From positions 1 to 44,804 of the forward strand of contig JAUWNJ010000026.1 in assembly GCA_030612725.1 (NCBI GenBank): 44,804 nt of DNA, in the 5' to 3' direction. Below the pieces are notes generated by a model. It had not been told where the DNA came from. It searched no databases and saw nothing but the letters and a program-made list of their open reading frames with translations. Below, piece by piece: positions 1 to 44,804 of the stretch. Numbering within the stretch: position 1 is the first letter of the stretch; the number at the start of each line of letters is the position of its first letter. The translations under genes were made by a program, and so were the position numbers. Source of the stretch: Planctomycetales bacterium (GTDB taxonomy: Bacteria; Planctomycetota; Phycisphaerae; SM23-33).

Positions 1-13
1 GACGGGGTGATGG

Positions 14-241
14 GTTCATCTATTTTTCTTTTCTTCTGTTTTTCTGTTTTACTTTTCCCTCGTCCCAAGTCCCTAGCCCCAAGTCCCAATCTCTCCTCTA
101 CATTATCATTTGCGTTCGCGTGTGCGCGCGCAAACGCGAACGCAAAAGATAATGTAGAGGACAGATAGGGACTTGGGACTAGGGCCTTGGGACTAGGGAA
201 AAGAAAAACAGAAAAACAGAAGAAAAGAAAAATAGATGAAC
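14..241. repeat. Long near-perfect inverted repeat (~110-bp arms)
   Basis: The left arm starts GGTTCATCTATTTTTC and the right arm ends with its reverse complement GAAAAATAGATGAACC. Pairing continues inward through CTGTTTTTCTG, GTCCCAAGTCCCTAG and CTCTACATTATC, and closes around TTTGCGTTCGCG / CGCGAACGCAAA with a small alternating GC loop. The arms are themselves built of repeated words (AAGTCCC-TAG twice, CTGTTTT twice). No transposase or target duplication is visible. It could be a cruciform-forming or MITE-like element or a long hairpin RNA; its role is unknown. Confidence 0.85.
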
Positions 242-420
242 CAATCAACGGAAAGACAGGGACTTGGGAAAGCAGAAACACAAAGCGTCCCTGTGGGAAA
301 ACGGCAAGCCGTAGAGGTTAGGTAAGATAGGCAATGGTGGATTTTTTAAAATGGGCGTAAAAATGACCTCGAAAATCGTAACTGCCTACACGCCAAGGAT
401 TTGCGGATTTTGGAAACTTT

Positions 421-520
421 CCCAATTGTTCCCAATCGTTCCCAATCGTTCCGAATTGTTCCCAATTGTTCCCAATCGTTCCGAATCGTTCCGAATTGTT
501 CCGTTTCGTTCCGTTTCGTT
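421..520. repeat. Ten tandem 10-bp repeats
   Basis: Ten consecutive 10-bp units follow the pattern CC(C/G)AAT(T/C)GTT. The last two have TTT instead of AAT. Because the unit is not a multiple of three, all frames on both strands stay open and read as periodic peptides, which explains the overlapping open frames here. There are no spacers, so this is not a CRISPR array. Confidence 0.9.
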
Positions 521-675
521 CCACAACGTGGTCCCATGGACCGGCGCGATTCCGACAGATTCGCCCTTCGGACTCATCTACCGGCTTGGCGACAGACTCG
601 TCGGCAGGTGAACATGGATTTAACTACGGCAGACTATTATGCTGTTGTGCAATCTTACGCTAAAGGAAAACGATA

Positions 676-2076
676 ATGATTCAACTCTATTGGAAGAACG
701 CCACGGGCGATGTCGTCGGGCCCGAACATGGAATTTCGCCGAGCGATATGGCTTCGGCGATGAAAAAGGTCGCTGTCGCCCACGAAGCCGTCGTCGAGCA
801 ATGGGATGCGGGCGAACTGGGCTACGCGAAACTTCCCGCCCGGCGCGATTACCGCGACGAAGTTACCCAACTCGCAGGACGATATCGCGGGAAAGTAACC
901 GACCTTGTGGTTCTCGGTATCGGCGGATCGGCTTCGGGTAATATCGCACTGCAAACGGCATTAAATCCGGTTACTTACAACTTGCTGAGCGATGCGAAGC
1001 GTCCCGGCCCGAGGCTGTTCGTGCTGGACAATGCCGACCCGACGCTTATCGGCGATACGCTGGCGATGCTGGGGCGTCGGCTCAAAAAGACGCTGTTCAA
1101 CGTCATTTCCAAGAGCGGCGGGACGGCGGAGACAGCGGCAATATTTATGGTCGTCCGCGAGATGCTGCGAAAGCGTCTGGGCGAGAAATTCGCCGACAAC
1201 ATCGTCGCGACGACCGACCCCGAAGGCGGCATCCTGCACGATATTGCCGAAGCCGATGGCTATGCGACGTTAACCGTGCCGGGCGACGTCGGAGGCAGGT
1301 TCAGCGTGCTTTCGCCCGTCGGGCTGTTCAGTGCAGCAATGTGCGGAATCGACATTGACGCGCTGCTGGCGGGAGCGGCTCGGATGGCTGAAAAATTAAA
1401 ATCGACACCCCCGGCGAAGAATCCCGCCTGCGTCCTTGCGGCAGTCAAATACCTCATGTACGCCCAAAAGGGGAAACCCATCCATGTAATGATGCCCTAT
1501 TCCAACCGCCTTGCCGGACTGGCTGACTGGTATAAGCAACTCTGGGCGGAATCGCTCGGGAAGGAAACCGACCGCGGCGGCCAAAAAGTTTTCGTCGGTC
1601 CGACGCCGGCAAAGGCTTTGGGCGCGACCGACCAGCACAGTCAGATTCAACTCTACCGCGAAGGCCCTAACGATAAATTAATCGTTTTTCTGGAAGTCGA
1701 AAAGCATTCGCGCGAGGTTCGCATCCCGGACGTCTTCGGCGACGTCGAAAAACTCGCGTACCTGCGGAAGGTCAAAATCTCGAAACTGCTCAACGTCGAG
1801 AAGCAGGCGACAGAGTACGCCCTCGCCCAATCGCGCCGCCCCAGCGTTACGATCCGCTTCGAGGCTGTTACGCCCGAATCCGTCGGGGAATTCATCTTCC
1901 TCTACGAGTTCACCACAAGCCTGGCCGGCGAGATGCTGAACATCAACGCCTACAATCAGCCGGCGGTCGAACTCGGAAAGAAAGCGACTTTTGCGCTGCT
2001 GGGGCGAGATGAATCTGACCCCATGGCCGGTGAAATCCGCAAATTCGCGGAGACCGATACGGAATACCTGGTATGA
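676..2076 (+). CDS. pgi: Glucose-6-phosphate isomerase
   Basis: Interconverts glucose 6-phosphate and fructose 6-phosphate in the cytoplasm (glycolysis and gluconeogenesis). The 466-residue protein has the sugar isomerase phosphate-binding segments: GIGGSASG at about 81-88 and SKSGGT at 145-150. It also has the family signature GGRFSVLSPVGL at 206-217, the AESLGKE segment near 291-297 that supplies the catalytic Glu region, and GATDQHSQ with His321. Length fits the shorter bacterial isomerases (about 450 aa) rather than the 550-aa type. The start has AAAGGAA just upstream. It stands alone, with a shared terminator between it and the opposing gene downstream. Confidence 0.95.
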   Translation: MIQLYWKNATGDVVGPEHGISPSDMASAMKKVAVAHEAVVEQWDAGELGYAKLPARRDYRDEVTQLAGRYRGKVTDLVVLGIGGSASGNIALQTALNPVTYNLLSDAKRPGPRLFVLDNADPTLIGDTLAMLGRRLKKTLFNVISKSGGTAETAAIFMVVREMLRKRLGEKFADNIVATTDPEGGILHDIAEADGYATLTVPGDVGGRFSVLSPVGLFSAAMCGIDIDALLAGAARMAEKLKSTPPAKNPACVLAAVKYLMYAQKGKPIHVMMPYSNRLAGLADWYKQLWAESLGKETDRGGQKVFVGPTPAKALGATDQHSQIQLYREGPNDKLIVFLEVEKHSREVRIPDVFGDVEKLAYLRKVKISKLLNVEKQATEYALAQSRRPSVTIRFEAVTPESVGEFIFLYEFTTSLAGEMLNINAYNQPAVELGKKATFALLGRDESDPMAGEIRKFAETDTEYLV

Positions 2077-2081
2077 ATTGC

Positions 2082-2147
2082 AAAAAAAATCACGCCGCGA
2101 GGTCTCCGAAGCCGATTGATTTACCGGCTCCGGAGTCCAGCACGGCG
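2082..2147 (-). terminator. Rho-independent terminator (minus strand)
   Basis: Read on the minus strand, an imperfect long hairpin (CGCCG 2147-2143 with CGGCG 2097-2093; inner stem CTCCGGAGCCG with one mismatch) is followed after three bases by eight Ts (2089-2082). It fits the end of the 2182-3636 gene. The hairpin also lies 17 bases after the pgi stop and could serve both genes. Confidence 0.65.
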
Positions 2148-2181
2148 AGCCACCCCTCCCATTGGTGTCCTGTATATCGCC

Positions 2182-3636
2182 TCAATCCTGAGGCGCTAAA
2201 AACGTGCATTCAGCCGAGGCTGTTTTATGGTCCTTCCCGAAGAGAGTAACGACGACATATTGCCGCTCGACGGTCGTGCTGCCGTCGCTGTCGGCCCAGG
2301 TGCAATCCACCCACGCTCGGACAGTGGTAGAACCCGCCGACGCATTGGCCTGTCCGACCCACGTTCCGACCGACTCCAACGGCGCCATTTTCCATTTGGC
2401 GAGTTTGGCGCCGTCGGCGCGGTTTTTCACGTTGGACTGTTCGGAAAGTTTCCGCTCGACGACGGTAACCGCCCGATTGTAAGCGGTAGTCGAAGCGGCG
2501 GAATTCGCATGGACGGACTTACCTGCGGTCTTATAGGCAACGGTGCGCTGGCGGATAAGTTCGCAACAAGTCGCGCCGTCGGCGTCGGTTCCGGCGAATT
2601 GCGTAACGACGCCGTTGACTACCGTCGCGGAAACCCGCCTCGCCCACGCACCGACAGACCAGCACGCATACAATTTCCCGCCGGTGCCCGCGACGCTGTC
2701 GGGCTTACCGAACATCTCGACCAGGTCGGCGTAGTGAACCTTCGAGCCTTGGGCGACTTTCCAGGATGCGGGCAACTGCTTCGCCGTCGGGCGAACCACA
2801 GCCGCTGCCGACAGCGACGCACGAGTGGCTGCCTCGCCGTCGATATGCGTAACAAGTCCGTTAATCGACCAGGCGATGTGTTTGTCGTCCCATTTCATCT
2901 CGACGTAATCGTTGCGCTGGAATATCAGCGACGGATAACCCATCCGGCGAATCAGTTCGCCGACGGTAATCGGCATCTCAACCTGCTGCTGCAACGGCGT
3001 CGCCGTCTCGGACTGATCCGTCTGCTGCTCGCCCATGTCCAGGACGGCGACAAACCGCTTCAATTCGTCCGAAGTCTGCCGCTGCGACGCAAGTTCCGTC
3101 GTCAGCATGGAGCAATCATCCCGAAGTGCGCTGTTGGCCTCATCGAGTTCTTGTTTATCCGCCTGCGCCACCGAAAGGTCGGTTGCAAAATTCTCGGCAG
3201 TCTTGTTGGCCTGGTCGATCTGCCTCTGCCGGTCGGCGGCAAGTTTTTTCGCTTCGGTCATGTCTTCCAACAGCGATTCTTGAGCGGTGTTCGCCCGGTC
3301 CAATTTCGCGTTCAACTGCGTGATGGCTTCTTCGGCTGTGGCCACTTTGGCCTTTTCGGTTTCGGTTGCCTCGGCCGACGTTACCGCCTGTTCGAGCGCC
3401 GACGCCAGTTCGACCTTGGTATCGGACAGACGCTTATTCAGTTTCTTCTGGTCGGCAACGGCCTGATCGAGCCGGTATTGAACCGCTTCGAGACCCTGCT
3501 CGGTTTCGTGCAATGCGCTCTGCGCGTTGCGTGGCGTAACAAAATACCCCGCTATGCCGAAGACGGCGGCAATTACCACAGCCGGTACAGCGGTTTTCAG
3601 CCAAGACGGTATGCTCTTTTTCGTTTCGGTATCCAT
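2182..3636 (-). CDS. Membrane-anchored coiled-coil protein with two BamE/SmpA-like modules
   Basis: Not assigned to a named family. The 484-residue protein has a short basic N-terminus, one transmembrane segment at about 14-33, and a long Gln/Glu/Ala/Lys-rich coiled coil over about 40-205. Two similar modules follow. One starts ITVGELIRRMGYPS and ends with a WSINGLV strand; the other starts VHYADLVEMFGKPDSV and ends with VVNGVVTQF. These look like the beta-lactamase-inhibitor-like fold of SmpA/BamE, which I infer from pattern only. The C-terminal ~130 residues are unknown and end in a possible beta-rich tail. The start has GGGGA about nine bases upstream. A periplasmic structural or scaffold role is plausible. 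Confidence 0.7.
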   Translation of the reverse strand: MDTETKKSIPSWLKTAVPAVVIAAVFGIAGYFVTPRNAQSALHETEQGLEAVQYRLDQAVADQKKLNKRLSDTKVELASALEQAVTSAEATETEKAKVATAEEAITQLNAKLDRANTAQESLLEDMTEAKKLAADRQRQIDQANKTAENFATDLSVAQADKQELDEANSALRDDCSMLTTELASQRQTSDELKRFVAVLDMGEQQTDQSETATPLQQQVEMPITVGELIRRMGYPSLIFQRNDYVEMKWDDKHIAWSINGLVTHIDGEAATRASLSAAAVVRPTAKQLPASWKVAQGSKVHYADLVEMFGKPDSVAGTGGKLYACWSVGAWARRVSATVVNGVVTQFAGTDADGATCCELIRQRTVAYKTAGKSVHANSAASTTAYNRAVTVVERKLSEQSNVKNRADGAKLAKWKMAPLESVGTWVGQANASAGSTTVRAWVDCTWADSDGSTTVERQYVVVTLFGKDHKTASAECTFLAPQD

Positions 3637-3755
3637 CGTTTCAAGTCCCCAATATCATTCCTGAACCTGTCATTACCATTACACGACAATTGTAAATACA
3701 CGCCGAAATACCTATCGACCCCCGTCGGGGCAACCTTAAGTAAGGAGCAATTTCC

Positions 3756-3830
3756 GTAGCATGGGCGTCTCGCCCATGTTTCGCAGGATTTCCCTACTTC
3801 GGGAAAACACGGGCGAGACGCCCGTGCTAC
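3756..3830. repeat. Nested palindromic intergenic repeat
   Basis: The left arm GTAGCATGGGCGTCTCGCCC and the right arm GGGCGAGACGCCCGTGCTAC are inverted copies with one base difference. Each arm contains its own inner palindrome (GGGCGTCTCGCCC). They are separated by about 25 bases containing TTTCCC/GGGAAA. No ORF is associated. It lies between two divergently transcribed genes. Confidence 0.85.
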
Positions 3831-3872
3831 ATTCGGTAACGAACAAAAATGCCATTCCCGTCGTCGGTGTGA

Positions 3873-3878
3873 TATAAT
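3873..3878 (+). promoter_or_regulatory. Candidate -10 box of hflX
   Basis: A perfect TATAAT lies 30 bases before the hflX start, followed by GGAGGT at 3889-3894. The -35 region is not well matched. The Shine-Dalgarno to ATG distance is long (about 15), and no closer in-frame start codon exists. Confidence 0.45.
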
Positions 3879-3908
3879 CAATTGTTTCGGAGGTAACATT
3901 GCAACCGA

Positions 3909-5252
3909 ATGTCTGAACTGTATCAAAATGAGTCTGATGTCCTGAATGAACGGGCAATACTTGTAAGCGTGATCCTGCCCGGCAGCGACACTCCCGGAGG
4001 CCAAGCCGACAACGATGATCCGCTGGGCGAATTGCGGTCGCTGGTACAAACAGCCGGGGCGAAAATCGCCGGCGAGATGATCGTCCGACGAAGCCGGATA
4101 CACCCCGGACTCTACATCGGGACGGGCAAAGCCGGCGAGATCGCCGAAGCCGTCGAAGACGCCGAAGCCAACCTGGTCGTATTCGACGCCGACCTCTCCC
4201 CTGCGCAGATTCGTGACCTGGAAAAGATAATCCAGTGCAGGGTTCTCGACCGCAGCGAGGTTATCCTGGACATTTTCGCCGCCCACGCCCGAAGCCGGGA
4301 GGCGAAACTCCAGGTGGAACTGGCGCAACTGGAGTACACCTATCCGCGTCTCCGGCACATGTGGACGCACCTGGAACGTATCGCCGGAGGAGCCACAAGC
4401 GCCGCAGCCTCGGTCGGAGGAATCGGAACGCGCGGACCCGGCGAAAAACAACTCGAAATCGACCGCCGACTGGTACAGAAACGTGTCTCCGAACTCAAAC
4501 GCCGAATCGCCGAAATAGACAAACGCAAACAACGCACCATAAAATCCCGGCGGGGAAATTTCCTCATCTGCCTCGTCGGATACACCAATGCCGGAAAAAG
4601 CACGTTGATGAACCTCCTGACAGACGCCGGCGTCGGCGTCGCCGATAAACTCTTCGCAACGCTGGAGACACGCACGCGACGATGGAACCTCGGCGACGGG
4701 CAGATCGCACTGCTGAGCGATACGGTCGGATTCATAGGTAAACTCCCCCACCACCTGGTCGCGTCGTTCAGGGCGACGCTTGAAGAAGTCATCGGCGCTG
4801 ACCTGCTGCTGCACGTCGCCGATGCGTCTGCCCCGGGCGTCGAGCAGCAAATCCAGGCCGTCAAGGTCGTCCTCGACGAACTCGAATGCGGACAGAAGGA
4901 ACAGTTGCTCCTGCTCAACAAGACCGACCGCATAATCGACCCGACCGTCCGAACGGTATTGGTCGATAAACATCCCGGCGCAATCTTCACCTCGGCTTCC
5001 ACCGGCGAAAATGCCCAAGCCGTCATCGAGGCAGTGCTCCAGAAAGTACAGGGCCGACAGATTCGCGTTACCATAGAGGCCAACTGCGCCAACGGACTGC
5101 TGATGCAGTACATCGCACAACACGCACGAACCACAGACAGGGAATATCACGACAGCAACGTTACCCTCGAAGCCACCATCAGCGAACAACACCTCGCCAA
5201 ACTAAACGCCTTCGGCAAAGACGTCAAAATAATGACAGACATCGAGAAATAG
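3909..5252 (+). CDS. hflX: GTPase HflX
   Basis: Ribosome-associated GTPase that splits stalled or stress-arrested 70S ribosomes. The 447-residue protein has the HflX N-terminal domain ending in GGIGTRGPGEKQLEIDRR (170-187), a basic coiled linker, then the G domain: G1 GYTNAGKS (224-231), G3 DTVGF (271-275), G4 NKTD (337-340) and a G5-like SAS. The C-terminal ~60 residues are the usual short extension. Length is typical. It is monocistronic, with a -10 box upstream and a T-rich hairpin downstream. Confidence 0.95.
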   Translation: MSELYQNESDVLNERAILVSVILPGSDTPGGQADNDDPLGELRSLVQTAGAKIAGEMIVRRSRIHPGLYIGTGKAGEIAEAVEDAEANLVVFDADLSPAQIRDLEKIIQCRVLDRSEVILDIFAAHARSREAKLQVELAQLEYTYPRLRHMWTHLERIAGGATSAAASVGGIGTRGPGEKQLEIDRRLVQKRVSELKRRIAEIDKRKQRTIKSRRGNFLICLVGYTNAGKSTLMNLLTDAGVGVADKLFATLETRTRRWNLGDGQIALLSDTVGFIGKLPHHLVASFRATLEEVIGADLLLHVADASAPGVEQQIQAVKVVLDELECGQKEQLLLLNKTDRIIDPTVRTVLVDKHPGAIFTSASTGENAQAVIEAVLQKVQGRQIRVTIEANCANGLLMQYIAQHARTTDREYHDSNVTLEATISEQHLAKLNAFGKDVKIMTDIEK

Positions 5253-5263
5253 CAAAAAGTAAA

Positions 5264-5310
5264 AGGAGGCAAGCCCAATCATTGACTTGCCCCCTTCTTC
5301 CTTTTCTTCT
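5264..5310. terminator. Bidirectional intrinsic terminator
   Basis: GGAGGCAAG (5265-5273) pairs with CTTGCCCCC (5286-5294) with one mismatch, and is followed on the plus strand by TTCTTCCTTTTCTTCT. On the minus strand it is followed by CCTTTTACTTTTT. It therefore suits both hflX and the convergent EF-hand gene. Confidence 0.7.
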
Positions 5311-5345
5311 CAATTGGAAATCCCATAGGGATGCCTACGGCATCG

Positions 5346-5373
5346 GAAATTGAAAATTGAAAATTGAAAATTC
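5346..5373. repeat. AATTGAAA iterated word
   Basis: About three and a half copies of the 8-bp word AATTGAAA lie directly against the stop of the EF-hand gene. The same word recurs at 33050-33178. Confidence 0.8.
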
Positions 5374-6582
5374 TCAACTCTTCTCGGCAACGACTACTTC
5401 TACCTTGAGCGCTTCGATAAGCGACTGGGCCTCTTCAAAGTCGATTACGCCGTCGTCATCGACGTCAAATTGTTTCTCGACGCCGGTATTGACCTTTGCC
5501 TTGCCCTTGGTCTTAATCAGCGCCATCTGGGCCTGGAGTAATCCCTTGAGTTCGCTCTCGGTGAGGACACCGTCGCCGTTGGCGTCGTATTTCTTCTCCA
5601 GCGGCGTATTGACCTTCGCCTTGTGGCGACCCCAGAAAGCGTGGGCCTCTTTGGCATCGACTTTTCCGTCGTTATTTTTATCGGCAAGCGATTCCCATCG
5701 CGTATCGACTACGGACCGTTCGTCGATGGCGTCGAAAATGGCCTGGGTCTCCGCCAAGTCGATGATTCCGTCGCCGTTGGCGTCGAATTGCTTCTCCAGC
5801 GGCGTGTTAACCTTGGCTTTACCGTTGGTTTTTATCAGGATCGCCAGGTCGCCGAGCATCTTCTTGGCTTCGCTTCCGCTGAGCCAGCCATTACCGTCGG
5901 CGTCGTACTTTGCCTCGATTTTCGTATTGACTTTGGCCTTGTGTCGTCGCCAGAACACCTTGGCTTCGTGTGCATCGACTCTTCCGTCCTTGTTCCGGTC
6001 GGCGATTTTTTCCCATTGCTTATCGACGACGGCCCGCTCACCCAGCGCGACTCGCAGGGCATGGGCCTCTCGACGGTCGATTACCCCGTCGCCGTTGACG
6101 TCAAATTCGCGCTCGATGGGCGTATCAACCTTGGCCAGTCCGGCGGTGTTGATAATTCGCAGGCGGTCTTTCATCCAGGCTTCTGCCTCGCTCCCGCTTA
6201 TCCATCCGTCTGCGTCGAGGTCGTATTTCTTCACCACAATGACGACTCTTGCCCTTCTGGTGTGCCAGAATGTCCGGCGTTCCCGAAGGCCGATCCTTCC
6301 GTCGTTGTTGCGGTCCATATATCGCCGCACTTCACGACGACCAACGTATCCGTCCCTGTTCCTGTCTGCCCGTCGTTCCCAGGGATTATTAACTCTGGAT
6401 CTCCTTCTTGTACGCTTTTTAGCCATGCGGCGTTCTTTGGCGTCCACTCTGCCGTCTTTGTTACGATCGACTCGTCGCTTGGCGGCTCTGCGTCTGTGTG
6501 GCCTGGGATTACCTGCCTCCAATGTGGACAATGAAACAAACGTAACGGCCAGTACTGCTGTGAGCATTGTTCGGATTCGCAT
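5374..6582 (-). CDS. Exported protein with eleven EF-hand calcium loops
   Basis: The start is set at the ATG with AAGGAGAGGG just upstream, giving 402 residues. It begins with a signal peptide (MRIRTMLTAVLAVTF..., cleavage near LEAG). A basic Arg/Lys-rich stretch follows. Then come eleven loops of the form D-x-[DN]-x-[DN]-G-x-[IVL]-x-x-x-E, for example DRNKDGRVDAKE, DANGDGIIDLAE and DVDDDGVIDFEE. Only one loop has Asn in place of the middle Asp (DADGNGWLSGSE). Loops are joined by a near-constant linker RHKAKVNTPLEK, and several sit in a higher-order module (see findings). Calcium binding is expected from the loops; the biological role is unknown. It is convergent with hflX. Confidence 0.85.
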   Translation of the reverse strand: MRIRTMLTAVLAVTFVSLSTLEAGNPRPHRRRAAKRRVDRNKDGRVDAKERRMAKKRTRRRSRVNNPWERRADRNRDGYVGRREVRRYMDRNNDGRIGLRERRTFWHTRRARVVIVVKKYDLDADGWISGSEAEAWMKDRLRIINTAGLAKVDTPIEREFDVNGDGVIDRREAHALRVALGERAVVDKQWEKIADRNKDGRVDAHEAKVFWRRHKAKVNTKIEAKYDADGNGWLSGSEAKKMLGDLAILIKTNGKAKVNTPLEKQFDANGDGIIDLAETQAIFDAIDERSVVDTRWESLADKNNDGKVDAKEAHAFWGRHKAKVNTPLEKKYDANGDGVLTESELKGLLQAQMALIKTKGKAKVNTGVEKQFDVDDDGVIDFEEAQSLIEALKVEVVVAEKS

Positions 6583-6843
6583 TTCCCTCTCCTTAATGTT
6601 GGTTTTCGAGCACTCGTTCTTAGGCTCTGATATAAACGCCCATAGGCTGAAATTCTTGCCGGATTTCCAAAAAAACATACACACTTTGCCGGCTTTATCT
6701 CAAACCATCAAATCGACATTTTTCGACGGGTAAATAAGTACAAATCCGGGCGATTTCGGCCCGGCTTCGGAGGCGCAAATGAAAAGTCTTGCCAACAATT
6801 AGCGCATGAATAATAATCACAAGCATTATTGAGGAGAATCGTT

Positions 6844-8043
6844 ATGACGCCAAGAGAACGAATTCTTACCGCACTGGAACATAAGGAATCGGACCGTGTG
6901 CCCGTGGATTTGGGCGCGACGGAATCGACCGGCATCATGGGCATCGCTTACAACCGCCTGAAGGACCGCCTGGGCATCGCGGGGGCGACGCAAATCTACG
7001 ACCTCACACAGATGATCGTAAAGGTCGAACCGGCTGTGCTTGAAGCGGTCGGCTCGGACGCAATGCCTCTTCTTATCGAACCAAGAGAGTGGAAGCCATG
7101 GACGCTGTCTGACGGCTCTGCCGTCGAGATACCCGCAAAGGTGAACATGAAAAAACTCGACAACGGCTACACCGTCCAACTGGACGACGACGGGACGGTT
7201 CTGGCCCGCTGCCCCGAAGGCGGGTTGTACTTCGACGCGATCTTCTTCCCGCTGAAAAACGCCGAAACCGTCGAGGACATCGACGCAGGACGAAAATACT
7301 TCGAATCTTTCGACTGGCCTGCCTGCAACGACGAAGACTTCGACGACCTGCGAACCAAGGCGAAGAAACTCTACGAGGAAACCGACTACGCAATCGTAGC
7401 CAATCTATGGGTCCACCTCTTCATGGCCGGTCAGTTCATGCGCGGATACGAAAACTTTATGATGGACCTGATGATAAACAAGCCCCTTGCCCATCGTTAC
7501 TTCGAGCGGCAGATAGAGGCGTACCTTCCGAGAATCGACAAGTATCTCGAAGCCGTCGGCGAGCACATCGACGTCATCCAGGTCAACGACGACCTCGGAG
7601 GCCAGTCAGGCCCGCTCATCTCGCCCGACCTGTACCGCGAAATGGTCAAGCCGTATCACAAGAAACTGTGGCAATACATCAAGGAAAGAAGCGGCAAGCC
7701 CATCCTGCTGCATTCCTGCGGCTCGGTTTATGATTTCATCCCAGACTTTATCGAGATGGGTGTTGACATACTGAATCCCGTTCAGGTTTCGGCTGCGAAC
7801 ATGGATTCTGCGAAACTCAAGGCCGAGTTCGGCAGGGACCTGGTCTTCTGGGGCGGCGGATGCGATACGCAGCACGTTCTAGCCAGCGGTACGCCCGACG
7901 ACGTTCGCCAGGAGGTTCGCCGGCGCGTGGACGACCTTGCCCCCGGCGGCGGATTCGTCTTCTGCCAGGTCCACAACATCCAGGCCAACGTATCGGTCGA
8001 AAACATCCTGGCTATGTACGAAGAATTAGGGACACTTTCATAA
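6844..8043 (+). CDS. URO-D superfamily protein, methyltransferase-like
   Basis: The start is the ATG eight bases after GAGGAG (399 residues); the TTG 15 bases upstream lacks its own site. The protein has the uroporphyrinogen decarboxylase barrel, but the HemE N-terminal substrate motif (R-Q-A-G-R) is absent. It has HSC (His290, Cys292) and a later Cys340 in GGGCD. This His-x-Cys...Cys set resembles the zinc ligands of corrinoid methyltransferases such as MtaA/MtbA. It is therefore more likely a methyl-transfer or demethylation enzyme than a heme enzyme; the substrate cannot be told. It lies 35 bases before hisF on the same strand and may be co-transcribed. Confidence 0.8.
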
Positions 8044-8078
8044 AACTTGGAACGCTGATTCGATTTAAGGAAAGAATC

Positions 8079-8843
8079 ATGGATTACAAAAAGATCATAC
8101 CGTGCCTGGACGTCAAGGACGGCCGGCTTGTCAAGGGCGTGCATTTTGTGGAACTCAAGGAAGTCGGCGACCCCGCCGAGGCCGCCGCCGCCTACAGCGA
8201 AGCCGGGGCCGATGAACTGGTCTTCCTCGACATCACCGCAACGGTCGAAGGGCGAAAGACCATGACCGATGCCGTCAAACGAACGGCTGATGGAATCTCC
8301 GTCCCGCTGACCGTCGGCGGCGGAATCGCAAGCACCGACGACATGCAGCGGCTGTTCGACGTCGGGGCCGACAAGGTCTCGGTCAACACCGCAGCCGTCC
8401 GCAACCCGGACCTCGTTAAGGAAGCAGCCGAGAAATTCGGCAGCGAAAGAATCACCGTCGCCATCGACACGCGCAAGAGCGATTCGCTGCCGTCGGGTTT
8501 CGAGGTGATGGTCCGCGGCGGACGCGAGCCGACTGGCATCGACGCGGTGGAATGGGCCGGGAAGGTCGTCGCTCTGGGTGCCGGGGCCATCCTGCCGACC
8601 AGCATGGACGCCGACGGCACGCAGGCCGGTTACGACATCCCAATGACCCGCGCGATTGCCGATGCGGTCTCAGTACCGGTCATCGCTTCGGGCGGAGCCG
8701 GTGAACTCGAGCACCTCTCGGCGGCGATCCTCGAAGGCCACGCCGCCGCCGTTCTGGTCGCCTCAATCGCCCATTTCGGAAAGTTCACCATCGCACAAAT
8801 GAAGGAGCACCTCGCCGCAGCCGGCATCCCCGTCCGCCTGTAA
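8079..8843 (+). CDS. hisF: Imidazole glycerol phosphate synthase, cyclase subunit
   Basis: Makes imidazole glycerol phosphate and AICAR from PRFAR using ammonia delivered by HisH (histidine biosynthesis). The 254-residue barrel has both catalytic aspartates at their standard positions: Asp11 in CLDVKDGR and Asp130 in VAIDTRK. It also has the phosphate-binding segments TVGGGI and IASGGAG. AAGGAAAG lies six bases before the ATG. The rest of the window's his genes (hisDCB) lie 1 kb away on the opposite strand, and hisH and hisA are not here. Confidence 0.96.
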
Positions 8844-8922
8844 GGCAGCAACAAAATGGCCTACTGGAGAAATAGCAGGAAATCGGAAGTCTTTTTCTTG
8901 ACTGCCGCAAAAGGAACCGAAA

Positions 8923-9798
8923 ATGTTCATTGACATCCACGGCCACGCCTATAGGAAGGCCGCACCACAGCAACCCTTTGGACAGGCCTTTCCCACGCCC
9001 GATCAACTTCTGGAGCGTTATGACAGGACCGGAATTGAACGTGCAGTCCTGCTGCCGTTGGTCAGTCCTGAAGTGTATCTTCCGCAATCCAATGAAGACA
9101 TCCTCGAAATGACCGAGGATGCAAACGGACGGTTCATTCCTTTCTGCAACATTGATCCCCGTGCAATGACAAATTCCGCTGACGCTCCATTAGGGGATAT
9201 TCTGCGGTATTATCGCGACCTCGGATGCAAAGGCATCGGCGAGGTTATGCCGAATCTGCCCTTTCTCCACCCGATGGTCCAGAACCTCTTCAAGCACGTT
9301 GAGGATGTGGGCTTCCCCCTGACATTTGACATCGCCGCCCAGATCGGCGGAACCTACGGCCTGTACGACGACGCCGGTCTGCCGCAACTGGAGCGCTCTC
9401 TGCGGAGATTTCCGAAACTTATCATCTTCGGACACGGACCGGCCTTCTGGGCCGAGATAGGTCAATTGGAAAAACCTGCCGACCGATACGGGTACCCGGA
9501 GTACCCGATTAAGGATGAAGGGGTTGTGCCGAAACTGCTGCGGCAGTATCCGAACCTCTACGGGGACCTCTCGGCTACCAGCGGATATAACGCCTTGGCC
9601 AGAGACCCGGACCACGCCGTCAAATTCATCAACGAATTCCGGGATCGGCTCCTCTTCGGGACCGACATCTGCACGCCCGAAGCGCCCACGCCGCTGGTTG
9701 ATTTCCTGCTCGAGTTGCGCAGCAGCAATAAGATCAGCGAAGAAGTCTTCCAAAAAATCGCCAGGGGCAATGCCATTCGGATGCTCGGGCTGGAATAA
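8923..9798 (+). CDS. Amidohydrolase family 2 protein (TIM barrel)
   Basis: The 291-residue protein starts with the metal-binding HGH at 6-8, followed by a third His in FGHGPAF (171) and an Asp in GTDIC (248). These are the typical metal and catalytic ligands of the amidohydrolase_2 group (ACMSD and 2-pyrone-4,6-dicarboxylate hydrolase relatives). AAAGGAA is six bases upstream. It may form an operon with the URO-D-like gene and hisF (gap about 80 bases). The substrate is unknown; hydrolysis or decarboxylation of a small carboxylic acid is the family norm. Confidence 0.8.
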   Translation: MFIDIHGHAYRKAAPQQPFGQAFPTPDQLLERYDRTGIERAVLLPLVSPEVYLPQSNEDILEMTEDANGRFIPFCNIDPRAMTNSADAPLGDILRYYRDLGCKGIGEVMPNLPFLHPMVQNLFKHVEDVGFPLTFDIAAQIGGTYGLYDDAGLPQLERSLRRFPKLIIFGHGPAFWAEIGQLEKPADRYGYPEYPIKDEGVVPKLLRQYPNLYGDLSATSGYNALARDPDHAVKFINEFRDRLLFGTDICTPEAPTPLVDFLLELRSSNKISEEVFQKIARGNAIRMLGLE

Positions 9799-9897
9799 TC
9801 GCAGTTGGTATCGAACCGCCGATGAAAGGAAAGACATCACGGCGATCTTAAGCCGGGTGGCGTGGCCTCGGCATTTGCAGCCACGTCAAACCTGCGA

Positions 9898-10497
9898 TTA
9901 CAGCGTCCCTTTTGTGCTTGGCACTTCGCCGGCGCGAGCCGGGTCGTCGGACTTGGCGGTGCGGAGGGACTGGGCGACGGATTTGAAAATGGCTTCGGCG
10001 ATGTGGTGGTCATTTGCGCCGTAAGGGACGTTGACGTGCAGGTTCATCCCAGCCGTCGCGGCGAAGCGGCGGAGAAACTCCTCAATCAACTGCACGTCGA
10101 ACGTGCCGATCTTCTCGCCCACAAACGGAACATTAAATACCACCGCAGGCCGACCTGATAAGTCCAGCGCGACGTTGGCCAGTGCGTCTTCCATCGGAAC
10201 CGACGCCCACCCGTAGCGACAGATACCGGCCTTGTCGCCCAGGGCCTTGGCCAGGGCTTCACCCAGACAGATAGCCACGTCCTCGGTGGTGTGGTGGTCG
10301 TCCACTTCGACGTCGCCGGTGGCTTTGACGGTGATGTCCGAGAGGCTGTGCTTTCCGAGGTGGTCGAGCATGTGGTCGAGGAACCCCACGCCCGTGTCGG
10401 CGGAGACTTTCCCGGCCCCGTCAAGGTCCAGCGTCAGTTCAATGTCGGTCTCTTTGGTCTTGCGTTTAATTGTGGCAGTGCGATTGTTTGCAGTCAT
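9898..10497 (-). CDS. hisB: Imidazoleglycerol-phosphate dehydratase
   Basis: Sixth step of histidine biosynthesis, dehydrating imidazole glycerol phosphate. The 199-residue protein is the monofunctional dehydratase with no histidinol phosphatase domain. It has GFLDHMLDH and the manganese-binding DDHHTTED in the first half, and the partner motif NDHHIAEAIFK in the second half. It ends in the usual STKGTL tail. Its ATG overlaps the hisC stop (ATGA), so translation is coupled. It is the last gene of hisD-hisC-hisB. Confidence 0.96.
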   Translation of the reverse strand: MTANNRTATIKRKTKETDIELTLDLDGAGKVSADTGVGFLDHMLDHLGKHSLSDITVKATGDVEVDDHHTTEDVAICLGEALAKALGDKAGICRYGWASVPMEDALANVALDLSGRPAVVFNVPFVGEKIGTFDVQLIEEFLRRFAATAGMNLHVNVPYGANDHHIAEAIFKSVAQSLRTAKSDDPARAGEVPSTKGTL

Positions 10498-11540
10498 CTG
10501 ATTTCCTTTATCGCTCCGGTCAGTGCGGCGTTTTGCTCATCCGTACCCACGGTAATCCGCAGTTTGTCGTCAAGCCCCGGCTGATTGAAATATCTAATGA
10601 AGATTCCGCCGGCCTTGAGGCCTAGATAGATGCGTTCAGCGTCGCCTTCGGGTGAGCGGGTCAGGAGGAAATTCGCCTGCGAAGGCCAGACGCGGAAATC
10701 CATCGCCGTCAAATCGGCTTGCAGTTTCGCGCGTGAAATTTTGACCTTCTCGGCGTTCGCGTTTTTGTGGTACTGGTCGGCGAAGGCAGCCGCTCCGACA
10801 GCGGCGGCGACGGCATCGACATTGTAACTGTCCTTGACCTTCTGCAAGCCTTCCAGCAATGCCGGTTGCGCCACGCCGAAACCAAGCCGCAGACCCGCCA
10901 GCGAATACCCCTTCGATAGCGTCCGCAGGACGATGACATTTTCGCGCCGGCGAACGAGGTCCAGGCAATCGCCGTCGGCGAAATCTACGTAGGCTTCATC
11001 GACTACCAGCACGCCGTCAAGCCTGCCGGCCAGTGCGTCGAGTTGTTCGACTGAATAGGCCGTTCCCGACGGGCTGTTTGGGCTGGCGACGAATGTAACA
11101 GCCGCTGCCGATTCGGCGAGCGAGTCGGCGGGCAAGGCGTAATCCTCGCCGTAGGGAACCTCGACGCACCGCCCCGCCTGAATCTGCGTCAGCGTCCGAT
11201 AGAGAACATAAGTCGGTACGGCATAGGCGACGGTGTCGTCCGGGCCTACGCAGGCGCGGAGGATCATCGTCAGCACGTCGTCGCTTCCATTGCCCGCGAT
11301 TATCCAATCGACAGGAACGTCCAAAACCTCCGCGACAACCTTGCGAAACCGCGTAGCCAACGGATCGGGATACCGTCGAAGCGCCTCGCCGTCGAGGCTA
11401 TGCAGAATTTCCAGCGCCTTCGGCGACGGCGGATACGGGTTCTCATTGGTGTTGAGCTTAATCACCCGCTCGCCCGCTATCGGCTGCTCGCCGGGAACGT
11501 ATCCGACCATCCGCTCGATATTTTCACGAAAGTAACTCAT
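10494..11540 (-). CDS. hisC: Histidinol-phosphate aminotransferase
   Basis: PLP enzyme converting imidazole acetol phosphate to histidinol phosphate. With the ATG at 11540 it has 348 residues. It shows N-T-N-E-N-P-Y near 30-36, SPNSPSGT (153-160), Asp181 for the PLP ring nitrogen, and the PLP lysine K210 in TLSKGYSLAGLRLG. A GTG at 11558 would add six residues but lies inside an inverted repeat (11555-11634), so I prefer the ATG although neither has a good Shine-Dalgarno. It is followed by hisB with an ATGA overlap. Confidence 0.94.
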   Translation of the reverse strand: MSYFRENIERMVGYVPGEQPIAGERVIKLNTNENPYPPSPKALEILHSLDGEALRRYPDPLATRFRKVVAEVLDVPVDWIIAGNGSDDVLTMILRACVGPDDTVAYAVPTYVLYRTLTQIQAGRCVEVPYGEDYALPADSLAESAAAVTFVASPNSPSGTAYSVEQLDALAGRLDGVLVVDEAYVDFADGDCLDLVRRRENVIVLRTLSKGYSLAGLRLGFGVAQPALLEGLQKVKDSYNVDAVAAAVGAAAFADQYHKNANAEKVKISRAKLQADLTAMDFRVWPSQANFLLTRSPEGDAERIYLGLKAGGIFIRYFNQPGLDDKLRITVGTDEQNAALTGAIKEIR

Positions 11541-11554
11541 TTCATAAATATGGG

Positions 11555-11634
11555 CCACAGAGACACAGAGTACACAGAGAAAAGATTTTTATTATTTTGT
11601 TATTTCGTTCTCTGTGTTCCCTGTGTCTCTGCGG
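11555..11634. repeat. CACAGAGA-word inverted repeat between hisD and hisC
   Basis: The left arm (11555-11580) is made of iterated CACAGAGA words. The right arm (11609-11634) is its inverse (TCTCTGTG words). An AT-rich loop, including TTTTTATTATTTTG, lies between them. It sits between hisD and hisC and could fold into a hairpin in the operon transcript. Confidence 0.8.
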
Positions 11635-11639
11635 CGGTC

Positions 11640-12953
11640 TTATTCTTTCCTTATTTCCACTGCCCGTGCGTGTGCGGTGAGTCCTTCGCGTTTGGCGAAG
11701 GCGATTACGTCGTCGGCATCTTCTGCCAGGGCGGCAGCGTCGTAGCGGATGACGCTCGATGCCTTGAGGAAGTCGTTGCAGCTGAGAGGCCCGAAGAATC
11801 TCGCTGTCCCGCCGGTTGGCAGGACGTGCGACGGGCCTGCGTAGTAATCGCCCAGCGGCACAGGCGCAAACGCGCCCAGGAATATCGCACCGGCATGACG
11901 AATTTTCTTAAGGGTGGCATCATCGTCGGCTGTGATTATCTGCAAGTGCTCAGGCGCAAAATCGTTGGCGACATCGCAGGCCGTATTAATGTCCGGCACG
12001 ACTATGATGGCCGAGTAGTCCTCGATCGCCGCTTCTATCGCATCTTTCCGCTCCAGTTTAGGTAGTTGTTTTTCAATTTCCGCGGCCACGTCGCCGGCGA
12101 GTTTTTCCGACGTCGTTACCAGCACAGCCGAGCCTGGATTGTGCTCCGCCTGGGCGAGCATATCGGCGGCGAGCCAGTCGGGCGGGGCGGTCTCGTCGGC
12201 GATAATCAACACTTCGGAAGGCCCGGCGATGGAGTCGATACCCACCCGCCCGAATAACTGCCTCTTGGCCTCGGCGACGAATGCGTTTCCAGGCCCGACG
12301 ATTTTATCGGCTGGGGAAATCGTTTCGGTCCCTATAGCTAAGACTGCGATGGCCTGAGCGCCGCCGGTGCGATAGACCTCGGTTACACCCAGTTCGCCCG
12401 CTATTGCCAGGATTATCGGATTGACATCTCCGTCGCAGGTCGGCGGGCTGGCGATGGCGATTTCGCTCACGCCCGCCACCTGTGCCGGTACGACCGTCAT
12501 CAACACCGTCGAAGGATATATCGCCTTTCCGCCCGGAACGTACACGCCCACGCGATCAATCGGTGTATATCGTACAGACAGTTTTTGGCCTGCTCGCTTC
12601 AGCGACGCAGGGGCTTTGAGAAGGATGTGTTCCTGATATTCGCGGATGTTCGCCGCCGCCCGGCGCACCAGGGCGAGAAACTCCTCGTCGGCGGATGCGT
12701 GGGCCTGTTGAATCTGCTCCGTCGGGACACGCAGCGTTTCGGGAGTCAGTTCGGCCTTATCGAGTTTCTTCGTCCATTCGATGACGGCCTGGTCGCCGCG
12801 TGCCTGGACGTCGGCGATGATCTCGCGTACAGCCGCGGGTACATCGACCCGCTCTGCACCACCGGCCACGACGCCGTCGCGAAGTTTATCTCGAATGGCC
12901 AGAACGGCAGGGTCGCGCAAAGGCTTGTCCGCTTTGATTATCCGCAATTCCAT
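11640..12953 (-). CDS. hisD: Histidinol dehydrogenase
   Basis: NAD- and zinc-dependent enzyme that oxidises histidinol to histidine in the last two steps of the pathway. The 437-residue protein shows [10 protein letters not shown], the family signature around [20 protein letters not shown] and [14 protein letters not shown], covering the zinc and catalytic His regions. Length matches the family (about 430). It is the first gene of hisD-hisC-hisB. The Shine-Dalgarno is weak. Confidence 0.96.
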
Positions 12954-13077
12954 AACGGCACTACTTTACGTCCGGCGAGGTCAATCTGCAACAGGCCGTA
13001 TCGCGCCGCAGACAAAAGTTGCTTTCGGGGGTTGAAATTGATGTATCCAATCTGGTAGTATCCCCTATCCACCAGAC

Positions 13078-13150
13078 GCCCCCATCGTCTAGCGGCCTAG
13101 GACACCAGGTTCTCATCCTGGAGGCAGGGGTTCGATTCCCCTTGGGGGTA
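13078..13150 (+). tRNA. tRNA-Glu (anticodon CTC)
   Basis: The cloverleaf folds by eye. The acceptor GCCCCCA (13078-13084) pairs with TGGGGGT (13143-13149), the first pair being G-U. The anticodon stem CCAGG/CCTGG encloses loop TTCTCAT with anticodon CTC, and the T-arm AGGGG-TTCGATT-CCCCT follows. The discriminator is A and CCA is not encoded. A terminator follows at 13188. Its 3' half is repeated at 14878-14893, and an integrase remnant abuts it. Confidence 0.95.
13131..13146. other. Putative attachment site (tRNA side)
   Basis: TTCGATTCCCCTTGGG, the T-loop and 3' half of tRNA-Glu, matches 14878-14893 at 15 of 16 positions. tRNA 3' ends are the common attachment sites of tyrosine integrases, and an integrase tail lies immediately downstream. 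Confidence 0.55.
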
Positions 13151-13187
13151 AGTCCTCATGCTGCAAGAAGTTGCAACAATTCGCAAA

Positions 13188-13209
13188 GCCCCGCAATTCG
13201 CGGGGTTTT
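13188..13209 (+). terminator. Terminator after tRNA-Glu
   Basis: CCCCGC (13189-13194) pairs perfectly with GCGGGG (13200-13205) across a five-base loop and is followed by TTTTG. It lies 38 bases after the tRNA-Glu end. Confidence 0.65.
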
Positions 13210-13387
13210 GCGTTTAAGGTAGGTTCGGCTTGCAAGTCCTTGCAGCCCTCTGCGGCAGGGTACTGCGCCGGAAAGTGCGTCGCTTTTTGCGCCGCCCTGG
13301 AAAAGTGCTCATCCGTTACCTGCAAGTAGTGCTTCGCTGCAACGGGTTGAGAGTTACCAATCCATGTGCAAACGACGTGCAACGGGT

Positions 13388-14260
13388 TTACTGCCAGGCA
13401 AACAAGGACACATCGTCAGCGGCTTTGGACCAGTCTATCCGCAACGTTCTGCCGGCGCAGGGAATCTCGACAGTCCTGCCGGCGAGGAAGTCATTCTCTT
13501 CGTTATTGGTATGCGTTCGCATTGGTTCGGGCGCCATGGTCCTGAAGGCATCCATCTTTGTGGTCGCCGGCGTCAGGTCGTGTTCGCCGCCGGTGTAATA
13601 AGTTACCCGCACAAACCCGCCCAGCTCTTCAAGCCTCTCAGCAAGCGCTCGCGTATGCGTATCGCAAGGGACGTTGCTGTCGGCGGCGCCGTGTTCCAGA
13701 TACACCGGGCAGCGGATCAGTTCGGCGTGCTCCGTGACGTTTCGAACAGAAAGTTCACATGGCGCGAAGACTCTGCCGGCCGATTCGTGCTTGGCCGCGT
13801 CAATGTGCGTCATCGGCGAAGAACCATAAACGAACGCAAATGTTTGCGGGGCGAAGATGGCGCTCAGCAGCGCGATGTGTCCGCCCTGGCTGCCGCCGTA
13901 GTGGAAAAGCCGGCTCCTATTAAGCGACGGTTGACTGTCGAGTATGGCCCGCAAACCGTTAAGCACGTCAAAAACCTGGTAGAAACCGGCATCGTAAGGT
14001 CGGTACGCCCCTGCGCCCGTAGCCGCATCGAAATCATGTCCGCTTTGCCGATATTCCACCGAAATGCAGACGAGGCCAAACTCATCGACGGCATATTCCA
14101 TCTTGTCCTGCTGTTGGAATCGGTTGCCGCCCCAGCCGTGCGTAAACAGCATCGCACCGGTATGCGGGCCTATGTTATCCGGCTCTATCACCAAGGCGGT
14201 AATCGGCTTGCTGTAAGCTTCGGAATTCACACTGTTGAAGATAATTTCGCGGTTTTGCAT
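13388..14260 (-). CDS. Alpha/beta hydrolase (dienelactone hydrolase / S9-like)
   Basis: The 290-residue cytoplasmic hydrolase has an oxyanion region FTHGWGGN (39-46) and nucleophile Ser124 in GGSQGG. The acid is probably Asp194 (GAADSNVP) and the catalytic His is H227 (GGEHDL), the order of the alpha/beta hydrolase fold. No signal peptide is seen. The substrate is unknown; the GGSQGG elbow is typical of acetyl xylan esterase, dienelactone hydrolase and prolyl oligopeptidase relatives. It lies inside a segment bounded by tRNA-Glu and a copy of its 3' end, so it may be cargo of a decayed element. Repeated GCAGAC/GTCTGC half-sites lie upstream. Confidence 0.82.
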   Translation of the reverse strand: MQNREIIFNSVNSEAYSKPITALVIEPDNIGPHTGAMLFTHGWGGNRFQQQDKMEYAVDEFGLVCISVEYRQSGHDFDAATGAGAYRPYDAGFYQVFDVLNGLRAILDSQPSLNRSRLFHYGGSQGGHIALLSAIFAPQTFAFVYGSSPMTHIDAAKHESAGRVFAPCELSVRNVTEHAELIRCPVYLEHGAADSNVPCDTHTRALAERLEELGGFVRVTYYTGGEHDLTPATTKMDAFRTMAPEPMRTHTNNEENDFLAGRTVEIPCAGRTLRIDWSKAADDVSLFAWQ

Positions 14261-14323
14261 TGGTAGTCACTTCGGTTCAATCATCAGGCTCAGTGATAGA
14301 TAATATCTTTGGTATTATCGCTG

Positions 14324-14358
14324 CGATAGCAGACGGTCTGCGATAGCAGACGGTCTGC
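14324..14358. promoter_or_regulatory. Tandem palindrome, possible operator
   Basis: Two adjacent 17-bp units each contain the palindrome GCAGAC-G-GTCTGC (14329-14341 and 14346-14358). They sit 69-98 bases upstream of the hydrolase start. The inverse arrangement GTCTGC-C-GCAGAC occurs at 14474-14486. A regulator-binding array is possible, but a simple repeat is also possible. Confidence 0.4.
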
Positions 14359-14592
14359 GAGTCCAGGCGTTCGGTGTCGCCTATGGCGGCTGAGTTGGCG
14401 ACATGGCTGATCGGACTCTCGATGACAACCTGTTTTACCATTAACCACAATCCCCAACAAGAACAGACCATCCGTCTGCCGCAGACCAAACGACATGACG
14501 CACTCGGTTGCAACAAATCACAAGAGAATCTTACAGAATCTCGGCCAAGAATCAATCACGGGAGGTTCAGCGAACCTTGTGCTAACTGGCAG

Positions 14593-14769
14593 TCAGGGAT
14601 GAATATCCATGGAAGTGTATTCCTTCGTCGCGCCCCAAAGCCGCTCGTCCAGGCTTCGCAGCCATTCGACGCCGCCTTTTTCCTTGTAGGCGGCGAGTTT
14701 GGTCTTGTCTTCTGCGCTGAGGCTGGATAGCATCTGCATCAGTTCAGCGGGCCATTCGACTTTGCTCAT
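14593..14769 (-). CDS. Small hypothetical protein (58 aa)
   Basis: An ATG-initiated frame of 58 codons starts MSKVEWPAELMQMLSS and ends in MDIHP. It is acidic to neutral with likely amphipathic helices (SAEDKTKLAAYKEKGG). Codon choice resembles the neighbouring genes (GCC, AAG, GAA, CTG/CTC). No clear Shine-Dalgarno is seen and no family is recognised. It lies in the suspected decayed element, so it may be a gene fragment. Confidence 0.4.
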   Translation of the reverse strand: MSKVEWPAELMQMLSSLSAEDKTKLAAYKEKGGVEWLRSLDERLWGATKEYTSMDIHP

Positions 14770-14877
14770 GGCGGGCAGGTTTGACCCGAAATTGACGGAA
14801 AGTATGCCTGATTCCGCATCGCCTTATTTTGGCTGATTTTGTAAGTCCCTGGGGTTATCGGCAGTTACGTTTTTCTG

Positions 14878-14893
14878 TTCGAGTCCCCTTGGG
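14878..14893. other. Second copy of the tRNA-Glu 3' end (putative att)
   Basis: TTCGAGTCCCCTTGGG matches the tRNA-Glu T-loop and 3' half with one mismatch. The preceding bases do not form the 5' half of a T-stem, so only the 3' part of a tRNA is present, as expected at the far end of an integrated element. Confidence 0.5.
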
Positions 14894-14896
14894 TAA

Positions 14897-14943
14897 TTAG
14901 CAGTCGGCAATCAGCGGCCTCGCCGACTGCTAAACGCTTTTTT
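14897..14943 (+). terminator. Intrinsic terminator
   Basis: TTAGCAGTCGGC (14897-14908) pairs perfectly with GCCGACTGCTAA (14922-14933), followed by ACGC and six Ts. It ends the tRNA-fragment region and isolates it from dnaK. Confidence 0.7.
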
Positions 14944-15017
14944 GTAACCTGCCAAATTCTGACAAAAACGCCTTGGAAACGGTCGATTTGACATATTGCC
15001 CAAAGCGAGCGATTTCC

Positions 15018-15042
15018 TAACACCTTGCAAAACAAGATGTTA
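15018..15042 (+). promoter_or_regulatory. Palindrome upstream of dnaK, shared with 29900-29924
   Basis: TAACACCTTG, five bases, CAAGATGTTA: ten-base arms with one mismatch, 82 bases before the dnaK start. The canonical CIRCE element is not present. The gene-proximal half ACAAGATGTTA is identical to that upstream of the TPR gene, in the same orientation relative to the gene. It may be an operator for a shared regulator. Confidence 0.5.
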
Positions 15043-15124
15043 GATACTTGGCACGGGCATTGCTCCACATTTACAAGGTATGGTTGCGGGCTTTGCGCGC
15101 TCGCAGACCCGAAAGGAGTAAAAA

Positions 15125-17032
15125 ATGGCATCGAACAAGATAATCGGAATAGACCTCGGAACCACAAACAGCGTCGTAGCCCTTATGGAAGGCGGATCGG
15201 CGAAGGTTCTCATCAACCAGCAAGGCTCGCGCCTGACACCGTCGGTGGTCGGATTCACCGACAAGGGCGAACGCCTCGTCGGTCAGCCCGCCCGGCACCA
15301 GCAGATAACCAACCCAAAAAACACCGTCTTCTCAATCAAGCGGTTCATGGGGCGGCGCCATAACGAGGTCAGCAGCGAAGAAAAAACCGTTCCCTACAAA
15401 ATAGTCGGAAAGCCCGAAGAACTGGTGAAAGTCCACGTGCATGACAAGGATTACACCCCGCCGGAAATAAGCGCGATGACGCTTCAGGACCTCAAACGAA
15501 CGGCTGAAGACTACCTCGGCGAGAAGATCGAACGAGCGGTCATAACAGTCCCCGCCTACTTCAACGATTCACAGCGCCAAGCCACCAAGGACGCAGGCGA
15601 AATCGCAGGGCTGAAGGTCGAGCGAATCATCAACGAACCGACAGCGGCTGCACTTGCATACGGGATGGAAGGAAAAAAGAATGAAAAGGTGGCAGTGTTC
15701 GATTTCGGAGGCGGAACATTCGACATCTCCATTCTCGACATAGGCGACAACGTATTCGAGGTGCTCGCCACCCACGGCGACGGACACCTCGGCGGCGACG
15801 ACCTGGACGAAATTCTCATCAACTACGCTGCCGACGAGTTTAAAAAACTCGAAGGAATCGACCTGCGCGAAGACGCAATGGCGCTTCAGCGACTCAAAGA
15901 AGCAACCGAGAAGACAAAGTGCGAACTCTCGACGGCGATGGAATCCAACATCAACCTGCCATTCATCACCGCCACCGCCGCCGGGCCTAAGCACCTGACT
16001 ATGACGCTGACTCGCGCGAAATTCGAGCAACTCTGCGAGCCGGTCTTCGACCGTCTGATCGGACCCTGCAAGCAGGCCCTGTCGGACGCAAAACTCACCA
16101 CCGGCGACGTTGATGAGGTGCTGCTCGTCGGGGGATCGACGCGAATCCCGCGCGTCCGCGAAATTACCAAAAAGATTTTCGGTAAGGACCCGAATCAGTC
16201 TATTAATCCCGACGAAGCCGTTGCTATGGGAGCGGCAATACAGGGCGGAATCCTCGGCGGAGAGGTCGAAGAGCAGATGGTCCTGCTGGACGTAACGCCG
16301 CTGAGCCTGGGCGTCGAGACGCTCGGCGGAGTGATGACCAAACTCATCGAGCGGAACACGACTATCCCGACCGAAAAGAAGGAGATTTTCTCCACCGCAG
16401 CCGACAGCCAGACAGAGGTAACTATCCACGTTCTCCAGGGCGAACGAGAGTTCTCCGGCGACAACCGCACGCTAGGCCGGTTCAACCTGACCGGAATTCC
16501 ACCGGCTCCGCGAGGCGTCCCGCAGATCGAAGTGGCATTCAACATCGACGCCAACGGAATCATCAACGTATCGGCCAAGGACACCGCCACCGGTAAGGAG
16601 CAGTCCATAGAGATTAAGGGTTCGTCGGGTCTGAGCGACGACGAGGTCGAAAAGATGCGTAAAGACGCCGAAGGCCATGCCGAGGAGGACAAGAAACGCC
16701 GCGAAGTGGTCGATCTCAAGAACACCGGCGATTCGATGGCATACCAGGCTGAAAAAATGCTCAAGGACCAGGGCGAGAAGGTCTCCGGCGAGGACCGCAG
16801 TAATATCGAGTCGGGCATTTCGCAATTGCGCGAAGCCCTCAAGGGCGACGATGCGTCATCCATAAAACGCGCGATGGAAAACCTGGAAAAATCTTCGCAC
16901 AAGGTAGCCGAGGAAATGTACAAGACCGCCGGCACCGACGCTGCGCCGCAAGGCGAACCTGCCCCCGCGGAAGAAGAAAAGAAACCCGGCGACGACGACG
17001 TAATAGACGCCGAATACGACGTGAAAGAATAG
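15125..17032 (+). CDS. dnaK: Chaperone DnaK (Hsp70)
   Basis: ATP-dependent protein-folding chaperone. The 635-residue protein has the complete nucleotide-binding domain: [13 protein letters not shown] at 6-18, the phosphate-2 segment [11 protein letters not shown], and [10 protein letters not shown]. The linker is [14 protein letters not shown]. Then come a substrate-binding beta domain, the helical lid, and an acidic tail ending [13 protein letters not shown]. Length is normal. AAAGGAG lies before the ATG. No grpE or dnaJ flanks it, which is unusual for an operon but common for scattered planctomycete chaperone genes. Confidence 0.97.
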
Positions 17033-17086
17033 TCAGATTGTGGATTGCGGACTTCCAATTTCCGCGAATTGCTGTAGTATCGCGGC

Positions 17087-18199
17087 ATGCGAAAAATCTC
17101 CAAAGATGATGACTTTCCGTTGAGTTACTGTGCCGGCGGGCGGGAGACGCACAAGAGGCTGGAAACGCTTTATGAGCGGCGGGCCCGGGACGCCATTTGT
17201 GCCGTCTTTAGAGTTCGCACCTCGGCGCTGGACCGCTTCGCACAGAAGAACCCTTCCGGCTTCTGCGACTACCCCGACCCGGAAGAGCGCATTTCCTTCT
17301 GGAACGAGCACCTTCTGGAACGATCCGCCGTCATGGACGATTTCGTCCCCGTAGCCTATCTCAGCGAGTTCGACCAGGGACTCTACGGCGGACTATTCGG
17401 CGGCGAGATACGGTTCCTGAGCGATCCGGAAACCGGGTGGATATCCTCGATGATCCCCCCGCTCTTCTCGGACCTGTCCGAAAGCAAAGGCCTGACCTTC
17501 GATCCGCAACATCCCTGGTTTCGCCGTTACGTCGAGCAGATGGACATCTTCGCCCGCGCCGCAGACGGGAAGTTCGGAATCAGCCACCTGATCCTTATCG
17601 ACAGTCTGAATTTCGTATTTGAACTGGTCGGAGCGACCAATACGTACCTTGCCCTGCTGGACACTCCCGAGCAGGTAGCCGAGGCGATAGATTTCGCCTT
17701 CGATCTGAACGTCGCCGTCCATGAAGCGTTTTTCGAGCATGTCGGGCTGGTCGCCGGCGGGACGTGCAGCAACATGGGCGGATGGATGCGGGGGCGGATT
17801 GTCTCCGAGAGCGTGGATCCGTTCCACATGATGAGTGTCGATGATTTCGAGAAATGGGGGCGCGGACCGGTCGAACGGATGTTCGGACATTTCGACGGCG
17901 GCGTGCTGCACATCCACGGAAACGGAAGGCACCTGCTCGAAGCCGTCTCAACAATCACCGGACTGAAGGCCATTTATCTCGGCGACGACCATGGCTACGA
18001 GCAGGCCTTTTCCATCCTGCCGGAATTGAAAGGGCGAGTCGGCGACATGCCGCTGGTTCTGGCCGTGGAATACCCGGATTTCTGCGAGGCGTTCGATAAG
18101 CACGAACTGACCGGCGGTGTGCTGTACATCGTTACCGACACGCCCGACGCCAAGGCTGCAAACCGACAGATGGACCGAGTGAGAAATTACGAACTATAA
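17087..18199 (+). CDS. URO-D superfamily protein, second paralogue
   Basis: The 370-residue protein has the URO-D barrel pattern but not the HemE active-site motifs. The position that is His-Ser-Cys-Gly in the 6844-8043 paralogue is His-Ile-His-Gly (LHIHGNG) here, so the metal ligand set, if any, differs. The C-terminal part has [12 protein letters not shown] and GGVLYIVTD barrel strands. It starts 54 bases after dnaK with no clear ribosome site, and may be read on from dnaK. Function is unknown; members of this family often cluster with sugar and aromatic degradation genes. Confidence 0.7.
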
Positions 18200-18326
18200 A
18201 TACACGCACTTATCACACCGCAGCCACGGCGCCCGGCAAACGCTACAGAATGGCATGAATCGCTCTGATCCGCCTGCTGGAACCCCCCGCGCCCCCGCCG
18301 ATTTCTTACGATCGTCTGCCGAGCGA

Positions 18327-19190
18327 TTACTTCCGCCTTCGCCGGATCAACGCCAGCCCGCCCATGACGAGGAAACTCAGCGTTACCGGTTCGGGAATGA
18401 TAGTCAGTGTGCTGTCGTCAGTATCGAACGAATAATAAATATCGGTTACCTTGAGATGAATGTCGTACGGATCGAACGGGTCGCAGACGCCAAGGCCGAG
18501 TGATTCCAGATACGCATAGTCCACCGAAAAAACCGGCTGGCCACCGGCGTCCGTCTCGTAAACCCAGTCACCGTCAAGGTCCCACCTGTATGAGTCAATG
18601 TCATCATCGTCGTCCCACGAACCACTGGCGTCCAGTGTGAGCGTCTCGCCCACATCAATAGTATAGGGACCATCGGCATCAGCCACAGGCGGTGAACCAT
18701 AAGGAGGAAACATCAACAGGTCGAACGTCTCGCCGGTGGCATTGGCCGCCTGTCCACTCATGGTCACCGTCTCGCCGACGGCCGTTACGATCTGGGCCAA
18801 CACAAGGTCCAGACCAACACTCTCGGGCACGATGCCGAAAGCGCCATCCAGCAGGATGGGAGACTCATTTGGCAGACGGGCCACCAGCAACTCGGTGTCG
18901 GCAAGCATGAAGTGAGTATCCGCCGCCGCTTCTGCGGGGGTCAGGTATCCAACATTGGTCAGCGTCGGTGTCGGCAAAGCGCCGCCAAAAGCGCCGATCT
19001 GGTTCATGGGCCCGTTGAATGAGCCGTCCCATGCCGTTACCATGTCAGCCTCACAGTCCGCGACAAGGTGAACCAGTATGGACTGCAACCCACCGCCAAG
19101 ATCCACCGGATTGTCCACTACAACCGTTACACCCGCCTGTGCGATCGTCGCCAGACCCAGCACCGCAATTATTGCCAAAACAGTTTTCAT
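18327..19190 (-). CDS. Secreted PEP-CTERM protein with a PKD-like domain
   Basis: The start is the ATG after AAGGAG, giving 287 residues. The N-terminal signal peptide is MKTVLAIIAVLGLATIAQAG. The middle holds a PKD/chitinase-like segment (ADADGPYTIDVGETLTLDAS, then a DDDDDIDSYRWDLDGD strand). The tail has a PEP motif (266-268), a hydrophobic stretch and a terminal RRRRK: the PEP-CTERM sorting signal recognised by exosortase in the envelope. No exosortase is in the window. A sigma70-type promoter lies upstream. The cargo function is unknown. Confidence 0.88.
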   Translation of the reverse strand: MKTVLAIIAVLGLATIAQAGVTVVVDNPVDLGGGLQSILVHLVADCEADMVTAWDGSFNGPMNQIGAFGGALPTPTLTNVGYLTPAEAAADTHFMLADTELLVARLPNESPILLDGAFGIVPESVGLDLVLAQIVTAVGETVTMSGQAANATGETFDLLMFPPYGSPPVADADGPYTIDVGETLTLDASGSWDDDDDIDSYRWDLDGDWVYETDAGGQPVFSVDYAYLESLGLGVCDPFDPYDIHLKVTDIYYSFDTDDSTLTIIPEPVTLSFLVMGGLALIRRRRK

Positions 19191-19593
19191 TACCGGCTCC
19201 TTATTCTCAAGAATCAAAGATGAATTCCGTCGAAATTGATTTGATCAAAGCACGCTCCTTCATCCGCGGACTTACGGTTTCCTCCGGTCGATTGTCCACA
19301 ATTACCTTGATTTTAAGTATATCACGAATCGGCATTTTGTCAAGATGTTCCGCTGGTGGGATAGCGTCAAGTATTGTGTGTAAGTTTAGAGCAATTCACG
19401 CCATTACGTAGCGTTTGCTCTACCTGCGGCGTTGGCTGGCAGCGTCCGGCTGCATCGACAACCCTACCAGGTCAGGCTGCTTCGCCGTCAGCCCCAACAA
19501 AACCGCCCTACCGCCAAAGCCACGGCAGGCAGGCATTTCCCAGATGGTCGCTGCGTATCCCTTCCACATCGCGCAGAATAAAACAGCTTGGGA
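19191..19593. other. Gene-free interval
   Basis: It holds the leader and promoter of the PEP-CTERM gene (19191-19343). I see no gene, RNA or clear repeat in the remaining ~250 bases; the short open frames there show no recognisable family. Confidence 0.6.
19316..19343 (-). promoter_or_regulatory. Sigma70-type promoter of the PEP-CTERM gene
   Basis: On the minus strand TTGACA (19343-19338) is followed by 16 bases and TATACT (19321-19316), a near-consensus pair. The leader to the ATG is about 125 bases. Confidence 0.65.
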
Positions 19594-20391
19594 TTATTGC
19601 TTCTCGTAGCCTTTCATAGTCGCCAGTTCGCGTGGTAGATGGACCTCGTAGGCGTCCGCCCAATCAATCCACTCTCCGCTGAGGAATCCGTCGTACCCGT
19701 CGGCCTGGAGCAACTGAACCGCTCGGAGGTGGTCGATTATCCCCTCGCCTATCGGCGTCAGCCGGAGGTTGTCTCCGTCGTCGATACCGTCGTGGAAGTG
19801 GACATGCCGGACCCACGGTTTGAGCGTCCGGTACGCCTCTTCCATAGTCGCCCCGCCCCGGCGGATCGGGTGCATTATGTCCCAGTTGACGGCAATGGCG
19901 GGCGAGTCCACCTGTTTCATAATCCCGGCTACATCGTCAGGGTTGCACCAGTCGTCGTGTGTTTCCATACAGACGATTACGCCGCGATCGGCTGCACGGT
20001 CGGCGACGGACCGCAGGGCATGGACGATCTGCCCATCCGCCTGCTCCCGGCTGACGCCTTCGGGAAGCATGCCTCCGAAAACCCGTATCCGCGACGAACC
20101 GACATCGGCGGCGAGGTCGATGCAAAGCCGCGTTTGCACGATTTGCTCGTCGAGCGTTTCCGGGTCGGCATATTTGCAGGAAGTCGCTATGCACGCCAGA
20201 GCCACACCGGCGTCGGAAGCCTGTTGCCTTATTTCCTGCCGGGCGTCGGAGTCGGCGTCCGGTTCGATGCCATGCTTGTGCCCGCTTCCGACCCTCGGCT
20301 CAATACCGTCGTAACCAAAACGCTTCGCCAGCGACAGAATCTCACTCAGGTCAAGTTCCGGACAGGAAAAACTCATGAATGAATACTTCAT
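19594..20391 (-). CDS. Sugar phosphate isomerase/epimerase-like TIM barrel
   Basis: The 265-residue AP-endonuclease-2-type barrel has the usual metal-site segments in order: CMETHDD, NWDIMH, HVHFHDG and SGEWI. These are typical of IolE/IolI, xylose isomerase-like and hydroxypyruvate isomerase-like enzymes. No signal peptide is seen. AAGGAG lies nine bases before the ATG. It is 44 bases downstream of the beta-helix gene on the same strand and may be transcribed with it. The substrate cannot be assigned. Confidence 0.82.
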   Translation of the reverse strand: MKYSFMSFSCPELDLSEILSLAKRFGYDGIEPRVGSGHKHGIEPDADSDARQEIRQQASDAGVALACIATSCKYADPETLDEQIVQTRLCIDLAADVGSSRIRVFGGMLPEGVSREQADGQIVHALRSVADRAADRGVIVCMETHDDWCNPDDVAGIMKQVDSPAIAVNWDIMHPIRRGGATMEEAYRTLKPWVRHVHFHDGIDDGDNLRLTPIGEGIIDHLRAVQLLQADGYDGFLSGEWIDWADAYEVHLPRELATMKGYEKQ

Positions 20392-20435
20392 TTTTTGTGC
20401 TCCTTTTAGTTGGTTTTTTCGGTTTCGCTCGATGG

Positions 20436-21668
20436 TTATTTTCCCATTAGTTTGAGGCGTGGGATTTTAGTCTTCGGTCCTTTTCGCTTCGTTTTGGTTT
20501 TCGGGACCATCTCGCCGTCGATGCTGATATTCTCGCTCTTGCCGATATCGTACTTCTTTTTTACCTTTTCGAAACGGTTTTTGGATATGTCGATGTCTCT
20601 CGGCATGGTGCCTTCGACGACGATTCCGTTGTGTTTGCCCCAGGTGATGATGATGGCAGTCCGCGTAATGTTTCTGAACAGGTTTCCTTTGATAATTCCG
20701 GCTCCGTCTCGGATGCCCAGGCCCATGCGGATGTTTTCGATGATGTTATTCTCGACGACGAATGTCCCGTCCATTCCGGGGTGCGTGTCGATGACCCAGT
20801 GTCGGTGATAATCGGTCGTCTCGTCGCCGTAGAAGCGGTTATGGACCAGTTCCCAGTGTGTCTTTCTGACCTTCGGTTTGTGGACGTATTTACCGAGTTT
20901 CTTCGGGCTGGACCAGTCCAGCGCGCCGTTTGAGGCCAGGCAGTGCCGGCATGGTCCGAAGTCGTTGTCGCACATCAGCACCCGCGCGCCGGAATAAAAA
21001 CTGACTCCGTATCCAAGCCCGTCGCGGATGCAGTGGTGGATGTGGCAGTGGTCGATCTGTCCGCCGCCGCCGGAGAAGTTAATCCCCCGACAGAAGTCGA
21101 AAATCTCGCAATGGTCGATTCGCACGTTCTCGCCGGAAACGGCTATGCCCGTGCTGTGGTCCTTAAGTTTGCGGTTTTTCCCAGGCCCTTCCAGACGGAG
21201 CCGGGTTATGCGCACGTTGGGCGCCTTGACACTGAAAATCGCCCTCTTCAGGCTGTCGCTGACGCAGAGGGTTCCGGAGCCTGCTCCCAGGATAGTAACG
21301 CCGGCGGGGACGTTCACCGTCTTCTTGAACTCATACTTACCGGCGGGGAGGAATACGACCGGACGGGGGGCTTTATTGTCGGATTTAGCGGCTTGGTCGC
21401 AGGCGAGTTGAACGGCCTTGTTGGTAAGACCCTTTACGATGATGCGATTTGCGAAGATTTTTTTCTCTGCCTTGGACGGTTGCACGTCAGGCCCAACAGG
21501 TCCGCGAGTACCGGGCTTGACAATTTTTTCCGGTTTGGCGACGGCGGGTCTGGTACGGGGAACTTTACTTTTACCTTCGGAAGCGACTTTCGGCGCGACA
21601 CCGACGGCAACGGATGCGAATAACGCCACAACTGAAAAGACCAGAGTTTTCCTGCAATAATTCATCAT
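20436..21668 (-). CDS. Secreted right-handed beta-helix protein
   Basis: The 410-residue exported protein has a hydrophobic signal at 6-25, a Pro/Lys-rich linker to about 75, then a parallel beta-helix (pectate lyase-like) of short coils, for example NVRITRLRLEG, NVRIDHCEIFDF and GGQIDHCHIHHC. The front matches the beta-helix start VFLPAGKYEFKKTVNVPAG. The tail is Lys-rich. Such proteins bind or cleave polysaccharides; no catalytic residues are evident to me. AAGGAG lies before the first of two adjacent ATGs. Confidence 0.8.
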   Translation of the reverse strand: MMNYCRKTLVFSVVALFASVAVGVAPKVASEGKSKVPRTRPAVAKPEKIVKPGTRGPVGPDVQPSKAEKKIFANRIIVKGLTNKAVQLACDQAAKSDNKAPRPVVFLPAGKYEFKKTVNVPAGVTILGAGSGTLCVSDSLKRAIFSVKAPNVRITRLRLEGPGKNRKLKDHSTGIAVSGENVRIDHCEIFDFCRGINFSGGGGQIDHCHIHHCIRDGLGYGVSFYSGARVLMCDNDFGPCRHCLASNGALDWSSPKKLGKYVHKPKVRKTHWELVHNRFYGDETTDYHRHWVIDTHPGMDGTFVVENNIIENIRMGLGIRDGAGIIKGNLFRNITRTAIIITWGKHNGIVVEGTMPRDIDISKNRFEKVKKKYDIGKSENISIDGEMVPKTKTKRKGPKTKIPRLKLMGK

Positions 21669-21889
21669 GTTTGTTTCTCCTTTACCTGATTGTGATTTTA
21701 TCCGGTATTTCTGATGGTGTCGAACATCACATACCGGCCTACCCGTTCATATATCTTAAACACAATAACCCGCTCCTGACCACTATGAATGTAAAAAAAA
21801 CTCCGAAACGACCGGTGTGATTTCGTTACTGTTTTGCAAGACCTGCATCAATTGGAAGTTTATGATAATATGGTTTCGGGAGAATGGTG

Positions 21890-23218
21890 ATGGTAACGAG
21901 GACCTTGTTGATGGTGTTGGCACTGGCTGCCGGCGGGGCGAATCCGCCGCCGAACAGCCAACCGGCCAGACCGACCAGCCAGTCGTCCAGGCAGGTGAGG
22001 CACGTTGTCGTGTTCGACTTCACTTGCAAGGAAAAGGCCAAATATGGCAAGCAATTGGCCGATTCGGTTCGTCTGCGTCTGCGGCGGCATGACGAATATA
22101 AAGTTATCGACCGCTTCACCGCAGACGAGATGACCCCGGCTGGGGGGATCTCGCTGAAGACCTCCGATAAGAAAATCGTCGCACTGCTGAAAGATGATTT
22201 CGCCGCACATATCGCAATCTTTGGCAGCGTCCAGAAAATAGGCCAAGCCGTCCGTGCGGAAATCCGCTGCGTCGATATTTCCGGTAAAACGCCCATAGCC
22301 TGGACAAAGGCATTCTCCGACCACACCGAGCGCGCCCGAGGCGTAGTCGCTCGTCAGATAGTCGAAGCCGTTCGCGGAAAACCCGAATGGAAACCGCCCG
22401 AATACGGCGATGAAACCGAGCCGAAGAAATTCGCCAAGCCGTTGAATATCAACGGCAATTTCGAGTCCGGCAAGACCGGTTGGAAGATGGGGCCTGATAA
22501 TGTAACGACCTTCCTGATAGCCGATCCGCGAAAGGGCAAACGTGGAAAGGTGCTGCGAATCTTTACCGACGTGGAACGCGATGCTTGGCTGAAGTACCGG
22601 CGCGACCTGATGCTGGGCAAGGCCGACCCGAAAAAACCGCCGAAGATCGGAACTATCGCGAACAAATACGGCACCGTCGCGGGTCTGGAGGGCGTCCATT
22701 ATCGCAGCGAGTGGATAAAGGCGAAAGCCGGGCAACGGTACTGGCTGGTAGCCGACATGAAGGGGCAGACCGGCGGGATATTTTTCCCGAAGATTTTCGT
22801 CAAGGGTTTCGCGGATTTTTCCGCCGTCGCTGACGGGTTGAGCGAGTCGAGCCTGGCCAAACTAGGCCTGACGCCGGATCAGTTCGTCGCCCTGCCGCGG
22901 GAAAAGCAGAAGCAACTCATCGCCGAGGATGCGAAGAAACATCCCGAACGCCACCGGCGCGAGGTTTATCGCTGGTACCTCGCCTGCCGGAACGAGCAGA
23001 ACACCTGGCAGCACTATGCCGCCCCGTTTCCCCCTCGCGGCGGGCTGGCGAAAAACGTCCAATGGCTGAGAATTGATATTTACGCCTATTGGCCGCCGGG
23101 AGAATACTTCTTCGACAACGTAAACCTCTGCGCCGACCCGCGCCAAAAAACCCCCAAGCCGGAAGAAAAACCCCGCACACCACACTACAAAAAACCGTCA
23201 ACCCAGCCAAAGGGATAG
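21890..23218 (+). CDS. Exported two-domain protein of unknown function
   Basis: Two in-frame ATGs (21884, 21890) are possible; the second has GGGAG at a good distance and is used (442 aa). A short hydrophobic N-terminus (VTRTLLMVLALAAGG) suggests export. Residues ~37-165 (VVVFDFTCKEKAKYGKQLAD...) resemble the TolB-N/FlgT/CsgG-like domains that bind nucleotide or membrane partners. From ~185 a beta-sandwich starts NINGNFESGKTGWK, like carbohydrate-binding modules. No catalytic site is recognised. It is convergent with the nuclease gene downstream. Confidence 0.65.
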   Translation: MVTRTLLMVLALAAGGANPPPNSQPARPTSQSSRQVRHVVVFDFTCKEKAKYGKQLADSVRLRLRRHDEYKVIDRFTADEMTPAGGISLKTSDKKIVALLKDDFAAHIAIFGSVQKIGQAVRAEIRCVDISGKTPIAWTKAFSDHTERARGVVARQIVEAVRGKPEWKPPEYGDETEPKKFAKPLNINGNFESGKTGWKMGPDNVTTFLIADPRKGKRGKVLRIFTDVERDAWLKYRRDLMLGKADPKKPPKIGTIANKYGTVAGLEGVHYRSEWIKAKAGQRYWLVADMKGQTGGIFFPKIFVKGFADFSAVADGLSESSLAKLGLTPDQFVALPREKQKQLIAEDAKKHPERHRREVYRWYLACRNEQNTWQHYAAPFPPRGGLAKNVQWLRIDIYAYWPPGEYFFDNVNLCADPRQKTPKPEEKPRTPHYKKPSTQPKG

Positions 23219-23256
23219 GTTCTCCGTAGCCGCAAACACATCCCTTCACCCTAGAT

Positions 23257-24972
23257 TTATTCCTCTTCCCTCAGAAATGCAAAATCATCATCGCAAAATC
23301 CGAGCTTCTTCTTGACCCGATCTAGCATCTTCTCCCCTCTGCTCTTGATGAATTTCTTATACGACGGGTACTTGAGTAATTGACGGTCTATGAGTGCTCG
23401 CCGAAGTTCTGAGTCAGGCACCTTTTCGAAATACTTCGCTGGATGTTTCTTCGATTTGTTCTGATTCTTGCCTTTGCTTAGAAGCCAAAAGTTTGCGTAA
23501 TGATTTACGACTAATTCATCATATTTCTTCCGCAATTCTGATCTCGGAAAAATGTGGTCCATTTCTGGTTCATTGGCGGAGAGAAGCGATTTTGCCCCTG
23601 ACAACCCCTGAACCACATGCAAGGCAAGTCGCGGATTTTTTTGAAGCAGGCTTGATCCAAATTCGTCGAAGTTTTCCCACGAAGCAGCCCAGTCGATAGC
23701 TTCTTTAAATGGAAAAGAATGATCCCCCTTTTCTGCTAATGGCTTGAGCTCCATGCGAATGAACTTCCACAATCGACTGTCAGCGTAGCGAGAGAACGGC
23801 ATTGAGAAACCAAAAAGATAGAGCGACTTTCGAAAATGTTCCACCTCGGATTTGGGAACTTGCTGCTTCGGACAATGAAAAAGGTAATAGACAAATGGCA
23901 CAAGCGTATTATAGCCTCCGAGCGCCCTACTGCTGGAACACCCGCAATCATTCTGAACCACATCGATTGTAGATCGGATCGCATCGCAGCATCGGGAGAA
24001 ATTACGCTTCATCTTTTCTGCATTGGCCTTGTTACGTAACAAGTCTACATTGAACTTGGTTCCGAAATGACAAGTGGCGAACAGACATCTGATAACAAAA
24101 TCTGTGTCGAGTCCCAAACAGTTTCCCTTGTTGATAGTCTCTACAAACTGGGGAAGAGCTTCCGCCGACTCCTTCCAGTTCAGTTTCATCATGCTGAAAA
24201 TTAGGTCCGAGCGGCTAAGCCGGGTGCCTTGAACATTGATACGAACAAAGATCTCAAGAACATCAGATTCGGACTTGCGTTCTGGGCTTCCGGGGGGTTG
24301 GTTTTCATCAATCGTTACCGTCTTGAGTATATTCTCGTCTTTCGCAAGCACTTCATCAATCTTGGCGAGATTCACCATGATACGTAGGGTTTCGTCGTCG
24401 GTGAGATTCAACGATTTTTCAAGTGATTTCCGAAATAATTGCTGGGCTTTTGCCCCCATGGTGAAGATTTGTTGCACCTTCACAAAATGCTGAAGTTTTC
24501 CGTTAGTTACGTGAGTGTGCGACGGTGTGGAACGCACTTTTTCGGCATCCTTGTTGGTCTTTTCGATCTCTTGAACAGAGGCGAAGCGGAAATCGAAGCG
24601 TTCTTCTTGGAAATCATCTGCTTCTTCTCCACTCAGTACGTCAAAGTAAAGGTATTGCCCTTCATGTTGCCCATACAGAGCGATATAGAGAGACTGTAGT
24701 CGCTGCTGACCGTCGAGGACCACTTTCAGACGATTTCCATCTGTGTTGTCACTAAAGGTGTGTTTTGTATCAGCACGGTATTCATGCAGAAACCGACGAT
24801 ATTGGATGTTATCGTAGGTTTCCCACATCAGCGCAATACCGATGGGATAGCTGCGCATGACGGAGTCGAGGAGCATTGAAACCTTCTCCTCCGGCCAGAC
24901 AAAATTCCGCTGAATAGCTGGCAAAACAATCTCGCCCTCTTTAACCTGGTTGAGAACTTGAATGATACTCAT
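23257..24972 (-). CDS. GmrSD-like DUF262/HNH nuclease (type IV restriction-like)
   Basis: The 571-residue protein begins with a DUF262 domain: VLPAIQRNFVWPEEKVSMLL at 17-36 and the nucleotide-hydrolysis motif DGQQR at 87-91. It ends with an HNH-type nuclease domain: EMDHIFP (Asp472-His473), NHYANF near 490-495, and KNQNKSKKHP at 502-511. This layout is that of fused GmrSD-like type IV restriction enzymes, which cut modified phage DNA; the target here is unknown. The gene is visibly more AT-rich than its neighbours, suggesting transfer. A toxin-antitoxin pair lies directly upstream on the same strand. Confidence 0.85.
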   Translation of the reverse strand: MSIIQVLNQVKEGEIVLPAIQRNFVWPEEKVSMLLDSVMRSYPIGIALMWETYDNIQYRRFLHEYRADTKHTFSDNTDGNRLKVVLDGQQRLQSLYIALYGQHEGQYLYFDVLSGEEADDFQEERFDFRFASVQEIEKTNKDAEKVRSTPSHTHVTNGKLQHFVKVQQIFTMGAKAQQLFRKSLEKSLNLTDDETLRIMVNLAKIDEVLAKDENILKTVTIDENQPPGSPERKSESDVLEIFVRINVQGTRLSRSDLIFSMMKLNWKESAEALPQFVETINKGNCLGLDTDFVIRCLFATCHFGTKFNVDLLRNKANAEKMKRNFSRCCDAIRSTIDVVQNDCGCSSSRALGGYNTLVPFVYYLFHCPKQQVPKSEVEHFRKSLYLFGFSMPFSRYADSRLWKFIRMELKPLAEKGDHSFPFKEAIDWAASWENFDEFGSSLLQKNPRLALHVVQGLSGAKSLLSANEPEMDHIFPRSELRKKYDELVVNHYANFWLLSKGKNQNKSKKHPAKYFEKVPDSELRRALIDRQLLKYPSYKKFIKSRGEKMLDRVKKKLGFCDDDFAFLREEE

Positions 24973-25085
24973 TGCATTTCCTTTATTATTATTTCATTCC
25001 GTCAAGAAGTATAGCATAGTAAAGGATGATAAAGGAAGGGGTGTTCAACTTTTCAGTGAGTAGGCTGGGACGGAGCGACTTGGTG

Positions 25086-25361
25086 TTACAACTTGCGGTA
25101 GACCTCACGTCTGTGCTGAATGCGATATGTTTTCAGAATGTTTCGTTGAGGATAAACCCAATAAAGTATCCTATAGTCTCCGACTCGCAATCGACACAAG
25201 CCGGACAGATCATCGGGTAAATTCGCCAATCGGTGATGTATTACCTGCTGTGCATTTTCGCCAAGCCAGACTAATCGACGCAAAATCCTCCGACGAACAA
25301 CACTGTCGAGTTGTTCCAGGTCCGACTCGGCGGAAGGCAATACTATCACTCGATAGGCCAC
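25086..25361 (-). CDS. RelE/ParE-family toxin
   Basis: A 91-residue basic protein starting at GTG (MAYRVIVLPSAESDLEQLD) with the RelE/ParE fold pattern. A DL-x-x-L-x N-terminal helix is followed by central RLRVGDYRILYWVYPQ and a terminal HRREVYRKL. Relatives are mRNA interferases or gyrase poisons. The start overlaps the end of the upstream small gene by 16 bases, the usual toxin-after-antitoxin arrangement. Confidence 0.85.
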   Translation of the reverse strand: MAYRVIVLPSAESDLEQLDSVVRRRILRRLVWLGENAQQVIHHRLANLPDDLSGLCRLRVGDYRILYWVYPQRNILKTYRIQHRREVYRKL

Positions 25362-25540
25362 CGCTTCAATATCTCCGTCAAGTCTTTACCTTTTTCGGCA
25401 GTGTCTTCGTCGTCGCGAATATGCCGCATCCGGTCCAGGAACTGAGGGTTGTGTATCGCTAACCAGTCCCCTAAATCGTCCAGGGTCTGAGCGCTGATCA
25501 AAACACTCTCGGGTATCTCGATTGTCCGCGTCTCTGACAT
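25346..25540 (-). CDS. Antitoxin of the RelE/ParE pair
   Basis: A 64-residue acidic protein (MSETRTIEIPESVLISAQTL start) that ends inside the toxin gene. The sequence begins with a short strand-like segment, as in ribbon-helix-helix or Phd-type antitoxins, followed by a long charged helix (RDDEDTAEKGKDLTEILKRW). AAGGCGA lies before the ATG. It is assigned mainly by position and overlap; the family is not certain. Confidence 0.72.
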   Translation of the reverse strand: MSETRTIEIPESVLISAQTLDDLGDWLAIHNPQFLDRMRHIRDDEDTAEKGKDLTEILKRWPIE

Positions 25541-25635
25541 TAGAATCGCCTTTATTGATTCGCTCTCCTGAAGACATAGTATTGCAAAAGACCGCAAAAA
25601 ACAAGGCCCTTTTAACGTTTGCTGCGCTGGCGCCT

Positions 25636-26739
25636 TTATCCCAGGAACTCTTTTACCTTCGCGGCCACGTATTGAATCTGCTCGTCGGTCAGTTCCGGAT
25701 AAATCGGAAGGGCGAGCGTTTCGTCGGCAGCGGCCTCTGAAACGGAGAAATCGCCCCGTTTGTAGCCTAACTCGGCAAAACATTCCTGCTCGTGCAGGCT
25801 TCGCGGGTAATAGACCTCACAGCCGATGTCGTTCTCCTTCAGGAACGCCCGCAGATCGTCGCGGCGAGGTACGCGAATGACGTACTGGTTGTAAATGGTA
25901 ACGTTATAATCGCGGATTACCGGTGTTTTGACGGGTTCGAAATCGGCGAAGAGCGCGTTGTATTTGGCGGCATTGGCGCGCCGGCCTTCGGACCAGTAAT
26001 CGAGGTGTCGCAATTTGACCAGAAGTCCGGCGGCCTGGAGCGTATCAAGCCGGAAATTCCCGCCGACCCACTTGTGAAAATACTTCGGTTTTGACCCGTG
26101 GTTTCGGCACTGCGTCAGTTTCTCGCCCAGTTCTGCGTCCTGCGTAACGATCATCCCGCCGTCGCCCAGGCCGCCGAGGTTCTTGGACGGGAAGAAACTA
26201 AAAGCACCCACCGTCCCTATCGAACCGGCTTTCCGGCCTTTGTGAGTCGAGCCGATACTCTGTGCGGCGTCCTCAACGACGTAGAGATCGTGCTTTTTAG
26301 CGATTTCCATAATCGTGTCCATCTCGGCCATCTGTCCGAAGAGGTGGACGGGGATAATGGCTTTGGTTTTGTCGGTGATGGCGGCTTCGATTTTGGCGGG
26401 GTCGATGTTGAAGGTGTCGGCTTCGATATCGACGAAGACGGGTTTCGCGCCGGTTCGCCAGACGCTCCCGGCTGTGGCGAAGAAGGTGTAGGGCGTGGTG
26501 ATTACCTCGTCGCCCGCGCCGACGCCCAATGTCATAAGAGCGGCAAGAAGCGCGTCTGTCCCGCTGGAGACGCCGACGGCAGCGGCGCAATCGCTGTACT
26601 CGGCCACCTGCTTTTCCAGTTCCTTGACTTCAGGCCCGTTGATGAAATACTGACTGTCCATAACGGACTGCAAAGCCGGGGTCATCTCGTCCTTAATCGT
26701 CGCGTACTGTGCCTTCAAATCCAAAAGTGGAACCTGCAT
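25636..26739 (-). CDS. DegT/DnrJ/EryC1/StrS aminotransferase (WbpE-like)
   Basis: PLP-dependent sugar aminotransferase. The 367-residue protein has PLP-binding SSGTDALLAAL, VEDAAQSIGS with Asp157, and the PLP lysine K186 in FFPSKNLGGLGDGG. Sequence and context match WbpE/WlbC, which transaminates UDP-3-keto-GlcNAc-uronate to the 3-amino sugar. It is the last of three genes on the minus strand with the oxidoreductase and acetyltransferase (gap 29 bases to the latter). Confidence 0.9.
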   Translation of the reverse strand: MQVPLLDLKAQYATIKDEMTPALQSVMDSQYFINGPEVKELEKQVAEYSDCAAAVGVSSGTDALLAALMTLGVGAGDEVITTPYTFFATAGSVWRTGAKPVFVDIEADTFNIDPAKIEAAITDKTKAIIPVHLFGQMAEMDTIMEIAKKHDLYVVEDAAQSIGSTHKGRKAGSIGTVGAFSFFPSKNLGGLGDGGMIVTQDAELGEKLTQCRNHGSKPKYFHKWVGGNFRLDTLQAAGLLVKLRHLDYWSEGRRANAAKYNALFADFEPVKTPVIRDYNVTIYNQYVIRVPRRDDLRAFLKENDIGCEVYYPRSLHEQECFAELGYKRGDFSVSEAAADETLALPIYPELTDEQIQYVAAKVKEFLG

Positions 26740-26768
26740 TTCGATTTTATCCTTTCTTAAGTGTAGTA

Positions 26769-27350
26769 CTATGCCGGCTGGAGCGTATCGTCGATAAGTT
26801 TATATTTCGCGCCGCATCCTGAACAGGTGGACTGATCTCCGGCGAGATGAAGTTTCACGCCACACTGGCAGACCCATCCGTGCCGGCAGGCGGGATTTCC
26901 GTACATAAGTGCGTAGTCCGGCACGTCCTTCGTAACCACCGCTCCGGCTCCGATAAGGGCGTATCGACCGATCGTGTTCCCGCAAACCACCGTCGCGTTG
27001 GCCCCGATGGTCGCGCCGCGCTTGACGAGCGTGTCCATATATTCGTCTTTGCGCGAAACGTGGCTGCGGGGATTGAAAACGTTGGTGAATACCATGCTCG
27101 GGCCACAGAACGTGTCGTCCTCCAGTGTAATATTGTCGTAGATGGAGACGTTGTTCTGGACCTTGACGTTGTCGCCGAGGACTGCCTTTGAGCCGATGTT
27201 AACGTTCTGCCCGATGGAGCAACCCTTGCCGATGACCGCGCCGCCCATAACGTGGCTGAAGTGCCAGACCTTTGTGCCTTCGCCGATAACAGCGCCTTCA
27301 TCGACATAACTGCTCTCGTGTACGAAATAAGGTTTTTCGTCTTTGCTCAT
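26769..27350 (-). CDS. UDP-3-amino-sugar N-acetyltransferase (WbpD-like)
   Basis: A left-handed parallel beta-helix acyltransferase of 193 residues: hexapeptide repeats from about 15 ([22 protein letters not shown]) through [16 protein letters not shown] to [39 protein letters not shown] is diagnostic of the WbpD/WlbB group, which acetylates the C3 amine of UDP-GlcNAc(3N)-uronate. The C-terminal ~35 residues carry a CQC...CSGC pair, likely a zinc ribbon. Confidence 0.9.
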
Positions 27351-27434
27351 ATTCGGGGTCTCGTAAAGAAGAACATTTTTTCGTCGCCGTTCCGGTCGAA
27401 GATCCGCCTGGGCGGGCGACGGCTAAACAAACTG

Positions 27435-28448
27435 CTAACTGACTACCAAACTGATTGGTTCGCCGCCTCGTTGGAGTGATTTTGTTCCGGCTTCGAGGAC
27501 CTTGACGACCCTCAGCCCATCGGCTCCGTCGCTCAGCGGGGTTTTATCGTTAACGATACTGTCGATAAAGTGCCGGCATTCGGTCTTGAGCGGCTCGCCT
27601 GCGGGAACTTTGGGGATGAGAATATCGCCGGTACGCAGCGTAATGGCTTCGGCGTAGCTGGAGACGCTCTTGGTGATTTCAGCGCCCTTGTCATAGACGC
27701 GAATTTTCTCGGCTGCTTCCATATCGTCGAAGACAACCATTTTCTGCGAGCCGACAAGCGTTACCTTGCGGATTTTGTGCGGGTCAAGCCAGGATACGTG
27801 GATGTGCGCCATCCGCCCGTCGGCGAATTTCAGGTTGGCGAAGACCACGTCCTCGACACCGTCTCGCAGGTACGCATGCCCGCTGGCAGAGACGCTCACC
27901 GGTTCGGCGTCGAAGAGATAGCACGCTACCGATACGTCGTGCGGCGCAAGCGACCACCATGCGTTCTCAACCTTGCGGACGATACCGAGGTTGACGCGAT
28001 GGAAATACAGGTACAGCGGTTTACCGACCTCGCCGGAGGTAATCGCCTGTTTCATGTAATTGACGGCAGGATGATATTCCAGCAGATGCCCGACCATCAG
28101 TTTGAGGTTTTTTTCAGAGGCGAGGTCCACAAGTGTTTGGGAATCGTCGCTTGTGAGCGTCAGTGGTTTTTCGACGTAGGTATGCTTACCGGCCTGGAGC
28201 GCCGCGGCGGCAATCTTGAAATGCAGCGGCGCATCGACGGCCACTACAACGGCATCAACGGCATCATCGCCGAGGGCTTTGTTCATATCGTCGGTTACCT
28301 CGGCCTGGGGATACATCGACGACATCGTCCGGCGGACCTTCTCGTTAAGGTCGCAGACGTACTTCAACTCAACGCCGTCCAACGAGGCGAAATTACGCGC
28401 AAGGTTTTTGCCCCAGTTGCCCGCACCAATCAATGCTACGCCGATCAT
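27435..28448 (-). CDS. Gfo/Idh/MocA oxidoreductase (WbpB-like)
   Basis: The start is the ATG after GAGGAG (337 aa). The N-terminal Rossmann fold has VALIGAGNWGKNLARNF, then YVEKPLTL with the family Lys, and a C-terminal beta-sheet domain. The AWWSLAPHDVSVACYLF segment is as in WbpB/WlbA, which oxidises C3 of UDP-GlcNAc-uronate using an internal NAD cycle. It heads the cassette WbpB-WbpD-WbpE. The UDP-GlcNAc 6-dehydrogenase (WbpA) and 2-epimerase (WbpI) are not in the window. Confidence 0.88.
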   Translation of the reverse strand: MIGVALIGAGNWGKNLARNFASLDGVELKYVCDLNEKVRRTMSSMYPQAEVTDDMNKALGDDAVDAVVVAVDAPLHFKIAAAALQAGKHTYVEKPLTLTSDDSQTLVDLASEKNLKLMVGHLLEYHPAVNYMKQAITSGEVGKPLYLYFHRVNLGIVRKVENAWWSLAPHDVSVACYLFDAEPVSVSASGHAYLRDGVEDVVFANLKFADGRMAHIHVSWLDPHKIRKVTLVGSQKMVVFDDMEAAEKIRVYDKGAEITKSVSSYAEAITLRTGDILIPKVPAGEPLKTECRHFIDSIVNDKTPLSDGADGLRVVKVLEAGTKSLQRGGEPISLVVS

Positions 28449-28558
28449 GCTTAACTCCTCATTAAAATCGCAGTTCGGAAAAATCACAGCGTATGATTTA
28501 CCCGGCAGGTATTATACCGTTCCGCCCCCAAAGTGAAACTGTCAAAAACCCGACCGAC

Positions 28559-28888
28559 TCAAGTCAGGGCGTTATGATATGCCTGCAGGGAGTTTTTCCC
28601 CTTTTGCATTTTTTCGAGTTTGCCGGCAAGGTCGCTCTTCTCGGTGGTGAGTATCAGGCACAATTCGTTATAAAGCCGGCGAATATGTTCAGCCTTTTCG
28701 CTGTTCCGAGGCAGCGACGGAGCCAAGGACGCTTCGGCCAGAAGGGCCTCCAACCTGGCGGCGAGCGAAGAAACCTCCTGCAATTTCCCGTCCTTCGCCA
28801 GGCGAACCTGCCTGGCTAGCAGGGTTTGCAACTCCGTCAGCAGTTTCTCGCCGTCGATTGGCGAATTTGCGTCGGTTGCGTTTTCCAT
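28559..28888 (-). CDS. Small helical protein, FliT/FlgN-like chaperone candidate
   Basis: A 109-residue, almost all-helical protein. The N-terminal part alternates Leu/Ala in heptads (LLTELQTLLARQVRLAKDG...); the C-terminal part reads LEKMQKGKNSLQAYHN. This resembles the final helix and Lys-x-Ala-Tyr end of flagellar export chaperones such as FliT, but no diagnostic signature exists, so this is a pattern-level guess. Its ATG overlaps the TPR gene's stop by one base (TAATG), so the two are translationally coupled. Confidence 0.55.
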   Translation of the reverse strand: MENATDANSPIDGEKLLTELQTLLARQVRLAKDGKLQEVSSLAARLEALLAEASLAPSLPRNSEKAEHIRRLYNELCLILTTEKSDLAGKLEKMQKGKNSLQAYHNALT

Positions 28889-29739
28889 TACGCTTCAGCG
28901 TCTTTCAATTCTGCCAACAGTTCGGCGGCTTCGGGTTTATTTGGTTCCAGCACAAGGACTTTCGCCACTGCTTCGGTGGCATCGGCAAACCTGCCTTCTT
29001 TTGCGTACAGCGAAGCCAGGCAAAACAGCACCGACGTATCGGACGGATGCCCCTTCAGATATATCTCCAGGTAGTGAATAATTTGCGAGAAATTCCCCAT
29101 CTCGCAGGACGTCTGAAACAATCCGAGCAAGGCTACGAGGTTATCCGTGTCCAGTTCCAGACACTTGAGGTACATATCGAACGCCTTGTCGTATTCCTTG
29201 CGATGTTGATGAACCATGGCGAGTCCGCCATAGGCCTCGCTGCAATCGGGGTGAAAGTCCCCTGCCGTCTGAAAGAACGCCCTGGCCCGATCGAATTGCC
29301 GCCTTCGCATCGCCAGCGTCCCCAGACCAAGGTAGGCATCAGCCCGATCCGACAGAAGCGTAACGGCAGTATGGTAATAATTTTCGGAATTCTGATAATC
29401 ATTCAAGGCTGCGTAACAATCGGCAAGTTGCGTAAAGATTTGATAGTGCGCATTGTCGGCTTCCGGGTGGGATTTACCAGCATGGTGTGCATCTTCATCC
29501 CGGCTGTCGGTTCGGCAAAGTGGGCACTGGCAGAGAGAGACGGCTCTTTCCAGATGAGCAATCGCCTCTTCGAACCTGCCCATTTCATACAACAACGTCC
29601 CAGCCCGCCCCAAAGCATCCCTGTTACCTGGCTCGCTGAGGAGGCGTCTTTGGATACAAGTCAGTTCCTGCTCGCCTGCACCGGTCTCTGTCGCACCCGA
29701 ATCGAAAGGGCGACAGGCTGTTTGTGATGCTTCTGTCAT
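28888..29739 (-). CDS. Tetratricopeptide-repeat protein
   Basis: The chosen ATG gives 283 residues; a TTG 39 bases upstream (29778) would add 13 and cannot be excluded. After a disordered acidic start, at least six TPR-type helix pairs follow (YEMGRFEEAIAHLERAV, DRADAYLGLGTLAMRRRQFD, ...EAYGGLAMVHQHRKEYDKAF). A CQCPLC motif near the first repeat may bind zinc. It is a protein-protein scaffold, coupled by a TAATG overlap to the FliT/FlgN-like gene. Its upstream region carries the 25-bp palindrome also found before dnaK. Confidence 0.75.
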   Translation of the reverse strand: MTEASQTACRPFDSGATETGAGEQELTCIQRRLLSEPGNRDALGRAGTLLYEMGRFEEAIAHLERAVSLCQCPLCRTDSRDEDAHHAGKSHPEADNAHYQIFTQLADCYAALNDYQNSENYYHTAVTLLSDRADAYLGLGTLAMRRRQFDRARAFFQTAGDFHPDCSEAYGGLAMVHQHRKEYDKAFDMYLKCLELDTDNLVALLGLFQTSCEMGNFSQIIHYLEIYLKGHPSDTSVLFCLASLYAKEGRFADATEAVAKVLVLEPNKPEAAELLAELKDAEA

Positions 29740-30048
29740 ATCCAAGTATATCCGAAGTTGTGCCTGGGTTGTTTCCAAACAACGTTAAACAGGCGCGCTG
29801 GAGTACCAACTCCGTGCTCTAATGTGCAAATTCAGTGCCGATAACCGCCTGGGCGACTTTTTTTTGTCCATTAGACGAAAATAATACGCAACGATTACAT
29901 AACATCTTGTAATACAAGTCTTTATCGCTGATTGTTTTCTCTGCCGCCACAACGGTTTAAGGGATTGAGGCGAGATGTCTATCGCCGGGGGGATAAATGT
30001 AAAACTTTTGAACGGGCGCGCATAAAATGTCCAGCACTCTTTAATCGC
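29740..30048. other. Intergenic interval
   Basis: No gene is seen. It contains the palindrome at 29900-29924 and the leader of the TPR gene. Eight Ts at about 29860-29867 follow no strong stem. Confidence 0.6.
29900..29924 (-). promoter_or_regulatory. Palindrome upstream of the TPR gene, like the dnaK one
   Basis: Read toward the TPR gene (minus strand), TAAAGACTTG, five bases, CAAGATGTTA. The gene-proximal half ACAAGATGTTA is identical to the gene-proximal half at 15032-15042, and the spacer is also five. The arm on the far side matches less well. Confidence 0.5.
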
Positions 30049-30813
30049 TTACCTTAATAGATACCCGCCATCGACTGCGATTATTTGTCCCGTGATATAT
30101 CGCCCTGCATCCGACCCCAGCAGCAGCAACGCGCCGGTCAATTCGGCTGGTTCGCCCCACCGACCCATCGGGATGTGTGAGACGATCTCGGTATTGCGAG
30201 TTTCGTCTTTCTGGAGCGATGCGGTCATGTCGGTTACGAAATACCCCGGCGCTATCGCATTGACGGTAATGCCGCGTTCCGCCCATTCGTTCGCCATCGC
30301 TCGCGTCAGACCTGCGATGCCGCTCTTGGCGGTGGTGTATGCGCAGATGGACTGACCGGCCAGGAAACTGACCATGCTGGCGATGTTGATAATCCGCCCT
30401 CCTGCCTCCCACATTATCCGGGCAGCCTGCTGCGACAAATCAAACACTGCCGTCAGGTGCAACTCGATAATCTCACGCCATTTGTCCATCGGAAAATCGG
30501 CGGCTGGGGCGCGATACTGGATTCCGGCATTGTTGAGAAGGATGTCCAAGCCGCCAAGTTTATCTACAGCCCGCTGAATCAGCCCGCGACGATCTTCATC
30601 GTCGGTCAAATCTGCAGCAATGACTATCAGATTACGGGAAAATTCCTTTGCTGCGTCGGCGGCTTCCTCGGCCTGTCCGCTTCGGCAGAGAACGGCCACA
30701 TCAGCGCCGGCTCCAAGCAAGGCCTTGGTGAACTCCAACCCCAGCCCGCGATTACCACCGGTAACAATAGCGCGTTTTCCGTCGAGACCAAATTGTGAAA
30801 GATAAGAGTTCAT
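30049..30813 (-). CDS. kduD: SDR oxidoreductase (KduD-like 2-deoxy-D-gluconate 3-dehydrogenase)
   Basis: The 254-residue classical short-chain dehydrogenase has cofactor motif TGGNRGLG (18-25), LLNNAGIQ, catalytic Ser in IASMVSF, YTTAK with catalytic Tyr/Lys, and NAIAPGYFVTDMT. The end HIPMGRWGEPAEL...AVDGGYLLR matches KduD (2-dehydro-3-deoxy-D-gluconate 5-dehydrogenase), used in uronate and pectin degradation. It is coupled to gatA by an ATGA overlap, so a catabolic gene trails a translation operon. The KduD name rests on the tail motifs. Confidence 0.82.
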   Translation of the reverse strand: MNSYLSQFGLDGKRAIVTGGNRGLGLEFTKALLGAGADVAVLCRSGQAEEAADAAKEFSRNLIVIAADLTDDEDRRGLIQRAVDKLGGLDILLNNAGIQYRAPAADFPMDKWREIIELHLTAVFDLSQQAARIMWEAGGRIINIASMVSFLAGQSICAYTTAKSGIAGLTRAMANEWAERGITVNAIAPGYFVTDMTASLQKDETRNTEIVSHIPMGRWGEPAELTGALLLLGSDAGRYITGQIIAVDGGYLLR

Positions 30814-32315
30814 GTCACCATTTCCGGTATCAGGCGCGTTGCGCCGTTTGATTTTTCGTACATCCTCGCTGCGCGGAGGAGCGTTTCTTCGGCGAAGACG
30901 TTACCGAGCAGTTGGACAGCCAACGGCAAGCCTGACTTGCTCAAGCCGGCGGGGATGGAGATGCCCGGAATGCCCGCGAGGTTCGCGCTGATGGTGTAAA
31001 TGTCAGACATGTACATCGTCAGCGGGTCGGCTGATTTTTCGCCGATCCCGAAGGCTGTCTCCGGCGCGGTCGGAGCCAGCAGGACATCGCACTTTTCGAA
31101 GGCAGCGTCGAAGTCGTTCTTGATAAGCCGGCGGACCTTCAGGGCCTTGAGATAATAGGCGTCGTAGTACCCGCTCGACAGTGCGTAAGTTCCGAGCATG
31201 ATGCGGCGTTTGACCTCATCACCGAAACCTTCCGCCCGGCTCCGGCTATAGAGTTCGACGATTCCGCCGACCTTTTCGGCGGTTCGATGACCGTAGTGCA
31301 CGCCGTCGTATCGGGCGAGATTGCTGGAGGCTTCTGCCGTTGCGACGAGGTAATAACAGGCTACGGCGTAGGATGAAAGTTGCCCCGTTTCGTCGGTGTC
31401 AACGCGGCTATGGGGTAGCGAGACTTCGATAATCTCGGCACCGGCGTCGCGGTAGATTCCCGCAGCCTTGTCCACAGCCCCACGAATCTCGGCATCCAGC
31501 GATTCGGAATGAAACTCCTTTATCAACCCGACGCGGAGTTTTTCGATTGGCTTATCCAACGAGGCGAGGTAGTCCGGAACGGGTCTATCAACGCTGGTCG
31601 AGTCGCGTGAGTCGTGCCCAGCCAGGACGCCGAGCATCAAGGCTGAATCGGCAACGTCGCGGGTCAGCGGCCCGATCTGGTCGAGGCTTGAACCGAAGGC
31701 GACGAGTCCGTATCGGCTTACCCGGCCATAGGTCGGTTTGAGTCCGACACAGCCACAGAAGGCTGCCGGTTGACGAATCGACCCGCCGGTATCCGAGCCG
31801 ATGGCCATGGCGCACATCCGGGCCGCAACGGCGGCAGCCGATCCGCCCGACGACCCGCCGGGGACGCGTGACGTGTCCCACGGATTGTGCGTAGTTTGAC
31901 AAGCGGAGTTCTCCGTCGAGGAACCCATTGCGAATTCGTCCATATTGGTCTTACCGAGAACGATCGCGCCGGCCGACGCCAACTTGCCGACGACGGTCGC
32001 GTCGTAAGGAGCGTGGAAATTCTCAAGCATTTTCGATGAGCAACTCGTCAGGCCAAAGGAGGTGCAGATATTGTCCTTGAGAGCCACCGGCACACCGGCC
32101 AGGAGGTCAGGCGTTTCACCGGCGGAACGCTTTTTATCTATATCCTCAGCCTGTCGCATCGCCCGCTCTGCGAATGTCTCGTTGTAGGCGAGGATTTGTT
32201 TATCCATCGTCTCAATGGCGTCAAGGTAGGCCCGTGTCGCATCGGCGGCGGAAACTTCGCCTGCGGCGATAGCGTCGCGTAACTCCAGTGCGGAAAGGTC
32301 GATAACGCCGCTCAT
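30810..32315 (-). CDS. gatA: Glu-tRNA(Gln)/Asp-tRNA(Asn) amidotransferase subunit A
   Basis: Releases ammonia from glutamine and feeds GatB to amidate mischarged tRNA. The 501-residue amidase has the catalytic Ser-cisSer-Lys triad: Lys80 (ALKDN), Ser155 (GGSSGGSAA) and Ser179 ([12 protein letters not shown]). Length fits the family. It overlaps gatC at the start (ATGA) and kduD at the end (ATGA). gatB is not in the window. Confidence 0.96.
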
Positions 32316-32617
32316 TGCGAATCTCCGATAACTTTGGGTACTTTGAAGAAGTCGCCGTCGCGTGCGGGTGCGTTTGCGAGGGCCTGTTCAGACGACAGGG
32401 ATTCGCCGGGGACGTCGTCGGCAAGGACATTGCAAACGTCCAGCGCGTGGGCCATCGGCTCGATGCCGTCGGTGTCCAGTTCGCTCAACTTATCCACGTA
32501 GGCGACGATATCGGTAAACTGCCGGCCCAGGGCGTCGGCCTGCTCGTCTGTCATTTCAATTCTGGCGAGTAAGGCGATATGGCGAATCAGTTCGTTGTCT
32601 ATTTTCTTTTCAGTCAT
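32312..32617 (-). CDS. gatC: Glu-tRNA(Gln)/Asp-tRNA(Asn) amidotransferase subunit C
   Basis: The small subunit that anchors GatA to GatB. The start is the ATG after AAGGTG; a GTG two codons upstream is less likely. 101 residues begin MTEKKIDNELIRHIALLARI and carry the conserved LDTDGIEPMAHALDV and the C-terminal RDGDFFKVPKVI. It is the first gene of gatC-gatA-kduD. Confidence 0.94.
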   Translation of the reverse strand: MTEKKIDNELIRHIALLARIEMTDEQADALGRQFTDIVAYVDKLSELDTDGIEPMAHALDVCNVLADDVPGESLSSEQALANAPARDGDFFKVPKVIGDSQ

Positions 32618-32671
32618 ACTCACACCTTCGGAAGATTATCCCGCCTGTCCCTGTCCGATGATGCGATATGA

Positions 32672-32699
32672 TTGGGCCTGTGTCAATGACAGGTATAAT
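32672..32699 (+). promoter_or_regulatory. Sigma70-type promoter upstream of infA
   Basis: TTGGGC (32672-32677), 16 bases, and perfect TATAAT (32694-32699). The spacer contains the palindrome CCTGT-N7-ACAGG (32677-32693). The leader to infA is about 115 bases. Confidence 0.55.
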
Positions 32700-32814
32700 G
32701 CTGAAGGTCGCCCCGCTGTTTGGACGAACACAATAATAGCGAAATATAAACTGCTTCGGTAGTTGACCTTGCCGTGCAACGAGGTTATAGTTCTTCATCT
32801 GTTGCGAAAAAAAC

Positions 32815-33042
32815 ATGGCTAAGACCGAACACATTGAGACCGACGCGATTGTCCTTGAAGCATTGCCTAACGCAATGTTCCGCCTGGAGGTTGATCTGAG
32901 CGGCAACAAGCACCAACTCATCGGGCACATCTCCGGACGGATGCGCCGGCATTATATCCGCATCCTTCCCGGCGACCGCGTCCTCATACAAATCAGCCCA
33001 TACGACCTGACCAAAGCCAGGATCGTGTACCGGCAGAAATAG
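32815..33042 (+). CDS. infA: Translation initiation factor IF-1
   Basis: A 75-residue S1-like OB-fold protein that blocks the ribosomal A site during initiation. It has [18 protein letters not shown], the typical [18 protein letters not shown] core, and [13 protein letters not shown] at the end. Length is normal. No obvious Shine-Dalgarno precedes the ATG (the leader reads GCGAAAAAAAC). It is monocistronic. Confidence 0.96.
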
Positions 33043-33049
33043 GCATTTC

Positions 33050-33178
33050 CAATTGCCAATTGCCAATTTTCAATTTAGAAGAAAAAAAAGAGGCTTCAGC
33101 ATCGAAGCCGCGACGTTTGCCTGCCCATCTTTTTCTTCTGTTCAATTGAAAATCGGAAATTGAAAATTGAAAATCATT
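33050..33178. repeat. Composite inverted repeat of AATTGCC / AATTGAAA words
   Basis: The left side has three AATTGCC words and AATTTTCAATTT; the right side has TTCAATTG and AATTGAAA words. Inner complementary stretches AGAAGAAAAA and TTTTTCTTCT bracket a hairpin (33092-33109). It shares its word with 5346-5373. Confidence 0.75.
33080..33109 (-). terminator. Terminator for the PHP gene
   Basis: On the minus strand GGCTTC (33109-33104), a six-base loop and GAAGCC form a stem, then TCTTTTTTTTC. It lies 65 bases after the PHP-domain gene's stop. Confidence 0.7.
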
Positions 33179-33782
33179 TTCCGCTCTTGCGGTTGACGTA
33201 TGCTCGGTTGAGGACGACGGCGCGGATGTTGGTGGCCTTGCCGAGAGGCATGTCCGTCTCGATCCAGAAATGGTTGACGAACTTCAGCCCATGCACGTCG
33301 CCGGAGTTCACCAGCGGCAGTCCGAGCCGCTCAGCAGCGTCGGCGGCGATTTTCGCCTTTTTACGATTCTGGTTGTTGGTGCGGAATTCCAGGGCGTCGG
33401 GCAGCAGCCCATTGTCCAGCATCTCTGCCCCGCCTTCCCAGCGGAACGGATGTGCCAAAACCGTCAGGTGTCCCTCGTCGCGGGCCTTTGCCAGAATCTC
33501 GGCCACATCGCCAAGCCGGGTGTATTCCGGGTCGGTCGTGCCCAGTATCAGCAAGTGCTGCATTTTCTGCGGGCCTGTGCTCAATTCGACACCGGGGAAA
33601 ATCCTGATGTCCGGAAAACCTTGCTGCAACTGCTCGATTTCCCTCTCGCTCCAAACAGCGTCGTGCTCGGTGATAAAGACAGCCTCGTAACCGGACTGGA
33701 CCAACCGCTCCATCAACTCAGCCGGCGTGGCCTTCGAGCAGGCACTGTAACGACTCGTGTGTAAATGTAATTCGACTTTCAT
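33174..33782 (-). CDS. PHP-domain protein (phosphoesterase-like)
   Basis: A 202-residue single-domain protein with the PHP metal ligands in order: HLHTSRYS at 6-13, EHD near 39-41, PGVELS, AHPFRW, and SGDVHG near 160-165. PHP proteins are hydrolases of phosphate esters (histidinol phosphatase, RNase AM and polymerase relatives). Its substrate cannot be told. The start is the ATG followed by KVELHLH. It sits before asnS on the same strand with about a 50-base gap. Confidence 0.82.
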   Translation of the reverse strand: MKVELHLHTSRYSACSKATPAELMERLVQSGYEAVFITEHDAVWSEREIEQLQQGFPDIRIFPGVELSTGPQKMQHLLILGTTDPEYTRLGDVAEILAKARDEGHLTVLAHPFRWEGGAEMLDNGLLPDALEFRTNNQNRKKAKIAADAAERLGLPLVNSGDVHGLKFVNHFWIETDMPLGKATNIRAVVLNRAYVNRKSGK

Positions 33783-33829
33783 GGTAGTCGGTTCATCGGT
33801 TAATCGGTTGACTGGTCAATTAGAATTTT

Positions 33830-35206
33830 TCAGAACTCCGCCGAGCGCGGGGTTCTCGGGAACGGGATTACGTCGCGGATGTTGGACATTCCGGTGACGA
33901 ACTGAACCGTTCGCTCCAGGCCCAAACCAAAGCCCGCGTGCGGGACTGTTCCGTAACGCCGCAGGTCCGTGTACCACCAGTAATCGTCCGGGTTCAGGCC
34001 CTGGGCCTTCATCCGCTCGGTCAGCACGTCAAGCCGCTCCTCACGCTGCGAGCCGCCGATAATCTCGCCAATCTTCGGCACCAAAACATCCATGGCGGCG
34101 ACTGTCTTTCCGTCATCACTAAGCCGCATGTAGAACGGTTTAATCGTCGATGGATAATCCGTGAGAATCACCGGCCTTTGGAATTTTTCCTCTGTGAGGT
34201 ATCGCTCGTGCTCGGTCTGCGTATCGTTACCCCACTCCGGCGGGAACTCCCATTTCCTGCCTGCCTTTTGGAGTATTTCGATGGCTTCGGTGTATGTCAG
34301 GCGGACGAATTCGCTCTCGGCTACGTGCGTGAGCGTCTCGATAACGCCCTTATCTATCCACTTATTGAAGAACTCCATATCCTCGCCGCAGCGCTGAAGG
34401 ACGGACGAGAAGATATGTTTCAAGAAATCTTCCGCCAGGTCGGCGTTGTCGTCGGCGTCGCAGAAGGCTGATTCAGGTTCGACCATCCAGAACTCGGACA
34501 GATGCCGGGGCGTGTTGGAGTTTTCCGCCCGGAACGTCGGCCCGAATGTATAAACGCTTCCCAGCGAGCAGGCGTAAGTCTCCGCCTCAAGTTGCCCGCT
34601 GACGGTCAGGCTCGTCCGCCGGCCAAAGAAATCGGCATCGAAATCGTCCCGCCCGGTCTCCAGCGTGGTAACGCGGAACATCTCGCCTGCGCCTTCGCAA
34701 TCACTGGATGTGATAATCGGCGTGTGGACGTAGAGGAACCCGCGCGACTGGAAGAATTCGTGAATGGCGGCGCATATCACGTTTCGGACGCGAGCGACGG
34801 CTCCGAATGTGTTCGTCCGCGTTCGCAGATGCGCCTGCGTGCGCAGGAACTCGAACGTGTGCCGCTTCTGCTGGATGGGATAGACCTCCGCATCGGCGGC
34901 GCCGAGGAGGCGAACTTCGTCAACCTGCATCTCGACGCTCTGACCCTTGCCCTGGCTTTCGACGAGTTTGCCCGTTACGACCACCGAACACCCCGCCGTC
35001 AGGTGCACGACTTCGCTTTCGTAGTTGGACAACTTCGGATCGGCGACAGCCTGTATTGTGGCAAGGCACGAACCGTCGTTGAGCGTGATGAAACTGAAGC
35101 GATTTTTGCCCTTGTGGTTCCGTACCGTGCGAACCCAACCGGCAACGGTTATTTCCGAACCGACGACCGCATCCGTTAAAGCGTCTTTTATCAGTGTTCT
35201 ATTCAT
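33830..35206 (-). CDS. asnS: Asparaginyl-tRNA synthetase
   Basis: Class II synthetase that charges tRNA-Asn. The 458-residue protein has an N-terminal OB anticodon-binding domain ([19 protein letters not shown]), motif 2 [21 protein letters not shown] region, and motif 3 [13 protein letters not shown]. It ends in [10 protein letters not shown], typical of AsnS. Although gatCA is also present, AsnS gives direct Asn charging, so the amidotransferase is likely needed for Gln. Confidence 0.97.
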
Positions 35207-35346
35207 GGTTCCTTTCCGAGTAGATGGAGGCGGGCCTCCGGCCCAGCCTACTGTTCTCCATAATCACCTGCGGGGGCTTGCCTGTCAATTCGTTGTGTGC
35301 AATAATGCTGCCGCCGAAGTATCCATCCGTTGAATGGAGTCAGCAG

Positions 35347-35967
35347 ATGTCTCGCACGAAGCAGAAAGTGTTCATTTTATTTCTAGTCGCAGCCGGGGTG
35401 ATTACCACGGCAGCGATAGTCGGAAAACGCACTCGTTCCAATCCCGATGGGCCGACAAGCGCTTCGGGACCGGCTTCGCCAAAGAAGCCCAGGCCGGTGC
35501 CGACGCCGAAGGGGCTTTGCGTAATTGTCGAGAAATCGGCCCAAAGGTTGACCGTTTATAACGACGGTGAGGTTGTCAATACTTATCGGTCCGCTTCCGG
35601 GACCAACAAGGGCGACAAGATCCGCGAGGGCGACCGTCGTACGCCCGAAGGCGAATTCTACGTCTGTTACAAGAACAAGTATTCGCGATTCACGCTGTCG
35701 CTTGGTTTGAGTTATCCCAACATCGAGGACGCCGAGCGAGGCCTGCGCGACGGCCTGATTACCCAGGCCCAGCACGACGCCATTGTCAAGGCGAACCGCC
35801 AGCGGAAAAAGCCGCCGTGGTACACGCCGCTGGGCGGGGAGATTATGATCCATGGCAAAGGCTCCAAGAGCGATTGGACCGCGGGGTGTGTGGCGTTGGA
35901 CGACGAGGACATAAAAGAACTCTTTTACGCCCTTCCGACAGGTACGCCGGTGCAAATCCACCCGTAA
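35347..35967 (+). CDS. L,D-transpeptidase (YkuD domain), membrane-anchored
   Basis: The chosen ATG has GGAG-like ATGGAGT upstream and gives 206 residues. The N-terminal membrane segment is at about 7-26, followed by a Pro/Ser/Lys linker to ~55. The YkuD domain has VEKSAQRLTVYNDGEVV, the catalytic His169 in MIHGKG and Cys181 in WTAGCVAL (the His-x(n)-Ser/Thr-x-Gly-Cys pattern). It forms 3-3 cross-links or attaches proteins in peptidoglycan. It is divergent from asnS. Confidence 0.9.
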   Translation: MSRTKQKVFILFLVAAGVITTAAIVGKRTRSNPDGPTSASGPASPKKPRPVPTPKGLCVIVEKSAQRLTVYNDGEVVNTYRSASGTNKGDKIREGDRRTPEGEFYVCYKNKYSRFTLSLGLSYPNIEDAERGLRDGLITQAQHDAIVKANRQRKKPPWYTPLGGEIMIHGKGSKSDWTAGCVALDDEDIKELFYALPTGTPVQIHP

Positions 35968-36058
35968 ATCCGTCGGTTATTTTCTTCACCTCCACCGGCG
36001 CTGATGGTATATTCATCCGCTTATTATTTTATCCGTAACCCTTTGTTCGGAGCATCCC

Positions 36059-38266
36059 ATGCAGGAAATGAACCTCGGAAAAGCGACGATCTCGCCGCGA
36101 AAGCCCCCCGTTGCGGGTTCTTACGTAACGCTGAAATACACATACACCGCCGGTCATTCCATCGACGACAGCGGCTTTGTCAAAATCGTCTTTCGACGGA
36201 TGGGCGATTTCGGTCCGCCTCAATTCGACGACCCCAAAGCGCCCAACTACTGCAGCATCCACACGACAGGCGATTGTCGAATCATCCCACGCTGGGACAG
36301 GCGAGGGCATACACGCCCGTACTCCCTGGCCTTGTATCTCCAGGTGCGGTTCGGATACCTGGACGCCGGCGAAAAGATTACCGTTGTCTTCGGCGACCGG
36401 ACGAACGGCTCGCCGGGATGGCAGATGCAGACGTTCCGAGAGCGGGCGTTCGGATTCAAGACCTTTGTTGACCCGATAGCGACTTACGAATTCAAGGAAC
36501 TCGCCGATTGGCCGACACTCCGCGTGGTGGCAGGCGAGTGCGTCCGGGCGGTATGTATAGCGCCTTCGCAGGTACAGGCCGGGAAAAAGTTCGCTTATCA
36601 TCTCAAACTTGAAGACGCCTGGGGCAACCCGACCGCCAAGCCCAAGCGGATAACGCATCCCGGATTCGATAAACCCAGCGTGCAGTTCATCAAGGCCAAG
36701 GACGAGAAAACCGGACTCTCGGCAGTGAGCAACCCCGTCGAGGTCATCTCCGAAACATGTTACGGTCAAATTGCGGAGTGGCACGGTCAAGTCGGAGACT
36801 TGGCCGTGAAACCTTCATCCACGCACCCCACGGCCAATCTTGCGCTCCGCTCCAGATTGACCGTGCCACCCAGGACACTTGGACGTTTCTGGGCAGATTT
36901 CCACGCGCAATCCGGCGAGACAATCGGAACAAACCCGATAACCGATTACTTCGAGTTCGGGCGGGATTACGCTCTGCTCGATATCCTCGGACACCAGGGA
37001 AACGACTTTCAGATTACAGATGAGTTCTGGGCAACGATTAACCGCACGACGAAACAGTTCTACAAACCGGGCAAATTCGTTACATTCCCCGGCTTTGAGT
37101 GGAGCGGTAACACGCCGCTTGGGGGAGATCGAAACGTATTCTACAAATCCGAGGGCGGGCGGATAACCCGAAGTTGCCGGGACTTACTCGGCGGCGATAA
37201 GGCATCGAAATATCCCGACTCGCCGACGGCTACGGAGATGTTCGCCAACCTCAAAGGCCCCGGCCCGTTCGTTTTCGCCCACGTCGGCGGGCGATATGCC
37301 GATGTACGAATGCACGATCCGGAAATCGAGGTGGCGATGGAAATCCACTCCGCATGGGGCACGTTCGAGTGGCTTCTCAATGACGCTTTCAAACTGGGGT
37401 ATCGCATAGGTATCTGCGCGAATTCCGACGGGCACAAGTGCCGACCCGGAGCCTCGTATCCAGGATCGGGCTCATTCGGAAGTCTCGGCGGGCTGACGTG
37501 CGTACTGGCGGAGAAACTGGACCGGAACAGTATTTACAAGGCGATGAAGGCAAGGCATTTTTTCGCAACCACAGGCAACAGGCCTCTGCTGGATGTGTCC
37601 GTAACCGCTGATGACGGACAATGCGGAATGATGGGCGACGTAATCCGTATCGGCAACCTGAAGAGCGTTCTGCGAGTCCGCGTCGTCGGGACCGCGCCGA
37701 TCGATTCGGTCGAGGTCCGCAACGGCCCAAAGGTTTTGCAAACAATGCGCCCGTTCGGCGAGCACGACCTTGGTCGGCGAATAAAAATTATCTGGTCCGG
37801 CGCGGAGGTGAAGGGTAGATACCGAAACGCCACGTGGGACGGGTCGTTAACCGTCAAGGGCAATCGCATCGGCCGTTTCACGCCGATTAACTTCTGGAAC
37901 CCGCTCATGCAGATTCGCCGGACCGGAAAGGTCGGCCTGAAGTGGCAATCTGTTACCACCGGCGGATTGGCCGGCGTGATACTTGATCTGGAAAAACCCG
38001 CCGCCGGTGAGTTGATAATAGACACCGTTCAGCGGAAGGCGTCCTGCCCCATTCGTTCCATCGGACTGACGCCGAAGACCTTCCGAGCGGGCGGGCTGGA
38101 CAAGCAGATTCAGGCATACCGCATCCCGAAGCAAGGCGGAGCGAGAGTCTTCGAGTTCGAAATCCCATTGACCGGATTTACCAGGGGCGACAATCCCATC
38201 TACATCTGCGTCAAGCAGGAAGACGGACACATGGCGTGGTCGAGTCCGATATATCTGGTCAGGTAA
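36059..38266 (+). CDS. DUF3604-domain protein (PHP-like)
   Basis: A 735-residue protein. Residues 1-260 form two beta-rich domains with no signal peptide. From ~280 the DUF3604 hallmark appears: FWADFHAQSGETIGTNPITD, then DILGHQGNDFQITDEFW, later VFAHVGG, and ICANSDGHKCRPG. These His/Asp clusters resemble PHP metal sites. A C-terminal beta-sandwich (about 550-735) follows. The domain is of unknown function; a hydrolase is possible. GGAG lies six bases before the ATG. It is convergent with rpmB. Confidence 0.78.
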   Translation: MQEMNLGKATISPRKPPVAGSYVTLKYTYTAGHSIDDSGFVKIVFRRMGDFGPPQFDDPKAPNYCSIHTTGDCRIIPRWDRRGHTRPYSLALYLQVRFGYLDAGEKITVVFGDRTNGSPGWQMQTFRERAFGFKTFVDPIATYEFKELADWPTLRVVAGECVRAVCIAPSQVQAGKKFAYHLKLEDAWGNPTAKPKRITHPGFDKPSVQFIKAKDEKTGLSAVSNPVEVISETCYGQIAEWHGQVGDLAVKPSSTHPTANLALRSRLTVPPRTLGRFWADFHAQSGETIGTNPITDYFEFGRDYALLDILGHQGNDFQITDEFWATINRTTKQFYKPGKFVTFPGFEWSGNTPLGGDRNVFYKSEGGRITRSCRDLLGGDKASKYPDSPTATEMFANLKGPGPFVFAHVGGRYADVRMHDPEIEVAMEIHSAWGTFEWLLNDAFKLGYRIGICANSDGHKCRPGASYPGSGSFGSLGGLTCVLAEKLDRNSIYKAMKARHFFATTGNRPLLDVSVTADDGQCGMMGDVIRIGNLKSVLRVRVVGTAPIDSVEVRNGPKVLQTMRPFGEHDLGRRIKIIWSGAEVKGRYRNATWDGSLTVKGNRIGRFTPINFWNPLMQIRRTGKVGLKWQSVTTGGLAGVILDLEKPAAGELIIDTVQRKASCPIRSIGLTPKTFRAGGLDKQIQAYRIPKQGGARVFEFEIPLTGFTRGDNPIYICVKQEDGHMAWSSPIYLVR

Positions 38267-38276
38267 ATGTGTGTAT

Positions 38277-38307
38277 GAAGAAAAGCCGACGGATTGCTAT
38301 CCGTCGG
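38277..38307 (-). terminator. Terminator for rpmB
   Basis: CCGACGGAT (38286-38294) pairs perfectly with ATCCGTCGG (38299-38307) over a four-base loop. On the minus strand it is followed by CTTTTCTTC. It also sits right after the convergent DUF3604 gene. Confidence 0.75.
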
Positions 38308-38327
38308 TTCTGTCAAGGCGACAGGTC

Positions 38328-38600
38328 TTACTCAGTCGCTTCTTCTTCGACCGGAGGCGTGTAGTCGCGTTTTGGGGGTTTTGTGATAAGTCCGCTGCGG
38401 ATCGCCTTGGCTGAAACATTAATCCGCACGACTTTTCCGTCGATGACGGCGCGGACTTTCTGTATGTTCGCCTTGAAGGTACGCTTGGTCTTCGACGTAA
38501 CTTTTTTACCGACTCCGCCGAGATATTTCGCCTTTCCGCGCCGGCTGTACTTCCGACCTGCGGAGGTCTTCCTACCTGTTATCGCACATACTCGTGGCAT
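38328..38600 (-). CDS. rpmB: 50S ribosomal protein L28
   Basis: A 90-residue basic protein with the L28 start (MPRVCAITGRKTSAGRKYSR) and the VRAVIDGKVVRINVSAKAI core, then an acidic tail. A minus-strand TATAAT (38654-38649) lies about 50 bases upstream, with GGAG before the ATG. It stands alone rather than beside rpmG. Confidence 0.93.
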   Translation of the reverse strand: MPRVCAITGRKTSAGRKYSRRGKAKYLGGVGKKVTSKTKRTFKANIQKVRAVIDGKVVRINVSAKAIRSGLITKPPKRDYTPPVEEEATE

Positions 38601-38657
38601 CTGTTTGACTCCATCAATCGTTGTAAGGAGCGGTTATTGTACAGTTATATTATAATT

Positions 38658-38801
38658 GAGCAAGTGTTTTCCCGATAAAATCTCCAACAACACTTGCGAA
38701 ACCAACAGCCCTTCGGTAGTAGTCTTTGATCTCGCAACCGTGGCGGGACCGGCAGATAGGCAGGGGTTCGACTCCTCCCTGCCGGCAGGCAGGTCGGCCA
38801 C
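38658..38801 (+). pseudogene. tRNA-Leu pseudogene with its upstream promoter
   Basis: Aligns with the intact tRNA-Leu locus at 40515-40675. The GAGCAAG lead-in, promoter TTGCGA (38694-38699), 17-base spacer, degraded -10 TAGTAG and 11-base gap to the tRNA start are all conserved. The tRNA part (38734-38801) keeps CCGTGG, the D-arm GGCAGA, TTCGACTCCTC of the T-arm and the 3' CGGCC-CAG, but has lost the anticodon and variable arms, and its acceptor no longer pairs well. It is not a functional tRNA. Confidence 0.75.
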
Positions 38802-38860
38802 AGTTATTATTAGAAGAACTAATCGAGCTTTCGCATTGACGGACTTTGAAAGGAACTCAC

Positions 38861-40411
38861 ATGAATCGCTTTGACCGTTCGAAGGCAGCTACTTCAATTT
38901 TCCTGTTAATCGCATGCACATCCTTTTTAGCAGCGCCGGTATGGGCAGATGTGAAATTGCCTCGCATTATCGGCAGCGGAATGGTTCTTCAGCGTAACAT
39001 GCCCTTATCTATTTGGGGATGGGCCGACACTGGCGAGGAGGTCGCCGTACAACTCGGTCAGACAAAAGTTACCACAAAAGCGGGCGCGGGCGGCAAGTGG
39101 ACGGTTACACTGCCGGTAATGCAGGCCGGCGGCCCGCATAAGATAACGATAAGCGGAAAGAATACTATCCGCCTTGAGAACGTCCTTGTCGGAGATGTGT
39201 GGATATGCTCAGGTCAGTCCAACATGGCGTTTGGCCTGTCCTCGGCAGAGAAAGGCAAGGAGGCTGTTGACACCGCCGGGAATGCGAATATCAGGCTGTT
39301 TGACGTGCCCAGGAGGACGTCCAGCCATAGGGAGGAGGACGTCGATGCCACGTGGCTTATGTGCACCCCGGATACGGTAAAGAAATTCTCCGCCGTGGGA
39401 TATTTCTTCGGGCGACGTCTGCAAAAAGAACTGAATATCCCGATAGGTCTCATCGGAACCTCGTGGGGCGGCACTCGAATCGAGCCGTGGACGCCGCTCG
39501 TGGGTTTCGCATCCGTACCGAAAACGCGAATTATTCTCAAAGATATCGAAAAGTCCAATGATGCATACAGGCAGGACCTTGCCAAATCATTCGACCCGAT
39601 GGAAACATGGATAAAGGACGCTCGAAAAGCACTGTCCCTGAACAAACCTCTACCGCCGCAACCGGACTTTCCTTCGTCCCCATTCAAAAGTCCACGCAAC
39701 CCTGTAGGCATCTACAACGGCATGGTGAATCCGCTGACGCCTTTCGCTATCCGCGGCGCGATCTGGTACCAGGGCGAATCGAACCTTTCCGACGGTATGA
39801 TGTATCACGAAAAGATGAAGGCGCTCATCTCAGGCTGGCGGAAGGTCTGGGGCCAGGGAGACTTCCCCTTCTATTTCGTACAGTTGGCACCGTACAAATA
39901 CGGGCAAGCCAACCCACGGTACCTGCCGAGAATATGGGAAGCCCAGACAGCAACGCTTTCGGTTCCCAATACGGGCATGGCCGTAACGGTTGACATAGGC
40001 AATATCAACGACATCCATCCCCGCAACAAGCGGGACGTCGGCAAACGCCTTGCACTGTGGGCGTTGGCCAAAACTTACGGACAAAAAGGCATCGTCTACT
40101 CAGGCCCGCTCTACAAGTCGATGTCCATCGAGGGCGACAAGATCAGGATCCGATTCGATCACGTCGGCAGCGGCCTGGCATCGCGCGACGCCAAACCCCT
40201 GAACTGGTTCGAGGTCAGCGGGAAAGATATGAAATTCGTCAAGGCAAAAGCAAAGATCGACGGGGAAACATTGGTGGTCTCAAGCGAAACCGTCGTCACG
40301 CCGGTAGCGGTGCGATTTGCATGGCTCCAGACCGCCGAGCCAAACCTTATGAATAAGGAAGGACTACCCGCCTCGCCGTTCCGCGCATACCGCAACAAAC
40401 CGGAAAAATAA
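38861..40411 (+). CDS. Sialate O-acetylesterase, exported
   Basis: The start is the ATG after AAAGGAAC (516 aa). The signal peptide is at about 7-29 (AATSIFLLIACTSFLAAPVWA). The SGNH-like esterase domain has CSGQSNM with nucleophile Ser120, an IWYQGESN block II, and the late DIHP His motif (GNINDIHPRNK). It removes O-acetyl groups from sialic acids or from acetylated glycans. It lies between the tRNA-Leu pseudogene and the intact tRNA-Leu. A NanA-like gene is 3.4 kb downstream. Confidence 0.88.
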   Translation: MNRFDRSKAATSIFLLIACTSFLAAPVWADVKLPRIIGSGMVLQRNMPLSIWGWADTGEEVAVQLGQTKVTTKAGAGGKWTVTLPVMQAGGPHKITISGKNTIRLENVLVGDVWICSGQSNMAFGLSSAEKGKEAVDTAGNANIRLFDVPRRTSSHREEDVDATWLMCTPDTVKKFSAVGYFFGRRLQKELNIPIGLIGTSWGGTRIEPWTPLVGFASVPKTRIILKDIEKSNDAYRQDLAKSFDPMETWIKDARKALSLNKPLPPQPDFPSSPFKSPRNPVGIYNGMVNPLTPFAIRGAIWYQGESNLSDGMMYHEKMKALISGWRKVWGQGDFPFYFVQLAPYKYGQANPRYLPRIWEAQTATLSVPNTGMAVTVDIGNINDIHPRNKRDVGKRLALWALAKTYGQKGIVYSGPLYKSMSIEGDKIRIRFDHVGSGLASRDAKPLNWFEVSGKDMKFVKAKAKIDGETLVVSSETVVTPVAVRFAWLQTAEPNLMNKEGLPASPFRAYRNKPEK

Positions 40412-40551
40412 TACGGAAGGGGCTAAAGCAACCGGCGGCGAGGAACATAAAGGCCCGTCTGGACGGTCAGCTTTGTGTCAAGTGAGACCGGTGTCGTGTG
40501 TTGTTTTCGCCGCAGAGCAAGGACATTTTGTTGAAAATCCCCTAACAGCAC

Positions 40552-40580
40552 TTGCGAAACCGGTGCCACTTTGGTAATAA
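40552..40580 (+). promoter_or_regulatory. Promoter of tRNA-Leu
   Basis: TTGCGA (40552-40557), 17 bases, TAATAA (40575-40580), then 11 bases to the tRNA. The same layout is kept in the decayed copy at 38694-38722. Confidence 0.7.
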
Positions 40581-40591
40581 TATCCGCTCTC

Positions 40592-40675
40592 GCGGCCGTG
40601 GCGGAATTGGCAGACGCGCAGGCTTCAGGTGCCTGTGCCCTTAGGGGCGTGGAGGTTCGACTCCTCTCGGCCGCA
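40592..40675 (+). tRNA. tRNA-Leu (anticodon CAG)
   Basis: A class II tRNA of 84 bases. The acceptor GCGGCCG pairs with CGGCCGC. The anticodon stem CAGGC/GCCTG holds loop TTCAGGT (CAG). A long variable arm GCCC-TTA-GGGGC follows, then T-arm GGAGG-TTCGACT-CCTCT. The discriminator is A and CCA is not encoded. It reads Leu codon CTG. Confidence 0.95.
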
Positions 40676-40676
40676 G

Positions 40677-43055
40677 TTGATAAAAAACCGGAATACCGGA
40701 ATACCGGAATACCGGATTACCGTAGGACCGACGAAAATCCGCAATCCGCAATCCACAATCCGCAATATCTCAAGTTGGACCGCTCGCGGTTTCGCCATTC
40801 GATTATCTGTAGTGGTTCTCTGTATCAGTGCAGCGACGAAGATAGCATCCGCACAACCGGCACCCGTAACCGACAAAGCAATTCGGGCATCCATTAACAA
40901 AGCCGTAACATTCCTGTATTCCAGACAAACGCCCAACGGTTCCATCCCGAATCGGCACAGCACCGAATACACCGGCGGCGGAGAGGCATTGGCAGCCTAT
41001 GCGCTGCTGACAGCGGGACAATCGCCCGACAATCCGAAACTCCGACGAACCCTCGAATACCTGAAAACCCGCCGGCCCGGACACACCTACACGCGATCGT
41101 TTCGAGCGATTGTTTTTTCGCGTATAAAAGGCGACGACTACAGGTCCGTCCTGACCGGCGACGTCAAGTGGCTCATAAAACACCAACACAGCAACGGCGG
41201 ATGGGGATACGGGCCGGCATCGGCGATGGCACGCCTGAAACCAGAATGGACCGACGCATCCAACAGCCAACTGGCGATACTGGCGCTGCGGGAGGCCTCA
41301 GAATCAGGAATACCGGTACCGCGAAACGTCTGGATGAAAGCAGAGCCATACTGGCGCAAACTTCGGAACAAAGACGGTGGATGGGGTTATCAGCCTCCAA
41401 TCGCGGGCAAAGAGCCGCAAAGGGCCGATTCGCACGGCTCGATGACCGCAGCCGGGGTGGCGAGTTTCTTCATCCTCGCCGACAAACTAAGTTATTTGCG
41501 CGAACAGGGCTTTGGCCCCGATAAACGCCGAACCAGCGGACGCCTGGCATTCCCCCGGCAAATACATGGCGGACTTACCTGGCTGAAAACAAATTACAAA
41601 ATCGACAAAAACCCGCGATACATCTGGATGACCATGCAGGGGCAATTGTATTACTACCTCTTCTGTCTCCAGCGGGCAGGTTACGAGGCGGGGATGCGGA
41701 CATTCGCCGGCCACGATTATACCGAAGAAATGTGCCGCCTTTTCCTGACCAGGCAGAAGCCCGACGGGTCATGGGGAAATTCAGCCATAGACACCTCCTT
41801 TGCCTTGCTGTGCATGGCAAAGGCTTCCGCGCCCATCATTATAAACCGTCTCGAACTGGAAAAAACCCCGGGAACGGACCCGCGTGATGCCGCAAATGTA
41901 ACAAGGTGGATGTCGCGGACACTTGGCAGAGGCCTCGCATGGCAACAGACGAATAGCGAAATGCCCGGAGAATTCCCAACCGAAACACTGCTGTATATCA
42001 ACAGTAACACGGGCGTCTCGCTCGTGAAGCGTAACATGTCCGAAAAGTTCAAACGCTTCATCCGCAACGGCGGGACGTGCCTCGTCCAGCCGAGGCTTGG
42101 GGATAAAAAATTGGCTGAAGCATTCCAGCGATACTTCCTCGGACTTTTCCCCGATTACCGTCGGCAGGACATCGGCCCGGACCATCCCATCTTCAATCTG
42201 CGTTTCCGTATCGCCGGTGAACATCGCCCGAAGATTATCGGTGTCGGTGACGGATGCCGGACGCGGATCTTCATCCTCGCCGAAGACGTCAGCGGCGCGT
42301 GGCATCAGGGACGCCGACGGAAATACGAGCATCTGTTCGCACTGGCGGGGAACACCATCTTCTACTCAGGCGGGGGAAAATTACCTCCGGGACGCTTCGC
42401 CGCACGCCAGAAAACCACACCACCCCCACCGGCGAAACGATTCATCAACGTCGCCAGGCTGAAGTATAACGGCGATTACAACGTCTGCCCTCTGGCGATT
42501 AATCGGCTGGGAGATGCACTCGCCCAAAGCCTGCCGATTGGGCTGAAAGAACTCCCGCCGTCGGACCCGACCAAACCAATCGCGTCTTCGATTACGCTGT
42601 TGTGGCTGACAGGCAACACACCGCCGAAATTTTCCAAGGCCGAACTGACGAACATTCGCAAATATATCGAATCCGGCGGAACACTGCTGATTGATCCCGC
42701 CATCGGGCGCGGTGATTTTCAGGCCGCTGCCGGAAAAATGCTCGAAGAAATGTTCGGAAAGAATGCACTCCGCCCGCTCAAGCCCGCCAGTCCGGTCATC
42801 ACAGGAAATTTCGCGTCCGGGCTTGGCGCGAATGCGAGAAAAGTTCGATTAACTCAACGGGCGGGCGCGGATGCGAAACCGACTTCGCCGAAACTGCTGG
42901 CGGTGATTCTGAATAAGCGAATTGCTGTTGTCCTGTCAGCCTATGGATTAACGTGTAGCGTCGAGGGCAATCCGTGCGTCGAAAATATCGGATACGTTAC
43001 CGGCGACGCGCGAAAAATTGCGATGAACGTCATCCTGTACGCCGCTACGAATTAG
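40677..43055 (+). CDS. Toroid (squalene-cyclase-like) plus DUF4159 protein, start uncertain
   Basis: Residue numbers below are for the frame from 40677 (792 aa). The signal-like segment RLSVVVLCISAATKIASA lies at about 42-59. An alpha/alpha toroid follows (QW-like repeats GGWGYGPAS, GGWGYQPP, GSWGNS), as in prenyltransferase/squalene-cyclase-fold proteins. Then come two DUF4159-like segments (TETLLYINSN..., then ARLKYNGDYNVCPLAI...ESGGTLLIDPAIG). No start codon with a ribosome site precedes the signal segment: TTG 40677 is two bases after tRNA-Leu, GTG 40812 cuts into the signal, and ATT 40797 would be rare. Short repeats lie in the leader. Confidence 0.7.
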   Translation: MIKNRNTGIPEYRITVGPTKIRNPQSTIRNISSWTARGFAIRLSVVVLCISAATKIASAQPAPVTDKAIRASINKAVTFLYSRQTPNGSIPNRHSTEYTGGGEALAAYALLTAGQSPDNPKLRRTLEYLKTRRPGHTYTRSFRAIVFSRIKGDDYRSVLTGDVKWLIKHQHSNGGWGYGPASAMARLKPEWTDASNSQLAILALREASESGIPVPRNVWMKAEPYWRKLRNKDGGWGYQPPIAGKEPQRADSHGSMTAAGVASFFILADKLSYLREQGFGPDKRRTSGRLAFPRQIHGGLTWLKTNYKIDKNPRYIWMTMQGQLYYYLFCLQRAGYEAGMRTFAGHDYTEEMCRLFLTRQKPDGSWGNSAIDTSFALLCMAKASAPIIINRLELEKTPGTDPRDAANVTRWMSRTLGRGLAWQQTNSEMPGEFPTETLLYINSNTGVSLVKRNMSEKFKRFIRNGGTCLVQPRLGDKKLAEAFQRYFLGLFPDYRRQDIGPDHPIFNLRFRIAGEHRPKIIGVGDGCRTRIFILAEDVSGAWHQGRRRKYEHLFALAGNTIFYSGGGKLPPGRFAARQKTTPPPPAKRFINVARLKYNGDYNVCPLAINRLGDALAQSLPIGLKELPPSDPTKPIASSITLLWLTGNTPPKFSKAELTNIRKYIESGGTLLIDPAIGRGDFQAAAGKMLEEMFGKNALRPLKPASPVITGNFASGLGANARKVRLTQRAGADAKPTSPKLLAVILNKRIAVVLSAYGLTCSVEGNPCVENIGYVTGDARKIAMNVILYAATN
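40688..40722. repeat. CCGGAATA tandem repeat
   Basis: Three exact 8-bp units CCGGAATA, a fourth with one change (CCGGATTA) and a partial fifth. It sits in the gap between tRNA-Leu and the coding part of the toroid/DUF4159 gene. Confidence 0.9.
40736..40763. repeat. AATCCGC tandem repeat
   Basis: Four 7-bp units AATCCGC, the third with one change (AATCCAC), 13 bases after the 8-bp repeat. Confidence 0.9.
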
Positions 43056-43070
43056 TCCGCATTTTTTATT

Positions 43071-43220
43071 CACCGCAGAGATCGCAGAGTTCGCAGAGAT
43101 AAAAAACATAATCTTATTTCTAAACTGAAAAAACAGAGTGTTATTTTACAAAACCGCCAAAATCGCTCGTAAGTTTTTTTTGTAATAAACACCTCTGCGA
43201 TCTCTGCGATCTCTGCGGTG
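43071..43220. repeat. Inverted repeat of CGCAGAGAT words
   Basis: The left arm (43071-43100) and right arm (43191-43220) are inverted copies built of the words CGCAGAGAT and CGCAGAGTT. An AT-rich middle includes several T runs. It lies between two convergent genes. Confidence 0.85.
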
Positions 43221-43231
43221 AAATATGCGAA

Positions 43232-43624
43232 TTAGCAGACCGCCTGGCGGAGGGTCAGCGCCACGTCGCGGAGGCTGATTACGCCGACCGGTTCGTCGTT
43301 GTCGAGCACAGCCAGGTGCCGAAACTTCTCGGTGATGAGTTGATCAAAGCACTCGTCAACGTCTTCGGCGGGTTGGCACGACCGGATGGGGCTGCTCATA
43401 ACTTCGCTGATGAGCGTCGCGTCGGGGTCCCTGCCTTCACCGACAACTCGCCTGAGCAGGTCGCGCTCGGTGAAAATTCCGACGGCCTTGTCGTTTTCCT
43501 CAACAAGAAGGCAACCGACATTGGCCTCTACCATTTTCCGAACGGCCCGGCGAACACTCTCGCTCGGAAGGACCGCGATGACATCCGAACCTTTTTCCAA
43601 TAAAATACTCTCAACCGTGGGCAT
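43232..43624 (-). CDS. Tandem CBS-domain protein
   Basis: A 130-residue protein made of two CBS motifs. The first is around SVRRAVRKMVEANVGCLLVEENDKAVGIFTERDLLRRV; the second is around DVDECFDQLITEKFRHLAVLDNDEPVGVISLRDVA. Such Bateman modules bind adenine nucleotides and act as energy sensors. No catalytic domain is attached, so it probably regulates a partner. AAGGAGT lies before the ATG. Confidence 0.9.
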   Translation of the reverse strand: MPTVESILLEKGSDVIAVLPSESVRRAVRKMVEANVGCLLVEENDKAVGIFTERDLLRRVVGEGRDPDATLISEVMSSPIRSCQPAEDVDECFDQLITEKFRHLAVLDNDEPVGVISLRDVALTLRQAVC

Positions 43625-43785
43625 AACGGACTCCTTGTTCTGATAAAGGGCAACTAAAAGCCTCTGGTATGGTGTATCGTCAATTTTGACACGCCAATTC
43701 AGTTAGCACCCGCCATCGGGGCAACCATTTGACACCGGGCCGCTCCAGCCCTATAAGTTGTCCGAGCAAAGGGAAAGGGACACTC

Positions 43786-44706
43786 GTGACACAACACTTG
43801 GCTGGCATGATCATACCGACGTTCACGCCGATGCGAACCGACGGTAGTCTGGACCCGGACGCCATTGACAAACTGGCCGCTGCACTGGTTGACGACGGCG
43901 CGGACGGCGCTTTCGTCTGTGGCTCAACTGGTGAAAGCGTCTCGCTGACCATACCCGAGCGTATCGAGTCGGCCCAACGATGGCGGGCGTCGGTCGGGGA
44001 AAATGTCCCCGTGATAGTCCACGTCGGAAACTCCTGCCTGGACGATTGCAGGACACTCGCCGCCCACGCACAGAAAATCGGCGCTTCGGCGGTGGCGGCC
44101 ATGGCGCCGTGCTTCTTCAAACCCGCGACCGTTGAGGACCTCGCGTTATTTTGTGCCGAAATAGCCTCGGCTGCACCGGAACTACCGTTCTACTTCTACC
44201 ACATGCCGGCCAGGACCGGCGTGAACCTTCCGATGGTGGATTTCCTCAAAGCCGCCTCCGGGCGTATTCCCAACCTCGCCGGTATCAAGTTCACCTCGAA
44301 CGACCTGATGGACCTGGGGCGATGCCTCCGCTTCGACGGAGGAAGGTTCAACATACTCTCCGGCTGCGATGAGATTCTCCTTGCCGGCCTGGCGACCGGC
44401 GCTACCGGCGCGGTGGGAACAACGTTCAACTTCGCCTTCGGACTCTACCGTCGAATCTTCACAGCCTTCCAGTCCGGCGACATGACAGCAGCCCAGGACG
44501 CCCAGGCGAAATCCCGCGAATTAATCGCCGTACTGTCTCGCTTCGGCGGCCTGTCGGCATGCAAGGCGGCGATGAAAATAATCGGCCTGGACTGCGGACC
44601 GGTCCGCCTGCCGCTGAGAAACCTCTCCGATAAACAATGCGACGTCCTCCGCGTCGAACTCGAACGCATCGGATTCTTCGACTTGCGCAAAGCACAGCGA
44701 CCGTAA
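43786..44706 (+). CDS. N-acetylneuraminate lyase / DHDPS-family aldolase
   Basis: A GTG start after AAAGGGA gives 306 residues; an ATG at 43807 is the alternative. The class I aldolase has phosphate/keto-acid loop GSTGE (46-50; DHDPS normally has GTTGE), catalytic Tyr138 in YFYHMP and Schiff-base Lys168 in GIKFTSNDL. FYHMPARTGVNLP favours a sialic acid lyase (NanA) over dihydrodipicolinate synthase. With the sialate O-acetylesterase it suggests use of sialylated glycans, but a related 2-keto-3-deoxy acid aldolase is possible. Confidence 0.82.
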   Translation: MTQHLAGMIIPTFTPMRTDGSLDPDAIDKLAAALVDDGADGAFVCGSTGESVSLTIPERIESAQRWRASVGENVPVIVHVGNSCLDDCRTLAAHAQKIGASAVAAMAPCFFKPATVEDLALFCAEIASAAPELPFYFYHMPARTGVNLPMVDFLKAASGRIPNLAGIKFTSNDLMDLGRCLRFDGGRFNILSGCDEILLAGLATGATGAVGTTFNFAFGLYRRIFTAFQSGDMTAAQDAQAKSRELIAVLSRFGGLSACKAAMKIIGLDCGPVRLPLRNLSDKQCDVLRVELERIGFFDLRKAQRP

Positions 44707-44804
44707 CAGATTATCAAATAGGTTGGTGCCGTGGTGGGGGGGTTTGGGGGGCCGGGTGGTGTGGTTTTGGGGGGGTTTAGTGGTGGGCAAACCCGCGGCC
44801 CCCG
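44707..44804. other. G-rich low-complexity contig end
   Basis: From about 44722 the sequence is G runs with scattered T, closing on GCGGCCCCCG. No gene is seen. This may be an assembly or read-end artefact. Confidence 0.5.

Follow-up and report, generated by a model that had tools for sequence, protein, structure and literature searches.

What fills the 1.75 kb between a tRNA-Glu gene and a second copy of its own 3' end in a planctomycete genome, and how did it come to be there? The window, by which we mean the whole stretch of 44,804 nucleotides analyzed here from a Planctomycetales bacterium, carries histidine-biosynthesis–like genes, tRNA-Glu(CTC), ~1.75 kb of intervening DNA, the copy of the tRNA 3' block, and a dnaK-like gene at 15125, the names of the protein genes being our reading of the translations. 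The tRNA gene (13078-13150, + strand) was recovered by ARAGORN and by Rfam (60.8 bits) and is intact. The direct repeat consists of GTTCGATTCCCCTTGGG within the tRNA gene (attL core, 13130-13146, + strand) and GTTCGAGTCCCCTTGGG at the far end (attR core, 14877-14893, + strand), which are 16/17 identical and in the same orientation; the nearest further match to the block anywhere in the window had three mismatches, and there was a single such match. The repeat starts in the T-loop, and the cores of related elements end at the same T-loop position. The limits of the element were placed at ~13130 and 14893. Just downstream of the attR core, the distal copy lacks two G of the acceptor stem (TTGGG-TA vs TTGGGGGTA).

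An earlier note on this DNA had proposed a decayed integrative element that starts at an intact tRNA-Glu, has its repeated block starting in the T-loop, and ends with the distal copy right before a terminator. The repeat bears out these points and the boundary held, and the terminator-like hairpin (14897-14940, + strand), an inverted repeat with similar repeats at the same place in the congener G003, belongs to the chromosomal flank, where it is probably the former terminator of tRNA-Glu. Two contig ends of G003 (G003:C165, L103; G003:C190, L102) carry long CAGTCAGC/CAATCAGC-like repeat runs, which flank tRNA-Glu and precede dnaK and at which the assembly is broken; the window hairpin is a milder form of these repeats.

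An empty site was found in the congener G002, in which tRNA-Glu is directly joined to the dnaK-upstream flank. This genome aligned with window positions 12953-13150 at 91% identity and from 14949 onward at 88%, with ~41 bp between the two, and a predicted joined site agreed with it on both flanks. In G003 the tRNA gene is present without an integrase and the contig breaks in the repeat. One T-loop position varies, being G in both G002 and G003 (TTCGAGTCC) and in the distal copy and T in the window tRNA-Glu. Since the G is shared by the congeners and the distal copy, the latter is the displaced host 3' end, and the 3' part of tRNA-Glu, starting with the T-loop, is most likely element DNA; the T could instead be a later mutation. 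The empty site and the host G in the distal copy together indicate that the element is real, was acquired, and has been internally deleted. In related genomes, the homologous elements have ends of the same kinds.

The earlier note had suggested that close relatives be searched for an empty tRNA-Glu site and for full-length elements with the same integrase tail. The former was supplied by G002, where the chromosomal flank directly follows the tRNA, and the latter by a 5.2-kb element in G078 and a candidate 56.8-kb element in G042, both at tRNA-Glu. As evidence against its proposal, the note had named relatives that keep the hydrolase of this segment beside tRNA-Glu without an integrase, together with a distal block that is no boundary; the congeners lack the hydrolase and the block is a true boundary. 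Measured against the features expected of a tRNA-integrated genomic island, the locus has a tRNA gene with a 3' fragment in the same orientation and an empty site in a close relative, and has no functional integrase inside. Only the C-terminal ~90 integrase codons are left, and the window element is thus a remnant.

These last codons (13113-13385, − strand) comprise the Tyr box, a linker, and codons antisense to the tRNA. They contain an 89-aa ORF (13113-13382), whose translation includes ...HVVCTWIGNSQPVAAKHYLQVTDEHF..., matching a tyrosine integrase around its Tyr box, and which passes antisense through the tRNA-Glu 3' half to a stop codon inside the tRNA gene. Homology to integrases starts immediately past the stop codon of the alpha/beta hydrolase, and the full-length copy in the same genome matches 13257-13391. 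The catalytic Tyr box KHYLQVT is kept, and the fragment is dead because the upstream Arg/Lys/Arg residues are gone. Relatives of the fragment, including a 429-aa protein of the same genome, are widespread in Planctomycetota, being encoded in 159 genome stretches, in agreement with the earlier reading of this ORF as the C-terminal fragment of a tyrosine integrase pointing at the tRNA.

Of the integrase ORFs at the 80 best loci of this family, 59 have their stop within a tRNA gene (17 Glu, 13 Leu, 10 Val, and ten other kinds) and 5 terminate a short way ahead of one; 13 lack a tRNA in the vicinity, and 3 are cut off by the contig end, so that not every member spans the core. The core is on the C-terminal side of the catalytic Tyr. 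In three family members Pfam recognized the PF00589 (Phage_integrase) catalytic domain together with SAM-like domains, and the SSV-type domain PF16795 (Phage_integr_3) was not among their matches. The genome of the window itself carries a complete 7.4-kb element in tRNA-Val(TAC) (G000:C61:81359-88877, L100), which encodes the 429-aa split integrase, a phage O-like replication protein, and a DnaB helicase; no structural genes were seen in this satellite-like element. It has GGGCGCGACAGGACTCGAAC at both ends, and at the far core the integrase frame continues as ...GATGLEQSAKTPVKSPIPKTGGALSGALSGDSAPNLTELTAMLSGMSAADKKILAALLTDKGKDGQE. The same was found at the far core of the G042 candidate element at tRNA-Glu (G042:C21:22182-79040, L104-L106), where the frame continues as PPRGLEPQDVTDCKPNKLQNPEKSSGAESGAF...IVEAWPKLPEAVKAGILAMVRAV. 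That element also contains an HSP70 homologue, radical SAM and ABC transporter genes, an nSTAND NTPase, an SMC-like protein, and a second, different integrase, and may be composite.

The integrase genes of these elements are therefore split, with a continuation of the frame left at the opposite end. The alternative is an ordinary tRNA island, in which attP lies outside the integrase gene and coincidence accounts both for the integrase reading into the tRNA and for the frame left open at attR; integrase ORFs beside tRNA genes can enter them by chance, and the tail in the window contains a stop. The flanks of 60 further integrases were scanned for a repeat of the respective tRNA 3' end. Far cores were detected in a minority of elements (14 besides that of the window), because contigs end or 18 kb were fetched. 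In all 14, which target tRNA-Leu, -Val, -Glu, -Arg, and -Phe and tmRNA, the integrase frame ran on past the far core without a stop for 56-93 codons, encoding related tails, while the other two frames reached 56 codons in 5/28 cases (Fisher test, ~2e-7). Two members in tmRNA genes, L236 and L240 of G065, have an in-frame tail at the far core. The severed tails are about 60-90 residues long, and in 21 of 21 cases a tail scored higher than its 500 shuffles against a profile built without it. The core is crossed in a frame that varies with the target (GxEP for tRNA-Glu and -Val, others for tRNA-Arg and tmRNA), and the tail is always in the integrase frame. This independence from the core frame favors a coding tail over a by-product of the tRNA sequence. 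Similarity of the tails as DNA arm sites only was also considered and was rejected, as the tails still match as proteins where their cores are read in different frames.

The window has such a tail as well. Read across its two ends, the integrase frame gives LPPRGIE at attL and LEQKNVTADNPRDLQNQPK*GDAESGI at attR. The proximal part of the tail, EQKNVTADNPRDLQNQPK*GDAESG... (14770-14880, − strand), contains one in-frame TAA (14824-14826) and is homologous to the tails of G042, G051, and the viral contig L253. Past this stop, in the same frame, lies a 58-aa ORF (14593-14769, − strand), whose best tail match was the tRNA-Val element of its own genome (43% identity). Against a profile built without it, the whole window tail scored 20.6 bits, compared to 8.2 for the best of 1000 shuffles. 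These scores and the match within the genome identify the 58-aa ORF as the distal part of the displaced integrase tail, now decaying. An excess of synonymous changes, which would have spoken for selection on the tail, was not seen when codon positions were compared among three tails (window, G042, and G051); relaxed constraint is expected of a tail that lies outside the integrase after integration. Pfam had no match for the 89-aa fragment or for the tails, and the one tail tested against PHROGs was unrecognized, so that the homology of both rests on relatives.

The earlier note had taken the hydrolase, a palindromic array, and the 58-aa ORF for retained cargo, which is still plausible for the hydrolase and is wrong for the ORF. 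The hydrolase (13388-14260, − strand) is complete and Peptidase_S9/AXE1-like by Pfam, with full-length homologues at 57–58% identity, and is plausibly cargo or a captured gene that may have arrived later than the element. It is absent from the congeners and was found in 3 of the 37 genomes searched, this genome counted. The array comprises two tandem 17-nt copies of CTGCGATAGCAGACGGT (14321-14354), detected by a repeat search, which may be the upstream region of the hydrolase. A 47-bp stretch at 14525-14571 has ~81% matches at G000:C5:33088-33134 and G002:C83:1316-1360.

The segment could thus also be the product of two events, with att ends left by an old element and the hydrolase and its upstream repeats inserted later and independently, in which case the split of the integrase would be unchanged. 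In G019, G044, and G053, the neighbors of the hydrolase homologues are genes resembling those of sugar catabolism and not integrases, and the short matches of 14525-14571 elsewhere in the same genome and in G002 point the same way. However, no target duplication, transposase, or inverted repeats were seen around the hydrolase, and capture of cargo before the deletion explains its presence equally well. We consider such a later insertion somewhat unlikely.

It is improbable that the 1.75-kb unit is instead a live minimal non-autonomous element, moved in trans by a related integrase in the manner of cis-mobilizable elements. Both T-loop cores are nearly intact, and related integrases in other genomes use tRNA-Glu(CTC), but a single copy is known, its distal core lacks two G, its tail is interrupted by a stop, and in the same genome the one complete family member that was detected targets tRNA-Val.

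The integrase gene also exists in an unsplit state. A scan of viral contigs with the integrase alignment gave 79 loci, while a single-sequence scan of the same contigs gave one distant match only; the collection labelled phages yielded a distant cyanophage integrase only and that labelled plasmids yielded no match. One continuous ORF comprising the catalytic part, the core, and the tail was found in L253, L260/L261, L267/L268, and L272, and weakly in L264. An ORF that crosses attP in the free form, as in the Mx8 type, was seen in L253, L261, L268, and L272. The core of L253 is clearly tRNA-Glu–like and that of L261 is not clearly tRNA-like. L253 reads LPPRGVEQGDIRGYENRYLQNPPKSDGAESGA across CCCCCAAGGGGAGTCGAAC, the tRNA-Glu 3' end, and is the counterpart of the window element. 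Genomes hold the joined form too: a contig of G086 (C21, L231/L209) carries a tandem array at tRNA-Glu(TTC), in which the upstream integrase is one ORF through the middle core into the tail, and an integrase fused to its tail is likewise present on L085, a genome contig of small size. With whole genes in phage contigs, in-frame tails in 14/14 complete elements, and tails homologous across targets, the ordinary island with attP outside the integrase is highly improbable.

An AlphaFold model of the L253 protein, built with 22 sequences, had a mean pLDDT of 79. The N-terminal and catalytic parts were confident, a disordered stretch at residues 373-461 holds the core, and a two-helix hairpin followed at 458-492 (pLDDT about 60-85). 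A disordered linker would tolerate extra information on the opposite strand, namely the tRNA 3' half and often its terminator. A terminator-like hairpin for the tRNA was found in 28 of 71 family attL loci, compared to 1.25 expected from shuffles. The hairpin for tRNA-Glu in the window (13189-13213, + strand), overprinted on the integrase linker, is one of this kind and is near-identical in L021.

Taken together, the window segment is very probably the internally deleted remnant of a tRNA-Glu element whose planctomycete tyrosine integrase gene encloses attP within its coding region; evident at the level of sequence are the unoccupied site in the congener, the att cores, the divided integrase genes of relatives, and their undivided counterparts in phage contigs. 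In the circular form, the integrase is one gene with N-terminal DNA-binding and catalytic domains, a disordered linker, and a C-terminal two-helix tail, and the opposite strand of the linker DNA carries the tRNA 3' half, often with its terminator. A crossover in the T-loop rebuilds the tRNA with element DNA, places the integrase stop inside the tRNA, and strands the tail at attR. In the window, a later internal deletion took out the bulk of the element and spared the last ~90 integrase codons at attL, the tail with its one stop at attR, and the hydrolase between them.

By analogy with Mx8, the shortened integrase may behave differently from the full-length one, for example as a switch of directionality or toward irreversible integration. 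The tail may aid integration or set its direction, and its loss may stabilize the integrated state. A broader proposal, to which we give slightly less than an even chance, is that these integrases form a phylum-wide bacterial self-splitting clade in which loss of the two-helix domain is a one-way switch: the full integrase would integrate, and for excision the short one would need help, or a tandem array in which a full-length gene is restored. The split could be a simple way for an element to sense its own integrated state. For annotation, an orphan WPxL-type tail beside a tRNA fragment locates attR, also in decayed elements.

A decayed tRNA island is by itself ordinary. Like Islander-type tRNA islands, the window element restores the tRNA with its own DNA and leaves the displaced 3' fragment at the far end, and small deletions in that fragment, as seen here, are also known in other tRNA islands (PMC4383910). 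Unlike those islands, its integrase spans attP, and the remnant, at 1.75 kb, is too short for the 2-kb length filter applied in that survey. The part that we did not find described for the phylum is the integrase architecture at the family level: the literature that we searched, with incomplete coverage, held no description of attP-spanning integrases in Planctomycetes.

Two known systems come close. In the Myxococcus phage Mx8, attP lies inside the coding sequence of the integrase IntP, and integration gives the gene a new 3' end without inactivating the enzyme (PMC6070905; PMC4383910, citing Tojo et al. 1996). The specificity of the enzyme changes along with the new 3' end (PMC6070905), and the Islander survey names the Mx8 and SSV integrases as extending across attP (PMC4383910). 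Like IntP, the planctomycete integrase contains its own attP, the likeness being one of architecture. Unlike IntP, it belongs to a many-membered family that uses the T-loops of many kinds of tRNA and tmRNA and loses a recurring C-terminal tail on integration. The suicidal integrases of archaea likewise contain the target site in their own gene, where it usually matches a tRNA gene, and are split by integration (PMC8371274); they have been proposed to serve as their own directionality factor, and a 2021 review regarded self-disrupting recombinases as exclusively archaeal (PMC8371274). The planctomycete integrases share with the SSV type the position of the target site and the split. However, the archaeal split parts the N-terminal portion from the catalytic domain, whereas the planctomycete split leaves the catalytic domain whole and removes the C-terminal tail, and the family is unlike the archaeal type because its catalytic residues stay together. 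Gene-breaking integrases are thus not confined to archaea and one myxophage, as a family of Planctomycetota uses this architecture on many tRNA genes and on tmRNA.
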